Assembly: GCF_014400405.1 (NCBI RefSeq)
Contig: NZ_CP060496.1
Span: 1,054,001-1,118,000, forward strand
DNA from: Brachybacterium sp. Z12
Lineage (GTDB): Bacteria; Actinomycetota; Actinomycetes; Actinomycetales; Dermabacteraceae
Length of the DNA: 64,000 nt
Direction: 5' to 3'
Position numbers and translations under genes: made by a program. This document shows, in pieces, positions 1 to 64,000 of this stretch; the stretch's first letter is position 1, and each line of letters begins with the position of its first letter. The notes under the pieces are model-generated. The model saw nothing but the letters and a program-made list of their open reading frames with translations, did no database searches and was not told the origin of the DNA.

Positions 1-1761
1 GCTTTCCGGATCGGCTCCAGCAGCCCGGTGTAGGTCGCCGGGTTCGAACGCCGGGAGCCGCGGATCGCGGTCTGGTCCACCACGATCGCCTCGGCCTCCT
101 TCGGCATCAGCCGTGCACCAGCGAGCTCTTCCCGGAACCGGCCACTCCCGTGATCACTGTGAGCACCCCGAGCGGGATGTCCACGTCCACGGACCGCAGG
201 TTGTGGTGGTCGGCGCCGCGGATCGCGAGAGACCCGGAGGGCTCCCGCACCGTCCCCTTCAGCGCCGTCCGTCGGTCCAGGTGACGGCCGGTGAGGGTGT
301 CGGAGGCGCGCAAGCCCTCCAAGTCGCCTTCGTACTGGACGGCGCCGCCCTCGGCCCCGGCCCGCGGGCCCAGATCGATCACATGATCCGCTATCGCGAT
401 GGTTTCGGGCTTGTGCTCGACCACGAGCACGGTGTTCCCCTTGTCCCGCAGGTCCTCGAGCAGCGAGTTCATGGTGGTGATGTCGTGGGGGTGCAGGCCG
501 ATCGTCGGCTCGTCGAAGACATAGGTGACATCGGTCAGCGCCGAGCCGAGATGGCGGATCATCCTGGTGCGCTGGGACTCTCCTCCCGAGAGGGTGCCTG
601 TGGGCCGGTCGAGGGAAAGATAGCCCAGGCCGATCTTCACGAAGGCGTCCAGCAGCGCGGAGAGGTTCCCCAGCAGCGGGCCGACGCTCGCACTGGTGTG
701 CCGGGACCGCAGCGCGGCGACCCAGTCAGCGAGTTCGGTGATCTGGAGGGCGTTCGCCTCGGCGATCGAGAGCCCGTCGATCCGTGAACTGCGGGCGTGC
801 TCCGCCAGACGCGTGCCCTCGCACTCCGGGCAGTTCACGAAGGTGACCGCCCGGTCCACGAACGCACGGATATGGGGCTGCATCGAGTCGCGGTCCTTGG
901 ACAGCATCGACTTCTGGATCTTCGGGATCAGGCCCTCATAGGTCATATTCGCCCCGTCGAGCTTCACCTTGGTGGGCTCCCGGTACAGGAAATCGTGGAG
1001 CTGACGCCTGGTGAAGGACCGGATCGGCTTGTCGACCGGGAAGAAGCCCGAGGAGGCGAACAGCTTCTCGTACCAGCCGCCAGCCGAGTACCCGGGCACC
1101 AGGAACGGTCCCTCCTCGAGCGACTTGTCCTCGTCGTACAGCTCGGTGAGATCCAGATCGGTGACCTGACCCATGCCCTCGCAGCGCGGGCACATCCCGC
1201 CCACCCGCGTGAAGGTCGTCTTCTCGGCGATGGTCTTCGCACCCTTCTGCACGGTCATCGCCCCGGAGGCGCTCACACTGGGGACGTTGAAGGAGTACGC
1301 GCCGGGCCCGCCGACGTGCGGCTCGGCGAGCTTGGAGAACAGGGTTCGCAGGTAGGCGTTCGCGTCCGTCGCGGTGCCGACGGTCGAGCGGACGTTCGCC
1401 CCCATCCGCTCCTGGTCGACGATGATGGCGGTGGTCAGCCCGTCAGGGAGTCCACATCGGGCCGGGCCAGCTGCGGCATGAAGCCCTGCACGAAGGAGCT
1501 GTAGGTCTCGTTGATCATCCGCTGCGACTCGGCGGCGATCGTGCCGAACACCAGTGAGCTCTTCCCAGAGCCGGAGACCCCGGTGAAGACCGTCAGGCGA
1601 CGTTTGGGGATATCGAGGGAGATGCCGCGGAGGTTGTTCTCTCGCGCACCGCGCACCCGGATCAGATCGTGGGCATCAGCAGCATGGGGGAGGCGGGCAT
1701 CGAACAGCTCCTCAGGGCGCGGTGGGGCGCGATTCGTCCCACGCCCGCGCCATTGTGCCAC
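1..1761 (-). CDS. UvrA-like ABC ATPase, partial, two frameshifts
   Basis: UvrA-type ATPase whose 3' end lies outside the window. The N-terminal part has a Walker A (GVSGSGKSS); the middle has CxxC zinc pairs (CPRCEG, CPECEG), an ABC signature LSGGESQR, Walker [11 protein letters not shown], and a second Walker A (GVAGSGKSS). The shortened insertion region and GTG start at 1761 fit the UvrA-like paralogues linked to drug resistance (DrrC type) better than canonical UvrA, though the function is inferred. Reading frame breaks occur near 1436-1442, where DSLTG should run into [11 protein letters not shown], and near 106-112, where SSLVHG should run into [12 protein letters not shown]. Both sides match the family, so indel errors are likelier than true decay. 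It is divergent from the mycothione reductase gene. Confidence 0.8.
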
Positions 1762-1792
1762 TCGCCCTCACAGCCCCGGCTAGCCTGGAGCG

Positions 1793-3219
1793 GTGACCGA
1801 AACGACGCACTACGACATCGCCCTGATCGGCTCCGGCTCCGCGAATTCCTTCCCGGGGCCCGAGTTCGCCGACCGCAGCATCGTGCAGATCGACCGAGGC
1901 GTGGGCCCGGACCACGTGTTCGGCGGGACCTGCCTGAACCTCGGGTGCATCCCCACCAAGATGTTCGTGCACACCGCGAACCTCGCCCACGCTCCTGCCG
2001 ATGCCGCCCGTTTCGGGCTTACCGAGCAGCTGCGCCATGTGGACTGGCCGGCGATCCGCGACCGCATCTTCGGACGCATCGACCCGATCACCGCCGGTGG
2101 TGAGGAGTACCGCGACGCCCACGAGGACAATGCGAACCTCACCCTGCTGCGCGGCACTGCACGCTTCGTGGACCGCAGCACCCTCCACGTGATCGGGAAC
2201 GACGGGACCGAGCAGACCGTGACCGCTGGGACCATCGTGCTGGGCGCCGGATCCCGTCCTGTCCTGCCGCCGATCGACGGCCTCGCCGAGGCGCATCCGC
2301 ACACCTCGGACACGATCATGCGGATCGATCAGCTGCCCGCCTCGCTCGCGATCCTCGGCTCCGGCGTGATCGCCGTCGAGATGGCGCACATCTTCGCCTC
2401 GCTCGGCGTGGAGGTCACCCTGATCGCCCGGTCCCCGCAGGTGCTGAGCGCCGCGGATGCGGATGTCTCCGCGCGCCTGACCGAGATCCTCGGCGACCGC
2501 CTCCGGCTGGAGACCGAGCTGAGCACCACCTCCGTGCACCGCACGGGGAGGGGATCGAGCTGCGGGGACTGCGTCACGGCGCCGAGGTGACGCTGCAGGC
2601 TGAGGAGCTGCTGGTCGCCGTCGGCCGCCGCCCCAACTCCGACCTGCTGGACGTCGCCGCCGCCGGGATCGACACCGCCGAGTCCGGCCGGGTGCTGGTG
2701 GACGAGCACCAGCGGGTGCTCGGAGGCGGGGAGGTGCTCGAGGGGCTGTGGGCCTTCGGTGATCTCTCCAGCGCCCATCAGCTCAAGCACGTCGCCAACC
2801 ATGAGCAGCGGATCGTGCGGCACAACATCCTCCATCCGCAGCGGCTGCGGCGCTCGGACACCATGCCGGTCCCCAGCGGCGTCTTCACCCACCCGCAGGT
2901 GGCCTGGGTGGGGATCGACGAGGAGACGGCCCGCCGCAGCGGCCGCGAGGTGAAGGTGGCCGTCCAGGAGTACGCCTCGATCGCCTACGGCTGGGCGATG
3001 GAGGACACCACCGGCTTCGTGAAGCTGATCGCCGATGCGGAGACCACCGAGATCCTCGGCGCGCACCTGATCGGTCCCGAGGCCACGACCCTCGTCCAGC
3101 TGCTGATCCAGGCGATGAGCACCGGCCAGAGCGCCCGGGACATCGTCGATGCCCAGTACTGGATCCATCCGGCCATGCCCGAGCTGATCGAGAACGCGCT
3201 GCTGCAGCTCATCGACTGA
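1793..3219 (+). CDS. mtr: Mycothione reductase (one frameshift)
   Basis: NADPH-dependent flavoprotein disulfide reductase that keeps mycothiol, the actinobacterial low-molecular-weight thiol, reduced in the cytoplasm. The redox-active disulfide motif [14 protein letters not shown] sits near residues 43-56. [18 protein letters not shown] Rossmann segment binds NADPH, and the C-terminal dimerisation domain carries HPAMPE. The N-terminal GSGSANS with a short FAD loop is typical of Mtr rather than lipoamide dehydrogenase. GTG start at 1793. The frame is lost at 2544-2551 in a G run; adding one G restores [20 protein letters not shown] and gives about 475 residues, the normal length. I treat it as functional. 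Confidence 0.88.
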
Positions 3220-3246
3220 GCGAGCTGCCCCGCAGCCTCGGGAGTC

Positions 3247-5498
3247 CTACCCCTCGTAGCCGGGCAGGCAGGACTTCAGCGGGTCCTTCTCGATCTCGGG
3301 CTCCGGGGTGGTGCCCTCTTCGGTCCCGTCGTCGGTGGGCTCCTCCGACGCGGAGGTCTCCTCCTCGGAGCTCGGCTCTTCCGCAGGCTCCTCTTCGGCG
3401 CCGCTGGACTCCTCCTCCGGTGGGGCGCCGGTCTCCGCGGGCTCCGACGAACCGGGCTCGGTCTCCCCGCCCACCGACTCCGGCGGATCCTGCTTCATCG
3501 AGTCCTCGATCGAGGCCGCGGCCCACTGCTCGAGGTACTCGAAGTCCGGGTTGCCCGAGAACGTGACGTCCTGGGTGATCGGGTACGAGGTGAAGCCGCC
3601 GTCCTTGATCCGCAGCGCGAGGTCCACGAAGGCGTCGAGATTCCCCACCGGGATGTCGGTCTGGATGTTCTCCTCGGTGGCGTTGACCAGCCGAGGGATG
3701 GACAGGGCGAGAGTGGTCGGATCCGCCTCCTCGGCGACCCTCCGCACGATCCGCTGCTGGCGGCACATGCGGTTGAAGTCGTCTGAACCCTCCCGGGACC
3801 GCGCGTACCACAGCGCATGGAAGCCATCGAGCTTCTGATCCCCGGGCTCGATGTAGCCGTCGACCTTGCTCGAACCGCCTCCGATGGGGATCCGGCGCTC
3901 GACGACCATCTCCACGCCGCCGAGCGCGTCCACGAGATCCTCGAACCCCTGCAGGTTCACCATCGCGTAGTAGTCCATCTCGAGGCCCAGGGTCTCTTCG
4001 ACGGCCCAGCGGGTCGCCGTCAGCCCCGGTTCCGGATCGCCCGGGAACAGGTCGGGGTGCTCATCCGCCCAGGTCCACACCGCGTTGATCAGGTTCTCGT
4101 TGCGGCCGAAGTAGTCGAAGCCGTCGGGGAACTCCTCGGCCGCCAGCGTGTCCTCGGGGAACTCGACGTTCTCGAGGTTGCGCGGGATGGAGAACAGGGC
4201 AGTCTGACCGGTCGCGGTGTCGATCGAAGCCACCATGATGGTGTCGGGACGGGTGCCGGTGCGGTCCGAGCCCGCGTCCTGGCCCAGCAGCATGATGTTC
4301 AACCGGTCGATGTTCGCCCAGGGGTCCTTCCCAGAGGCGAAGGAGCCCCCTCGCCCTGACCCCCGCCGAACACGGACTCCGAGCCGATGAGACCCTGCAG
4401 CGCCCACAGCGACTGCACACCGCGGCCGAAGGGCAGGGCGATGCCCACCACCATCAGCGCCGCGAGCGCGAGAGCGACGTAGCGCTTCGTCCCTGCGAGA
4501 CGTTCCCGGGTCGTGTGCGCGAGGTTCGCCAGCACGATCTGCAGCGCCCAGACGAGGCCCACGACACCGACGGTGATCATCACGCCGATCAGGAAGCTGC
4601 GCTTGGTGGCGAGCATCATGCCTGTGCGCAGCGGCTCGCCGAACAGCAGGAAGGCGCCTGCGGTGACGAGCGCGAGGAGCACCACCGCCAGCAGTGCCCA
4701 GCCGATCCTGCGGAGGCGGGTGGTCACCAGCCCTGAGCCGGGCACGAAGGAGGTGAGCACGGTCCAGAACGCCACTCGCGGCAGCGATCCCGAGGCAGGC
4801 TCCGCGGCAGCGGGGCGGCCCTGGGTGCGGGCGGCGCGGTCACCGGGCTCCGCAGCGGCGTCGTCGGCCGATGCACCGGAGGGAGCGGAGGCCCCGGAGA
4901 CAGAGGTGGTCCGTCCCGGCACGATCGTCGGGCCCGGGGTCCCGGCCGACGCGGGCTCGAGCGCCGCGGCGGGCTCGGCCCCGGAGTCCGTGGGCTGGGC
5001 CCCGGAGCCCGTGGGCTCCGCCTCGGAGGGCGGGGCCAGGGGAGCGTCGACGGGGGCCTGCTCGACGGCATCATCCGCGGTGGCCGACCAGACGTCCTGC
5101 TCGGTGACGGGGTCGGCGGCGAAGGCGGCGCGCCGGCCCCGCGGCCGCTGCACAGGTGCTCCCTCGTCCGCACTCGACGGCGCCGACGCAGCGCTGGAGG
5201 CGGAACCCGCGGTCCCGATCTGGGCGAGCGGGAACGCGGCACGGCGGCCGCGCGGGCGTGGAGATGCTGCGGGGGCTTCCCGCTCCTGCGGCTGCTCCTC
5301 GTCGCGCGACTGGGGCGAGGGCGCCGAGGAGGACCCGATCCAGGTGCGGCGGGGATTCGGCGAGCCGAACGCGGCGTCGCGGTTCCTGCGCGCCTCCTCC
5401 GGGGGAATCGGGGTCGAGCGTGCGCGTCGGGCCGGTTGCTGCTGGTGCCTTCCGGACCGACGGCGTCTGCCCCGGGAGGCTGAGGACGGGTCCGTCAT
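3247..5498 (-). CDS. LCP (LytR-CpsA-Psr) family protein (one frameshift)
   Basis: Membrane enzyme of the LCP family, which transfers polyprenyl-linked glycopolymers such as teichoic acids or arabinogalactan onto peptidoglycan. About 240 residues of Arg/Ala/Pro-rich disordered cytoplasmic region come first. Three transmembrane segments follow (around WALLAVVLLALVTAGAF, FLIGVMITVGVVGLVW and ALALAALMVVGIALPF). The extracellular LCP domain starts at NIMLLGQDAG with the RPDTIMVASID and FSIPRNL motifs, and the protein ends in an acidic Ser/Glu/Pro tail. The frame breaks at 4344-4350 in a run of C on the plus strand; one added base joins the membrane part to the LCP domain, about 750 residues. A second LCP gene lies at 17128-18180. 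The acceptor glycopolymer is unknown. Confidence 0.85.
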
Positions 5499-5548
5499 GC
5501 GCTACATCCTAGGAGCACGATGCTGGATGTTCATGCATCAGGCTGTGA

Positions 5549-7057
<1,509 letters not shown>

Positions 7058-7139
7058 CTCGTCCCGACCAGCCCGCACCGGGCGACGCTGCGCGCCGGCC
7101 GGTGCGATCGCGGGAACGCTGTGCCGGTAGGATCGCCCC

Positions 7140-8137
7140 ATGACGACTCTCGTGATCGGTGGCGCCGGATACATCGGATCGCACGTGGTGCGACTCCTCC
7201 TCGAACAGGGGAAGGAGGTGGTCGTGGTCGACAACCTCTCCACGGGCCTGCGCCAGCGCACGGAGGGTGCCGAGCTGATCGAGCTCGATGTGACCCTCCC
7301 CGATGCACGCGAGAAGCTCGCCTTCGAGATGCGTGCCTGCGGCGCCGACTCCGTGATCCACTTCGCCGCCCACAAGCAGGTCGGGGAATCTGTCGAGAAC
7401 CCCGAGATGTACTGGCACGACAACATCGGCGGGCTCGCCAACGTGCTGTCCGCCTGCGCGAGTGCCGAGGTGCGCGACATCGTGTTCTCCTCCTCGGCCG
7501 CGGTGTACGGCATGCCCGACGTCGACGTCGTCACCGAGGACCTCGCACCACAGCCCATCAACCCCTACGGCGCGACCAAGTACGTGGGGAGTGGATGCTC
7601 GCCGACGCCGAACGGGCCCACGCGATGCGCACCGTGGCCCTGCGGTATTTCAACGTCGCCGGCGCCGGGTGGCCCGAGCTGGCCGACACCGCAGTGATGA
7701 ACCTGGTGCCGATCGTCCTGGACCGCCTCGAGCAGGGGAAGGCCCCCGTGGTGTTCGGGGACGGCTACGACACCCCCGACGGCACCGGCATCCGCGACTA
7801 CGTGCACGTGCTCGACCTCGCCCACGCCCATATCGCGGCGCTGGACTACCTCCGCGGCGAGGAGCGCCCGCACCGGACCTTCAACGTCGGCACCGGCGAG
7901 GGCTCGAGCGTGCTCGAAGTGATCGACGCGATCGCCCGCGCCAAGGGCATCGAGATCACGCCCGAGATCGGGGCGCCCCGCGCCGGTGACCCGGCGCGAC
8001 TGATCTGCTCCGGGGATCGCATCGCCCGGACCCTCGGATGGAAGTCCGAGCACGGCCTGGACGACATCGTCCGCTCCGCCGTGGAGGCGCGAGGCGCGGT
8101 CATCACCCCCGACGTCGAGGCCTACCCCGAGGGGTGA
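7140..8137 (+). CDS. galE: UDP-glucose 4-epimerase (one frameshift)
   Basis: NAD-dependent extended SDR that interconverts UDP-glucose and UDP-galactose for sugar catabolism and cell-wall precursors. Seen are the glycine motif GGAGYIGSHVVRLL at residues 7-20, the SSSAAVYG segment, the catalytic YGATK near residue 145, and downstream RYFNVAGA and DGTGIRDYVHVLDLA, all typical of GalE. The frame is lost at 7585-7590 (TACGTGGGGAGTGG); one added G gives KYVGEWML and a 332-residue protein. Both halves are highly conserved, so an indel error is the likely cause. The stop codon lies inside the first unit of a small tandem repeat. Confidence 0.87.
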
Positions 8138-8225
8138 CGGACTTGCCGCGGGGTGGCGGGTCTAGCTCGGGGTGAGGGTCCGTCCCGCGGGGTGATGGGC
8201 CCTCCTGTGGGGCGGCGGGCTGCCT
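8129..8225. repeat. Five degenerate tandem units of 19-20 nt
   Basis: Five imperfect head-to-tail units, at 8129-8147, 8148-8167, 8168-8186, 8187-8206 and 8207-8225, share the core GCGGGGTGRNGGGYCY. The first unit overlaps the last codons and stop of galE. There is no spacer structure as in CRISPR. The units probably arose by slippage or local duplication; the role is unknown. Confidence 0.6.
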
Positions 8226-8244
8226 GCGGATGCCGTGGCTGCCC

Positions 8245-8315
8245 GCATCCAGTGTCCTCATGCGTACTACCCGTGCCGTAGAGCGCCAGCCTGTACGCAT
8301 GAGGACGGTGGATGC
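8245..8315. terminator. Long hairpin between convergent galE and ilvA
   Basis: Two 23-base arms (8245-8267 and 8293-8315) are reverse complements at 21 of 23 positions and contain GTCCTCATGCGTAC / GTACGCATGAGGAC. The loop is 25 nt. It lies between the 3' ends of galE and ilvA, where a bidirectional terminator is expected, but there is no clear T run and the arms are longer than usual. A palindromic repeat or protein-binding site is also possible. Confidence 0.5.
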
Positions 8316-8350
8316 ACCGACGCCGACGCACACGGAGGCGGTGGGATCGC

Positions 8351-9670
8351 TCAGGTGAGGTAGCGGTAGATCGGGTCCTCGGGATCGACCCGCTCGATCT
8401 CCATGTTCGAGGCGGCCATCCGGGCCATCAGCGGCTCGAGGTCCTCGCGGTCACCGATCTCGAGCCCCACCAGGGCGGGGCCCGCCTCGCGGTTGTTGCG
8501 CTTGATGTAGTCGAACAGCACGATGTCGTCGTGCGGGCCCAGCACCCGGTCCAGGAAGCGGCGCAGCGCCCCGGGCTCCTGGGGGAAGGTCACCAGGAAG
8601 TAGTGCTTGAGACCCTCATGGACGAGGGACCGCTCCACGACCTCGTTGTATCGCGAGACGTCGTTGTTGCCGCCGGAGACCACCACCACGATGTCCCCGG
8701 TCTCTTCCTCGGGATCTGCGGCGCCGTGCCCCGCCCGCCCGAGATGCTCGATCGCACCGGTCGCCACAGCGGTCGCGGCGAGCGCCCCGGCCGGCTCGGC
8801 GATGATGCCCTCGACCTGGTAGAGCGCCAGCATCTGCGTGCACACGGCGCCCTCATCGACCGCGACCAGCTCCGGCGTGATGGCCTGCACCATCCGCAGC
8901 GGACCGGCACCCACGCGGCGCACGGCGGCACCGTCGACGAAGCGGTCCAGGTCGTGGAGGGTCACGGGCCGACCTGCCCGCACCGCGGCCGCCATCGAGA
9001 CGGCGCCGGCGGGCTCCACGCCGATGATCCGGGTCGAGGGGCTCCTCTCCCGCAGCCAGGCACCGCAGCCGCCGAGCAGCCCGCCGCCGCCGACGGGGGG
9101 CACCATGGTGCCGAGCTCGCGACCGTGCTCGGTGCGCAGCTGGTCGGCGGCCTCCAGCGCGACCGTCCCCTGGGCGGCCATGATCACCGGATGGTCGAAG
9201 GGCGGGACCTGGGTGGCGCCGGTGCGCTCGGCATCGTCGGCCGCGGCCTCGGCGGCGTCGTCGAAGGTGTCACCGATCAGCACCAGCTCGACCAGGTCAC
9301 CGCCGATCGCCGTGATCCGTTCGCGCTTCTGCCGCGGCGTGGTGCCGGGGACGTAGATCCGGCCCTGGATGCCCAGTGCGCGGCAGGCCTGCGCGACCCC
9401 CTGCGCATGGTTCCCCGCACTCGCCGCCACCACGCCCGCCGCCCGCGCCTTCGCGTCCAGGGAGTCGAGGAAGAGATAGGCGCCGCGCAGCTTGTAGGAC
9501 CGCACGGACTGCAGGTCCTCGCGCTTGAGCCACACCGGCACTCCGGTGAGCTCGCTGAGCCGTTCGCTGTACTCGAGCGGGGTGCGCCGCAGCACCGGGG
9601 CCAGGCGCTCGGCGGCGGCCTCGACCTCCGGGGCGCGCACCGGCAGTGACGTCGTCTCCGACATGCTCAT
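8351..9670 (-). CDS. ilvA: Threonine ammonia-lyase (threonine deaminase)
   Basis: PLP enzyme that converts threonine to 2-oxobutanoate, the first step of isoleucine synthesis. The PLP lysine is K60 in [22 protein letters not shown] and the glycine-rich phosphate loop [10 protein letters not shown] follow. From about residue 350 the [19 protein letters not shown] segment is an ACT-like regulatory domain, so this is the allosteric biosynthetic type rather than the short catabolic one. 439 residues, intact. Its ATG overlaps the ispF stop (ATGA), so it is translationally coupled to ispF although the pathways are unrelated. Confidence 0.9.
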
Positions 9671-10176
9671 CCTTTCTCCATGGCCACGACGAGAGCGGTC
9701 GCCATCGCCGCCACGCCTTCACCACGGCCCGTCAGCCCCAGGCCGTCGGACGTGCTGCCCGAGACTGTCACCGGTGCTCCGGCCGCCTCGCTCATCACCG
9801 TGCTGGCCTCGTCACGGCGCGGTGAGAGACGAGGACGGTTGCCGATGACCTGCACAGCGATGTTGCCGATCTCGAAACCGGCCTCACGCACCAGTCGCGC
9901 CGCCTCGTGCAGCAGGCGGAGCCCGGAGGCGCCCTCCCACTCGGGGCGGCCCACCCCGAAGTGCGTGCCGAGATCTCCGATGCCCGCTGCAGAGAACAGC
10001 GCGTCGCAGGCCGCATGGCAGGCGACATCGGCGTCGGAATGGCCCTCGAGCCCGCGCTCGCCCTCCCAGCGCAGACCCGCCACCCACAGCTCGCGGGAGG
10101 AACCGGTCGACGCGAAGGCATGCACGTCCACCCCGAGACCGACACGGGGAAGGGCGAGGGGAGCCGGAGAGGTCAT
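9667..10176 (-). CDS. ispF: 2-C-methyl-D-erythritol 2,4-cyclodiphosphate synthase
   Basis: Trimeric metal-dependent lyase of the non-mevalonate isoprenoid pathway; it forms MEcPP from CDP-methylerythritol 2-phosphate. GLGVDVHAF gives the metal-binding Asp/His, EGHSDADV the second active-site His/Asp, and GIGDLGTHF follows, with the [13 protein letters not shown] signature at the C terminus. I start at ATG 10176, which overlaps the upstream PTS gene stop by ATGA and gives 169 residues, the family length; an upstream extension in the same frame has no IspF homology. Its usual partner ispD lies nearby in two forms. Confidence 0.92.
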
Positions 10177-10489
10177 CGGCGGCTGCCCTTGCCGTCCTCG
10201 CCGCCCGCATCGATGCGCTCCAGGAGCCGGTCGATGTCGTCGAAGGTGACCTGCGGGCTGGTGCCCAGCAGCAGCGGCATGCCGGAGATCCGCGGGATCC
10301 CCAGCGCATCGGGCAGATCGACGGTGCTGACCACTAGATCGGCATGGAAGTCGGGGAGAGCAGATCCATGACCGTGGCCTGGACGACGTGCGCCTCGCGG
10401 TCGCGGGAGGTGAGGTGGTCACGCACCTGCTCCGCGATCAGTGCGGAGGTGGCGATCCCTGCGCCGCACACGATGGCGATGGTGAGCAT
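10173..10489 (-). CDS. PTS sugar transporter subunit IIB, galactitol-like (one frameshift)
   Basis: Small cytoplasmic phosphocarrier of a sugar phosphotransferase system, about 105 residues. The N-terminal [15 protein letters not shown] contains the phospho-accepting Cys in the CGxGxATS pattern of galactitol-type IIB. The ATG at 10489 has AGGAG six bases upstream. The frame is lost at 10352-10357 in a short C run; one added base gives [34 protein letters not shown] and a stop overlapping ispF. No IIA or IIC gene is in the window, so it may serve a PTS encoded elsewhere or have become regulatory. Confidence 0.7.
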
Positions 10490-10632
10490 TGGAACTCCTG
10501 GGCTGGGGTGGGTGACGAGCAATCGCTCGGTGACGTGCGGCGGAAGGCCTGACCACACACCGGCGAGGGTCGATTCTGTCACGTCCTCGCTGGACGGAGC
10601 ACGAGAGGTCCACGGCCGTCTACGATGCCAGC

Positions 10633-11388
10633 GTGACTCAGCCCCGACGCTCCCGCGCTGCCCGCCCTCACGGCCGGGCTGCCGGCATCGTGCTCGCCGG
10701 TGGGTCGGGGACCCGCGTGGGCGCTGGGATCAACAAGGCCTTCCTGCCGCTTGCGGGACGCAGCATCGCCGCGTGGGGACTGAACACGCTCGCCTCGGTC
10801 GAAGGCGTCGGGAACCTCGTCTTCGTGGTCCGGTCAGAGGACCTCGAGCATGCACGCTTCGTCGACGCCCGGGAGACGGACAGCCCGCTCGAGATCATCA
10901 CCGGTGGCGAGACCCGCCAGGAGTCCGAGCTGCTCGCCCTGCGCCATCTGGCAGACCGCATCGACAGCGGTGCGGTCGACACCGTGCTGATCCACGATGC
11001 CGCGCGGCCCCTGATCTCCCATGGCCTGGCCTCTGCGGTGCTGCACGCGGCGCGGGAGACCGGAGGGGCCGTCCCCGGCATCCCCGCCTCCGACATCGCC
11101 GCCGCGGGGCCGGAGCAGACCCTCGCCACCGACGGCGAGCTGCGGCGTGACGCGCTGGTGAGGGTGCAGACCCCGCAGGGCTTCCACGCCGCCACGATCC
11201 TGGACGCATACGAAGCTGCCGCCCGTGACGGTTTCGTGGGCACCGACACCGCCTCCTGCGCCGAGGAGTACACCGATATCCCGGTCTCCTGGGTGCGCGG
11301 CGAGGAGACCAACTTCAAGATCACCTACGCCCAGGATCTGCTCCTGGCTCAAGACGTGGTCAGCGCGCTAGGTTTGAGGACACGGTGA
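10633..11388 (+). CDS. ispD: 2-C-methyl-D-erythritol 4-phosphate cytidylyltransferase, canonical copy
   Basis: CTP-dependent nucleotidyltransferase making CDP-methylerythritol. Every expected motif is present: LAGGSGTRVGAGINKAFL with the nucleotide-binding Arg and Lys, GGETRQESE, HDAARPLI with the metal-binding Asp, VQTPQGF, TDTASCAEEY and the C-terminal NFKITYAQDLLLA lysine. 251 residues, GTG start at 10633. It lies on the strand opposite to carD and ispF, inside what is normally one carD-ispD-ispF run. A TarI-like ribitol-phosphate cytidylyltransferase is an alternative, but the neighbourhood favours IspD. Confidence 0.8.
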   Translation: MTQPRRSRAARPHGRAAGIVLAGGSGTRVGAGINKAFLPLAGRSIAAWGLNTLASVEGVGNLVFVVRSEDLEHARFVDARETDSPLEIITGGETRQESELLALRHLADRIDSGAVDTVLIHDAARPLISHGLASAVLHAARETGGAVPGIPASDIAAAGPEQTLATDGELRRDALVRVQTPQGFHAATILDAYEAAARDGFVGTDTASCAEEYTDIPVSWVRGEETNFKITYAQDLLLAQDVVSALGLRTR

Positions 11389-11395
11389 GGAGGAC

Positions 11396-11710
11396 ATGAT
11401 GAGCGTCGAGGAGAGCTACCTGCGCTGCACCGCCTGCGATCAGGAGGCAGAGCACGTGGTCGTCTACGCGGGGCGATTCGTGTCCCAGATCCAGTGCACC
11501 GGATGCGGTGCCGTGACCCGGCTCGACGTCTCCGAGGACTACCTGCCCGATCTCCGCCAGCGCATCTCCAGCAAGCCGCGGCGTCTGATGAGGAGGCTGC
11601 GGCGTGATCCGGGGCAGCTCGCGACCAGCCTGCCGGTGCGCACGCTGTCCAAGCCCGGCCGGATGGCTCAGGAGTTCCGCACCGTCTGGCGCAGTCGACG
11701 GGACAGCTGA
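11396..11710 (+). CDS. Small zinc-ribbon protein, unknown function
   Basis: 104-residue basic protein with two CxxC pairs (CTACDQ and CTGCGA, residues 11-14 and 34-37), which suggest one structural zinc site. The rest is Arg-rich, without signal peptide or membrane segment. It starts 7 bases after ispD behind AGGAGG and is probably co-transcribed with it. Tandem ATGs at 11396 and 11399 are both possible starts. I do not recognise the family; RNA or DNA binding is a guess from its charge. Confidence 0.6.
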   Translation: MMSVEESYLRCTACDQEAEHVVVYAGRFVSQIQCTGCGAVTRLDVSEDYLPDLRQRISSKPRRLMRRLRRDPGQLATSLPVRTLSKPGRMAQEFRTVWRSRRDS

Positions 11711-11734
11711 GCTCTCAGGTGCCGCGCCGTGGGC

Positions 11735-12478
11735 TCAGCCGCGTCGGGAGATGCCGTGCCGGTGCGAGGTGTCGCGGGCCAGCCCCAGCGAGATCTGGGC
11801 CTGCCACAGGCTGAGCCGGTCCAGCACAGCGAAGCCGGCATGCGAACCGGGAACCGTGCGCACCCGGGCGCCGTGCTCCACTGCGGTGAGGATCTCGTCG
11901 AAGCGCTCCGGGCCGGGACCGGGATCCGCCTGCCGTGACGGGGCCTGCGGGCCCAGGGCGCGGCTGAGCACCTCGCGCCGCAGCAGTCGGGGGCTCTGCA
12001 TCCCGGCGAGGGTGGATCTGTCGACGTTGCGCAGTCCGTCGGCGCGGACCTCCTTGACCGAGTCGGTCAGCGCGATCACCGGGACCGCCGCGTCGATGCC
12101 GTCCTCCAGAGCGGAGAGAACCTGCGTGATGACCGACGCCGGGGTGAGGGCGCGCTCCGCATCATGCAGCAGCAGCAGCTCCTCGTCGGTGTGCTCGAGG
12201 ACCGCGCGCAGCGCGGCAGGGCGCCCACCGTCGACCGCGAGCACGGGGAGCCGGGGGCCGAGCGCCTCACGCAGCTGCGGCGCGGCATCGCGACCGGAGA
12301 CGACGAGCGGGGTGGGGAGTCCGGCGCCCTGGAGGGTGCTGAGCAGACGGGTGAGGAGCCGGGAGCCGCCGAGCAGCTCGAGGCAGGGCGTGGCCGTGTC
12401 CCGGCTGATCCCGGGAGCAGCCGGGGCGAGGGCGAGGACGACAGGCCGCACGGCGGCGCTGGACGGGGCTGGGGACAC
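11735..12478 (-). CDS. Degenerate IspD-like protein downstream of carD
   Basis: 247-residue protein in the place usually held by ispD after carD (14 bases after the carD stop; GTG start 12478). It keeps an IspD outline: HDAERAL for [16 protein letters not shown] for the usual DTLKEV, and [15 protein letters not shown] for the usual RSxLxxVQTPQGF. It lacks key residues. The glycine-rich GxGxRxG...K nucleotide motif is replaced by [14 protein letters not shown], and the NxKIT lysine segment by GFAVLDRLS. It may be a pseudo-enzyme or a diverged transferase, with the canonical copy at 10633-11388 doing the IspD reaction. Confidence 0.65.
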
Positions 12479-12492
12479 GTGCTGGGCGGGCC

Positions 12493-12973
12493 TCAGGAGG
12501 CGAGGACCTCGTCGAGGATGGACTCGGCGTTGGCCTCGTCCGTCTTCTCCGCGAGTGCGAGCTCGGAGACCAGGATCTGGCGAGCTTTGGCCAGCATGCG
12601 CTTCGCCGGCGGAGAGACCGCGATCCTGATCGCGGCGCCACAGATCACGCACCACCTCGGCGACCTTCTTGACGTCGCCGGAGGCCAGCTTCTCCACGTT
12701 CGCCTTGTAGCGGCGGGACCAGTTGGTGGGTTCCTCCGTGTACGGCTGGCGCAACACCTCGAAGACCTCCTCGAGGCCTTCCTTGTCGACGACGTCACGC
12801 ACGCCGACGAGGTCGACGTTCTCTGCGGGGACCTCGATGGTCAGATCACCCTGGGCGACCTTCAGCTTGAGGTAGGTGCGGTCTTCGCCCTTGATGGTGC
12901 GGGTCTTGACCTCTTCGATGAGCGCGGCACCGTGGTGTGGGTAGACGACGGTCTCGCCGACGGCAAAATTCAT
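12493..12973 (-). CDS. carD: CarD transcription regulator (one frameshift)
   Basis: Essential RNA polymerase-binding factor of mycobacteria and relatives that stabilises open promoter complexes, notably at rRNA promoters. The N-terminal Tudor-like RNAP interaction domain is [15 protein letters not shown] through about residue 70. The DNA-binding helical domain includes the conserved Trp in [10 protein letters not shown]. The frame is lost at 12601-12606; restoring two bases gives [16 protein letters not shown] and exactly 160 residues, the family length. The long uninterrupted frame running into the ispD-like gene is an artefact of this indel. A second CarD-family gene is at 27108-27647. Confidence 0.9.
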
Positions 12974-13265
12974 GTGGTGGGTCCCCTTTCCGGCGGTCAG
13001 TCTAGCACCGGGGAGTCGTGATAATGCGTCCGGTCACCCGCTTTCACCTGCTTGCTGACCTGCCAGAGCATCTGTTCTCCGAGGCTGTCGAGAGGTGGTC
13101 CGGGCCCGTCCGTCCGCGAGGCTCCTGGAGACGATGTCGGGTTCTCGCGCATCGACCTGGTCACGCCTCGCGTCGTGGGGGCCGTGGGAGGACCGTGGTG
13201 GGGTAACCTGTCAGGGCTGTCCCCAGAACGTCCCGCCGCTCCGCGGCACCGAAGAGGAGTCCTCC

Positions 13266-13763
13266 GTGCGCCGTCCCCGCCGTCTCGTGCTCTCCGCCGC
13301 CGCCCTGGGCTTGGCGCTCGCGGCCTCCGGCTGCACGTATCTCAGCCCGGTGCAGACGCACGATTTCTACCAGGCCGGTGACGGCACCAACGCCAACATC
13401 GAGCAGGACGGCGCCCTCTTCGCCGGTGTGCGCAACGCCGTGCTCGTCCTCGGCGAGGACGGCACCCCCGTGTTCACCTCGACGGTCGTGAACTACTCCG
13501 ATGAGGAGATCACCGTCGAGATCGAGGGCATCGCCGAGGATGCCTCGATCTTCTCGGCCCAGATCCAGGTGCCCGCCCAGGGCACCGTCCAGATCGGCCC
13601 GGGCGATGATCAGCAGCTGGTCCAGGTCGGTGCGGTCAACGTGGTCCCCGGCACGGTCCTGGATCTCGATGTCAGCGCCGGCGGCGAGACCACCACCATC
13701 TCCCTGCCGACGCTCGAGACCAGCCTCAGCCACTACGAGCTCGAGGAACTGGCCGAGGGCTGA
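13266..13763 (+). CDS. Predicted lipoprotein, unknown function
   Basis: 165-residue exported protein. The start is GTG 13266, preceded by GAGGAG. An Arg-rich n-region and hydrophobic stretch (LVLSAAALGLALA) end in the lipobox ASGC, so the mature protein is predicted to be lipid-anchored on the outer face of the membrane. The remainder is beta-rich and acidic (VLVLGEDGTPVFTSTVVNYSDEEITVEIEG), which resembles small actinobacterial surface lipoproteins with an immunoglobulin-like fold. A TAACCT -10-like hexamer lies at about 13204-13209. No function is recognised. Confidence 0.75.
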   Translation: MRRPRRLVLSAAALGLALAASGCTYLSPVQTHDFYQAGDGTNANIEQDGALFAGVRNAVLVLGEDGTPVFTSTVVNYSDEEITVEIEGIAEDASIFSAQIQVPAQGTVQIGPGDDQQLVQVGAVNVVPGTVLDLDVSAGGETTTISLPTLETSLSHYELEELAEG

Positions 13764-13785
13764 GCCCCGCCGCTCCCGTCAGCAC

Positions 13786-13823
13786 GCAGAACGCCCCGCA
13801 GCCTGAGCTGCGGGGCGTTCTGC
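13786..13823. terminator. Bidirectional terminator, lipoprotein / regX3
   Basis: Perfect 17-bp inverted repeat (13786-13802 with 13807-13823, core ACGCCCCGCAGC) around a CTGA loop, between convergent genes. It serves both strands. Confidence 0.85.
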
Positions 13824-13842
13824 ATGGAGCGCTCGGAGCGGC

Positions 13843-14534
13843 TCAGCTCCCGGATTCGAACTTGTATCCCAGGCCGCGAACGGTGACCAGGTGCACGGGG
13901 TTGCGGGGGTCGTCCTCGATCTTCGCGCGCAGACGCTTGACGTGCACATCGAGTGTCTTGGTGTCGCCCACGTAGTTCGCGCCCCACACCCGGTCGATGA
14001 GCTGACCGCGCGTGAGGACGCGGTCCACGTTGCGCAGCAGCATCTCCAGCAGCTCGAACTCCTTGAGCGGGAGTGCGACCTCGGTGCCGTGGACCTCCAC
14101 CACGTGACGTTCGACGTCCATCATGATGCCCCCGCGGTCAGGGTGCTGTCCTCCTCGGACTCGGCGGCGTCCTGGCCCCGTCGGCGCAGCACGGCCTTGA
14201 TGCGGGCCAGCAGCTCGCGGGAGGAGTAGGGCTTGGTGACGTAGTCGTCGGCCCCCAGCTCGAGGCCCAGCACCTTGTCGAACTCGTCGTCCTTCGCGGT
14301 GAGCATGATGACCGGCACCGTCGAGGTGCGCCGGATCTCCCGGCACACCTCCGTGCCGCTCATGCCGGGGAGCATGAGGTCCAGCAGCACCAGATCGGCC
14401 CCATGGGCGGTGAAGATCCGCAGGCCGTCGGTGCCGGTGTCCGCGACGGCCACCTCGTATCCCTCCTTGCGCAGCGAGTACGAGAGGGGATCCGAGAAGG
14501 ACTCCTCGTCCTCCACGATCAGAATGCGCGTCAT
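13843..14534 (-). CDS. regX3: Response regulator RegX3 (one frameshift)
   Basis: OmpR-family response regulator of the SenX3-RegX3 phosphate-starvation system. The receiver domain has the acidic pair (VEDEE), phospho-acceptor D52 in LVLLDLMLPG, and the conserved Lys in VTKPYSSRELLARI. The C-terminal winged helix (LPLKEFELLEMLL ... VTVRGLGYKFE) binds DNA. The frame breaks at 14129-14133 in a five-C run; one added base joins the linker LTAGG to IMMDVERHVVEV, giving 230 residues. Its ATG lies one base after the senX3 stop. Identification rests on the adjacent kinase and phoU. Confidence 0.88.
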
Positions 14535-14535
14535 G

Positions 14536-15774
14536 TCATTGTCCCTTCCCCGACCCGTGATCGGTCGCGATGGTGAGTGAAGAATGGTGGGGGTCGGCGT
14601 CCTCCGACGAGCGGGCACCGACGGTGATCGTCCCGGTGCTGCCCATCTCCGGCAGCCGGAGCGTGAACGTCGAGCCCTGCGAGGGCATCGACCAGGCGGT
14701 CACCTCGCCACCGTGGTCGCTTGCGATGTGCTTGACGATCGCCAAGCCCAGTCCGGAGCCGCCGGTGGAGCGTGAACGGGCCCGGTCGACCCGGAAGAAC
14801 CGTTCGAAGACCCGCTCGAGGTCCTCCTTGGAGATGCCGATGCCCTGATCCTTGACGGAGATCTCGACCATGCCGCCGTCACGGCGCACGGACACGCCGA
14901 CCCGCGTGCGCGGATCGGAGTACGAGATCGCGTTGGAGATCAGGTTGGACAGCGCCGTGGTGAGCATCGAGGCGGAGCCGAACACCTGCAGACCCTCTGT
15001 ACCGCCGACGCTGACCTCGATCGTCGAGCCGAGGGCGAAGTTCCGGTTCAGGCTCACGGCCTCCTCGACGATCTCGTCGATCTCGACCGGTTCGGCGTCG
15101 GGCAGCGCAGAGCCGCCCTGGACGCGGGAGAGCTCGATGATCTCCTTGACCAGGTGCGACAGGCGCCGAGACTCCGCCTGCATCCGTTCGGCGAAACGGA
15201 GGACAGCATCCGGGTCCTCGGCGGCGTCCTCCATGGTCTCGGCCAGCAGCGTGATCGCGCCGACGGGAGTCTTCAGCTCGTGGGACACATTGGCCACGAA
15301 GTCGCGCCGGGTCTCCTCGACGCGCACCGCCCGGGTGAGGTCGTCGGCCAGCAGCAGCGTCCCGTGCTCTCCGAGCGCTCCGATGCGCACATCGATCACG
15401 GCGTCGGAGTCGCCCTGCGCGGCACGGCGGAGGCCGAGCCGCTCGTCGCGGAAACCGCCGTTGCGGCCCACATCGGCGACCAGCGTCATCAGCTCGCTGC
15501 TCGCCAGGCGCGGGTAGTCGTCGTCGGCGGCGCGCACGATGCCGTACGAATAGGCCAGCGGAGAGGCGCGCAGGACGTCGCCGCTCGCATCGAGCACGAC
15601 ATAGGCGGAGGAGAGTATCGCGAGCACCTCGGCGGCGGCCGCGGGAACGGCCTGGCCCGGCGCCTCCGCGGTCGTGGGTCGACGACGTCGCGGATGGGCG
15701 AGGGCCAGCGTCGCACTGACGCCGATCACCAGACCGATCGCGCCGGCGAGCACGAGGAGCGCAGACAGGGGCAC
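14536..15774 (-). CDS. senX3: Sensor histidine kinase SenX3
   Basis: Membrane histidine kinase for RegX3. An N-terminal membrane segment (LLVLAGAIGLVIGVSATLALA) is followed by a PAS-like sensor region (about residues 45-150). The HisKA domain carries H165 in FVANVSHELKTP. The ATPase domain has the N box NLISNAISYS, G1 DQGIGISKEDLERVFERFFR and G2 GGSGLGLAIVKHIAS. 412 residues, intact. Divergent from phoU, as in mycobacteria, where SenX3 is held in check under phosphate-replete conditions through PhoU and Pst. Confidence 0.88.
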   Translation of the reverse strand: MPLSALLVLAGAIGLVIGVSATLALAHPRRRRPTTAEAPGQAVPAAAAEVLAILSSAYVVLDASGDVLRASPLAYSYGIVRAADDDYPRLASSELMTLVADVGRNGGFRDERLGLRRAAQGDSDAVIDVRIGALGEHGTLLLADDLTRAVRVEETRRDFVANVSHELKTPVGAITLLAETMEDAAEDPDAVLRFAERMQAESRRLSHLVKEIIELSRVQGGSALPDAEPVEIDEIVEEAVSLNRNFALGSTIEVSVGGTEGLQVFGSASMLTTALSNLISNAISYSDPRTRVGVSVRRDGGMVEISVKDQGIGISKEDLERVFERFFRVDRARSRSTGGSGLGLAIVKHIASDHGGEVTAWSMPSQGSTFTLRLPEMGSTGTITVGARSSEDADPHHSSLTIATDHGSGKGQ

Positions 15775-15846
15775 CCGTACAGCCTAGGCCCCAGGCCGCT
15801 CCCGCCTGGCCCTTCCCCACCGCCAGGCCCGACAATGAGGTCAGGA

Positions 15847-15896
15847 GTTCATGCGGACTACGCTTCACGTTCACCGATCGCCGTGATGAGTTCACC
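15847..15896. promoter_or_regulatory. PHO-box-like direct repeats between senX3 and phoU
   Basis: GTTCA(C/T) repeats at 15847, 15869 and 15890, spaced 22 and 21 bases apart, i.e. two helical turns, with a partial CTTCAC copy between the first two. The pattern resembles the 11-bp GTTCACC direct repeats recognised by PhoP/RegX3 in actinobacteria. The position in the divergent promoter region suggests autoregulation by RegX3. Confidence 0.6.
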
Positions 15897-15949
15897 TGGT
15901 ATTGCGACAATCGGTCGCGAAGTTCCCTTCAGACAGAGGAGTAGTAACC

Positions 15950-16630
15950 ATGCGCGAGGCGTACCAGAGCGACCTGCGGCACATCGTCGACGACCTGATC
16001 GACATGTCCGAGCTGGTCGGGACGGCCCTCGAGGACGCGACCCGTGCTCTGCTCGAGGGTGATCTCGCCCTGGCGGAGCGGGTCGTCACCGCCGATCCCC
16101 ACATCGATGCCCGGCAGTTGGAGCTCGATGCGAAGGCCGTCGAGCTGCTTGCGCGGCAGTCCCCGGTGGCCACCGATCTGCGACTGCTGGTCGCCACCCT
16201 GCGCATGAGCTCCTCGCTGGAGCGCATGGGTGACCTGGCCGCGCACGTCGCGCTGACCGCCCGCCGGGCTCATCCGGATCCGGCCGTGCCGGCACAGCAT
16301 CGTGAGCAGATCCAGCGGATGTCCGATCTGGGCCTGATCGCGCTCAAGGGTGCTGGCGAGGTCATCGCGACCCGTGACCTGGCGCTCGGGGCACAGGTGG
16401 AGAAGCGGGATGACGAGCTCGACGCTCTGATGCTGGAGATCTCGCGTCAGATCTCCGCCAGCGACGAGAGCACGTACACCAATGCCGAGGTGATCGACCT
16501 GACGCTGCTGATCAGGTTCTACGAGCGCATCGGCGACCACGCGGTCTCCCTGGTGCGTCGCATCGGCTTCCTGGTGACCGGCGATTCGCTCGACACCCTC
16601 AGCGAGGGCGTGGACGTCCAGGAGTTCTGA
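15950..16630 (+). CDS. phoU: Phosphate signalling protein PhoU
   Basis: 226-residue all-helical cytoplasmic protein with two PhoU repeats. Each carries a metal-binding acidic motif: ERMGDLAAHVA near residue 90 and ERIGDHAVSLVRRIG near 190. It links the Pst phosphate transporter to the histidine kinase and represses the regulon when phosphate is plentiful. I choose ATG 15950 because AGAGGAG lies just upstream; an in-frame start at 15902 has no such site. No pst genes are in the window. Confidence 0.92.
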   Translation: MREAYQSDLRHIVDDLIDMSELVGTALEDATRALLEGDLALAERVVTADPHIDARQLELDAKAVELLARQSPVATDLRLLVATLRMSSSLERMGDLAAHVALTARRAHPDPAVPAQHREQIQRMSDLGLIALKGAGEVIATRDLALGAQVEKRDDELDALMLEISRQISASDESTYTNAEVIDLTLLIRFYERIGDHAVSLVRRIGFLVTGDSLDTLSEGVDVQEF

Positions 16631-16643
16631 GCCCCGCACACAC

Positions 16644-16685
16644 GACGAAGGGCGCCCCGCAGCAGATCGCGGGGCGCCCTTCGTC
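16644..16685. terminator. Terminator after phoU
   Basis: 17-bp arms (16644-16660 and 16669-16685, core GAAGGGCGCCCCGC) with an 8-nt loop between the convergent phoU and DUF4235 genes. Probably works on both strands. Confidence 0.85.
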
Positions 16686-16704
16686 GTCTCGGGGGGGAGA
16701 GAGG

Positions 16705-17070
16705 TCAGCCGCGATTGGGGCGCGGGCGGCGCGAGGTGAGGCGCTCGGCACCGGTCTTCGCACCGCGCTTGGCAGCCACCCGCAGTCCCTGCAGGAGGAC
16801 TCCGGAGACCGTGGCCCACAGCAGGAGCTTCCAGATCGGCTGATCATCCTCCGGGTCCTTGATCGCTTCGATCTCGGCCTTGGACAGACCATCCTTCTTG
16901 GCCTGCTTGCGCTGCTTCGCGACGTCCTTCTTCGCAGACTTCTGGGACTTGACGGTGGGGGCGTCCTCACCGAACAGTGCACCCCAGCCGGCGGCGGCGG
17001 CCTTGTTGCCGGCGGCGGCCGCAACGAGTCCTGCCACGGGGACGACGATGCTCACGATCGGATTGGCCAC
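16705..17070 (-). CDS. DUF4235-like small membrane protein
   Basis: 121 residues with a hydrophobic N-terminal segment (IVSIVVPVAGLVAAAAG), a Lys-rich middle (KKDVAKQRKQAKKDG) and a second hydrophobic segment (LLLWATVSGVLLQGLRVAA), ending in a basic tail. The arrangement matches the actinobacterial DUF4235 family of unknown function. It is a single gene, convergent with phoU. Confidence 0.65.
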   Translation of the reverse strand: MANPIVSIVVPVAGLVAAAAGNKAAAAGWGALFGEDAPTVKSQKSAKKDVAKQRKQAKKDGLSKAEIEAIKDPEDDQPIWKLLLWATVSGVLLQGLRVAAKRGAKTGAERLTSRRPRPNRG

Positions 17071-17127
17071 GGTTTCCTCCAGCGTCGAATGGTCGGGTGC
17101 TGCTGTACGTGCGAGATGCTCAGGAGA

Positions 17128-18180
17128 TCAGAAGGTCCCTGCGTGCTGAGCGTAGTAGGTTCCCATGTCATCCGTGCGCAGAGCCTCTCGCAGAACGTCC
17201 ATGCTCTCCTCATCGGTGGCGACGACGCTCGCACCGCCGCTGGTCGTGGTCGGTCCGGCGTGGGGGACCGAGAGGAAGTGCAGGTCTCCGCTGCGGACCG
17301 ACCGCAGGGACAGGCCCAGCTCGACCATGGAGCTCGCACCCAGCCCGTCATCCGTGGTGAGGAACGGCGAGACCGAGTCGATTGTGTCGGCGAGCTTGCG
17401 AGGATCGCTGAGCGTCTCGGCGCTGATCAGCTTGTCGGCGATGCCCTTGAGCACGGCCTGCTGGTTGCGGTTGCGCTGGAAGTCGCCGTCGGCGAACTGC
17501 TTGCGCTGCCGCACGAAGGTCAGCGCCTGCTCGCCGTCCAGGTTCTGGACGCCTTCGGTGAACTGATGACCGCCCGCCTCGAAGGTGAGCGGGATCTTCA
17601 CGTCGACGCCGCCGCCGAGGGTGTCGACCAGGCCCTCGATGCCGTCGAAGTCGATGAGCGCGACGTGGTCGATGGGGACGCCGACGTAGTCCTCGACCGT
17701 GGCGACTGCCAGGCCCACACCGCCGAAGGCGAGTGCGGCGTTGATGCGGTCCTTGCCGTATCCGGGGATGTCCACGTAGAGGTCACGCGGGAAGGAGGTG
17801 ATGTACACGCTCTGGTTGTCCTCGGAGACGTGCACCAGCATCATCACGTCAGAGCGCTGGCCGCTCACCCCTTCGGAGGCGGCGTCCTCCTCGGAGCGCT
17901 TGTCCGAGCCCAGCAGCAGGAAGTTGCGGCCGGCGCCGTCGATCGCCTCGGGACGGTCTCCGTCGGAGGCCCCTCGGGTGATCTCCACGACGGTGCGCTT
18001 CTCATAGGAGTTCTTGAGGCCGTTGAGGTAGTTGCCGACCACCAGGCCCACGCCGAGCACCAGCACGGCGACGAGCCCGAGGGCGATCAGCGCGGCACGG
18101 CGGCCGCGCCGACGGTCATCGCGGGGGTGGTCGTCGTCCTCCCAGTCGCCGGGCAGGTCGACGTCGTCATGCTGGTTCAT
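17128..18180 (-). CDS. LCP (LytR-CpsA-Psr) family protein
   Basis: 350-residue single-span membrane protein. An acidic/Arg-rich cytoplasmic start precedes one transmembrane helix (ALIALGLVAVLVLGVGLVVG). The extracytoplasmic LCP domain has NFLLLGSDKR, QRSDVMMLVHV, ITSFPRDLYVDIPG, KDRINAALAFGG and RQRKQFADGDFQRNRNQQ, the Arg/Asp residues that bind the polyprenyl pyrophosphate substrate. It has the classical layout, unlike the multi-span LCP gene at 3247-5498, so the two may attach different polymers. Intact. Confidence 0.9.
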   Translation of the reverse strand: MNQHDDVDLPGDWEDDDHPRDDRRRGRRAALIALGLVAVLVLGVGLVVGNYLNGLKNSYEKRTVVEITRGASDGDRPEAIDGAGRNFLLLGSDKRSEEDAASEGVSGQRSDVMMLVHVSEDNQSVYITSFPRDLYVDIPGYGKDRINAALAFGGVGLAVATVEDYVGVPIDHVALIDFDGIEGLVDTLGGGVDVKIPLTFEAGGHQFTEGVQNLDGEQALTFVRQRKQFADGDFQRNRNQQAVLKGIADKLISAETLSDPRKLADTIDSVSPFLTTDDGLGASSMVELGLSLRSVRSGDLHFLSVPHAGPTTTSGGASVVATDEESMDVLREALRTDDMGTYYAQHAGTF

Positions 18181-18214
18181 TCGGTGTCCCTCTCAGACGG
18201 TGCCGCCGGAGCGG

Positions 18215-19125
18215 TCACGGTGTCGGCCGCGTCCCGAGATCCGAGGCGCCGTCCGATGCCGGGGGCCGAGGCACCCGGATGTACGCGAGATCCCATATTA
18301 GGCGTCCCGCGGCACGTCCCTTGTTCTCGAAGCCGGTCTTCACACGACCCTCGAATCGTGGGGCCCAGCCGCTGCTCGGCATGTTCTGCGGGATCGCATC
18401 CGAGGAGGTCCCCTCGGGGGCCGTCCCCTCGGGGTGCAGGAGGGCGAGCTCCGGGCGTGCATCGAGCTGCTGACGCATGTGATGGGCGTACTGCGCCCAG
18501 TCGGTGGCCAGACGGAACGCCGCGCCGTCGGCCAGCAGGGGCAGCACGGCGTCCAGGAACGGAGGATTGATGAGCCGACGCTTGTGGTGGCGCTGCTTGG
18601 GCCAGGGGTCGGCGAAGTACACCCACAGCTGGTCGATCGATCCTTCGGCCAGCATCGCAGGCAGGGCACGCTGCGCATCCAGGGGAGCATGCGGAGGTTC
18701 TCGGGGCTGCCGGACCGCTCGACGCGGCTGAGGGTCTGCGCGAGCCCGGGCAGGTAGACCTCCACGCCCAGGTGATCACGCTCGGGATGGGCGAGGGCGG
18801 CGGCGACGATGTTCTCTCCCGTGCCGCTGCCCACCTCGACCACGAGCTCCGCGCGCCGACCGAACACCTCCACCGGGTCCAGCTGCTCGCCGTCCGCGGG
18901 GAGGGTGTCGCGCTCACCCCGTGGGGGATCGATCACGTAGCGAGGGGAGAGGCGGTCCCAGGCATTCTGGCGGCCCTGGGTGAGGCGTTCCCCGCGCCGG
19001 ACGAAGGAGACCACGTCACGGTGCGTCTTCGCCTCCTCGGCGCTGCTCTCCCCGGCGCCCGAGGCGTCGGCGTCGGCCACCGCGGTGGGCTGCGGATCCG
19101 AGGTCATCGCCGGATCACTGCTCAC
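18215..19125 (-). CDS. trmB: tRNA (guanine-N7-)-methyltransferase (one frameshift)
   Basis: SAM-dependent enzyme that methylates G46 in the tRNA variable loop. The SAM site is LVVEVGSGTGENIVAAAL, followed by HLGVEVY and the family signature WVYFADPWPKQRHHKRR. The frame breaks at 18682-18685 in a four-base run; one added base continues ENLRML into LDAQRALPAMLAEGSIDQLW and yields about 303 residues. The GTG start at 19125 overlaps the Rieske stop by 11 bases; an internal ATG at 19107 is an alternative. Confidence 0.87.
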
Positions 19126-19540
19126 GGCGTACGAGACCGTCCTCGATCACCACGGCGATCTCGGGCAGATGGGTGGTGGCGGGGCCCACCAGCACCTCCC
19201 CGTTCGATGCGTCGAAGCGGGAGCCGTGGCAGGGGCAGTCCAGCTCCGTCTCCTCCTGACGCAGGGCGCAGCCATTGTGGGTGCAGTACCCGGAATAGCC
19301 GGTGAGGTCCTCGCCCTCGCCGCGCACCAGCAGCACGAACGGCTGCTGGCCACCGAAGTTCACCAGCGTGCTGGCGTTCTCGGGCACCTCATCGAGAGAG
19401 ATCGCGCCCTCGTCCGCGCGCAGCGGCGCGGCGGTGCCGAAGCCCTCGTCCTCGGGCGCGCAGGCCGCGAGGCCTCCGACCCCGGCCGCAGCGGCGGGAA
19501 GCAGGAGGGCACGACGACGGGAGAGGCACGGGCGTTCCAT
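19115..19540 (-). CDS. Rieske [2Fe-2S] lipoprotein-like protein
   Basis: Short exported iron-sulfur protein, 141 residues from ATG 19540. The N terminus has SRRRALLLPAAAAG, a possible Tat or Sec signal, ending at LAAC, a possible lipobox. The cluster ligands are in CTHNGC and CPCHGSRFD, near residues 90-95 and 108-111, spaced as in Rieske proteins. It resembles stand-alone actinobacterial QcrA-like domains rather than the bc1 subunit, as no qcr genes are adjacent. The partner oxidoreductase is unknown. Confidence 0.8.
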   Translation of the reverse strand: MERPCLSRRRALLLPAAAAGVGGLAACAPEDEGFGTAAPLRADEGAISLDEVPENASTLVNFGGQQPFVLLVRGEGEDLTGYSGYCTHNGCALRQEETELDCPCHGSRFDASNGEVLVGPATTHLPEIAVVIEDGLVRREQ

Positions 19541-19680
19541 ACCACCAGGATAGCGAGCCCGGCTGGGCGGCGGCACCGCGCGGAGGGCCGATGTGACAGC
19601 GGTGACGGTGCTCAGGTCCGCAGGCCTCAGACTCTGCTTTCTGTGTGTGCTCCTGCCGTTCGTTCCTCACAGCACGTCGC

Positions 19681-20247
19681 TCACACGTCGGCGGCGTCGA
19701 GCTCGCGGGGGTCCCAGGTGAGGATGCCGCCAGCCCGCCAGCCGCGATCCCTCACCGCGTCCAGCGCCTCGCGCTTGCGGGCGGGGGTGAGGCGATCGAG
19801 GTAGAGGGCGCCGTCGAGGTGGTCGACCTCGTGCTGCAGAGCACGGGCGAGCACCCCGCCTTCGTCCTCGACCACGACCTCATCCCCGTCTAGATCGGTG
19901 CCGGTGACGCGGGCCCCGCGGTGCCGGGCGGTGGGGAAGCCCTCGCCGGGCACGGAGAGGCAGCCCTCGATGGTCTCCTCGTCCAGCTCGATCCCGCCGA
20001 AGCGCTCCAGCACGGGATTGATGACCACCCCGCGCCGGACGATGCCTTCCGCGTCGGCACAGGCGTAGATGAACAGGCGCCAGCGCGAGCCGACCTGCGG
20101 TGCGGCGAGGCCGGCACCGTCGGCCGCGTCGTTGGTCTCGAACATGTCGGCCACCAGGGTGCGCAGCTCGGGGGTGACCTCCCGGACGCGACGGGTGCGC
20201 TGGGAGAGGGCGCGGTGGCCGACGATGGTGATCGGGCGGACGGTCAT
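19681..20247 (-). CDS. def: Peptide deformylase
   Basis: Removes the N-formyl group from nascent proteins. All three motifs are present: GLAAPQVG at residues 46-53, EGCLSVPG with the metal ligand C96, and QHEVDHLDG with two His ligands and the catalytic Glu near 139-143. 188 residues from ATG 20247, whose ATGA overlaps the yihY stop; the longer upstream frame is the shifted tail of yihY. Confidence 0.93.
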   Translation of the reverse strand: MTVRPITIVGHRALSQRTRRVREVTPELRTLVADMFETNDAADGAGLAAPQVGSRWRLFIYACADAEGIVRRGVVINPVLERFGGIELDEETIEGCLSVPGEGFPTARHRGARVTGTDLDGDEVVVEDEGGVLARALQHEVDHLDGALYLDRLTPARKREALDAVRDRGWRAGGILTWDPRELDAADV

Positions 20248-21418
20248 GCGGAGCGGTCTCCTGTGCTCGGGGTGTCGGTGGGCTCGCCCTCGGAGGGCGG
20301 GAGGGGCGCGCTGGTGATGCGGTGGCGCGCGGGCGGATTTACGGCCAGCGGATTGCGTGCGTCGACGATCCACGGGCTGCGCGGCCGGTGCAGGGGCTGC
20401 CCGCTGCGGGCCGCCTCGGCGACGACGCGGCCGAGCTCCTCGGCGTGGGAGGCATCGGCGGCGAGGAAGTCGAGGGTGTGGGTCGCGTGGGGCTCGAGCT
20501 CGATGTGGTGCCAGGCGTCGAGGCCGCTGGCGATCTGGCGTGCGCGCAGGAACTCGGCGTCGAGGGCCGCGCCGAAGATCACCACGATGTTCGCGATCCA
20601 CATCAGCAGCAGGGGATCGCGATCAGGCCGTTGAGAGCTGTGAGGATCTCCGCGAAGCGCGTGGCGTAGACCATCAGCTGCCCGGCCAGCAGGGCGGTGC
20701 CGAACAGCACCAGCACGCTGAGGGTGGAGCCGAGCGTCATCAGTCGGTAGCGCGGCAGGCGGACGTTCGGGAACATGTAGTAGGCCAGGGACACCCCGAT
20801 GATCAGGATGACCAGCAGGACCGGCCATTTCACGAGGTTCCAGGCCGCGAAGGCGATGCGGGGGATGCCGATGAACTCGCCCATGCGCTGGGAGGCCTCG
20901 CCGCCGACGATGAGCATGCCGATCGCCAGCAGCACCACGGAGACGATCAGCACCGTCTCCCCGAACACGATCGTGCGGAACCAGAGGAATGGACGGCCCT
21001 CGCGGGTGTCATAGACCCGGTGCAGGGCGCGGTGGAAGGCCGCGACGCCGTTCGAGGCGGACAGCAGCGAGCCGGCGGTGCCCAGCAGCAGCCCGAGCAG
21101 GCCGCCGCTGGTGGAGGACACCGCCTGGATCGCACTGAGGTAGGGGCGCGGATCCAGCGTCGGGAAGATCTCGGTGATCATCCCGGACAGCGCCGTGAGG
21201 GTCTCCGCCTCGATACCGATCAGCGACATCATCGAGACCACCGCGACCGCGCCCGGGAACAGCGAGAGCAGCAGGTAGAACGTCATGGTCCCCGCCACGT
21301 CCCACACCTGGATGTCCAGCAGGCGCATCCGCACCCTGTTCAGGACATGCGGGACGCTCAGCCGAGGTCGGGAAAGCTCGACCACCGGCTTCGTCCGACG
21401 AGGGCGGGGTGCGGTCAC
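20244..21418 (-). CDS. YihY/BrkB family membrane protein (one frameshift)
   Basis: About 391-residue integral membrane protein with six hydrophobic helices. The first contains MTFYLLLSLFPGAVAVVSMM, the conserved FxxxLxxFP region of the YihY (formerly 'ribonuclease BN') family. A long polar cytoplasmic C terminus follows. The frame is lost at 20612-20615; one added base joins LNGLIAIP to LLLMWIANIVVIFGAALDAEF, another family motif. Function in the family is unsettled; a role in membrane trafficking or transport is inferred only. Coupled to def by a 4-base overlap. Confidence 0.8.
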
Positions 21419-21517
21419 CGTGCTGCTGCTCCGGTCTCAGGGGCGGGGCGCCCGGGACGGGCGCGGATGGAGCCTATTCCACCAGGTGACCCGGGGCCCC
21501 GCACGGCACCGCGCCCG

Positions 21518-24064
21518 TCAGCTCTCGTCGATGATGTCGTCCGGATCGCTCGCGACCGGGTACTCCCAGGGATCCTCGGGATCCTTGGGCACATGGGACG
21601 TCATGATCGACCCGTCGGCGCGTTCATCGCCCAGGCCGACCGGCCTGGCCAGCACCGCATCGTCGAGCAGCGGCCCCTGGTCGGCGAGCGGGACGGTGAC
21701 TCCGTCCGGGCCGACCGTGACGGTCTCGCCGCGCACCGTGATCTCGACCTCGTCGCCGGTCTCGAGGGTGAAGGAGATCTCCTCGCGCACCAGACGGACC
21801 CGGAAGCGGGAGCCGCGGAGGGTGAGCGGGAACGAGAGCTCCGGCCAGCCGTCCGGGAGGCGGGGATCGAAGGAGATCAGGCCATCGTCGTGCCGCATGC
21901 CGCCGAAGCCGTGCACCAGGGCGTTCCAGACCCCGCCCGCGGAGGCGATGTGCACGCCGTCCGAGGTGTTGCCGTGGAGGTTTCCGAGGTCCACGAAGAG
22001 ACCGGCCCGGAAGTAGTCCAGAGCGGCCTGCTGATGCCCGACCTCTGCGGCCATGATCGACTGCACCACGGCGGACAGCGATGAGTCCCCGGTGGTGATC
22101 GGGTCGTAGTACTCGAAGTCCGCGCGCTTCTCCTCGGCGGTGAACTCGCTGCCGCGCAGGAACAGCGCCAGCACCACGTCCGCCTGCTTGAGCACCTGGA
22201 AGCGGTAGATCACCAGCGGGTGGTAGTTCAGCAGCAGCGGGAACGCCTCGGCTGGGGTGCTCGAGAGGTCCCACACCTCCCGTTCGAGGAAGCGGTCCTC
22301 CTGCAGGTGGATCCCGAGCGACTCGTCCTTGGCCACATGCATGCCGTCCGCGCACGCGTCCCACTGCTCGAGCTCGAGCTCGTCGAGGTCGAGCTCGACG
22401 AGCATCGCCTGGTACTCGGTCTCGTCCGCCTCATGCAGCTCGCGCACCGCGCGCGCCGCCCGGCGCAGGTTGTAGCGGGCCATCACGTTGGTGAACATGT
22501 TGTTGTTGACCACGGTGGTGTACTCGTCGGGACCGGTCACGCCGTTGATGTGGAAGCTCGCGCTGCCGTCGGCGGTCAGGCGCCAGAAGCCGAGATCCGC
22601 CCACATCCGTGCCGTCTCCACGAGCACGTGGACCCCGTCGCGGTGCTGGAAATCGAGATCCCCGGTGACGTCGACGTACTGGGCGAAGGCATAGGCCACG
22701 TCGGCGTCGATGTGGTACTGCGCGGTGCCGGCGGCGTAGTACGCCGAGGCCTCGTCGCCGTTGATGGTGCGCCAGGGGAACAGCGCCCCGCGCTGGTTCA
22801 GCTCCCGTGCCCGCTCCCTGGCCTTCGGCAGCAGATTCGTGCGGAAGCGCAGCGCGTTGCGGGCCCAGCGCGGCTGGGTGAAGGTCAGGAACGGGACCAC
22901 GTAGATCTCGCTGTCCCAGAAGTAGTGCCCCTCGTATCCCGAGCCGGTGACGCCCTTGGCGGGGATTCCCCACTGGTCCGAGCGCGCTGCGGCCTGCGCG
23001 AGCTGGAACAGGCACCACCGGGTGGCCTGCTGCTCCGCGGGCTGCCCGGGCAGCTGCACGTCCGAGCTCGCCCAGAAATCAGCGAGGTACGCGCGCTGCT
23101 CGGCGAACTGTGCCTCGAACCCTCCTGCGCGCACTCGGTCCAGGGTGCGGCGGCAACGGTCGAACAGCTCACGATGGGGCACCGAGCGCGAGGAGTGGTA
23201 CGTGACCGATTTCCGCACGGTCAGCGACTGCCCCTCCTCCAGATGCGCGCGCACCACCTGGCGGCCGAAGTCCGCGCTGGTGTCCACCAGCTGCTCGACC
23301 TCGGCATCGGACTCCACCGCGTGGTCCGCTCCGACGGCCAGGGTCATCCCCGAATTGGCGACCCGATATCCCAGCAGCATCCGGCGGTCGCTGTGCCAGT
23401 CCTGCAGCGGTTCCAGCACGCGGTGGGTGAAGTCCGTGGTGCGGCGCGGATCGGCCTTGTCCGTGATCGGACCGCCCTCGACGCCCTTGCCGTAGTCGTC
23501 GCGGAAATCCTGGCGGTTGATGATCTGGGAGGAGATGGCGATCGGAGCGGAGCCCTCGAGCATCTCCACTCTCAGCGTCATCAGCGCGAGATGGCGCTGA
23601 GCGAAGGAGACCATGCGGGAGCTGCTGACCTTGACGCGCTTCCCGGCCGGGGTGCGCCAGATCAGCTCGCGGTGCAGCACGCCCTCACGGAAGTCGATCC
23701 AGCGCTCGTACTCCTCGAGATCGGCGATCGACAGCAGCAGCGGCTCGTCGTCTACATACAGTTTGAGCACCGAGGAATCGGGCACCGAGATCATGGTCTG
23801 ACCGGTGCGTGCGAACCCGAAGGCCGATTCAGCGTGGTTGATCTGCCAGGTCTCGTGGAACCCGTTGAGGAAGGTGCCGTGGATCTCCGCGTCCCGGCCC
23901 TCCTCGGGAGTGCCCCGCATGCCCAGGTAACCGTTGGCGGTCGCGAAGAGGGTCTCCGTCAGCCCCAGGTCCTGGTGCGGGCGGGATTCGACCAGCCGCC
24001 ACTCATCCAGGGGCAGGTAGGCGCGGTCGACGGGGTCGGCGGGCACCGAGCGCAGGCGGCTCAT
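21518..24064 (-). CDS. Glycoside hydrolase family 65 disaccharide phosphorylase
   Basis: 848-residue GH65 enzyme. The family phosphorolyses alpha-linked disaccharides such as maltose, trehalose or kojibiose, releasing beta-glucose 1-phosphate. The N-terminal beta-sandwich (about residues 1-310) precedes the (alpha/alpha)6 barrel. The acid catalyst Glu lies in HINGVTGPDEYTTVVNN, and GYEGHYFWDSEIY, the Trp-Asp substrate segment, is present. The C-terminal cap has LHGNTSDGVHIASAGGVW. It overlaps the downstream mutase-like phosphatase gene by ATGA, which favours a phosphorylase over a hydrolase, since that enzyme would take the beta-glucose 1-phosphate on to glucose 6-phosphate. The disaccharide substrate cannot be read from the sequence. 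Confidence 0.88.
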   Translation of the reverse strand: MSRLRSVPADPVDRAYLPLDEWRLVESRPHQDLGLTETLFATANGYLGMRGTPEEGRDAEIHGTFLNGFHETWQINHAESAFGFARTGQTMISVPDSSVLKLYVDDEPLLLSIADLEEYERWIDFREGVLHRELIWRTPAGKRVKVSSSRMVSFAQRHLALMTLRVEMLEGSAPIAISSQIINRQDFRDDYGKGVEGGPITDKADPRRTTDFTHRVLEPLQDWHSDRRMLLGYRVANSGMTLAVGADHAVESDAEVEQLVDTSADFGRQVVRAHLEEGQSLTVRKSVTYHSSRSVPHRELFDRCRRTLDRVRAGGFEAQFAEQRAYLADFWASSDVQLPGQPAEQQATRWCLFQLAQAAARSDQWGIPAKGVTGSGYEGHYFWDSEIYVVPFLTFTQPRWARNALRFRTNLLPKARERARELNQRGALFPWRTINGDEASAYYAAGTAQYHIDADVAYAFAQYVDVTGDLDFQHRDGVHVLVETARMWADLGFWRLTADGSASFHINGVTGPDEYTTVVNNNMFTNVMARYNLRRAARAVRELHEADETEYQAMLVELDLDELELEQWDACADGMHVAKDESLGIHLQEDRFLEREVWDLSSTPAEAFPLLLNYHPLVIYRFQVLKQADVVLALFLRGSEFTAEEKRADFEYYDPITTGDSSLSAVVQSIMAAEVGHQQAALDYFRAGLFVDLGNLHGNTSDGVHIASAGGVWNALVHGFGGMRHDDGLISFDPRLPDGWPELSFPLTLRGSRFRVRLVREEISFTLETGDEVEITVRGETVTVGPDGVTVPLADQGPLLDDAVLARPVGLGDERADGSIMTSHVPKDPEDPWEYPVASDPDDIIDES

Positions 24065-24807
24065 GCGATCTCCTCGAGGTCGGCGACGACATGGGTGGCA
24101 CCGGCCGCGGCCAGCTCGGCGGCTCCGGCACCGCGGTCCACCCCGATCACGGCGCCGAAATCCCCGGCGGCACCGGAGAGCACCCCGGAGACGGCGTCCT
24201 CGTAGACCACCGTCGCCGCGGGATCCACGCCGAGCAGCCGGGCGCCGTGCAGGTAGGTGTCGGGGGCGGGCTTGCCGGGCAGCCCTTCGCGAACCGCGAC
24301 GTTCCCGTCGACGATGTGTTCGAAGCGGTCGAACAGACCGGCTCCGCGAAGCACCTCCTCCGCATTGCGGGAGGAGGAGACGATCGCGAGCCGCGCATCG
24401 GAGGGCAGCGAGTCGAGATAGGCGACCGTGCCCGGGTAGGGGGCGACACCCTCGGAGCGCAGCAGCGAGAGGACGAGGTCGTTCTTGCGGTTGCCGAGCC
24501 CGCGCACGGTCTCCGCTCCGGGGACCTGCTCGCCGGGGTCCGAGTCCTCGCCCTCCTCCAGGAGGATGCCGCGGGAGGCGAGGAAGGCGCGCACGCCGTC
24601 GTAGCGGGGGCGTCCGTCGACGTGGGCGAAGTAGTCCGCGTCGGTGTAGGGCTCCGCGATGTCCCGGGAGGCGAGGAACTGGCTGAACATGTCTGCCCAG
24701 GCGCGCATGTGCACCTCGGCCGTCGGGGTGATGACCCCGTCGAGATCGAAGAGATGTGCCGTGAAGTCGGCCGGTCGGAAGATTCGCGCAGCAGTCACGT
24801 CGGCCAT
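24061..24807 (-). CDS. HAD-family beta-phosphoglucomutase-like protein
   Basis: 248-residue HAD hydrolase-fold protein. The nucleophile Asp is in FDLDGVIT, the cap lies between about residues 30 and 120, motif II Ser is in LAIVSSSRNAEEVL, the Lys in GLPGKPAPD, and the acidic motif in VVYEDAVSGVL. These match beta-phosphoglucomutase. Overlap with the GH65 gene implies one operon converting a disaccharide to glucose plus glucose 6-phosphate. Intact. Confidence 0.85.
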   Translation of the reverse strand: MADVTAARIFRPADFTAHLFDLDGVITPTAEVHMRAWADMFSQFLASRDIAEPYTDADYFAHVDGRPRYDGVRAFLASRGILLEEGEDSDPGEQVPGAETVRGLGNRKNDLVLSLLRSEGVAPYPGTVAYLDSLPSDARLAIVSSSRNAEEVLRGAGLFDRFEHIVDGNVAVREGLPGKPAPDTYLHGARLLGVDPAATVVYEDAVSGVLSGAAGDFGAVIGVDRGAGAAELAAAGATHVVADLEEIA

Positions 24808-24986
24808 GCTACGGCGAGGGCTGGAGCGTGCGTGGACTCTCGCCTCGAACAGTCGTCGGACGGGGTTCGCCTGCGGCTGCGTCGCCGCCCGCGTGGCACG
24901 AGTACGGGGCCGTGGGCTACCCTGCGAGGGTCCGTACCCGCGCTCGCGCGCCGGTGCGGAGCGGCTGAGACACTTCCGAGGAGAAG

Positions 24987-25649
24987 ATGACTGTCACGGA
25001 GTCGCCATCCGTGGTCGACGCGGTGCGACGCGGGCTCGAGATCCATGAGCACACCAGCTCCGACGGGCACCGCCAGGTGCGCGCGGCGCTCACCCTGACC
25101 ACGAACGTCGAGCGCGCCCCGGCCCAGCTGTGGGCCCTGCTGACGCGGCCCGATGAACTCGCCCGATGGTTCGGCCCGGTCACCGGGGAGCTCCACGAGG
25201 GCGGGCGCTTCGACGCCCCCGACGGCGCGAGCGGAAGCATCCTCGAGATCGAGGAGCCCCACCGCATATCGCTGTCCTGGGCACAGGGCGGCGCGGAGGA
25301 TCCGCTGCTGATCCAGCTCGACCCCGAGGACGACGGCACCACGCTGCTGCGCCTGCGCCACACAGTCCTGGTCGACGCCGAGGATTTCGAGCGGACCGGG
25401 CCCGGGGCGCTCGCCATCGGATGGGAGATAGCGCTGCTCGCCCTCGCCGCGCACACCGACGGCTGGCGCGGGAGCTGCCTGACGACGGTCCCGACCCCCA
25501 CCCCGCAGTGGCGGGAGGGCGCGGAGGCGGCTGGATACCTGCGCGCCTGGTCGGTGCGCTGGGCGGCGGAGGCCATTGCGGCCGGGGTCGACGAGACGAT
25601 CGCCCGACGCGGCGAGGCGGAGACGGCTCGCAAGCACCTGGGTCGCTGA
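24987..25649 (+). CDS. SRPBCC (START/AHSA1-like) domain protein
   Basis: 220-residue soluble protein with one helix-grip fold: LTLTTNVERAPAQLWALLTRPDELARWFGPVTGEL, GGRFD, ILEIEEPHRISLSW and a long C-terminal helix. This is the AHSA1-like group common in actinobacteria, thought to bind small hydrophobic ligands or act with ArsR regulators. No partner regulator is adjacent, so the ligand and role are unknown. GAGGAG precedes ATG 24987. Confidence 0.75.
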   Translation: MTVTESPSVVDAVRRGLEIHEHTSSDGHRQVRAALTLTTNVERAPAQLWALLTRPDELARWFGPVTGELHEGGRFDAPDGASGSILEIEEPHRISLSWAQGGAEDPLLIQLDPEDDGTTLLRLRHTVLVDAEDFERTGPGALAIGWEIALLALAAHTDGWRGSCLTTVPTPTPQWREGAEAAGYLRAWSVRWAAEAIAAGVDETIARRGEAETARKHLGR

Positions 25650-25749
25650 GCCCGGGTCGCTGAGCCTGGCCGCGGGGGAGCCGACGGGCGCGGCGTCCGC
25701 CGACCGGATGTCTTTGCCCAGGCTCACGATCCGGTGACAGACTCAGGCG

Positions 25750-27062
25750 GTGACCACCCCTGCGCCGCGCTCCCCGTCGAGGGACCCGCGCACCCCGGCG
25801 CAGGTGCTGCGCTCGCTGACCCCCTCGGTCTACGCCCCCAGCCTGTTGGAGTTCATCGGCCTGGCCGCGCTGATGCCGGTGATCCCGCTGCTCGCCCGCG
25901 ACCTGGGGTTCAGCATTCCGCAGGCCGCCGCGCTCTCGATGATCTTCGGGCTCGCCTCGTTCCTCGGTCCGATCCCCGCTGGCCGGCTGATCTCCCGGAT
26001 CGGGGCCCGCAGCGCACTGGTGATCACGGGTGTGCTGCTGGTGGTCTCGAACCTGGCCGCTTACGTGATGATCAGCCCCGCGCTCGGCGGGGGAGGGGAC
26101 CTCACCCATCGCCTGATGCTGATCGGGCTGCTGCTGGTGATGGCGGCGAGCACGCAGGTCTGGCAGCTGGGCCGCCAGTCCTACCTCGGCACCGCCCTGC
26201 CGCCGACGATGCGGGCCCGCGGCATGACCCTCTTCGGAGGAGTGATCCGGCTGGGCGAGGTGATCGGGCCGCTGCTCGGCGCGGTGGTGATCGCACTGGG
26301 CTCGATGGCCTGGGTGTTCCTGCTGTTCGCCGTCTCCGCCGCGGCGGGCACGGTGATGATCGCGCTGTTCCTGCCGCCGGGGAGGCGGGCCCGGTGCCCA
26401 CCCGGCCGCGCGGCGAGCGACGGCCTCGCACCCAGGCGCGGACCCGGCTGGACCGTGCGGTGCTGCGCCGCATGGCCGCGGTGGGGATCGGCATCGCCCC
26501 GGTGATGATGGCGCGGGTGAACCGGCCCGTGATCGTGCCGCTGCTCGGTGACTCGCTGGGGCTGGACCCGATGTGGATCTCGATCGTCTTCGGCGTCAGC
26601 GCGGCTCTCGAGATCCTGCTGGTGCTGCCCGCAGGCACACTCATGGACCGCTACGGCCGAGCCGCGGTCGCAGTGCCCTGCGCGCTGCTGATGGGCGCCG
26701 GATTCCTGCTGCTGGCACTGCTCGGCACCGTGTTCGACGGCGGAGGGCCCACGCTCGCCCTGGTGGCGCTGCTGGTCCCGAGCCTGCTGATCGGCGTGGG
26801 CAACGGGCTGGGCTCGGGGATCGTGATGACGCTCGGCATCGACGTCTCCCCGGTGCACGGCCGCACCACCTACCTCGCCTGGTGGAACACCATGCTGGGC
26901 GCGGGGCGGCTGGCGGCGCCCCTGGTCGTCACCGGCATCACGCTGGTCGCACCGGTGGCGGTGGCCGGCGCGGCCACAGGGGTCATCTGCGTCGCAGGCG
27001 GGGTGTGGCTGACACGAACACTGCCCCGCGTCACACCCTCCGGGAGCACCCGGAGGAAGTGA
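25750..27062 (+). CDS. Major facilitator superfamily transporter (one frameshift)
   Basis: About 437-residue secondary transporter with roughly 12 hydrophobic helices. The N half has GRLISRIGARSALVITG (motif A-like, loop 2-3), and the C half has GTLMDRYGRAAVAVPCALL, the repeat of the same motif. GTG start at 25750. The frame is lost at 26379-26382 in a four-G run; one added G gives LPPGEAGPVPTRPRGE and joins the two halves at the central loop. The substrate is unknown; drug export is a guess from the family. An indel in the central loop is a common place for artefacts. Confidence 0.82.
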
Positions 27063-27107
27063 GGCGAGGCAGTGATGTCGCGGCGCGGCCGGCGGGCCGG
27101 CGCAGGA

Positions 27108-27647
27108 TCAGGCGGCTGCGGGCTGGAGCGCGTTCTCGGCGGTGCTCTGGAGGAGAACCTGAGCCTCATCGCGCGGAATCGAACGAGCGATCGCGATCTC
27201 GGAGGCCAGCGGGTCGATGGCCTGCTTCAGCAGGTTGCGCTCCGCCAGGCTCGAGGGGACGCCGCCCGAGTCGCGCACGATGTTGCGGATGACCTCGATG
27301 CGGTCGGTGAGGCGACCGGTCTGCAGCTGCATCTGGAGCGACTTGATGCGGTGCGCCCAGGACGCCTTCTTCTCCGGCGGCTCGATGGGCTCGCCGAGCT
27401 GCTTCATCATCGTGACGATCTCCTTCTCGACCAGCAGCGGGCGCAGGCCGACGATGTCCCTGCCACCGGTCGGCACGGAGATGCGCATCTCGTCCCCGAT
27501 GACCACCAGGTCGACGTACTCGCGCTCTTCACCCCGGACAGTGCGGGTGGAAGTGGAGACGATGCGGACCGGCCCGTGGACGGGATGGGTGAGCACTTCT
27601 CCGACGTTCGAGGCGGCGGTGACGGCTGACGCTGCGGCTACGGACAA
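27108..27647 (-). CDS. CarD-family (CarD/CdnL/TRCF) transcription factor, second copy
   Basis: 179 residues. The RNAP-interaction domain begins at VGEVLTHPVHGPVRIV and continues through EREYVDLVVIGDEMRISVPTGG. The helical C domain has KKASWAHRIKSLQMQLQTG, in which the tryptophan matches the base-unstacking Trp of CarD, then AERNLLKQAIDPLASEIAIA. It differs from the canonical CarD at 12493-12973 by an Ala-rich N-terminal extension. It probably modulates initiation at a different set of promoters; this is an inference. Confidence 0.83.
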   Translation of the reverse strand: MSVAAASAVTAASNVGEVLTHPVHGPVRIVSTSTRTVRGEEREYVDLVVIGDEMRISVPTGGRDIVGLRPLLVEKEIVTMMKQLGEPIEPPEKKASWAHRIKSLQMQLQTGRLTDRIEVIRNIVRDSGGVPSSLAERNLLKQAIDPLASEIAIARSIPRDEAQVLLQSTAENALQPAAA

Positions 27648-27973
27648 GGGGTTCCTCCTCTATGGACCTGCGCACCGGCGGTACCGCGGCCCTGGTGGGG
27701 TCGAGGCGGCCTCATCCGGCATCGTGGAGGCCCGGACAGGGCCCGGAACACGAGGGTGTCGGAGAGGCTCGAGCGCCGCTCGACCTGCAGGAACAGGGTG
27801 GCGGCACCTACGACGGCGCCCCTATATGCTCTCACGGATCTGACAGTATATCTAGAGGGTGACGTCTCCGCCTGTGTCACACCATGCAGCGGTGCGCTGT
27901 GGTGCGCCGGCGCGCTGCGGTGCGCTGCGGCGAGCAGGGTCGAGACGGAAGTCGGAGGGCGCGGAGGGTCACG
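27648..27973. promoter_or_regulatory. Divergent intergenic region, carD-like / ABC ATPase
   Basis: 326 bases without a convincing gene. The only AT-rich patch, about 27820-27855, holds CTATATG and GTATATCTAGAG, likely -10 elements for one or both divergent genes. A GC-rich run of GTGCGCTG/GCGCGCTG repeats at 27890-27930 follows. GGAGGG at 27963-27968 is the ribosome site for the ATPase. Confidence 0.4.
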
Positions 27974-28660
27974 ATGCGGTTCCATGGACGCATGGCTCCC
28001 GACGCAGCATCCCTGTCCCACGAGCGCGAGCGGGTCCGCTTCGAGGGCATCGGCGTGGTGCGGGACGGCAACGTGCTCCTGCTCGAGGCCACCGGAGCCG
28101 TGCGAGCAGGCGAGATCCTGGCACTGACAGGCGCCAACGGCGCAGGTAAGACCACGCTGCTGCGGGTGCTCGCCGGCCTCCTCGAACCCACCGCCGGCAC
28201 CGTCCGTGTCCTCGGCCGCGCCCCGGATGAGCGTGACCGCGCCTTCCGCGCCGCGCTCGCCGCCCTCATCGGGCCCCCGCAGACGGCGAGGGACCTCACC
28301 GTCGCCGAGCATCTCCAGTTCATCGCCGCCACCTGGGGCACACCAGCCGCGGCGGCCGCCGTGCAGGCTGAGGAGCTGCTCGAAGAACTGGAGATCGAAC
28401 AGCTCGGCGCCCGTTTCCCCCACGAGCTCTCGAGCGGCCAGAGCCAGCTGGTCTCCCTCGCCCTGACCTTCGCGAGGCCCGCGCAGGTGCTGCTGCTGGA
28501 CGAGCCCGAGCAGAGACTCGATGCGCACCGGCTGGGCCTGGTGAGCGCTACGATCCGGCGCCGGGCCGAGGCAGGTGCCGCCGTGGCGCTGGCCACTCAC
28601 AGCTCCCGTCTGCGCGAGGAGCTCGCTGATGCCAACCTCGCCCTCGAACCTGCCGCATGA
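27974..28660 (+). CDS. ABC transporter ATP-binding protein
   Basis: 228-residue soluble ATPase from ATG 27974 behind GGAGGG. Walker A is LTGANGAGKTTLLRVLAG, the Q loop is near LIGPPQTARDL, the signature LSSGQSQL differs from LSGGQ by Ser for Gly, and Walker B is VLLLDEPEQRLD. The switch His is in ALATHSSRL. Its TGA overlaps the next ATG, so it pairs with that membrane protein. Most similar in layout to small exporter ATPases; the cargo is unknown. Confidence 0.85.
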   Translation: MRFHGRMAPDAASLSHERERVRFEGIGVVRDGNVLLLEATGAVRAGEILALTGANGAGKTTLLRVLAGLLEPTAGTVRVLGRAPDERDRAFRAALAALIGPPQTARDLTVAEHLQFIAATWGTPAAAAAVQAEELLEELEIEQLGARFPHELSSGQSQLVSLALTFARPAQVLLLDEPEQRLDAHRLGLVSATIRRRAEAGAAVALATHSSRLREELADANLALEPAA

Positions 28661-30129
28661 GCGACCTCTCCGCGGTCCGGGAGGTCTGGGCGAGCCGCTC
28701 CACCGCCCGCAGCCGCACCGACCTGCTCTACCTCGTGTACGTGGCGGCGCTGAGCGTGCTGGTGCTCGGCGTCCCCGCCCTGAACAGCGCCGGCCAGCTC
28801 CTCTCCCGTCCTGATGTGCTTCCGGTGCTGGGTGCCTCCCGAGCTCCGCAGGTGGTCGCGGCCGCGACCCTCGCTGCGGGCGCGCTCGCAGTCCTGGTCG
28901 GCGCCGTGCGGGGGCCAGCGCTGATGGCCCCGTTCTTCGTGACCACGCTGGCGTCGAGCGGCCTGCGCCGGCGCGATGTGCTGCGCCGCCCTTTCGCCCG
29001 CGCGCTGCTGGTGCCCGTGTTCGGTCTCATGGTGCTCGCCGCGCTCGTGGGGTCGACGCTGCTGTTCGACGGACGCGCTGAGGTGAGCGCGGCGGTGCTG
29101 TTCACCGTCGCTGCGGGCGGTGCGGGGCTGCTGATAGGCGCGGCCTGGCTGGTCGGCCAGCTGCTGCGCCCGGTGCGTGCACGACTGCTGTGCACCGGAA
29201 TGCTGCTGACCGCCGCAGCGGCAGCGGCCGCGGCGCCCGTCGGCGTCGGCCTCGGGGGTGCGTACCCCGTGGGAGCGGCCTCACCGCTGCCCTGGGCGCT
29301 GGGCCTGGTGGGAGGAGGGCTGCTCACCACCGTCGGGAGCGTGGGGCTGCTGGGCCGGCTGCGGGGCGTCGTGCTGCGCGAGCAGGCCGCGCGCTGGGAG
29401 TCCGCTGGGACCCTGGCGACCACCGGTGATCTGGCGGGGGCATCGGGCGAGTTCCGGGCCCCGCCTTCGACCGGCCGCCGACTGCCCGCCATCGGGCGGC
29501 GTCCCCTCGTGCTGCTCTATGCCCGCCGTGATGCGGTGGCGTGGCTGCGCAGCCCCGAGCGCCTGACGACGGGGGTGCTCGCAGGCCTCGCCTCCGCGGC
29601 GCTGCTCGCCACCTCGACCCAGCTCAGCGGACCCCTGGCATGGGTCTGCGTGCTGGTGGGCAGTGCGGTGCTGTGGGGTGCGAGCAGCGCGCTGGTGGAC
29701 GGCATCCGCCATGGGATCCACACCCTTGGGGCGCCGGCTCTGCTGGGACAGACAGCGGGCCTGCAGGTGCTCCTGCACACACCGGCACCCGCCGCGTTGC
29801 TGGGCGTCGTCGCTGCCGTCGGCAGCGGTGCCGGGCTGCTGCTCGCCGGAGAGGTGGCCGAGCCCGGGGCGGCGCTGCTGCCCGCACTGCTCGCCGTGGT
29901 GCTGGTCGCAGCCCGGGCACGGGACGCCGCCAAGGGGCCGATGCCGCTGTCCCTGATGACACCGATGCCCACCCCGCAGGGAGACCTCTCCGTCATCCCC
30001 GTGCTGCTCTGGCAGGCCGACGGGCTGCTGCTCGCCCTGCTCGCGGGTGCCGCCCTCGCGCTCCTGCTGCCGCTGGGCACCGGTGCGATGCTCCTGGGGG
30101 CCGGGGCGCTGCTCGGCGCATGGCGCTGA
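28657..30129 (+). CDS. Multi-span membrane protein, putative ABC permease
   Basis: 490 residues, Ala/Leu/Gly-rich, with about ten hydrophobic segments and almost no long soluble domain. It starts within the stop of the ATPase gene (ATGA), so it is the likely permease of that transporter. I cannot name the family with certainty; it resembles the uncharacterised actinobacterial membrane partners of ABC ATPases (DUF6297-like, from memory). A basic loop after the third segment (SSGLRRRDVLRRPF) could be a coupling helix. Confidence 0.7.
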   Translation: MSDLSAVREVWASRSTARSRTDLLYLVYVAALSVLVLGVPALNSAGQLLSRPDVLPVLGASRAPQVVAAATLAAGALAVLVGAVRGPALMAPFFVTTLASSGLRRRDVLRRPFARALLVPVFGLMVLAALVGSTLLFDGRAEVSAAVLFTVAAGGAGLLIGAAWLVGQLLRPVRARLLCTGMLLTAAAAAAAAPVGVGLGGAYPVGAASPLPWALGLVGGGLLTTVGSVGLLGRLRGVVLREQAARWESAGTLATTGDLAGASGEFRAPPSTGRRLPAIGRRPLVLLYARRDAVAWLRSPERLTTGVLAGLASAALLATSTQLSGPLAWVCVLVGSAVLWGASSALVDGIRHGIHTLGAPALLGQTAGLQVLLHTPAPAALLGVVAAVGSGAGLLLAGEVAEPGAALLPALLAVVLVAARARDAAKGPMPLSLMTPMPTPQGDLSVIPVLLWQADGLLLALLAGAALALLLPLGTGAMLLGAGALLGAWR

Positions 30130-30168
30130 TGACCCGGTCACGGCTGCGAGCCCTGCGATGATGAGCCG

Positions 30169-30888
30169 ATGCACGAGACCTGGAACCTCCGCACCACCCC
30201 GAACCCGCTGATCCGCGCCGTCGGCCGGGGGCTGGAGCGGTGGAACGCGCGACATCCCTGGGATCACAACGCCCACTTCCACCGCTGGATCCTGCGCTCG
30301 CTGCCGGACTGCCCCACCCGGATGCTCGACGTGGGTTGCGGACGCGGCGCGCTGCTCGCCCAGCTGGCCGCACGGGCTCAGCAGGTCGAGGGCATCGACC
30401 CCGACCCCGGCATGGCCCGCGCCGCCGCGGCCTTGGTGGAGGGCCTGCCCGGGGCACGGGTGCACCGCCGCACCCTCGCCGAGCATGCTGCGCTGCCCGA
30501 AGCAGCCAGCGCCTACGACGCGGTGATCATGGTCGCCTCGCTGCACCACCAGGACCTCGAGCGGGCACTCTCCCAGGCACGCGCCCTGCTGCAGCCCGGA
30601 GGGCACCTGCTCGTGGTCGCCCTGGTGCGGCCGACGAGCTTGCCCGACCACCTGTGGGACCTCATCAATACCCTGTCCAACCCGCTGATCGGACTGGTCA
30701 AGCACCCACGCCCGGTGCGCCGTGCGGAGCTGCCGGACCCTGTGCCGATGCCCGTCAGGGACGCGAGCACCACCATGGCGTTGCTGCGCGCGCAGGCCCG
30801 GGCGGATCTGCCGGGTGCGGTGATCCGACGGCGCGAGGGCTTCCGGGTGACGCTGCGCTGGCAGCGACCCGCCCCCGCTTCGAGCTGA
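30169..30888 (+). CDS. Class I SAM-dependent methyltransferase
   Basis: 239-residue soluble enzyme. Motif I MLDVGCGRGALLAQLAA (about residues 49-65) binds SAM, the acidic post-I residue is in VEGIDPDPGMARAA, and VIMVASLHHQD is motif II. The UbiE/methyltransferase-11 fold is clear. The substrate is unknown. It follows the ABC/membrane pair at 39 bases on the same strand and may share the transcript. Convergent with, and directly abutting, the aminotransferase gene. Confidence 0.82.
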   Translation: MHETWNLRTTPNPLIRAVGRGLERWNARHPWDHNAHFHRWILRSLPDCPTRMLDVGCGRGALLAQLAARAQQVEGIDPDPGMARAAAALVEGLPGARVHRRTLAEHAALPEAASAYDAVIMVASLHHQDLERALSQARALLQPGGHLLVVALVRPTSLPDHLWDLINTLSNPLIGLVKHPRPVRRAELPDPVPMPVRDASTTMALLRAQARADLPGAVIRRREGFRVTLRWQRPAPASS

Positions 30889-32112
30889 TCAGCGCCGACC
30901 GTGGCGGGCGATCACCTCTCCCAGGCGCCCGATCGCGTCCTCGATCACCGCGGGGGAGTGGGTGACGAAGCTCAGGCGCATCGTCGAGCGATCCGGATCA
31001 TCTGCGAAGAAGGACCATCCCGGCAGATATGCGACCCCGGCCTCGACGGCCTCGGCGAGCATCACCTGTGCGTCGTAGCCCTCGCCGAGCGCCGCCCACA
31101 GGAACATCCCGCCGTCGGGGCGCGTGAGATGCGCGCCCTCCGGCAGCACCGGCGTGATCGCCCGGGCCATCGCATCGCGGCGCTCGCGGTAGACAGCGCT
31201 GACCCGCGCCACGTGGCCGTCGAGGTCCGCGGTCTCGAGGTAACGGGCCACGGTCAGCTGATCCACCACCGAGGACTGCATCGAGATCGCGGCCTTGGCC
31301 ACGGCGAGCGTGTCCAGGATCGGGCCCTCGGCGCGCATCCAGCCGATCCGCACCCCCGGGCTCATCAGCTTGCTCATCGAGTTCAGCAGGATCGTGCGCC
31401 CGCTCATCCCGGGCAGCGAGGCGATCGGCGCCCAGGTGCTGCCGGTGAAGCTCAGCGCGCCGTAGGGATCGTCCTCGATGAGCGGGACGTCGGTGCGCTG
31501 CAGCACCTCGGCGACCGCCTGGCGGCGCGCCACCGGCATGGTGCGTCCGGTGGGGTTCTGGAAGCTGGGGATGAGGTAGACCATCCGCGGGTGGTGGGTG
31601 CGGATCGCCTCCGCGAGTGCCTCGGGGACCACCCCGTCGTCATCGGTCTCGACCCCGATCATGCGGGCGCCGTGGACGGAGAAGGCCTGCACGGCCGCGA
31701 GGTAGGTGGGCGACTCGACCAGCACCACGTCCCCGGGCTCGAGCAGGGCCTGGGCGACGACGAACAGCCCCTCCTGGGAACCGGAGGTGACCCGGATCTG
31801 GGAGGCGTCGGTGGGAAGCTCCTGCGAGAGCCGGCGCGAGGCCTGCTCACGTAGCTCGAGCTCGCCCTCGCTGACCCCGTACTGGAGGGCACGGTGGCCC
31901 TGGTTCTCGAGCACCCAGCGGTAGCAGGCGGCCACGTCCTCGAGGGCGAACAGCGTGGGGTCCGGGATGCCGCCGGCGAAGGAGACGACGTCCTCGCGCG
32001 CGGCGAGGGAGAAGATGTCCTTCAGCGGGGAGGACTCCATCCCCGCGTAGCGTGCGGCGACGGGGAAGCGGAACGGCTGTCGGGTGGGCTCGGACGGAGC
32101 GGACGCGGTCAT
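30889..32112 (-). CDS. PLP-dependent aminotransferase (LysN/aromatic type)
   Basis: 407-residue fold-type I aminotransferase without the GntR DNA-binding domain. The PLP lysine is in LLNSMSKLMSPGVRIGWM. The N-terminal FAGGIPDPTLFA, the stacking segment TSGSQEGLF and the YLIPSFQNPTG loop are those of the 2-aminoadipate/aromatic aminotransferase group. The substrate cannot be fixed without a structure or assay. Intact, and convergent with the methyltransferase. Confidence 0.85.
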   Translation of the reverse strand: MTASAPSEPTRQPFRFPVAARYAGMESSPLKDIFSLAAREDVVSFAGGIPDPTLFALEDVAACYRWVLENQGHRALQYGVSEGELELREQASRRLSQELPTDASQIRVTSGSQEGLFVVAQALLEPGDVVLVESPTYLAAVQAFSVHGARMIGVETDDDGVVPEALAEAIRTHHPRMVYLIPSFQNPTGRTMPVARRQAVAEVLQRTDVPLIEDDPYGALSFTGSTWAPIASLPGMSGRTILLNSMSKLMSPGVRIGWMRAEGPILDTLAVAKAAISMQSSVVDQLTVARYLETADLDGHVARVSAVYRERRDAMARAITPVLPEGAHLTRPDGGMFLWAALGEGYDAQVMLAEAVEAGVAYLPGWSFFADDPDRSTMRLSFVTHSPAVIEDAIGRLGEVIARHGRR

Positions 32113-32124
32113 CGGTCCATGGTG

Positions 32125-32637
32125 TCACGCGAGCAGGGCACCCTCGAGGAGCAGCAGTGCCTGTTTGGTCTCTATCCCGCCTGCGTATCCGGTCATCGCC
32201 CCGCTGCTGCCCACGACCCTGTGGCAGGGCACCACGATCGACAGCGGGTTCGATCCGACGGCGGCGCCGACGGCCTGCGCCGCGCGGGGGCGTCCCAGCG
32301 CGCGAGCGATCGCGCCGTAGGTGGTGGTGCTGCCGCGCGGGATCGAGGACAGCTCCGCCCAGACGGCACGCTGGAAGTCGGTGCCGACGGGAGCCAGCGG
32401 CAGCTCGAAATCCTCACGCTCCGCGGCGAGGTACTCGTGCAGCTGCCGCTCGGCCGTGTCGAGGACGGCGTGGGCGCCCGCAGCCGGGCTGCCCATCCGC
32501 TCAGCGGTCGGGAAGCGCAGCTGGCCCTGCCGCCAGATGCCGACGAGACCCGCCTCCTCGGCGGCCAGCAAATAACTGCCCAGGCGCGTCTCGACGGTGC
32601 GGTGCGATCGAGCGTTCCCGAGGGGAGCAGTGGTCAT
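32125..32637 (-). CDS. ogt: Methylated-DNA-protein cysteine methyltransferase
   Basis: Suicide repair enzyme that moves the methyl group from O6-methylguanine to its own cysteine, in the motif VVPCHRVVGSSGAMTGYAGG. The DNA-binding helix FQRAVWAELSSIPRGSTTTYGAIARALGRPRAAQAVG is upstream. 170 residues from ATG 32637. The ATGA overlap with ada-alkA makes a two-gene alkylation repair operon. The N-terminal extension before residue 60 is poorly conserved in the family. Confidence 0.92.
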   Translation of the reverse strand: MTTAPLGNARSHRTVETRLGSYLLAAEEAGLVGIWRQGQLRFPTAERMGSPAAGAHAVLDTAERQLHEYLAAEREDFELPLAPVGTDFQRAVWAELSSIPRGSTTTYGAIARALGRPRAAQAVGAAVGSNPLSIVVPCHRVVGSSGAMTGYAGGIETKQALLLLEGALLA

Positions 32638-34172
32638 GAGCGGTCCTTCCGGAGAGTGCGACGATCTGAGGGGAGCGAGCCGCGGTGATGCCACAGGTGC
32701 ATCACCGCATAGCTGCGCCACGGAGAGGCGACCTCGAGCGCACTCTCCAGGGTCGGGAAGTCCTCGGCGATCCCGAGGTCGCGGGCGGCGGCGAGCAGCG
32801 CCACGTCCCGCGCCGGGGCCACATCGATCGCCCGCGCGCCGCGCAGCAGAGCGTAGTCGGCCGTCCACGGGCCGATCCCGCGCCTGGCCAGCAGCTGCGT
32901 GCGCAGCTCGGGCAGCGGGAGGTGCGGGTCCGGCGGATCGGCCAGGACCGCGCTCAACGCGAGCCGACGAGCGCCGGGGCCGCGGAACCACTCCTCGGCA
33001 CGGGCTCCGGCGACAGCAGGGGACACCGGGAGGCGATGGACGTGCTCGGTGCGCAGCGCCTCGGGCAGAGCGACCCCGGCGAGGTCGGTGGCCTCGGTGA
33101 GCAGGGTCCGGGCACGAGCGGTGCTGATCTGCTGCCCCACGAGGGCCCACAGCAGGGCTTCGTCGAGGCTCGGCGTCCCGGGGACCCGGGTCCCGGGGCG
33201 GGCGTCGAGGAGAGGGGCGAGGACCGGCATGGCGCTGCGTAGACCGGCATCGATGCCGACGGGGTCCGCGTCCAGGTCCAGCATCCTGCGGGCGAGGCTG
33301 ACGGCGGCGGCGACGTCCCGCAGATCCCCGAGCCGTGCGGTGAACGGCAGCGGGCCGTCCGTGGCACCGAGATCGACCTCCAGCACAGCCGGAGCATGGG
33401 GGAGCTGCACGGCGCGGCTCCAGCGCAGATCCTCGACCTGCTCCACCCCGGGGATCGCGCGCCCTGCGAACCAGCGGGCGAGGCCCGCACCGTGGAAGGG
33501 GCGCCGCACCGCCAGCTGCGCGTGTACCACTGCGACGTCGCCGGAGCCCGCGCGAGGAGCCTCTTCGCTCGAGAGGCGGGAAGCGCGAGCGGAGGCGGTG
33601 CGCTCTCGGATCGCCGTCGGCGCGCTCCCGTAGATCCGGCGGACCGTCTCGTGCAGCTGGCGCTCGCTGCCGAAACCGGCTGAGGCCGCGATATCCGCGA
33701 TCGACCACGCGGTCGAGGTCAGCAGGTCGTGGGCGCGCCGGGCGCGGAACATCCGGGCATGTGCGACCGCGCCCGAACCGGTGCGGGCCACCAGCGTCCG
33801 GTGCAGGGTGCGCTCGGTGACGTGCAGCCGCTCGGCGAGGTCCGCCACATGGGCCCTGCCCTCGGGGCCGGCATCCAGTGCGCCGGCTCCGATCAGCTCG
33901 AGCGCGCGGGCGCAGAGCGACCCGGCGGCATCGTCGGCGGCGGTGCCCGGAGGGGCGAGCGGGCCGCAGCGCTTGCAGGCCCGGTACCCGCGTTCGACGG
34001 CGGCCGCCGCGCTGGGGGCGAACTCCACCCGATCACGGCGCGGAGTGCGGGAGGGGCAGGAGGGCAGGCAGAAGATGCCCGTGGAGCGCACGCAGGTGAA
34101 GAAGACCCCGTCGAAGCGGGCATCGCGTGCGGAGATCGCCGCATAGCGCTGATCGTCCGTGAGCGTCTTCAT
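32634..34172 (-). CDS. Ada-AlkA fusion: methyl-responsive regulator and 3-methyladenine DNA glycosylase
   Basis: 512-residue bifunctional protein. The N-terminal Ada zinc domain has Cys in FFTCVRSTGIFCLPSC and RACKRCGP; one Cys takes a methyl group from DNA phosphotriesters. An AraC-type helix-turn-helix follows at about residues 95-180 (SIADIAASAGFGSERQLHETVRR). The C-terminal half is AlkA-like, with ALVGQQIST and RGIGPWTADYALLRG (the helix-hairpin-helix) and the catalytic Asp in VAPARDVALL. I start at ATG 34172, just before DDQRYAAISARD. Comparable to mycobacterial AlkA. It probably induces itself and ogt. Confidence 0.88.
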   Translation of the reverse strand: MKTLTDDQRYAAISARDARFDGVFFTCVRSTGIFCLPSCPSRTPRRDRVEFAPSAAAAVERGYRACKRCGPLAPPGTAADDAAGSLCARALELIGAGALDAGPEGRAHVADLAERLHVTERTLHRTLVARTGSGAVAHARMFRARRAHDLLTSTAWSIADIAASAGFGSERQLHETVRRIYGSAPTAIRERTASARASRLSSEEAPRAGSGDVAVVHAQLAVRRPFHGAGLARWFAGRAIPGVEQVEDLRWSRAVQLPHAPAVLEVDLGATDGPLPFTARLGDLRDVAAAVSLARRMLDLDADPVGIDAGLRSAMPVLAPLLDARPGTRVPGTPSLDEALLWALVGQQISTARARTLLTEATDLAGVALPEALRTEHVHRLPVSPAVAGARAEEWFRGPGARRLALSAVLADPPDPHLPLPELRTQLLARRGIGPWTADYALLRGARAIDVAPARDVALLAAARDLGIAEDFPTLESALEVASPWRSYAVMHLWHHRGSLPSDRRTLRKDRS

Positions 34173-34350
34173 GCCCCCAGTGAACTCCTCGGCAGCCTGG
34201 GACGCCAGCGGGATCCGGACAGGACGGTGCGGAGATTCCCGCGCAGGAGGCCCCGCCGCACCAGCGCGGAGCTGCGAGCCCTGCACGAAGGCGCCCTGGA
34301 AGGGACCCTCCAGGCCGTGACCGGTCAGAAAGCGAACCCGCGCGAAAAAG

Positions 34351-34392
34351 CCTGAGTCGCGTCACCGTTCGTAAACGATGACGCGACTCAGG
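34351..34392 (-). terminator. Rho-independent terminator for tRNA-Gly
   Basis: 14-bp stem CCTGAGTCGCGTCA / TGACGCGACTCAGG with a 14-nt loop, followed on the minus strand by CTTTTT. It lies just past the tRNA 3' end. Confidence 0.88.
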
Positions 34393-34398
34393 ACATGG

Positions 34399-34469
34399 AG
34401 CGGGCGACGGGAATCGAACCCGCGTAATCAGTTTGGAAGACTGAGGCTCTACCATTGAGCTACGCCCGC
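34399..34469 (-). tRNA. tRNA-Gly (TCC)
   Basis: 71-nt cloverleaf on the minus strand. The acceptor stem is GCGGGCG/CGCCCGC, the D arm contains TAGCTCAATGGTAGA, the anticodon is TCC in CTTCCAA, and the T arm has GGTTCGATTCC. No CCA is encoded. A hairpin terminator follows. Confidence 0.95.
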
Positions 34470-34607
34470 GTTGCGGTCCCATTGAACCAGATCAGCGGCG
34501 TGAGAGCACATCGGCAGTGGCGGAGGCGACATGCATCTGCTCACAGGGCCCCGGCCCGATCGGGGCACGGCGCAGGAGGAACGGGTAATATTCCCTAGGT
34601 TGCCCTC

Positions 34608-34681
34608 CGGGGTGTAGCTCAGCTTGGTAGAGCACCCGCTTTGGGAGCGGGAAGTCGCAGGTTCAAATCCTGTCACCCCGA
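34608..34681 (+). tRNA. tRNA-Pro (TGG)
   Basis: 74-nt cloverleaf with acceptor CGGGGTG/CACCCCG, D arm TAGCTCAGCTTGGTAGA, anticodon TGG in TTTGGGA, and T arm GGTTCAAATCC. CCA is not encoded. It lies 85 bases before the trigger factor gene on the same strand. Confidence 0.95.
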
Positions 34682-34766
34682 CTCCGTCGCCGGGTCGCCG
34701 TCGTGCGAGCTCCGGGGCGTCATCAGAAACGTCCACCTACTGTCCATCTACAGGGAGACCTGACCA

Positions 34767-36313
34767 GTGAAGACCGAGTCCGAGAAGCTCAGCCCCACCC
34801 GGGTGAAGCTCACCGTCGAGGTGCCCTTCGACGAGCTCAAGCCCGCCGTCGAGACCGCCACCAAGAAGATCGCCGATCAGGTGCAGATCCCCGGCTTCCG
34901 CAAGGGCAAGGTCCCCTCCAAGCTCGTCGAGCAGCGCTTCGGTCGCCCCGCGATCATGCAGGAGGCCGTCAACGACGCCCTGCCCGACTTCTACCAGCAG
35001 GCTGCTGCTGAGGCGGAGATCAAGCCCGTCGGCCGCCCCGAGGTGGAGATCACCGAGGTGCCCGGCCTGGATGGTTCCGAGGATGGAAGCCTCCTCTTCA
35101 CCGTCGAGCAGGATGTCCGCCCCGAGATCGAGCTGCCCGACTTCTCGACCTACGAGGTCGAGATCGAGGAGCCCAGCGTCGACGAGGATGCCGTCGAGGT
35201 CCGCCTGGACGAGCTGCGCGAGCGCTTCGGCACCCTGGTGGGCGTCGACCGCCCCGCACAGGATCGCGATTTCGTGTCCCTCGACATGGTCGCGACGATC
35301 GACGACGAGGAGATCGAGTCCGTCGAGGGCGTGTCCTACCAGATCGGTGAGGGCAACATGCTCGAGGGCCTCGACGAGGCGCTCATCGGCCTCTCCGCCG
35401 AGGAGACCACCACCTTCGCCTCCAAGCTGGCCGGCGGCGACCGTGCCGGTGAGGAAGCACAGGTCAAGGTCACCGCGCAGTCCGTCAAGGTGCGCGAGCT
35501 GCCCGAGGCCGACGATGAGTTCGCCGAGATGGCCTCCGAGTTCGACACCATCGATGAGCTCAAGGACGACCTGAAGAAGCAGGCCGCGGCCGACGCCGAG
35601 GGCAACCGCGTGGCCCTGGCCGCAACGCCCTCCTCGAGAAGCTCCTCGAGGAGCTCGAGATCCCGGTGCCCCAGCAGCTGGTCGAGGACGAGATCCTCTC
35701 CCACCTCGAGAACGAGGGCAAGGAGGCCGGCGACCCGCACGGCGAGGAGATCCGCGAGGAGACCGAGAAGGCCGTCCGAGCCCAGTTCCTGCTGGACGAG
35801 ATCAACGGCACCCGCGAGGTGAACGTCGATCAGAGCGATCTCATGAACTACATGACCCAGCTCTCGACCCAGTACGGCATCGAGTCCAACCAGCTGCTGC
35901 AGATGCTCGCCCAGTCGGGCCAGCTCGAGCAGATCTTCGGCGAGGTCCAGCGTTCCAAGGCGCTCGAGGTCGTCCTCGCGGACGTCACCGTGAAGAACGC
36001 CGCCGGCGACGTCCTCGACCTGGGCCTGGAGGCCGAGGGCGACGACGACGCCGAGAAGGCTGACGCGGAGGAGAAGCCGAAGGCGAAGGCGAAGAAGGCT
36101 CCGGCCAAGAAGGCCGAGTCCGACGAGGAGACCGACGCCGCCGAGGAGAAGCCGAAGGCCAAGAAGGCCCCGGCCAAGAAGGCTCCGGCGAAGAAGGCTG
36201 CTGCCGCCGAGGAGACCGACGCCGCCGAGGAGAAGCCCAAGGCGAAGAAGGCTCCGGCCAAGAAGACTGCGGCCAAGAAGGCCGAGTCCGACGAGGCGTC
36301 CGAGAGCAAGTGA
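34767..36313 (+). CDS. tig: Trigger factor with Lys/Ala-rich tail (one frameshift)
   Basis: Ribosome-bound peptidyl-prolyl isomerase and chaperone. The N-terminal ribosome-binding domain has the loop GFRKGKVP, which contacts the ribosome near the exit tunnel. A PPIase domain (DFVSLDMVATIDDEEIESVEG) and a helical arm follow. The frame is lost at 35619-35622; one added C gives VALARNALLEKLLEELEIPVPQQLVE and about 515 residues. After about residue 430 the protein ends in a histone H1-like tail of repeated KAKKAPAKK blocks separated by EETDAAEEKP acidic blocks, which is extra to the family core. GTG start at 34767. Confidence 0.92.
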
Positions 36314-36340
36314 CCCTCCGCCCTCTCGAGGGCGCAGCAT

Positions 36341-36380
36341 GACGGCGGGCCGTCACCCTTCGGGGTGGCGGCCCGCCGTC
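36341..36380 (+). terminator. Terminator after tig
   Basis: 18-nt arms (36341-36358, 36363-36380) pair fully apart from one U-G; the loop is TTCG. It sits 28 bases after the tig stop. Confidence 0.85.
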
Positions 36381-36447
36381 GTCGGTGGAAGACTCGGCGT
36401 CCCGGGCACACCCGAGCCCCCGGCCCTGAGCCTCGAGGAGGCGCCCG

Positions 36448-37056
36448 ATGACGCAGCCGAGCGGACCGGGAAAGGTCACCTGGAGCTTCACCGCCTCCCT
36501 CGACGGCTTCCTCACCGGCCCTGGACACGACATGTCCTGGCTCGAGGACTGTCCCCGGCTGGACGAGTCGGTCATCGCAAGCCTCGCCGCCGCCGTCGGC
36601 GCCATCATCTCGGGGCGTCGAGGCTACGACGCCGCACGAGCCCAGGCCGATGAGCGGGAGCAGCTCACGGCGGAGGCGTACGGAGGAGCCTGGCACGGCA
36701 GCGAGTTCGTGCTGACCCATCGCCCGTGGGAGCTCGAGGACGACCCCACCGTCACTGCGCTGGACCTGGACGTGGTCCAGGCGGTGCAGCGAGCACGAGA
36801 GGCCGCCGGTGGCCGGGATGTGCAGATCATCAGCGCGGACATCGCCCGTCAGGCCCTCGAGCACGACCTCATCGACGAGCTGTGGATGTTCAGCGCCCCG
36901 GTCATGCTGGGGGAGGGGACGCGCGTCTTCGAGGTCCCGGGCGGACGGACCCTCGCGTGGGAGATGGTCGGTCCGATACCAGGAGGCGAACCCGGACTGG
37001 GGCGGATCTATCGCCCGCGGCGGCCGGCAGATCCGCGCGACGCGCCCGGAGCGTGA
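36448..37056 (+). CDS. Dihydrofolate reductase-like (RibD C-terminal) family protein
   Basis: 202 residues with the RibD-C fold: TWSFTASLDGFLTGPG at the start, SGRRGYD for the cofactor site, FVLTHRPWE, and VQIISADIARQAL followed by IDELWMFSAPVMLGEGTRVFE. Such stand-alone proteins are NADPH-dependent reductases of unknown substrate in actinobacteria, not true folate DHFR. The start is ATG 36448, after a weak GGAGG. Convergent with the NlpC/P60 gene. Confidence 0.8.
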   Translation: MTQPSGPGKVTWSFTASLDGFLTGPGHDMSWLEDCPRLDESVIASLAAAVGAIISGRRGYDAARAQADEREQLTAEAYGGAWHGSEFVLTHRPWELEDDPTVTALDLDVVQAVQRAREAAGGRDVQIISADIARQALEHDLIDELWMFSAPVMLGEGTRVFEVPGGRTLAWEMVGPIPGGEPGLGRIYRPRRPADPRDAPGA

Positions 37057-37073
37057 GCACGACCGCACGGACG

Positions 37074-37110
37074 ACGATGGCCCGCCCCCGAGCAGGGGAC
37101 GGGCCATCGT
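37074..37110. terminator. Bidirectional terminator
   Basis: Arms ACGATGGCCCG-CCCC and GGGGACGGGCCATCGT (one bulge) between two convergent genes. Confidence 0.75.
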
Positions 37111-37122
37111 GATGCGTGATGA

Positions 37123-37947
37123 TCAGCGGTAGGACACGAAGCTGGGGTTGCCCCAGATGCCGCGCTCGACGACGCGCTGCTTGGAGCCGGAGGCATCGAT
37201 GACCTGGCCGTTGCCGGCGTAGATCGCGACGTGGCCGGGCCACGCCACGATGTCGCCCGGCTGGGCCTGGGACTGCGAGATCCGGGTGCCGCCGTTGGCG
37301 ATCTGGCTGGAGGAGCGCGGGAGGTCGATCCCGGCGGCCTGGTAGGCGAAGTTCACCAGGCCGGAGCAGTCCAAGCCACTGAGCGAGGAGCCGCCCCAGC
37401 TGTAGGGGGTGCCGAGAGCCGAGCGGGCGGTGTCCACGATCGAGCTGGTGCTCGAGCTCGAGGAGGATGCGGAGGGTGCCGAAGCACCGCCGGTGGCGAC
37501 ACCGCCGCCGCCGTTGAGCGCGCCGCGGGTGTCCGGGCCGACGACACCATCGACCAGGAGGCCCTGGGATGCCTGGTAGTCCTTCACTGCGGCGTTCGTG
37601 CGCTTGCCGAACACACCGTCGACGGCCAGGTTCGCACCGTGATCGTTGAGGGCGGTCTGCAGGTCCTGCACGGCACCGCTGCGCGAGCCCCAGCGGAGCT
37701 TCTGCGTGGAGTCCAGGGCAGCCGAGGGGGCTGCCGCAGTGGGAGCGGCGGGGGCGGCCTGCGCAGCCGGGGCGGCAGGAGCGGTGGGGGCAGCGGGGGC
37801 GGCCTGTGCGGAACCGCCGACGAAGGCCGAGCCGAGGACCACGGTGCCGAGGACTGCTGCTCCGCCGAGACCACGGGCGGCCCGCTGGGCGTGGTGGGTC
37901 GGGAGCTGGGCGCGGCCGGCGAGGCGGTGAGTGTTGTTCTGAGCCAT
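37123..37947 (-). CDS. Secreted NlpC/P60 (C40) peptidoglycan hydrolase
   Basis: 274 residues from ATG 37947. A signal peptide (GLGGAAVLGTVVLGSAFVGGSAQA) is cleaved after AQA. An Ala/Pro-rich linker leads to a peptidoglycan-binding domain (LRWGSRSGAVQDLQTAL ... VDGVFGKRTNAAVKDYQ), then a Ser-rich linker and the C40 endopeptidase domain with catalytic Cys in LDCSGLVNFAY, His in PGHVAIYAG and a third polar residue near DASGSK. It cuts peptide stems in the wall, as RipA-like enzymes do. Confidence 0.9.
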   Translation of the reverse strand: MAQNNTHRLAGRAQLPTHHAQRAARGLGGAAVLGTVVLGSAFVGGSAQAAPAAPTAPAAPAAQAAPAAPTAAAPSAALDSTQKLRWGSRSGAVQDLQTALNDHGANLAVDGVFGKRTNAAVKDYQASQGLLVDGVVGPDTRGALNGGGGVATGGASAPSASSSSSSTSSIVDTARSALGTPYSWGGSSLSGLDCSGLVNFAYQAAGIDLPRSSSQIANGGTRISQSQAQPGDIVAWPGHVAIYAGNGQVIDASGSKQRVVERGIWGNPSFVSYR

Positions 37948-38358
37948 GATGAGCGGTTCGTTCCTTCCGGTCCCGGCCGAGAGCCGGGGTGTACTGCAGG
38001 CTGTGGGGGCCACCATGTTCGGGGCGATGAAGCCACAGTAGGAGCGGGAAGGGGCTGAAGTCAGGGTGCTTGGCAGAGCCTGACCGTTGATTTGGCACGT
38101 TATTTACAGAGGTGTCTGTGGACGTGACCCGAACTCGCCACGACTTGACCAAGCGCCGAGGGGTGGACCACATCTCGTCGGGGCTCGTCGAGGGTTCGCC
38201 GGGGTCTCGTCGGCGACGGGGTCTGCGAATCGCTGCGACGGTCCTGCTGTGGGGGCCGGGGCGCGTCCGCAGTGCGCCTGCGGCGAACAGGGCCCGCGCG
38301 GCCGCCACCCAGCGCCTAGAGTCGTGACATCGACGATTTCCGCTATCAAGGAGACACC
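37948..38358. promoter_or_regulatory. Divergent intergenic region, NlpC/P60 / clpP1
   Basis: 411 bases with no convincing gene. An AT-rich element CGTTATTTACAG at 38097-38108 is the best -10 candidate for the peptidase transcript. CAAGGAGA at 38348-38355 is the ribosome site of clpP1. I looked for a c-di-AMP (ydaO) riboswitch, common before NlpC/P60 genes in actinobacteria, and did not see its conserved core. The rest is unremarkable GC-rich DNA. Confidence 0.4.
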
Positions 38359-38997
38359 GTGACCCGCGTGACCTCGCAGAGCACTCAGACCTCCCCGCCC
38401 CGCAACGCGGCCGGCGACACCCCGATGGGGCTGGACGACAACGTCTACCAGCGCCTCCTGCGCGAGCGCATCGTCTGGCTCGGCTCCGAGGTGCGCGACG
38501 AGAACGCCAACGCGATCTGCGCCAAGATGCTCCTCCTCGCCGCCGAGGACCCCGAGAAGGACATCTACCTCTACATCAACAGCCCCGGCGGTTCGATCAC
38601 CGCCGGCATGGCCATCTACGACACCATGAAGTACATCCAGCCTGACGTGGTCACGGTGGCGATGGGCATGGCGGCGTCCATGGGGCAGTTCCTGCTGTCC
38701 TCCGGCACCAAGGGCAAGCGGTTCGCGACCCCGCACACGCGCGTGCTGATGCACCAGCCCCTCGGTGGGCTCGGGGGCACCGCCACCGACATCAAGATCC
38801 AGGCCGACCTCATCCTGTCGATGAAGCGCACGCTCGCCGAGCTGATCGCCGAGCAGACGGACAAGAGCGTCGAGCAGATCACCGCCGACTCCGATCGGGA
38901 CAAGTGGTTCACGGCGGAAGAGGCCCTCGAGTACGGCTTCATCGACAAGATCGTCACCGGAGCGCGCGACGTCACCGGCGGCGGCGGCACCGACTGA
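38359..38997 (+). CDS. clpP1: ATP-dependent Clp protease proteolytic subunit ClpP1
   Basis: 212-residue serine peptidase. The nucleophile is S107 in GMAASMGQ and the catalytic H132 is in [10 protein letters not shown], with Asp further on. The substrate-binding strand is [11 protein letters not shown]. Actinobacteria need both ClpP1 and ClpP2 to form an active mixed tetradecamer. GTG start at 38359 behind AAGGAG. The 30-residue N-terminal leader before LRERIVWLG is probably processed. Followed at 44 bases by clpP2. Confidence 0.93.
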
Positions 38998-39041
38998 TCG
39001 CGCCCCGGCACCCAACGACACCCTTGACACGAGGAGACCCC

Positions 39042-39731
39042 GTGACCTTCGATCCCCGCGCCATCGGCGCGCTGCCCACCGCCCAGGCCGGCCAGATGGC
39101 CCCGCTTCCCACATCGCGCTACATCCTTCCTCAGTACGAGGAGCGCACCGCCTATGGCATGAAGCGGCAGGATCCGTACACCAAGCTCTTCGAGGATCGG
39201 ATCATCTTCCTCGGAGTCCAGGTGGATGACGCCTCGGCCGACGATGTCATGGCGCAGCTCCTGGTCCTGGAGTCCCAGGATCCTGACCGCGACATCACGC
39301 TGTACATCAACAGCCCCGGCGGCTCGTTCACGGCGCTGACCGCGATCTACGACACCATGCAGTACGTCAAGCCGGAGGTCACGACCGTGTGCCTCGGTCA
39401 GGCGGCTTCGGCCGCCGCGGTGCTGCTGGCGGCGGGAGCTCCGGGCAAGCGGCTCGCGCTGCCCAACGCCCGCATCATGATCCACCAGCCGGCGATGGGC
39501 GGCCAGGGCGGCGGCCAGGCCTCCGACCTCGAGATCCAGGCCAACGAGATCATGCGCATGCGCGAGTGGCTCGAGGAGACCCTGGCCTTCCACTCCGGCC
39601 GCACGAAGGAGCAGGTCAGCACTGACATCGAGCGCGACAAGATCCTCACTGCGAAGTCGGCGCTGGACTACGGCCTGGTCGACCAGGTGCTCGAGTCACG
39701 CAAGGTGCCCCGGGCGCAGCTCCCCAAGTGA
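39042..39731 (+). CDS. clpP2: ATP-dependent Clp protease proteolytic subunit ClpP2
   Basis: 229-residue partner of ClpP1. The nucleophile is S123 in GQAASAAA, H148 is in [11 protein letters not shown], and [11 protein letters not shown] is the binding strand. I choose GTG 39042, preceded by GAGGAG, since the upstream in-frame extension overlaps clpP1. A hairpin terminator follows and clpX is a separate unit 240 bases downstream. Confidence 0.93.
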
Positions 39732-39783
39732 TCGCGCGCTGTCCCGGGCCCGCCCCGCGGCTCGGACTGCACTGAAGGCATGA

Positions 39784-39827
39784 CCGTCGGCCCCTGAGCG
39801 CTCACCAGCGCGGTCAGGGGCCGACGG
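39784..39827 (+). terminator. Terminator after clpP2
   Basis: 14-bp stem CCGTCGGCCCCTGA / TCAGGGGCCGACGG with a 16-nt loop that can itself pair, 52 bases past the clpP2 stop. Confidence 0.85.
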
Positions 39828-39972
39828 CATGCACCCGCTCGGCATCCCGGGGCGCGTCGCCCACCGCGTCAGGACCGTGTGCGCGGTACCGTGGTGAGCG
39901 TCCGCGGGCCCCGAGCCGCGACCCGTCGGATATGTGGAAGAACCGCTGACGGCCTGATGAAAGGACACGGAC

Positions 39973-41309
<1,337 letters not shown>

Positions 41310-41313
<4 letters not shown>

Positions 41314-41654
41314 CGGGTCCGGACTCGATCCCCGGCGACGTGGACCCCGCGGTGGCCCACGCCCGGGAACTGCTGCTGGAGGAGCGGCGGAGCATCGACA
41401 ACATCGATGCCGCGCTCGTGCATCTGCTGGCCGAACGCTTCTCCCACACCCAGAGGGTGGGCGTGCTCAAGGCTGAGCACGGGCTGCCTCCCGCTGACCC
41501 GTCCCGTGAACGCGAGCAGGTCGCTCGCCTGCGAGACCTCGCGGACCAGGCAGGCCTGGACCCCACCTTCGCCGAAGCCTTCATGCGCTTCATCGTCACC
41601 GAGGTGATCCGCCACCACGAGCGGATCCGCGATCAGGGCCCGACCGAGATCTGA
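41310..41654 (+). CDS. Chorismate mutase, AroQ class
   Basis: 114-residue helical enzyme for chorismate to prephenate. The first helix has [26 protein letters not shown] with the active-site Arg; [23 protein letters not shown] follows. The start overlaps clpX (ATGA), so the two are co-translated although their roles differ. The N-terminal 25 residues before RRSID are an extension. Confidence 0.87.
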
Positions 41655-41691
41655 GCCCGCACCCTCCGGTTCTCTGCACCAGGTTGATAGC

Positions 41692-44600
41692 ATGGCCGGC
41701 ATGGCTCGCATCACGTTCCTCGACTGGCCGGTGGTCCGGCAGCTCCGTGGGGCGGATCCGACGGGCCGCGGCACCTCGGTCACCTCGGCGAGGACCCGGG
41801 ACACCGCCCCTCGCACCGGCTCGGCCGATGGCGTAGCGGACAGCATCTGCCCGTACTGCGCAGTCGGCTGCGGGCAACGGGTCTTCCACAAGGACGGCAA
41901 GGTCATCCAGATCGAGGGGAACCCGGATTCTCCGGTGTCCCGCGGCCGCCTGTGCCCCAAGGGCGCGGCCAGCCAGCAGCTCGCGAACTCCTACCTGCGA
42001 CAGACGAAGGTGCGCTACCGCCGCCCGTACGCCACCGAGTGGGAGGACCTCGAGCTCGACACAGCGATGGACATGATCGCTGATCGCTTCATCGCCTCCC
42101 GCCGCAAGCACTGGGAGGACGAGGACGACCAGGGCCGGCCCCTCAAGCGCACGATGGGCATCGCCAGCCTCGGCGGCGCGACCATCGACAATGAAGAGAA
42201 CTATCTGATCAAGAAGTTCTTCACGGCCGCGGGTGCCATCCAGATGGAGAACCAGGCCCGCATATGACACTCCGCCACGGTTCCCGGTCTGGGAGCCTCG
42301 TTCGGTCGTGGCGGTGCCACGCAGTCCGTCCAGGACTTCGCCAATGCGGACCTCATAGTCATCGAGGGCTCGAACATGGCAGAGGCCCATCCGGTCGCCT
42401 TCCAATGGGTGATCGAGGCGAAGAAGCGCGGCGCACGGGTGATCCATGTGGATCCTCGCTTCACCCGCACCTCTGCGAATGCTGATCGGCACATCCCGAT
42501 CCGTGCCGGCACCGACATCGTGCTGCTCGGCGGCGTGATCCGGCATGTGCTCGACAACGAGCTGTACTTCAAGGAGTACGTCCAGGCCTACACCAACGCC
42601 TCGACGATCATCTCCGAGCAGTACGCCGACCCCGAGGACCTCGACGGCCTGTTCTCCGGCTACCACGCCGACAGCGGGACGTACGACAACAGCGCCTGGG
42701 CCTATGCCGGGGACGAGGACAGCATCGCGCGCGGCATGCCGGAGCGGGACGAGACCCTCCAGCACCCGCGCACCGTGTTCCAGCTGCTGAAGCGCCACTA
42801 TGCGCGCTACACGCCCCAGATGGTCCAGGACACCTGCGGCATCTCCCCGGAGGATTTCGAGCACCTCGCGACCTCGATCGCGGAGAACTCGGGGCGAGAG
42901 AAGACCACGATGTTCGCCTACGCACTGGGCTGGACCCAGCACCAGGGCGGAGCGCAGATGATCCGGACCTCCGGCATCCTGCAGCTGCTCATGGGCAATA
43001 TGGGGCGCCCGGGCGGAGGCATCATGGCGCTGCGCGGGCACGCCACGATCCAGGGCTCGACCGATATCCCCACGCTCTACCACATCCTTCCCGGCTACCT
43101 GCCGATGCCGAAGGTGGGCCAGGACGACTTCGCGGAGTTCACCCGCGCCATCGGGAAGAAGGAGCAGAAGGGCTTCTGGGCGGACGCGGACATCTACACC
43201 GTCAACCTGCTCAAGGCGTGGTGGGGCGAGCACGCGACCGCCGAGAACGACTGGGGCTACCACCACCTGCCGAAGCTGACCGGCGCGCACGGCACGTACC
43301 AGACCACGATGCGGATGCTCGAGGGCGGGGTCGACGGATTCTTCCTCTTCGGCCAGAACCCGGCTGTCGGCTCCGCGAACGGCCGGCTCCAGCGCCTGGG
43401 CATGTCGCACCTGGAATGGATGGTGGTGCGGGACTTCTACATGATCGAGTCCGCCACCTGGTGGCGGGACGGCCCGGAGATCGAATCCGGGGAGCTCACC
43501 CCGGAGCAGATCGCCACCGAGATGTTCTTCCTGCCGGCTGCGAACCACACGGAGAAGGCGGGCTCCTTCACCCAGACCCAGCGCATGGTGCAGTGGCGCG
43601 ACCAGGCGGTCGAGCCACCGGGCGACGCCCGCAGCGACCTGCAGTTCATGTACGAGCTGGGCTGCCGCATCCGGGAGAAGCTCAAGGACTCGACCGACCC
43701 CCGTGACCGGGCGATCCTCGAGCTCACCTGGGATTACCCGGTCAACGAGCACGGCGAGCCGGACGCCGAGGCGGTGCTGGCGGAGATCAACGGCCGTCAT
43801 CTCAGCGGGGAGAAGGCCGGGCAGCCGCTCGCCTCCTTCGGCGAGATGAAGGGTGATGGCTCCACCCTCGGCGGCTGCTGGATCTACACCGGGGTCTATG
43901 CGGACGGCGTCAACCAGGCACGGCGCCGCCGGCCGGGACAGGACCAGGACGAGACCGCCGCCGAATGGGGTTGGGCCTGGCCGGCGAATCGTCGGATCCT
44001 CTACAACCGAGCCTCGGCCGACCCCCAGGGCCGCCCGTGGAGCGAGCGGAAGAAGCTCGTGTGGTGGGACGAGGAGGCCGGCAGCTGGACCGGTCATGAC
44101 ATCCCCGACTTCCCCCTCACGAAGCGCCCGGACGATCCTGGCGACCCGAGCCAGGGCGGCGTCGCGGCGCTGTCCGGCACGGATGCGTTCACCATGCAGT
44201 CCGACGGTCGCGGCTGGCTGTTCGCTCCCACCGGGATGGTCGACGGCCCGATTCCGACGCACTACGAGTCGCCGGAGTCGAACATCCGCAACCCGCTGTA
44301 CGCGCAGCAGTCCAACCCCACCAGGGTCACGTTCCAGGACGAGGACAACCTCAGCTCGCCTGGAGCGATGGGCGCAGGCGGCGAGGTCTACCCGTACGTG
44401 TTCACCACCTACCGGATCACCGAGCATCACACGGCCGGCGGCATGAGCCGCTTCCTGCCCTATCTCGCGGAGCTGCAGCCCGAGATGTACTGCGAGGTCT
44501 CTCCGGAGCTCGCCGCAGAAGTGGGCCTGGAGCCCTACGGCTGGGCGACGATCATCTCGGCGCGCAGCGCGATCGAGGCGAAGGTCCTGATCACTGAACG

Positions 44601-44997
44601 GATGAAGCCCCTGCAGGTGGGCGATCAGGTCGTCCACCAGATCGGGCTCCCGTTCCACTGGGGGCAGGGCACCGAAGCGATCGTCCGCGGTGACGGCGCC
44701 AACGACCTCATCGGGATGAACCTCGACGCCAACACCCAGATCCAGAACAGCAAGAACAACTCCTGCACCCTCATTCCAGGGCGCCGGCCCCGGGGCCCGG
44801 AGCGCGGGGAGCTGGTGGAGTCCTACCGTCGCCGTGCCGGGCTGATCATGTCGGAGGATCCGGCGGTGGACGGTGCCGCGGGCGCCCCGGGTGCCGGTCC
44901 GGCCGATGGTTCCGTCCCGCACGAGGTGCGAGGTCCGGAGGAGGCCAGCGCGGTGCCCAGCGGAGAACGCTCGATGAAGGAGATGAAGGATCGATGA
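41692..44997 (+). CDS. fdhA: Selenocysteine-containing formate dehydrogenase, catalytic subunit
   Basis: 1101-residue molybdenum/tungsten bis-MGD enzyme that oxidises formate to CO2. The N-terminal cluster motif is CPYCAVGC with a fourth Cys in GRLCPKGA. An in-frame TGA at 42265-42267 is selenocysteine 192 (context NQARI-U-HSATVPGLG), and the same frame runs on to 44997 without interruption. The metal ligand position agrees with E. coli FdnG/FdoG-type enzymes. A hairpin immediately downstream fits a bacterial SECIS. There is no Tat motif at the N terminus, unlike FdnG, so the enzyme probably faces the cytoplasm. Its stop overlaps fdhB, and sel genes follow. Confidence 0.93.
42268..42314 (+). 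promoter_or_regulatory. SECIS hairpin for the fdhA selenocysteine
   Basis: A lower 7-bp stem (CCGCCAC 42272-42278 with GTGGCGG 42308-42314) and an upper 7-bp stem (GGTTCCC 42279-42285 with GGGAGCC 42291-42297) enclose a GGTCT apical loop at 42286-42290. A 10-nt unpaired stretch lies on the 3' side. GGTCT is the loop bound by SelB in E. coli fdhF, also 18 nt past the TGA there, as I recall it. Confidence 0.85.
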
Positions 44998-45995
44998 GCC
45001 TGCTCTCAGGACCTGAGGGACCCGCCGCGGATGCCGGCTGGGAGCACGAGCACGAGCGCAAGGGCTTCTTCACCGACACCTCGATCTGCATCGGCTGCAA
45101 GGCCTGCGAGGTGGCGTGCAAGGAGTGGAACCGCAACCCCATCGACGGCAACCTGGAGATCCTCGGCTCGAGCTACGACAACACCGGCGAGCTCGGGGCC
45201 AACACCTGGCGCCACGTCGCGTTCATCGAGCAGAGCCAGGAGCGCATCGAGGAGGCTCGCGAATCGGGCCGCAAGCTGGTCAGCCTCGGCATGCCCGGGA
45301 TCGGCCCGAAGTCCTCGGGCACCCGCGGCGCGCTGCCCGCCGGTGACCTCTCCTCCTCGGACCTCACCCCACCGGACACCCCCGAGTTCCGCTGGCTGAT
45401 GTCCTCGGACGTCTGCAAGCACTGCACCAATGCCGGCTGCCTCGACGTCTGCCCGACCGGTGCGATCTTCCGCTCCGAGTTCGGTTCCGTGGTGGTGCAG
45501 GAGGACGTCTGCAACGGCTGCGGCACCTGTGTGAGCGCCTGTCCCTTCGGTGTCATCGAGCGCCGGGACGACGGGACCATCTCACCGTTCGCGCACCGCG
45601 AGGACAAGGTCGAACGCATGGGCACGGCCAGCAAGTGCACGCTGTGCTACGACAAGATGGTCGACGGGCAGGAGCCCGCCTGCTCCGCGACCTGCCCCAC
45701 CCAGTCGATCAAGTTCGGTGATCACCCCGACCTGACCGCAGAGGCGCAGCAGCGGGTCACCGATCTCCATGAGCGCGGCATGACCGAGGCACGCCTCTAC
45801 GGCGCGAACCCGAAGGACGGCGTGGGCGGCACCGGATCGGTGTTCCTGCTGCTGGACGAGCCCGAGGTCTACGGCCTCCCGCCGGACCCGCAGGTGCCCA
45901 CCAAGTCGCTGCCGCAGACCTACGCCACCGCGGGGATCGCCGCCGCGGGCATGATCGCCGCCGTCGCCCTCTCCTTCCTGGGATCACGCCGATGA
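44994..45995 (+). CDS. fdhB: Formate dehydrogenase iron-sulfur subunit
   Basis: 333-residue ferredoxin-like electron-transfer subunit. Four Cys motifs can carry four [4Fe-4S] clusters: CIGCKACEVACKEWN, CKHCTNAGCLDVCP, CNGCGTCVSACPFGV and CTLCYDKMVDGQEPACSATCP. The insertion between the first two motifs is long. A single C-terminal membrane helix (TAGIAAAGMIAAVALSFLG) anchors it, as in FdoH. Overlaps fdhA and nrfD by ATGA. Confidence 0.92.
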   Translation: MSLLSGPEGPAADAGWEHEHERKGFFTDTSICIGCKACEVACKEWNRNPIDGNLEILGSSYDNTGELGANTWRHVAFIEQSQERIEEARESGRKLVSLGMPGIGPKSSGTRGALPAGDLSSSDLTPPDTPEFRWLMSSDVCKHCTNAGCLDVCPTGAIFRSEFGSVVVQEDVCNGCGTCVSACPFGVIERRDDGTISPFAHREDKVERMGTASKCTLCYDKMVDGQEPACSATCPTQSIKFGDHPDLTAEAQQRVTDLHERGMTEARLYGANPKDGVGGTGSVFLLLDEPEVYGLPPDPQVPTKSLPQTYATAGIAAAGMIAAVALSFLGSRR

Positions 45996-47107
45996 GCATC
46001 ACCGATTTCGACGCGGACCGTCCGCCGCAGCCGCCGCGCCGACGCCGCCGGGGCGGGGGCCGCCGGCGACGCAGCCTGAACGAGGTCGGCATGGGAGACG
46101 GCTCCCGCGAGGGCGCCGTCGTCGAGGACGTCGAGTTCACCCGCTCCGACGAGTTCGACTCCTACTACGGCCGGCCCGTCGTGAAGGCCCCGCCGTGGAA
46201 GGGGCCGATCGCGATCTACCTCTTCCTGGGCGGGGTCGCCGCCGGCTCGGGGATGCTGGCCTTCGGGGCGCAGTGCACCGATCGCCCGGTGCTGCGGCGC
46301 AATGCTCGCCTGACCGCGCTGGGCACGGTGGGGCTGGGCACCCTCGCCCTGATCGAGGATCTGGGACGCCCGGAGCGCTTCTTGAACATGATGCGCACCG
46401 TCAAGGTGACCTCCCCGATGAGCCTGGGCACCTGGATCGTCGGCGGGTTCGCCAGCTTCTCCGGCGTCCTCGGCGCGCTCGAGGTGGACCGCATGACGGG
46501 GCAGCGGCTCCCGCTCGGCGTGCTGCGCCCTCTGCTGGGCGCTGCGGAAGTCCCCGCCGCACTCGCGCAGGTGGCCCTCGCTCCGGTGCTGGCCTCGTAC
46601 ACGGGCGCGCTGCTGGGCAACTCCGTGGTGCCCACCTGGGAGGCCGGCCGCGGCCACCTCTCGTACCTCTTCGTCTCCTCGGCGAGCCTCGCCGCAGGCG
46701 GCGCGGCGATGGTCACCAGCCCCGTCGCGGAGACCGGGCCGGCGCGTCTGCTGGCCACCGCCGGGGTGGTCGGGGATGTCGTCTCCATGAACCGCATGAA
46801 GGAGTCGATGCACCCGCTGGAGGCCGAGCCGCTCGAGACCGGGCGGCCCGGGACCATGCTGAAGTGGGCCGAGCGTCTCGCGATCGCCGGTGGCATCGGC
46901 ACCGTGCTGGGCGGCCGCAACCGGTGGATCGCCGCGGCGAGCGGGGCCGCCCTGCTGACCTCCTCGGCGCTGACCCGCTTCGGGGTGCTCCATGCCGGGC
47001 TCGAGTCGGTCAAGGACCCCCGCCGCGTCATCGAGCCGCAGAAGGCGCGCCTGGCGGCGCGCCGTGCTTCCGGCATCACCGACGACTCGATCAGCACCTC
47101 CGGCTGA
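45992..47107 (+). CDS. NrfD-type membrane subunit of formate dehydrogenase
   Basis: 371-residue integral membrane protein with about eight to nine helices after an Arg-rich cytoplasmic start. The PAIYLFLGG-like segment IAIYLFLGGVAAGSGML and the LGRPERFLNMMRTVKVTSPMSLGTWI stretch are the NrfD/PsrC signature. It passes electrons to the quinone pool and replaces the cytochrome b subunit (FdnI) of the E. coli enzyme. Convergent with selD, only 18 bases away. Confidence 0.88.
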   Translation: MSITDFDADRPPQPPRRRRRGGGRRRRSLNEVGMGDGSREGAVVEDVEFTRSDEFDSYYGRPVVKAPPWKGPIAIYLFLGGVAAGSGMLAFGAQCTDRPVLRRNARLTALGTVGLGTLALIEDLGRPERFLNMMRTVKVTSPMSLGTWIVGGFASFSGVLGALEVDRMTGQRLPLGVLRPLLGAAEVPAALAQVALAPVLASYTGALLGNSVVPTWEAGRGHLSYLFVSSASLAAGGAAMVTSPVAETGPARLLATAGVVGDVVSMNRMKESMHPLEAEPLETGRPGTMLKWAERLAIAGGIGTVLGGRNRWIAAASGAALLTSSALTRFGVLHAGLESVKDPRRVIEPQKARLAARRASGITDDSISTSG

Positions 47108-47125
47108 GCCCCCGCAGAGGGAAGG

Positions 47126-48142
47126 TCAGCGCACGTCGATGCCGGACCCCTCGACGGTCTCTCCGATGATCGGGTAGCCGGGGACCTCACCGATCACCAG
47201 CAGACCGCCTGAGGTCTGGGCGTCGGCGAGCAGCAGCAGATCCTCCTCGCCGATGCCGGCGCCCGCGCGCACGTCCTCGCGCACCCAGTCGAGGTTCCGC
47301 CGCGTCCCACCGGAGACGTATCCGTCGCGCAGCGCCTCGGCGGCGCCCTCCACCAGCGGCACCGCAGCCCGGTCGATCACCATGCCCACCCCGGAGGCGC
47401 GGCCCATCTTGAACAGGTGCCCCAGCAGACCGAAGCCGGTGACGTCGGTCGCCGCCTTCGCCCCTGCGGCAAGAGCGGCCTTCGAGGCATCGCGGTTCAG
47501 CTGCGTCATCGTCTCGATGGCGGCGCTGGAGACCTCGCCGGTGGACTTGTGACGATTGTTCAGCAGGCCCACCCCGAGCGGCTTGGTGAGGGTGATCGGC
47601 AGTCCCGCCTCGGCGGCGTCGTTACGCAGCAGGCGGTCCGGATGCGCGGTGCCGGTGACGGCCATGCCGTACTTCGGCTCCGGGTCATCGACAGAATGCC
47701 CGCCGATCACCGGAACACCAGCCTCCTTCGCGATGGCGAGGCCGCCGGCGAGCACCTCCTGCAGCAGCTCGTAGGGGAGCACCGAGCGGGGCCAACCCAC
47801 CAGATTGATCGCCACCACCGGGTCGCCGCCCATCGCGTAGATGTCCGAGAGGGCGTTGGCGGCGGCGATGCGCCCCCAGTCGAAGGCGTCGTCCACCACG
47901 GGGGTGAAGAAATCAGCGGTCGAGAGCACGGCGATCTGCCCGTTCTCGCCGATCCGCACCGCCGCGGCGTCATCACCGTCCTCCAGGCCGACGATCACCT
48001 GCTCGTACTGCTGACCGGCGAGGGTGGAGACGACCTCCTCGAGCTCGCCCGGCGGGATCTTCGAGGCGCAGCCGCCGCCGTGCGCCATGGTGGTCAGTCG
48101 GATCGCGGGCTGGGCCACAGGACGGATCGGGGAGTCGCTCAT
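47126..48142 (-). CDS. selD: Selenide, water dikinase (selenophosphate synthase)
   Basis: Makes selenophosphate, the selenium donor for Sec-tRNA. 338 residues. The active-site motif is AHGGGCASKI with C25 and K28, so this SelD uses cysteine and is not itself a selenoprotein. Further motifs are GLEDGDDAAAVRI, STADFFTPVVDDAFDWGRIAAANALSDIYAMGG and GGHSVDDPEPKYGMAVTG, and the C domain starts at DVTGFGLLGHL. Intact, and divergent from selC/selA/selB. Confidence 0.95.
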   Translation of the reverse strand: MSDSPIRPVAQPAIRLTTMAHGGGCASKIPPGELEEVVSTLAGQQYEQVIVGLEDGDDAAAVRIGENGQIAVLSTADFFTPVVDDAFDWGRIAAANALSDIYAMGGDPVVAINLVGWPRSVLPYELLQEVLAGGLAIAKEAGVPVIGGHSVDDPEPKYGMAVTGTAHPDRLLRNDAAEAGLPITLTKPLGVGLLNNRHKSTGEVSSAAIETMTQLNRDASKAALAAGAKAATDVTGFGLLGHLFKMGRASGVGMVIDRAAVPLVEGAAEALRDGYVSGGTRRNLDWVREDVRAGAGIGEEDLLLLADAQTSGGLLVIGEVPGYPIIGETVEGSGIDVR

Positions 48143-48200
48143 GGGCCGAGCCTACTGGCCTGTCCGGGTTCGGTGAGGGAGTCGTCCCAGGTCCGGCGGT

Positions 48201-48206
48201 GATAGT
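48201..48206 (+). promoter_or_regulatory. Candidate -10 element of selC
   Basis: GATAGT with an upstream TG one base away (extended -10 style), about 10 bases before the mature tRNA 5' end, in the 73-base gap between divergent selD and selC. No clear -35. Confidence 0.45.
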
Positions 48207-48215
48207 TTGGGCCGC

Positions 48216-48310
48216 GGAGGCGTACGTGTCCTGGTGGGCGCCCCGGTCTTCAAAACCGGTGAGACCGAGCATCTCGGTCTGGCGGGTTCGATTCCCGTCC
48301 GCCTCCGCCA
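48216..48310 (+). tRNA. selC: tRNA-Sec (TCA)
   Basis: 95 nt with encoded CCA. The acceptor has seven canonical pairs (GGAGGCG/CGCCTCC) and a T-C mismatch at the eighth. The D arm is a six-pair stem around a four-base TGGT loop, typical of tRNA-Sec. The anticodon is TCA in CTTCAAA. An eight-pair variable arm (AGACCGAG/CTCGGTCT) and a T arm with TTCGATT complete it. It lies 53 bases before selA. Confidence 0.95.
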
Positions 48311-48362
48311 TGCATTCGCCGCCCCCGCGGGCGGCACCGCCCCGTCGGCCCCTGGAGGTCCC

Positions 48363-49702
48363 GTGCCCGTGCCCCCGCAGCCCGGCGAGGAGAGCACGGA
48401 CCCGCGCCGTCGGATCCCGCGCACCGACCAGCTGCTGGCCCATCCCGACATCGCAGCCGCAGCGGCGACGATGAGCGAACGCGTGGTGGTGGGCATCGTG
48501 CGCGCGGTCCAGGACCGCGCCCGGGCGGGAGAGATCACCCCGAACAGGTGCAGGAGCAGATCCTCGCCGCCCTCGGCGATCGTCCCGCCGCGTCCCTGCG
48601 CCCGGTCCTGAACGCGACCGGTCATCGTCCACACCAACCTCGGCCGGGCGCCGCTGTCTGCGGCCGCGCGCACAGCGCTGCAGGATGCCGCCGGGTACAC
48701 CGACGTCGAGTTCGACCTCGGCTCCGGGGCCCGCTCCCGCCGCGGCGCCGGGGCGCGGGCGGCGCTGCTGGCCGCCTGCCCCGAGGCCGAGGACGCGCTG
48801 GTCGTGAACAACGGGGCGGCCGCCCTGCTGCTGGCCGTCACAGCACTGGCCGGGACCGGAGAGGTGGTGCTCAGCCGAGGGGAGATGATCGAGATCGGTG
48901 CCGGCTTCCGCCTGCCGGACCTCATCACCTCGACCGGCGCGCGCCTCCGCGAGGTCGGCACGACCAACCGCACTCACCTCGCCGACTACACAGGAGCGAT
49001 CGGCCCCGGGACCGGCTGCGTGCTGCGCATCCACACCAGCAACTACCGCGTCATCGGCTTCACCTCCGAGGTGGCCCTGCGCGAGCTCGCCGGCCCCTGC
49101 CGGGAGGCCGGAATCCCGCTGATTGCGGATCTCGGCAGCGGCCTGCTCGCCCCCGAGCCACAGCTGCCGGACGAACCCGACGCCGCCACCGCCCTGCGCG
49201 ACGGCGCGGATCTGGTCATCGCCTCCGGCGACAAGCTGCTCGGCGGCCCGCAGGCCGGGATCCTGCTGGGCGACGCCGAGGTCATCGCGCGCCTCGCCCG
49301 GCACCCCCTGGCCCGGGCCGTGCGCGCGGACAAGCTCACCCTCGCCGCGCTCGAGGCGACCCTCACCGGGCCCCTTCCCCGGTGCTCGAGGCGCTGCGCC
49401 AGGACTCGGTCACGCTGCGTGAGCGCACCGAGAGCCTCGCCGGACAGATCGGCGGGCGCGTGATCGCCCACGAAGGCCGGGTCGGTGGCGGGGGAGGAGC
49501 CGAGGTCCCGCTGCCCGGCTGGGCGCTCGCCCTCGAGCCCGAGCTCGCGGCCCCGCTGCGCACCGGCGAGCCGGCGGTCGTCGCCACCGTGCGGGACGGT
49601 GACTGCCTGCTGGATCTGCGCTGCGTGCCCGTTGCCGAGGATGAGCGTCTCGTCCGGGCGGTGACCGCGGCCCGCGAACGCCTGCAGCAGAATTCTCGAT
49701 GA
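48363..49702 (+). CDS. selA: L-seryl-tRNA(Sec) selenium transferase (three frameshifts)
   Basis: PLP enzyme that converts Ser-tRNA-Sec to Sec-tRNA-Sec using selenophosphate. Motifs are RPVLNATG followed by IVHTNLGRAPLS, NNGAAALLL, RGEMIEIGAGFRLPDL, EVGTTNRTH and the PLP lysine in ASGDKLLGGPQAG. The start is GTG 48363 or 48369 behind GGAGG. The frame is broken at 48538-48541 (one C missing), 48620-48623 (probably two bases, GT, missing) and 49371-49374 (one C missing); repaired it has about 447 residues. If these are real, Sec synthesis would fail. I expect errors, since every segment between the breaks is conserved. Stop overlaps selB. Confidence 0.85.
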
Positions 49703-51489
49703 TGCAGGTCATCGCCACCGCCGGCCATGTCGACCACGGCAAATCAACCCTCATCCGAGCTCTCACCGGGATCGAGCCGGATCGGCTCGACGAGGAGAAG
49801 CAGCGCGGGCTGACCATCGATCTCGGCTTCGCCTGGACCGCGCTGCCCTCGGGCCGCGAGGTGTCCTTCGTCGACGTCCCCGGTCACGAGCGGTTCCTCG
49901 GCAACATGCTCGCCGGCCTCGGCCCCGCCCCGATCGTGTGCTTCGTGATCGCGGCGGATGAGGGCTGGCAGGCGCAGTCCTCCGACCACCGCGACGCGAT
50001 CGCGGCACTCGGCATCGACCAGGGCCTCATCGTCGTCACCCGCGCGGACCTCGCCCCCGACCGGGTCGAGCAGGTCATCGCCGAGGCCCGCACGGAACTG
50101 GCGCGGACAGGTCTCGCCGGTGCGCCCGCCGTCGGCGTCTCCGCAGTCACCGGCCAGGGCCTGGACGAGCTGCGGGACCTGCTCGACACCGTCACCCGCA
50201 ACGCCCGTGCACCGGCGACCGATCAGCGCGTGCGCCTGTGGGTGGACCGCGCCTTCTCGATCTCCGGGGCAGGCACCGTGGTCACCGGCACCCTCACCGG
50301 CGGCATCCTGCGCCGCGAGGACCGCCTCGCACTGTGCAGCGCTGATCGCAGCGCAGAGGTCGTGGTGCGCGGCCTCCAGAGCCGGGGCGGATCGCTCGAG
50401 CAGCTCGGGCCGGTCAGCCGTGCCGCGGTGAATCTGCGCGGAGTGAGTACTGAGGAGATCGGTCGCGGCGACGTGCTGCTCACCCCGGACGCCTGGGAGC
50501 TCGTGCATCTCCTGGACGTGCGCCGCAGCACCGGGGCGTTCCTCGAGGATGCCCCGCAGCAGCTGGTGGCCCACATCGGCACCGCCGCGGTCGGGGTGCG
50601 CGTGCGCCCGCTGGGTCCCGACCACGCACGCCTCACCCTGGACCGCCCGCTCCCGCTCCAGCTCGGGGACGACCTGGTGCTGCGCAGCAGCGGCAGCCAC
50701 TCGGTGCGCAACGGCGTGCAGGTGCTCGATCTCGACCCGCCCTCCCTCGAGCGGCGCGGTGACGGCGCGCGGCGACGCGTCGTGCTCGAGCAGATGCCGC
50801 TCGGCGGCGACCTCGCCGTCGAGGTGCGGCGCCGCGGCGCGGTGCGTGCCTCCCTCCTCCTCCGCTACGGGATGACGTTGCCGACCCCGCTGCCGGAGAC
50901 GGTGCACCGACACGGCGACTGGCTGGTGGATTCGGAGGCGAGGGAGGGCTGGACGCAGCAGCTCGGCACGCTCGTCGCCCAGCACCGTCGAGCCGATCCG
51001 CTCACCGCCGGGCTGCCGCGCAAAGCCGCGATCGATGCACTCGCGCTGCCCGACGAAGCGCTGCTCGACCTGGTCGTGGCCGCTGCCGGACTCACCCAGC
51101 ACGAGGGTCGGGTGCGCGATGCGGACTCGGGCCAGGATCTCGGCGCCGCCGAGACCGGCGTCCGCACGCTCGAGGAGCGACTCGCCCGATCACCCTTCGC
51201 CGCGCCGGAGGCCGACGATCTCGCCGCGCTGGGACTCGGGCCGAGAGAGCTCGCGGCAGCAGCCGCGCAGGGACGGCTGCTGCGCCTGCCGGACGAGGTG
51301 ATCCTGCTGCCCGCGGCGCCCGCGCTGGCGATGCGCGTGCTCGCCGCGCTGCCGCAGCCCTTCACCACGAGCGAGGCCCGGCAGGCGCTCGCGACCACTC
51401 GCCGAGTCGCGATCCCGCTGCTCGAGCATCTCGACAGCCGCGGCTGGACTCGCCGCCCGGATCCCGGCCACCGCGAGGTCATGCGCTGA
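49699..51489 (+). CDS. selB: Selenocysteine-specific elongation factor SelB
   Basis: 596-residue GTPase that delivers Sec-tRNA to UGA codons by binding the SECIS. G1 is GHVDHGKSTLI, the Thr of G2 is in GLTIDLGFAW, G3 is DVPGHERFL, and the G4 NKxD is replaced by TRAD. Domains II and III follow (GAGTVVTGTLTGG). The C-terminal winged-helix region from about residue 400 contacts the mRNA hairpin. Length matches bacterial SelB; intact. Start ATG 49699 overlaps selA by ATGA. Confidence 0.93.
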   Translation: MMQVIATAGHVDHGKSTLIRALTGIEPDRLDEEKQRGLTIDLGFAWTALPSGREVSFVDVPGHERFLGNMLAGLGPAPIVCFVIAADEGWQAQSSDHRDAIAALGIDQGLIVVTRADLAPDRVEQVIAEARTELARTGLAGAPAVGVSAVTGQGLDELRDLLDTVTRNARAPATDQRVRLWVDRAFSISGAGTVVTGTLTGGILRREDRLALCSADRSAEVVVRGLQSRGGSLEQLGPVSRAAVNLRGVSTEEIGRGDVLLTPDAWELVHLLDVRRSTGAFLEDAPQQLVAHIGTAAVGVRVRPLGPDHARLTLDRPLPLQLGDDLVLRSSGSHSVRNGVQVLDLDPPSLERRGDGARRRVVLEQMPLGGDLAVEVRRRGAVRASLLLRYGMTLPTPLPETVHRHGDWLVDSEAREGWTQQLGTLVAQHRRADPLTAGLPRKAAIDALALPDEALLDLVVAAAGLTQHEGRVRDADSGQDLGAAETGVRTLEERLARSPFAAPEADDLAALGLGPRELAAAAAQGRLLRLPDEVILLPAAPALAMRVLAALPQPFTTSEARQALATTRRVAIPLLEHLDSRGWTRRPDPGHREVMR

Positions 51490-51543
51490 GCTGTGCATTG
51501 AACCGGGCGGAGCACCATGTGCCGGGCCGTCTCCCGCCCTGCC

Positions 51544-52012
51544 TCAGCGCTGCGCGGCGAGCCAGTTCTGATGAGCGCCGAGCAGAGCGTTCTGCGCCTT
51601 GCTGTGATCGATCGGGGTCAGCAGCGAGGAGGTCGGGGATTCCCAGACCGCCCTGACCTCGACCTGCCGGCCGTCACGCAGCTGGGCGATCACGACGGTC
51701 CGGGGCTGCCGGGCGGGGAGGCAGCAGCTGGTGGACCTGCTCCCAGCGCAATGACTGCGGAGCCTTGAGCGCCCCGCACCAGCTGAAGCCCTGAGCGTCG
51801 ATCCGCAGCCCAGAGCGCTGTACGGCCCAGAGGATGAACACGCCCGCGCCGATCGCCAGCAGCGAGGGGAGGAACAGCATGAGGAAGCCGGCACTCTCCA
51901 GGACCCACGTCAGGATGATCGCCGTGATGCCGGCCGCGATCCCGATAAGGATGACGAAGGGTCCGACGGCGTAGTTCACCTTGGCGGCGACGCTGCGGAT
52001 GGTGATGCTCAA
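51544..52012 (-). CDS. Small PH-domain-like membrane protein, copy 1 (one frameshift)
   Basis: About 155 residues. Two adjacent N-terminal membrane helices (VGPFVILIGIAAGITAIILTWV, FLMLFLPSLLAIGAGVFILWAV) precede a soluble beta-rich part (GLRIDAQGFSW, LRWEQVHQLL) as in bacterial PH-like membrane proteins. The frame breaks near 51715-51722, probably by one inserted C, after which PARQPRTVVIAQLRDG and the C-terminal GAHQNWLAAQR follow. Unknown function. Paralogue of the next gene. Confidence 0.6.
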
Positions 52013-52161
52013 GAGGGTTCTCCGACGTGAGAGGGCACGGGCCTGGCCACACTAGTGTCCCGGTGCTGGGCCATCGGAACCATATCCACCGCCGAGTTCG
52101 GCTTCGTGGTGGGTGGGAATCTCGCCCTCTGGCTCAGCGCGACCGCTCCGGCCGGGTGGGC

Positions 52162-52653
52162 TCAGCGCCCGGACTCGGGGTTCTGCGCAAGCCACTGCTG
52201 ATGCGCCCTGATCACTGCGGCACCGGCCCGTACTTACCACGGATGAGGGCCGGTGCTGTCCCCGGCGCTCTGCGTCTTCCGCAGCGGCGAGATCGGCACC
52301 ATGGAGCCGTCCCGGAGCCACAGCAGCACCGAGTCGCCGGGCTCGTGCATCCCTGGGACCACCACCTGGTGGACCTCCTCCCAGGGCACGAAGCCGCGAG
52401 CTCCGAGCATCGTGGACCAAGTGACCCCGCGGGCATCCAGACGTGCGCAGGCCCGGCGGGCGAGCAGGAACAGGGCGGCCCCGGCCCCGATCACCAGCAG
52501 TCCGAGCAGCACCACGAGCACGGCACCCAGCACCTCACCCCGGAGGATCAGGGCCACGGCGAACAGCGCCGTGAAGACACCGACGGCGACGATCGCGGCA
52601 CCGGCCCACATGAGTCCGGAGCTGGTTCCTGCCCGGACGGTGGCGAAGCCCAT
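52162..52653 (-). CDS. PH-domain-like membrane protein, copy 2, with internal TAA
   Basis: Two helices (MWAGAAIVAVGVFTALFAVAL and LGAVLVVLLGLLVIGAGAALFLL), then a soluble part (ARLDARGVTWSTM, FVPWEEVHQVVVPG) parallel to copy 1. The frame stops at TAA 52234-52236, but the same frame continues after it with VRAGAAVIRAHQQWLAQNPESGR to a TGA at 52162-52164, and AHQQWLA matches GAHQNWLA of copy 1. Either a base error created the stop or the gene was recently truncated. Without the tail the product is 139 residues. Unknown function. Confidence 0.55.
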
Positions 52654-52742
52654 TGGGTTTCCTTTCGCCGCGCCGGCTTCTCAGCTCCGGCGCTGATCGG
52701 GCCTGCGCAGACTGAGCCGGCGTGGGCTCAGCCTGCGTGGGG

Positions 52743-55419
52743 TCAGCCCTGGTTCCGCGGCTGCTTGACCGGCGGCTCGCCGAGCTCGACGTCGCGGGTG
52801 AGGATCTCCTCGCCCTCGCCGACCACCAGCTCGAGCTTCTCGATCCGGCCCAGGGCCGTGAGGTCCGCGGAGGCGGCCTCGAGATGTGCGAGAGCGGCCG
52901 GCGGTGCCACCACCGTGACGGACAGGATGGGGGTCTTCTGCGAGACCTTCGCGTCGGACTTGATGCGCCGCAGCGTGATCGCGGCCTGTGCCACGGAGTC
53001 CACCAGCGCCGCATCTTGACCGGCTGCGGCCTCCTTCAGCGGGCCCGCCTCGGGCCAGGGCTGGGTGTGCACGCTGCCGCCGCGCCACCACGACCAGACC
53101 TCCTCGGTCGCGAACACGACCACGGGGGCGAACAGGCGCAGCAGCACCTCGAGCGTGATCGCGAGCGAGGCGCGGGCCGAGGCGGCGCCGGCCTCCCCGG
53201 CGGGGGAGTTGCCGTGGGCGCGCTCCTTGGCCAGCTCGATGTAGTCATCGCAGAACGCCCAGAAGAACGGCTCGATGACCTCGAGGGCCCGGGCGTAGTC
53301 CATGTCGTCGTGGGCCGCGGTCGCCTGCTCCACCACCGTGGCCAGCTGCGCGAGCAGGGCACGGTCCAGCGGGTCGGTGACCACCGACGGATCCGCAGCC
53401 AGACGCCCGGAGGGATCCGCAGGCGCCTCACCGAACCCGAGGGCGAACTTCGAGGCGTTGAGGATCTTGATCGCCAGACGGCGACCGATCTTCATCTGCC
53501 CCTCATCGAACGCGGTGTCCACACCCTGACGGGCCCGGCCGGCCCAGTAGCGCACGCCATCGGAGCCGTGCTGCTGCAGCAGCCCGATGGGGGTGACCAC
53601 GTTGCCCTTGGACTTGGACATCTTCTTGCGGTCCGGGTCCAGGATCCAGCCGTTGATCGAGGCATGCTTCCACGGCAGCGAATCCTGCTGCAGGTGGGAG
53701 CGCACGATGGTGGAGAACAGCCAGGTGCGGATGATGTCGTGGCCCTGGGGGCGCACATCCATCGGGTAGACCTTCTCGAAGAGCCCGTCGGCCTCCGCGC
53801 CGGAGTTCCAGCCGCCTGCGAGCTGCGGGGTCAGCGAGGACGTGGCCCAGGTGTCGAGGATGTCGGGATCGGCGACGAAACCGCCCGGCTGATTGCGCTG
53901 CTCCTCGGTGTACCCGGCCGGCACATCGATCGTGGGGTCGATCGGGAGGGACTCGACGGGCGGGGTGAGCACGGTGTCGTAGTCGGTCTCGCCGTCGGCG
54001 CCCACCGCGTACCAGATCGGGAACGGGACGCCGAAGAAGCGCTGGCGGGAGATCAGCCAGTCACCGGCCAGGCCCTCCACCCAGTTGCGGTAGCGGGACT
54101 CCATGTACGCCGGGTGCCAGGTCAGCTCTCGCGGCCGCGCTCGATGAGCGCATCGCGCAGACCGCCCTCGGACTGATCGCGGCCGCCGTTGGTGAGGTAC
54201 CACTGGCGGGACGTGACGAACTCGAGCGGCTTGTCGCCGTTCTCGTAGAACTTCACCGGGTGGGAGATCTTCTCGATCTCGCCGGTGAGGTCCCCGGACT
54301 CGGTCGCCATCTCGACCACGCGCTTCTGGGCGCTGAACACCGTCAGGCCGGCCAGCTCGGAGTAGCGCTCCTGGCCTTCCGGGGTGGAGATCCACGGCGC
54401 CTCGGCGAGGAACCGGCCGTCACGGCCGATCACGGACCTAGTGGGCAGCTCGAGCTCACGCCACCAGGTCACATCGTTGGAGTCGCCGAAGGTGCAGATC
54501 ATGGCGATGCCTGCGCCCTTGTCGGGCTGGGCGAGGGAGTGCGCGAGCACAGGCACCTCGACCCCGAACAGGGGAGAGGTCACGGTGGAGCCGAACAGGC
54601 CCTGGTAGCGCTCGTCGTCAGGTGGGCCACCAGCGCCACACAGGCCGGCAGCAGCTCGGGACGGGTGGTCGCGATGACGACCTTCTCGCCGGAGCCGTCA
54701 GTCCTGGTGAAGCCGAGGCGGTGGTAGGCCCCGTCGCGGTCGCGGTCCTCCTGCTCGGCCTGGGCCACCGCGGTGCGGTAGGTGACGTCCCACATGGTGG
54801 GGGCCTCGGACTGGTACGCCTGACCGGCCTCGAGGTTCTCGAGGAAGGCCCGCTGCGAGGTCGCGCGGGAGTGGGCGTTGATCGTCTGGTAGCTGTAGTT
54901 CCAGTCCACCGAGAGGCCCAGGGTGCGGAAGACGTCCTCGAAGGACTTCTCGTCGATCTCCGTGAGCCGCTCGCACAGCTCGATGAAGTTGCGCCGTGAG
55001 ACGGGCAGCTGGTTCGCGGCCTTAGAGGACTTGTTGTCGCCGCCCTCCTGCGGGGGCGTGAAGTCCGGGTCGTAGGGCAGGGACGGGTCGCAGCGCACGC
55101 CGAAGTAGTTCTGCACCCGGCGCTCGGTGGGCAGGCCGTTGTCGTCCCAGCCCAGCGGGTAGAACAGGTTCTTGCCGCGCATGCGCTGGTAGCGCGCGAT
55201 CATGTCCGCCTGCGAATAGCCGAAGACATGGCCGATGTGCAGCGAGCCGGATGCCGTGGGCGGCGGGGTGTCGATGCTGAAGACCTGGTCACGGGTGGTG
55301 TCCGGATCGAAGGCGTAGAGCTGCTGCTCGCTCCATACGCCGTCCCACTTCTCCTCCAGGCCCTCGAGGGAGGGGCGGTCGGGGATCGTGGAGCCAGGGC
55401 GCGGTGCGGTATCGGTCAT
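52743..55419 (-). CDS. valS: Valyl-tRNA synthetase (two frameshifts)
   Basis: Class I aminoacyl-tRNA synthetase, about 892 residues repaired. GSLHIGHVFGY near residue 60 is the HIGH site; WDDNGLPTERRVQNYFGV follows; KKMSKSKGNVV is the second signature; an editing domain lies between and a coiled C terminus closes the protein. The frame breaks near 54619-54623 (VALVAH should continue PDDERYQGL) and near 54122-54131 (RGRE should continue LTWHPAYMESR). Both flanks align with the family. It is essential, so these are almost certainly errors. ATG at 55419. Confidence 0.92.
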
Positions 55420-55526
55420 GAGGTCATTGTTCCAGGTCTGTGCCCCAGTGCAACGCAGGCGTCAGCAGTGTGAGCGCCCTCGCGTGCCACAGGGTCGCAG
55501 CGGCGTCCCGGACGTACCGTGGGGGC

Positions 55527-56314
55527 ATGGCTCTCGAGCGCATCGCCCTGATCTCCGACGTGCACGGCAACCTCACCGCCTACCGGGCCGTGCTCGCCGA
55601 TATCGCCGCTCGCGGCATCACCCGCGTGTTCAACCTCGGCGACGTCGTCGGCAAGGGCCCGCGCGGCGCGGCCTGCACCGCGCTGACCCGCGAGCGCTGC
55701 GCGGCGACGGTGCGCGGCAACTGGGAGGTGTTCATCGCCGGCGAGGGGGAGCCCCGGTCAGCGGCGCAGGACTGGTGGCGCGCAGAGCTGTCCGCAGACG
55801 ACAGGGCCTGGCTCCGTCAGCTGCCGGGAAGCCTGGACCTGCACCTCTCCGGCCGGCTGCTGCGCCTGATGCACGCCTCTCCCATCGACGAGTTCACCCG
55901 GGTGCACAGGGAGCACAGCGAGGAGCAGTTCGCCATGATGTTCGCGCCGACCCCCTTCACCGGCGGCGGGCGCGCAGCGGACGTCGTCATCTACGGCGAC
56001 ATCCATGACCCCTTCCTGCGCTCCGGGCGGGAGGGGATGCTGGCGAACGTCGGCAGCGTCGGCAACCAGCTGGATGACCCGACGCCCTCCTACGTCATCC
56101 TCGAAGGTGATCCCAGAGGCGGGCCGATGCCCCGTTCGGGATCCAGTTCGTGCGCGTCCCCTACGACGTCGAGGCCGAGATCGAGGCGACCCTCGCCCTC
56201 GGGATGCCGGAGGCCGAGGCGTACGTCCTCGAACTGCGCACCGGGGTGTACCGCGGCGACCACGCCGCACTCGGGCTCAGCGCAGCGCCCGGCACAGCCT
56301 CACGGCACCCGTGA
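55527..56314 (+). CDS. Metallophosphoesterase (YfcE-like) (one frameshift)
   Basis: About 262 residues. The calcineurin-like metal motifs are LISDVHGNLTAY near residue 7, NLGDVVGKG and VRGNWE, the last with Trp in place of the usual His, then GDIHDP and ANVGSVGNQLDDP. The frame breaks at 56124-56126 (one C missing); repaired, it continues DAPFGIQFVRVPYDVEAEIEA and ends at 56314, overlapping the lplA stop on the other strand by 15 bases. Substrate unknown. Confidence 0.78.
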
Positions 56315-57395
56315 GGTCCACTCCTCGGTGCCGAACTTCGTCTCCACCAGGTCCCGAGCTCGCGAGAGCTCGTCCTCGGTGTAGGTCGAGGTGACCGTGT
56401 CGTAGCGGGCCCGGAAGAAGTCCAGGAAGCCCTCGATGATCTGATCACGGGCGAGACCCGTCTGCGAGCGGATGGGATCCACGCGCTTGTTCGCGCTGCG
56501 AGTGCCCTTGTCGGAGAGCTTCTCGCGACCGATCCGCAGCACATCGCCCATCTTCTCGGCATCGATGTCGTAGCTCATCGTCACGTGGTGCAGCAGCACA
56601 CCGCCGGCGAATCGGCGCTGGGGCGGCGCCGCCGATCTTCCCCTGCTCGGAGGCGATGTCGTTCAGCGGCACGTAGTGGGCCTTCACCCCGATCTCCGCG
56701 AGCGCTCCCATCACCCAGTCGTCGAGGTAGGCGTAGGCCTGCTCGAAGCTCAGCCCCTCCACCAGGGAGGTGGGCACCACCAGCGAGTAGGTGATGCAGT
56801 TGCCCTGCTCCATGAACATCGCGCCGCCGCCGGTGATGCGCCGCACCACCCCGATGTCGTGCTTCGCGGCGCCTTCGGCGTCGATCTCGTTGCGCAGCGA
56901 CTGGTAGGAGCCGATCACCACCAGCGCGGAATCCCAGTCCCAGATCCGGAAGTGGGGGCCGCGCCGGCCGGCGAGGACCTCCAGCGGCAGCACCTCATCG
57001 AGCGCCACGTGCATGACTGGGGGCAGCACCACCGGTGCGATCACCTCGAAAGTGAGGTCGTCCCAGCTCGTCGCATGCCCGAGCGCGCGGCGCACCGCGA
57101 TCGCGACCGCCTCCACATCGAAGCCGATCATCTGCACCGGATCCGGCCGAGCGTCGAGCCGCGCGGTCAGCGCCGCCCTGAGCTCGGCGGCGGTCGCCTC
57201 GGTGGGCATGCCCTCCAGAGCGGCATTGAGGTCCTCGAGGGCGTCGTCCGGCTCGAGGAAGAAGTCCCCGAACACGTGAGCGGTGGCGATCCTGCCCTCG
57301 GCGACTGTGACGTCCACCGAGACCAGCTTGCCGCCCCGCACCTTGTACTGCCCGTTCAACACCGTGCTGTCGCTGCGCTCGTCCATGCTCGCCAT
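56300..57395 (-). CDS. lplA: Lipoate-protein ligase family protein (one frameshift)
   Basis: Attaches lipoate, or an octanoyl group, to E2 and GcvH domains. About 364 residues. The actinobacterial layout starts with NGQYKVRGGKLVSVDV and a small domain (GDFFLEPDDALEDL). The catalytic domain follows with RNEIDAEGAAKHDIGVVRRITGGGAMFMEQGN, the RRxxGGGA lipoyl-binding loop, and NDIASEQGKIGG with the catalytic Lys. The frame breaks at 56620-56624 (one C too many); removing it gives AAQRRFAGGVLLHHVTMSYDIDA. The start is ATG 57395 or 57386; neither has a clear ribosome site. Confidence 0.85.
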
Positions 57396-57435
57396 TGTCC
57401 CGCAGTCCCGGCGGTGCGGTGTCGGCGGTGACCGC

Positions 57436-58717
57436 TCACCCGATGGTGAGCGAGCGCAGCGCGCGGTGCACCTCCCACACGAAGTCCGCGGTGGACTGGC
57501 TCTTGCGCGGGGCGATCGCGTAGGTCTCGGACGGACGCTGCGCGGTCTCTTCGCGGGTGACCCGGGGATCAGGTTCTTCCACTCGCGGTCGCCGCCCACC
57601 CACAGCCGGTACTCGGTGCCGGAGAGTCCCCGCGATGCAGCAGGCGCAGCCCCATCGTGGTGGACGTGAGGGCGGGCTGGCGGCGCGAGGGCGCGGGGTC
57701 GAAGCCGCGGTCACGCAGCAGCATCGGGTTGAACACGGCCCACAGCAGCAGGCGTGCGCCCTCCAGCTCAGGGGCGGCCGGGGCTCCGATCAGCTCCCCG
57801 GGCGGGGGAGGGGCTCCTGCCTCGGTCCGCCACGCCGTGCGGCGGGAGAGCATCGCCAGACGTTCTCGTGCCGCCTCGCGTTCCTCGTCCCCGTCCAGGC
57901 GGCCGATCCCGAGCGGGACCGGTTCCTCGCCGGTGCGCAAGAAATGCACCGGGGTGCCGTGCTCCACCTCCCCGAACTCGAGTCCCGTGCGCTGTCGGCC
58001 GACGCCGGCCTGCAGGTGCGCGCCCGTCTGCCCCCGGCGGGTCGAGAAGTGCGGGCTGATGCCGAACAGCGCGCGGCTCGCGTGGTGCATCACGTCCAGA
58101 TGCGCGCGGAACTCCCGGGCGGTGGAGGTCTTGGTGAGGAGCTTCTTGGAATCCACGGGGAACTGGACCACCGGCCGCCCGGCGTTCTCGCCGATCTCCC
58201 CGAGGGTCTCCCACAGGTGGGCGTGCCCCGGGTCAGCCTTCGGCATGCGGCGGCCCACCCGTGCCCAGCTGGTGGCCACGACCCCCTCGGGCACCTCTCC
58301 GTCGAGCTCCGCGCGGTCGGTGTGCCGGGCGATCGCGAGCAGCAGATGGTGGGGCGAGGTGCCGAGGACGGTGCGCATCTCCCGCAGCTGCTTGGTGCCG
58401 AACGGGCCGCCGACGCGCAGGACGATCCCGAGGCGCGCACCGTCGTCGGAGTCCTTCGTGCGGGGCAGCAGCTCAGCCATCAGATCGGGGGAGGTGCGGC
58501 GCAGCCTCGGGGCGGCGGCGATGCTGCCGGTGGTGTGCTCGGTGCGGGCGACCGTGCGCAGGAACGCATCTCGGCTGCGCGGTGACATCAGCACGAACTC
58601 GAGCATGTTCCGCAGGATCACCTCGACGCGTGCGGGGCCCTGCAGGTCCGGTGAGAGGGAGGAGCGATCCACGGCGTAGGTCAGCATCTGTCCGACGGTG
58701 GCGTACGAGCGGGCCAT
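57436..58717 (-). CDS. Unrecognised conserved-looking protein (two frameshifts)
   Basis: About 427 residues after repair. The start is ATG 58717 with AGGAGG just upstream. No signal peptide or membrane helix. It is soluble and Arg-rich, with motifs such as RVEVILRNMLEFVL, RTKDSDDGARLGIVLRVGGPFGTKQLREM and HAHLWETLGEIGE. The frame breaks at 57627-57632 and 57561-57568; the restored C terminus reads LSGTEYRLWVGGDREWKNLIPRVTREETAQ and ends LRSLTIG. I do not recognise the family. It lies upstream of lplA on the same strand, but 40 bases apart. Confidence 0.55.
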
Positions 58718-58897
58718 GATCCTCCTCAGGGACGTGCGGGATACAGGTGCGCCCCACGGTAGCCGGTCGCCATCTGCTCTGAACAGGGCGCATCGGTGCA
58801 GGTCGAGGGAGCGATGCCCGGCAGTGCCACGAGTCGGCCGTGCCGGGACACGGATCACGGGCCAAGCTCTGGTGAGCCCGACCGAAGCATGCCATCA

Positions 58898-58919
58898 TGA
58901 ACATATGAGCAGACGTTCA
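58898..58919 (+). promoter_or_regulatory. Candidate ArsR-family operator
   Basis: Inverted repeat TGAAC (58898-58902) with GTTCA (58915-58919), 12 bases apart, spanning the ArsR start codon and containing CATATG. Similar in form to SmtB/CzrA sites. Confidence 0.45.
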
Positions 58920-59341
58920 AGCATCGAGGTGGTCGGCCAGACGTCGACCGCCGAGCTTCGCGAACAGATCCCCGGGGACCGTGCGGTGGAGGACCTCGCC
59001 GACGTCTTCTCCCTCCTCGGAGACCCCAGCCGCCTGCGCCTGCTGCTGGCCCTGCGGGAGGGGGAGGTGAGCGTCGGCGAGCTGTCCAGAGCCACCGGGC
59101 AGTCGGACTCCGGCGTCTCCACCACGCCCTGCAGCTGCTGCGCGCCCACCGCATCGTGGCCGTGCGCAGGGAGGGGAGGCGGGCTTTCTACCGGCTCGAC
59201 GACCCGCACGTGCGGATGCTGCTGGACCTCGCCCTCAGCCATACCGAGCACAGCGCTCTCGAGCACCCTGAGCGGGGTGTCGGGGCCACGGGAGCCGCCT
59301 CCGACGCCGCTGCGGGCACTGTCGAGCAGGCGGGAGCATGA
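58905..59341 (+). CDS. ArsR/SmtB-family zinc-type metal sensor (one frameshift)
   Basis: About 145-residue winged-helix repressor, ATG 58905. LLGDPSRLRLLLALREGEVSVGELS is the classic ArsR helix pair; the recognition helix GQSDSGVS follows. The frame breaks at 59119-59123 (one C missing); repaired it reads GVSHHALQLLRAHRIVAVRREGRRAFY. DPHVRMLLDLALSHTEH gives D-x-H-x10-H-x2-H, the alpha-5 site spacing of the CzrA/SmtB Zn sensors. The stop overlaps the CDF exporter, which it is expected to repress. Confidence 0.87.
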
Positions 59342-60243
59342 GCCACTCCCACGGCGCCGTCGCAGGCCATGCGGGCGCTGCACACCGCTGGCGGCTGCTG
59401 GTCGCGGTGGTGCTGATCGGCGGATTCTTCGTGGTCGAGCTGGTGGCCGGCCTGCTGTCCGGCTCTCTGGCGCTGCTCTCCGACGCCGGGCACATGGCCG
59501 CCGACGTCGTCACCCTCTCCGCCGCGCTGGCCGCGACCGTGCTGGCCGCGCGCCCCTCGAGGGACGGCCGGCGCACCTTCGGCAACTACCGCCTGGAGGT
59601 GTTCGCGGCGCTGCTGGCCGTGCTGATCATGCTCGGGGTCGCGACTGCGGTCGGGATCAGCGGGATCCGACGCCTGGGCGTCGAGACCTCCGTGGACACC
59701 GGCCCGATGCTGATGGTCGGCGTGCTGGGCCTGGCCGTGAACCTCGTGGTGCTGCTGATGCTGCGCGGAGGCGCCGAGGAGAGCCTCAACATCAAGGGCG
59801 CCTATCTCGAGGTGCTCGCGGACACCCTCGGCTCGGTCGGGGTGATCCTCGCCGCGGTGCTGATCCGGGCCACGGGCGCCACGGTGATCGACACCGTGGT
59901 GGCGCTGGCCGTGGGCGCGTTCATCGCTGTGCGCGCCGTGCTGCTGGCCAGAGAGGTGCTCACCGTGCTCGGCCAGGCCGCGCCCGCCGGTATCGACCCG
60001 GAGGAGATCCACCGTGCCCTGGCCGCGATCGACGGTGTCGCCGATGCCCACGACCTCCACCTGTGGACCCTCACCTCGGGCATGGAGGTCGCCACCGTGC
60101 ACCTGATGGTCGAGCCGGGCGCCGATCCGCACGGTGTGCTCGATGCCGCGCAGGCACTGCTGCGTGATCACCACGGGATCGCGCACGCGACCATCCAGAC
60201 CGAGCCCACCGACCACCACGGCTGCCTCGAGATCGGCTGGTGA
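59338..60243 (+). CDS. Cation diffusion facilitator (zinc exporter type)
   Basis: 301-residue exporter with six helices and a cytoplasmic ferredoxin-like domain. Helix II has LLSDAGHMAADVV, i.e. H52-x3-D56 of the transport site, with D49. Helix V has LEVLADTLGSVG, Glu rather than His in the paired motif, a known variant. The N terminus is His-rich (SHSHGAVAGHAGAAH). The C-terminal metal-binding region carries HDLHLWTL and DHH. Co-translated with the ArsR repressor. Confidence 0.9.
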   Translation: MSHSHGAVAGHAGAAHRWRLLVAVVLIGGFFVVELVAGLLSGSLALLSDAGHMAADVVTLSAALAATVLAARPSRDGRRTFGNYRLEVFAALLAVLIMLGVATAVGISGIRRLGVETSVDTGPMLMVGVLGLAVNLVVLLMLRGGAEESLNIKGAYLEVLADTLGSVGVILAAVLIRATGATVIDTVVALAVGAFIAVRAVLLAREVLTVLGQAAPAGIDPEEIHRALAAIDGVADAHDLHLWTLTSGMEVATVHLMVEPGADPHGVLDAAQALLRDHHGIAHATIQTEPTDHHGCLEIGW

Positions 60244-60295
60244 CGAGCGCCGGCACCCGCCGGTCCGGCAGCCCGCTCCCGCGTACGCTGAGGCC

Positions 60296-61081
60296 ATGAC
60301 CACTGCAAACGCTTCGAACACCTCCGCCCGCCTCACCGCCGTCGTCACCGGCGCCTCCTCCGGGATCGGCCGCGCCACCGCCCGTCGTCTGGTCGACGAG
60401 GGCTGGCACGTCCTCGCCGTCGCCCGCCGCGAGGACCGCCTCGAGGAGCTCGCCGCGGAGACCGGCTGCGAGGTGCTCGCCGTCGACATCACCTCCGACG
60501 ACTCCGTGGACCGGCTCGTCTCCCGAGCGCAGGAGCTGTTCGGCCCCGGGCTCAACGCCGTGGTGCACGTGGCCGGCGGGGCGCTCGGCGTCGAGACCGC
60601 GGCGGAGGCGGACCTCGAGAAGTGGCAGCGCATGTACGACATCAACGTGCTCGGCACGGTGCGCGTCACCCGCGCGCTGCTGCCCGCGCTGCGCGCGAGC
60701 GGACGCGGGGACCTGCTGTTCGTCACCTCTGTCGCAGCACATGAGCCCTACCCCGGAGGTTCCGGCTACAACGCCGCCAAGGCGGGCGAGCACATGCTCG
60801 CCCGCGCTCTGCGGCTCGAACTGAACGGGGAGCGGATCCGAGTCATCGAGATCGCCCCCGGAATGGTCCACACCGAAGAGTTCTCCCTGGTGCGCCTCGG
60901 CGACCAGGGCGCGGCCGACGCCGTCTACGACGGGGTCGAGCAGCCGCTCACCGCCGAGGACTGCGCCGACGTCATCTCCTACGCTCTGAACGCGCCCCAC
61001 CACGTGAACCTCGACCTCGTGACGGTCCGTCCCCTCGCCCAGGCAGCCGCCCACCATGTCGCCCGCCACCAGGGGATCTGA
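60296..61081 (+). CDS. Short-chain dehydrogenase/reductase
   Basis: 261-residue Rossmann enzyme. VTGASSGIGRATARRL at residues 16-31 binds NAD(P); Arg after the second strand (VARRED) favours NADP; VHVAGGALG follows; the catalytic Ser is in FVTSVAAH and Tyr-Lys in YNAAKAG. The 3' end overlaps the ABC transporter gene by TGATG. Related to NADP-dependent hydroxy acid dehydrogenases such as YdfG; the substrate is unknown. Confidence 0.87.
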   Translation: MTTANASNTSARLTAVVTGASSGIGRATARRLVDEGWHVLAVARREDRLEELAAETGCEVLAVDITSDDSVDRLVSRAQELFGPGLNAVVHVAGGALGVETAAEADLEKWQRMYDINVLGTVRVTRALLPALRASGRGDLLFVTSVAAHEPYPGGSGYNAAKAGEHMLARALRLELNGERIRVIEIAPGMVHTEEFSLVRLGDQGAADAVYDGVEQPLTAEDCADVISYALNAPHHVNLDLVTVRPLAQAAAHHVARHQGI

Positions 61082-62961
61082 TGGCCCACATGGGCGGGGG
61101 CGGCATGGGCGGCGGAGGCGGCCGGATGCGCGACGACCTCAAGCTCGCACCCGGGCAGCGACCCGACCTGCGCCGGGTGCTCATGCTCTTCCGCCCCTAC
61201 CGAGCGACCCTCGCCGGAGTGCTGGCATTGATCGTGGTCGGTGCCGCGGCCGGGGTGGTCTCCCCGTTCCTCATCCGGGAGATCGTGGACGTCGCCCTGC
61301 CCGAGCAGCGCGCCGACGTGCTCGGCTGGGCCGTCGGCGGACTGATCGCGGTCACCGTCGTCTCGAGCGCCCTCGGGGTCACCCAGTCGATGCTCTCCAC
61401 CCGGGTGGGCCAGTCCGTGATGCACGACCTGCGGGTCTCGGTGTTCTCGCACCTGCAGCGCATGGGTCTGGGATTCTTCACCCGCACCCGCACCGGCGAG
61501 ATCCAATCCCGCATCTTCTCCGACATCGGCTCGATGCAGGCAGTGGTCACCTCGGTGATGACCCAGATCGTCTCCGCCGGGGCGGGCGTGCTGATGGCGC
61601 TGGTGGCGATGGTCGCGCTCGACTGGCGGCTGACATTGTTCTCCCTCATCGCTCTGCCCTTCGCGGTGTGGATGAACCGGCGCGTGGGCCGGCGTCGGCG
61701 CGAGATCGTCCGCACCCGTCAGGAGAAGGCCGCGGACCTCTCCGCAGGCATCCAGGAGTCCCTGTCCGTCTCCGGGATCCTGCTCGGCGTCACCATGGGG
61801 CGCACGCAGGCGCTCAGCCAGGCCTTCTCCACCAGCTCCCGCGAACTGGCGGATCTCGAGGTCCGTTCCGAGATGGCCGGGCGCTGGCAGATGGCCGTGT
61901 TCACCACCTTGATGGCCCTGTTCCCTGCGCTGACCTATCTGCTCGGCGGCCATCTGCTGTTCGGCGACCCCGAGGGCCAGGGCGTCACCATCGGCACCCT
62001 GGTCGCCTTCATCGCCCTGCAATCCAGTCTCTTCCCCCAGATCAACGGCCTGCTGCGAGTCGCGAACCAGGTCAACAGCTCCCTGGCCCTGTTCGCGAGG
62101 GTCTTCGAGTACCTCGATGCGCCGATCCTGATCCAGGACGCCCCGGACGCTGTGGCGCTCGACCCGGCAGCGGTGCGGGGCGAGATCCGCTTCGAAGGCG
62201 TCACCTTCACCTATCCGGGCGCTGAGGGGCCGGCCCTGCACGGGCTGGACCTGGTGGTCCCGGCCGGGAAGCACACAGCGCTGGTGGGAGCGACGGGCTC
62301 GGGCAAGACCAGCACCGGCTACCTGATGGCGCGGCTCTACGAGCCCACCTCCGGCGCGATCACCCTGGACGGCCACGATCTGCGCGAGATCACGATGGAA
62401 TCCCTCGCCGCGAGCATCGGTGTGGTCACCCAGGAGACCTATCTGCTGCATGCGAGCATCGCGGACAACCTGCGCTTCGCCCGGCCCGACGCGAGCGATG
62501 AGGAGCTCGTGCAGGCCTGCCGGATCGCGCAGATCCATGACCACATCGGATCTCTGCCCGAGGGGTACGGAACGGTGGTGGGGGAGCGCGGTTATCGGTT
62601 CTCCGGCGGGGAGAAGCAACGCCTGGCGCTGGCCCGCACCATCCTGCGGGACCCGCCCGTGCTCCTGCTGGACGAGGCGACCTCCGCGCTGGACGTGGCC
62701 ACCGAGCGGGCGATGTCCGGCGCGCTCGACGCCGCCGCCCGGGGACGCACGACCGTCTCGATCGCGCACCGTCTCTCGACCATCCGCCAGGCTGATCAGA
62801 TCATCGTGATGCAGGCTGGCCGCATCGTCGAACGCGGCACCTACGAGGAGCTCGTCGCCCACGGTGGCCTGTTCGCGCAGCTCGCCCTCCAGGACGCGCG
62901 GCGCGACCATGCCGAGTCGGAGCCCGCCGCCGAGGAGGAGATCCCGCCGCCGCGCCCCTGA
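61081..62961 (+). CDS. ABC exporter, half-transporter (permease plus ATPase)
   Basis: 626 residues. A Gly/Met-rich N terminus precedes six membrane helices (about residues 40-340) and the ATPase domain. Walker A is LVGATGSGKTSTGY, the Q loop is in VVTQETYLLHASI, the signature is FSGGEKQRL, Walker B is VLLLDEATSALD and the switch His is in IAHRLS. It works as a homodimer or with a partner elsewhere. Lipid or drug export is the family role, unresolved here. Intact. Confidence 0.92.
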   Translation: MAHMGGGGMGGGGGRMRDDLKLAPGQRPDLRRVLMLFRPYRATLAGVLALIVVGAAAGVVSPFLIREIVDVALPEQRADVLGWAVGGLIAVTVVSSALGVTQSMLSTRVGQSVMHDLRVSVFSHLQRMGLGFFTRTRTGEIQSRIFSDIGSMQAVVTSVMTQIVSAGAGVLMALVAMVALDWRLTLFSLIALPFAVWMNRRVGRRRREIVRTRQEKAADLSAGIQESLSVSGILLGVTMGRTQALSQAFSTSSRELADLEVRSEMAGRWQMAVFTTLMALFPALTYLLGGHLLFGDPEGQGVTIGTLVAFIALQSSLFPQINGLLRVANQVNSSLALFARVFEYLDAPILIQDAPDAVALDPAAVRGEIRFEGVTFTYPGAEGPALHGLDLVVPAGKHTALVGATGSGKTSTGYLMARLYEPTSGAITLDGHDLREITMESLAASIGVVTQETYLLHASIADNLRFARPDASDEELVQACRIAQIHDHIGSLPEGYGTVVGERGYRFSGGEKQRLALARTILRDPPVLLLDEATSALDVATERAMSGALDAAARGRTTVSIAHRLSTIRQADQIIVMQAGRIVERGTYEELVAHGGLFAQLALQDARRDHAESEPAAEEEIPPPRP

Positions 62962-63126
62962 GCAGATCCCGCCCCGGGCTCGATGTACGACCAAAGGTGG
63001 AGGGCGATCTCCTCCCTCCGCCTGATGTGGGCGGCTCCCCGGCCGGGAGAGGATCTCTCCATGAAGAGGCGCCGCACCGTTGCTGCAGGGCGGCGCCCCC
63101 ACGATCACCAGGGCGGAGGGCACCTC

Positions 63127-63351
63127 ATGGCGACGATGCACCCCGAGCGGATCGAGCACCGATGGCGCGGGGCGAAGCCCGCCGTCGGCCGGCCTCTGCT
63201 CTTCGCTCTGCTGCTGACCATCGCGGCGCTGGGAATGCTGATCCTGCTGGTCGCGGGGCCGAGCCTTGCGCTGCCGCTCGCTATCGGGAGCGCCGCGGCG
63301 CTGATGACGCTGGTGGGGGTCGCCTGGGCGGTCGCCGGTCCGCGTCTGTGA
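63127..63351 (+). CDS. Small two-helix membrane protein
   Basis: 74 residues from ATG 63127 behind GGAGG. Charged start (MHPERIEHRWRG), then two adjoining hydrophobic segments (LLFALLLTIAALGMLILLVAG, LALPLAIGSAAALMTLVGVAWAV). No recognisable family. An upstream in-frame ATG at 62983 is possible but less well supported. Confidence 0.5.
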   Translation: MATMHPERIEHRWRGAKPAVGRPLLFALLLTIAALGMLILLVAGPSLALPLAIGSAAALMTLVGVAWAVAGPRL

Positions 63352-63361
63352 GGGCTGTCCC

Positions 63362-63634
63362 TCAGACGTCGATCTCGATATCGCCTTCGCCGCGGGAGAC
63401 GCAGGTGATGATCTGGTCTTCCTTCTCGTCGTCCATGAGGAACTCGTCCATGTGCTCGACCTCGCCGGAGACGAGCGGCACCACGCAGGTGCCGCACACG
63501 CCGCCCTCGCAGGAGTAGTCCATCGAGATGTCGGCATCGAGCAGCGCCTGGAGGAGGGATTGACCCTCGCCGACCTCGAGCGTGATCCCCGACTTCAGGC
63601 ACTTCGCGGTGAAGGGCTCTCCGAACAGCGACAT
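63362..63634 (-). CDS. [2Fe-2S] ferredoxin
   Basis: 90 residues, plant/vanillate-reductase type. Cluster ligands are Cys in YSCEGGVCGTC and the distant C in IITCVSRG. It matches the ferredoxin domain at the C terminus of oxygenase reductases, but stands alone here. A 7-bp inverted repeat ACGTGGA / TCCACGT lies upstream at 63678-63702. Partner not in the window. Confidence 0.85.
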   Translation of the reverse strand: MSLFGEPFTAKCLKSGITLEVGEGQSLLQALLDADISMDYSCEGGVCGTCVVPLVSGEVEHMDEFLMDDEKEDQIITCVSRGEGDIEIDV

Positions 63635-63767
63635 CCTCGCTCCTTCTGCATCGACCGCCCCAGGGCACGGGACGAAAACGTGGAGCTATCAGTCTTCCAC
63701 GTCAGCACGGGTGCGACGAGGTGAGCCTCGCCTCGTCAGATCGCTGTCCCCGGGCAGGCGCCGTCGC

Positions 63768-64000
63768 TCAGCCCCGTTGCGCCTGCCCCTGATCGTCCTC
63801 GCTGCCGGCATCACGGATCGCCGTACCCGCGGCGGTGCCGAGCGTGGGGGCGGAGGTGACGACTCGGGGGACCGGCGCCGGGGCAGGACTGCTGGAGGGG
63901 CTCAGCGCGAGGGCGGAAGGGCCGAAGCTGAGCACCAGCAGGGCTGCCGCTCCCATCGCGGAGGCCCCGACGCGTGCGCGCCGAGGACCGGTCTCGTCAT
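63768..64000 (-). CDS. Exported or membrane-anchored protein, 5' end beyond window
   Basis: The frame is open to the window edge. A basic stretch (RRARVG) precedes a hydrophobic segment (ALLVLSFGPSALALS) and a Ser/Pro-rich short tail ending in GQAQRG. This looks like a secretion signal or anchor followed by a low-complexity region. A start at 63956 would give 62 residues. No family recognised. Confidence 0.4.
   Translation of the reverse strand, partial: DETGPRRARVGASAMGAAALLVLSFGPSALALSPSSSPAPAPVPRVVTSAPTLGTAAGTAIRDAGSEDDQGQAQRG

Follow-up and report, generated by a model that had tools for sequence, protein, structure and literature searches.

The gene fdhA (41692–44997, + strand) very probably encodes a selenocysteine (Sec)-containing formate dehydrogenase alpha subunit, with the UGA at codon 192 decoded as Sec. 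It lies in the 64 000-nt stretch of Brachybacterium sp. Z12 DNA analysed here (the window, from whose first base all positions are counted). Judged from sequence comparison, Sec is by far the best reading of that codon. In its favour we count the alignment with proteins of known structure, the codon found at the same site in relatives, a hairpin downstream of the codon, the sel genes that score over their cut-offs, the co-occurrence of tRNA-Sec with genes of the TGA type, and the shared absence of fdhA and selA from one genome of the genus (G007), which has no tRNA-Sec over cut-off. Against it we count the frame changes in selA, the unexceptional stability of the hairpin and one genome (G226) in which the gene and the tRNA do not go together. 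What is directly observed is the codon with its homology to Sec/Cys sites, the conservation of the hairpin, and the presence and co-occurrence of the decoding genes.

The frame from 41692 to 44997 contains exactly one internal TGA, at codon 192 (42265–42267, +), the codon predicted to be read as Sec. Translating it as U gives a protein of 1101 residues up to the final stop, which is a TGA as well. The initial annotation had described two open reading frames, 41692–42267 and 42376–44997, as sharing a frame and joined by a TGA at residue 192. The translation bears this out, with a single frame on both sides of codon 192, position 42376 being merely the first start codon taken by the ORF lister past the TGA. 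The three motifs said to flank the site, CPYCAVGC, NQARI and HSATVPGLG, are likewise all present in the read-through protein. In profile searches, read-through FdhA exceeded both curated cut-offs along its full length, with 1811 bits for NF041513 (cut-off 1400) and 937 bits for TIGR01553 (cut-off 814). Its top matches in the PDB were 1h0h_A, at 714 bits, and E. coli FdnG (1kqf_A), at 691 bits. In each case the alignment passes through codon 192, where the PDB chain has an X, which we take to be Sec. Because of these profile scores, and because the alignments to 1h0h_A and 1kqf_A run through the site, the join of the two frames is more than chance. The TGA thus aligns with the Sec/Cys site of the formate dehydrogenase-N alpha family, as had been proposed, and the alignment with FdnG, suggested as a check, placed no residue other than Sec or Cys at position 192. 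An open frame of 1108 residues also runs antisense to fdhA (41596–44922, −); the sequence being GC-rich, this is probably a mirror frame.

A tblastn search for the codon at this site covered 140 loci: 30 of the genus, the 30 best of the class search, and the best 80 of 165 relatives in named genomes. One locus (L180) gave no tblastn match. Among the 139 placed loci, whose rows are not independent, since one of them (L030) belongs to the window itself and genomes of the genus recur among the named loci (L102 and G014, for example), the codon was TGA in 111, TGC in 24 and TGT in 4. Every placed relative therefore has either TGA or a Cys codon at the site, and in the genus the codon was TGA at all 30 placed loci, the window's own among them. 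Seven of the 37 genus matches had no locus, and for these the evidence is one TGA within the matching first part. Among the best 80 of the 165 relatives, the best-matching named records were Brachybacterium, B. massiliense being the nearest, and the NF041513 family includes TGA members and Cys members alike. A single-strand motif search for the site was discarded in favour of tblastn, having placed 17 of the 30 genus loci, put 3 in false places and left 10 unmatched.

A SECIS-type hairpin is located at 42279–42297 (+). Counting from the U of the UGA, nt 15–33 form a seven-pair stem and a five-base loop, GGTCT, which holds G23 and U24. Identical 48-mers were collapsed, leaving 72 distinct sequences from TGA genes and 27 from Cys genes. 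The loop G23-U24 was present in all 72 of the former but in only 3 of the 27 latter; 486 of 504 stem cells were paired in the TGA genes, compared with 114 of 189 in the Cys genes; and all seven pairs were formed in 54 of 72 TGA sequences and in none of the 27 Cys sequences. A hairpin with a G-U in its loop, lying just 3′ of the UGA and conserved together with the TGA, is thus present, as is characteristic of bacterial SECIS elements. In E. coli (NC_000913), both fdnG, with its UGA at codon 196, and fdhF, with its UGA at codon 140, have the same GU at nt 23–24.

The stem varies somewhat among the TGA genes. Pair 18–30 was U-A in 45 sequences, C-G in 15, U-G in 9, G-C in 2 and unpaired in 1, and pair 15–33 was unpaired in 12 of 72. 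Pair 17–31 tracks the codon at +10: it is U-G where that codon specifies Ala, U-A where it specifies Thr or Ile, and an unpaired U-U in five Ser rows. Sliding the 3′ arm by 1–3 bases reduced pairing in the TGA genes from 0.964 to 0.29–0.68. When columns were shuffled, the observed pairing was reached in 0 of 2000 shuffles for the TGA genes (shuffle mean 0.914) and in 1902 of 2000 for the Cys genes. As the column shuffles take no account of kinship, more weight rests on the comparison with the Cys genes, although some amino acids differ in these genes, most of which are without Pro at +6. The contrast is also seen in GC3, which in TGA versus Cys genes was 0.24 and 0.96 at codon +5, 0.00 and 0.78 at codon +7, and 0.38 and 0.81 at codon +9. 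Set side by side, the 72 TGA and 27 Cys sequences of this single family therefore give a plain view of SECIS constraint at synonymous sites. The window's own 56-nt stretch showed no excess stability (z 0.44, 137 of 200 shuffles folding equally well), and we therefore relied on the comparison across genes.

Further subunit genes and the sel genes lie downstream of fdhA. The iron-sulfur subunit gene fdhB (44994–45995, +) has Fer4 domains, its TIGR01582 score of 165 bits being under the cut-off of 334.7, and fdhC (45992–47107, +) encodes an NrfD-type membrane subunit (PF03916, 73.7 bits). Next come selD for selenophosphate synthetase (47126–48142, −; TIGR00476, 374 bits, cut-off 125) and selC for tRNA-Sec with anticodon TCA (48216–48310, +; RF01852, 81.5 bits, cut-off 47, the Rfam match ending at 48306). 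These are followed by a frame-changed selA for selenocysteine synthase (48375–49702, +; profile pieces in two frames) and by selB for the Sec-specific elongation factor (49699–51489, +; TIGR00475, 255.7 bits, cut-off 242.25; winged-helix domain PF09107). Of the Sec-decoding set, selB, selC and selD are thus present, each over its cut-off. Upstream of fdhA lie clpX and a chorismate mutase gene. The central claim of the initial annotation, that the TGA is selenocysteine, gains support from the 139 of 139 relatives with TGA or Cys at the site, from the hairpin, and from the adjoining tRNA-Sec, selD, selB and frame-changed selA.

The gene and the Sec machinery also tend to occur together. Members of the fdhA family were found in 37 of 38 genomes of the genus (the window's included), and selA over its cut-off in 37 of 38. 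The sole genome without either, G007, has no tRNA-Sec over cut-off, which would fit a joint loss of the Sec trait or a late gain of the trait elsewhere. The tRNA-Sec was over its cut-off in 35 of the 38, the other genomes being G007 and the fragmented G027 (750 contigs) and G032 (410 contigs). For the 295 genomes of the class, the Rfam cut-off of 47 bits admitted many lower matches as tRNA-Sec (118 of 295 genomes), and a line at 66 bits was set post hoc, after a gap between 66.8 and 55.2 bits had been seen. By this line (66 bits or more), tRNA-Sec was present in 64 of the 65 genomes with a TGA-type gene over cut-off, a type that rests on the placed codon in 15 of them and on ‘one TGA inside’ in the others. 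It was present in 2 of 16 genomes with Cys types only (G209 and G309), and in 9 of 214 genomes without an fdhA gene over cut-off, one of which (G097) has a below-cut-off fragment of a TGA-type gene. The sole exception among the 65 is G226, which has a TGA-type fdhA (contig C43) yet no tRNA-Sec over cut-off.

In the class comparison, the Cys-type fdhA of G281 (L087) has TGC at the site plus one TGA elsewhere in the match, and was counted in the Cys group on the strength of its site codon; the extra TGA may reflect a damaged gene, a sequence error or another recoded site. G316 and G138 each have one stop-free match and one with a single TGA, both over cut-off. These could be a Cys version and a Sec version of the same enzyme side by side, a reading that comes from the matches themselves, the TGA copies having no loci.

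The selA gene is difficult to reconcile with a working system if its sequence is taken at face value. A first piece, 48408–49367, scores 346.8 bits (cut-off 267.9) and contains one internal TGA, while a second, 49376–49663, scores 27.6 bits in a different frame, placing a frame change near 49380. A three-frame reading suggests what are apparently two more, offsetting changes near 48540 and 48625, and the only other selA match in the genome scores 19 bits. Such changes, if real, would mean that Sec synthesis has been lost. We see little chance that they are real and that the UGA-bearing fdhA, the SECIS hairpin, selB, selC and selD have been kept without a working Sec synthase; were this so, we would be looking at an early snapshot of trait loss, or at Sec-tRNA made via another route. 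Very little chance is given to the Sec system decaying in this strain such that selA is truly broken and UGA 192 ends translation, leaving only a 191-residue fragment of FdhA. In that case the intact hairpin and the open frames of fdhA, selB and selD would be unexpected, and frame changes are in any case spread over the window.

This spread was measured with genes of two relatives, G014 and G010, picked by codon usage and used as probes. Window genes changed frame in 12 of 54 cases by G014 and in 13 of 55 by G010, compared with 0 of 58 between the two relatives in either direction. Those affected include the trigger factor gene. In addition, valS (52746–55419, −), missed by the codon-usage count, is in three pieces in three frames, and a profile search of the genome found no valS match over cut-off elsewhere, a strong sign of assembly indels. 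The genome itself, a single 3.51-Mb contig, received a completeness score of 85.7%. Because the frame changes are spread over the window while none was seen between the relatives, assembly error is the likely cause of the selA damage, assembly indels being a much likelier explanation than real change. The genome sequence thus appears to contain many small errors, and gene calls from Brachybacterium sp. Z12 need careful treatment.

In the genus search, selA of G003 was also split between frames, and that of G004 was matched as two pieces in a single frame. G003, in which both fdhA and selA are frame-changed, was considered as a decaying Sec system, but this was dropped because other G003 genes change frame too (4 or 5 of 53 by two references, three of them neither fdhA nor selA). 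Two other measures of integrity were also set aside. A test with all long ORFs was polluted by mirror-frame ORFs, the sequence being GC-rich, and showed changes between the relatives as well (1 of 53 and 3 of 46 genes), and gap counts in DNA alignments at 81–86% identity were too noisy.

An assembly that appears error-rich might also be thought to have turned a Cys codon into TGA 192, but the errors observed shift the frame and do not substitute bases, all 30 placed genus loci, the window's own included, have TGA, and the window carries the hairpin kept in TGA genes, so that we regard the chance of such an error as negligible. Organism-wide reading of TGA as an ordinary amino acid, for which we found no supporting point, has next to no probability given that tRNA-Sec, selB and selD adjoin the fdhA operon, that fdhA itself terminates at TGA, and that site codons are limited to TGA or Cys, with the hairpin accompanying TGA.

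Under the Sec reading, the ribosome would read the UGA at codon 192 of fdhA as Sec by a route that can be sketched by analogy with known relatives, as can the metal ligation and the electron path. Selenophosphate would be made by SelD, and seryl-tRNA-Sec would be converted to Sec-tRNA-Sec through SelA. SelB, bound to the hairpin, would then deliver the charged tRNA to the ribosome; the hairpin's stem starts 11 nt past the UGA, and its loop contains the G-U at nt 23–24. In the finished enzyme, Sec would ligate the metal of the pterin cofactor, and, in a complex of FdhA, FdhB and FdhC, electrons taken from formate would travel via iron-sulfur clusters to the NrfD-type membrane subunit.

E. coli FdnG (1kqf_A; NC_000913 b1474) aligns over residues 51–1018, through the Sec site, and its gene shares the GU noted above. 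The two systems differ in that the window's membrane gene matches NrfD, and in that the window's FdhA has no twin-arginine motif near its start. FdnG presumably carries such a twin-arginine export signal. The NCBIfam model NF041513 (formate_DH_Act) describes the actinobacterial family that holds the window's FdhA, and a Sec formate dehydrogenase with an internal UGA is a well-known arrangement (NF041513; PMC2830990, as excerpted). Formate dehydrogenase alpha and SelD are named as the most widespread bacterial selenoproteins in the excerpt of PMC5029168. In Corynebacterium aurimucosum ATCC 700975, fdnG with an internal UGA, fdxH, selA, selB, selC and selD are described in one region, and the fdnG product was proposed as a Sec enzyme (PMC2830990, excerpt). 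A UGA-bearing alpha gene and selABCD in one region are therefore common to that species and the window; it belongs to another genus, and its gene names and order are taken from this description.

Actinomycetospora chiangmaiensis DSM 45062, in which formic acid removal in culture depended on selenite, has a comparable cluster, FDH1 (PMC7176365, excerpt). As given there, the cluster has a Sec FdhA, FdhB and FdhC of lengths similar to those in the window and lists SelA and SelB, as in the window; it also includes a permease gene, and SelD is listed without a cluster label. That species has three Sec formate dehydrogenase systems in the same account, compared with a single gene that passes the family cut-off in the genome of strain Z12. 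A literature search, judged by titles and the starts of abstracts, returned nothing on Brachybacterium selenoproteins. Within the library so searched, the gene appears undescribed for the genus, yet it is an ordinary member of a known enzyme type. Its analysis settles the annotation of fdhA and leads to the prediction that Brachybacterium has a formate dehydrogenase dependent on selenium, leaving knowledge of Sec decoding itself unchanged. Elsewhere, a distant family match at G321:C104:17851–18636 (134.7 bits, below cut-off) has one internal TGA and is perhaps a second Sec oxidoreductase.
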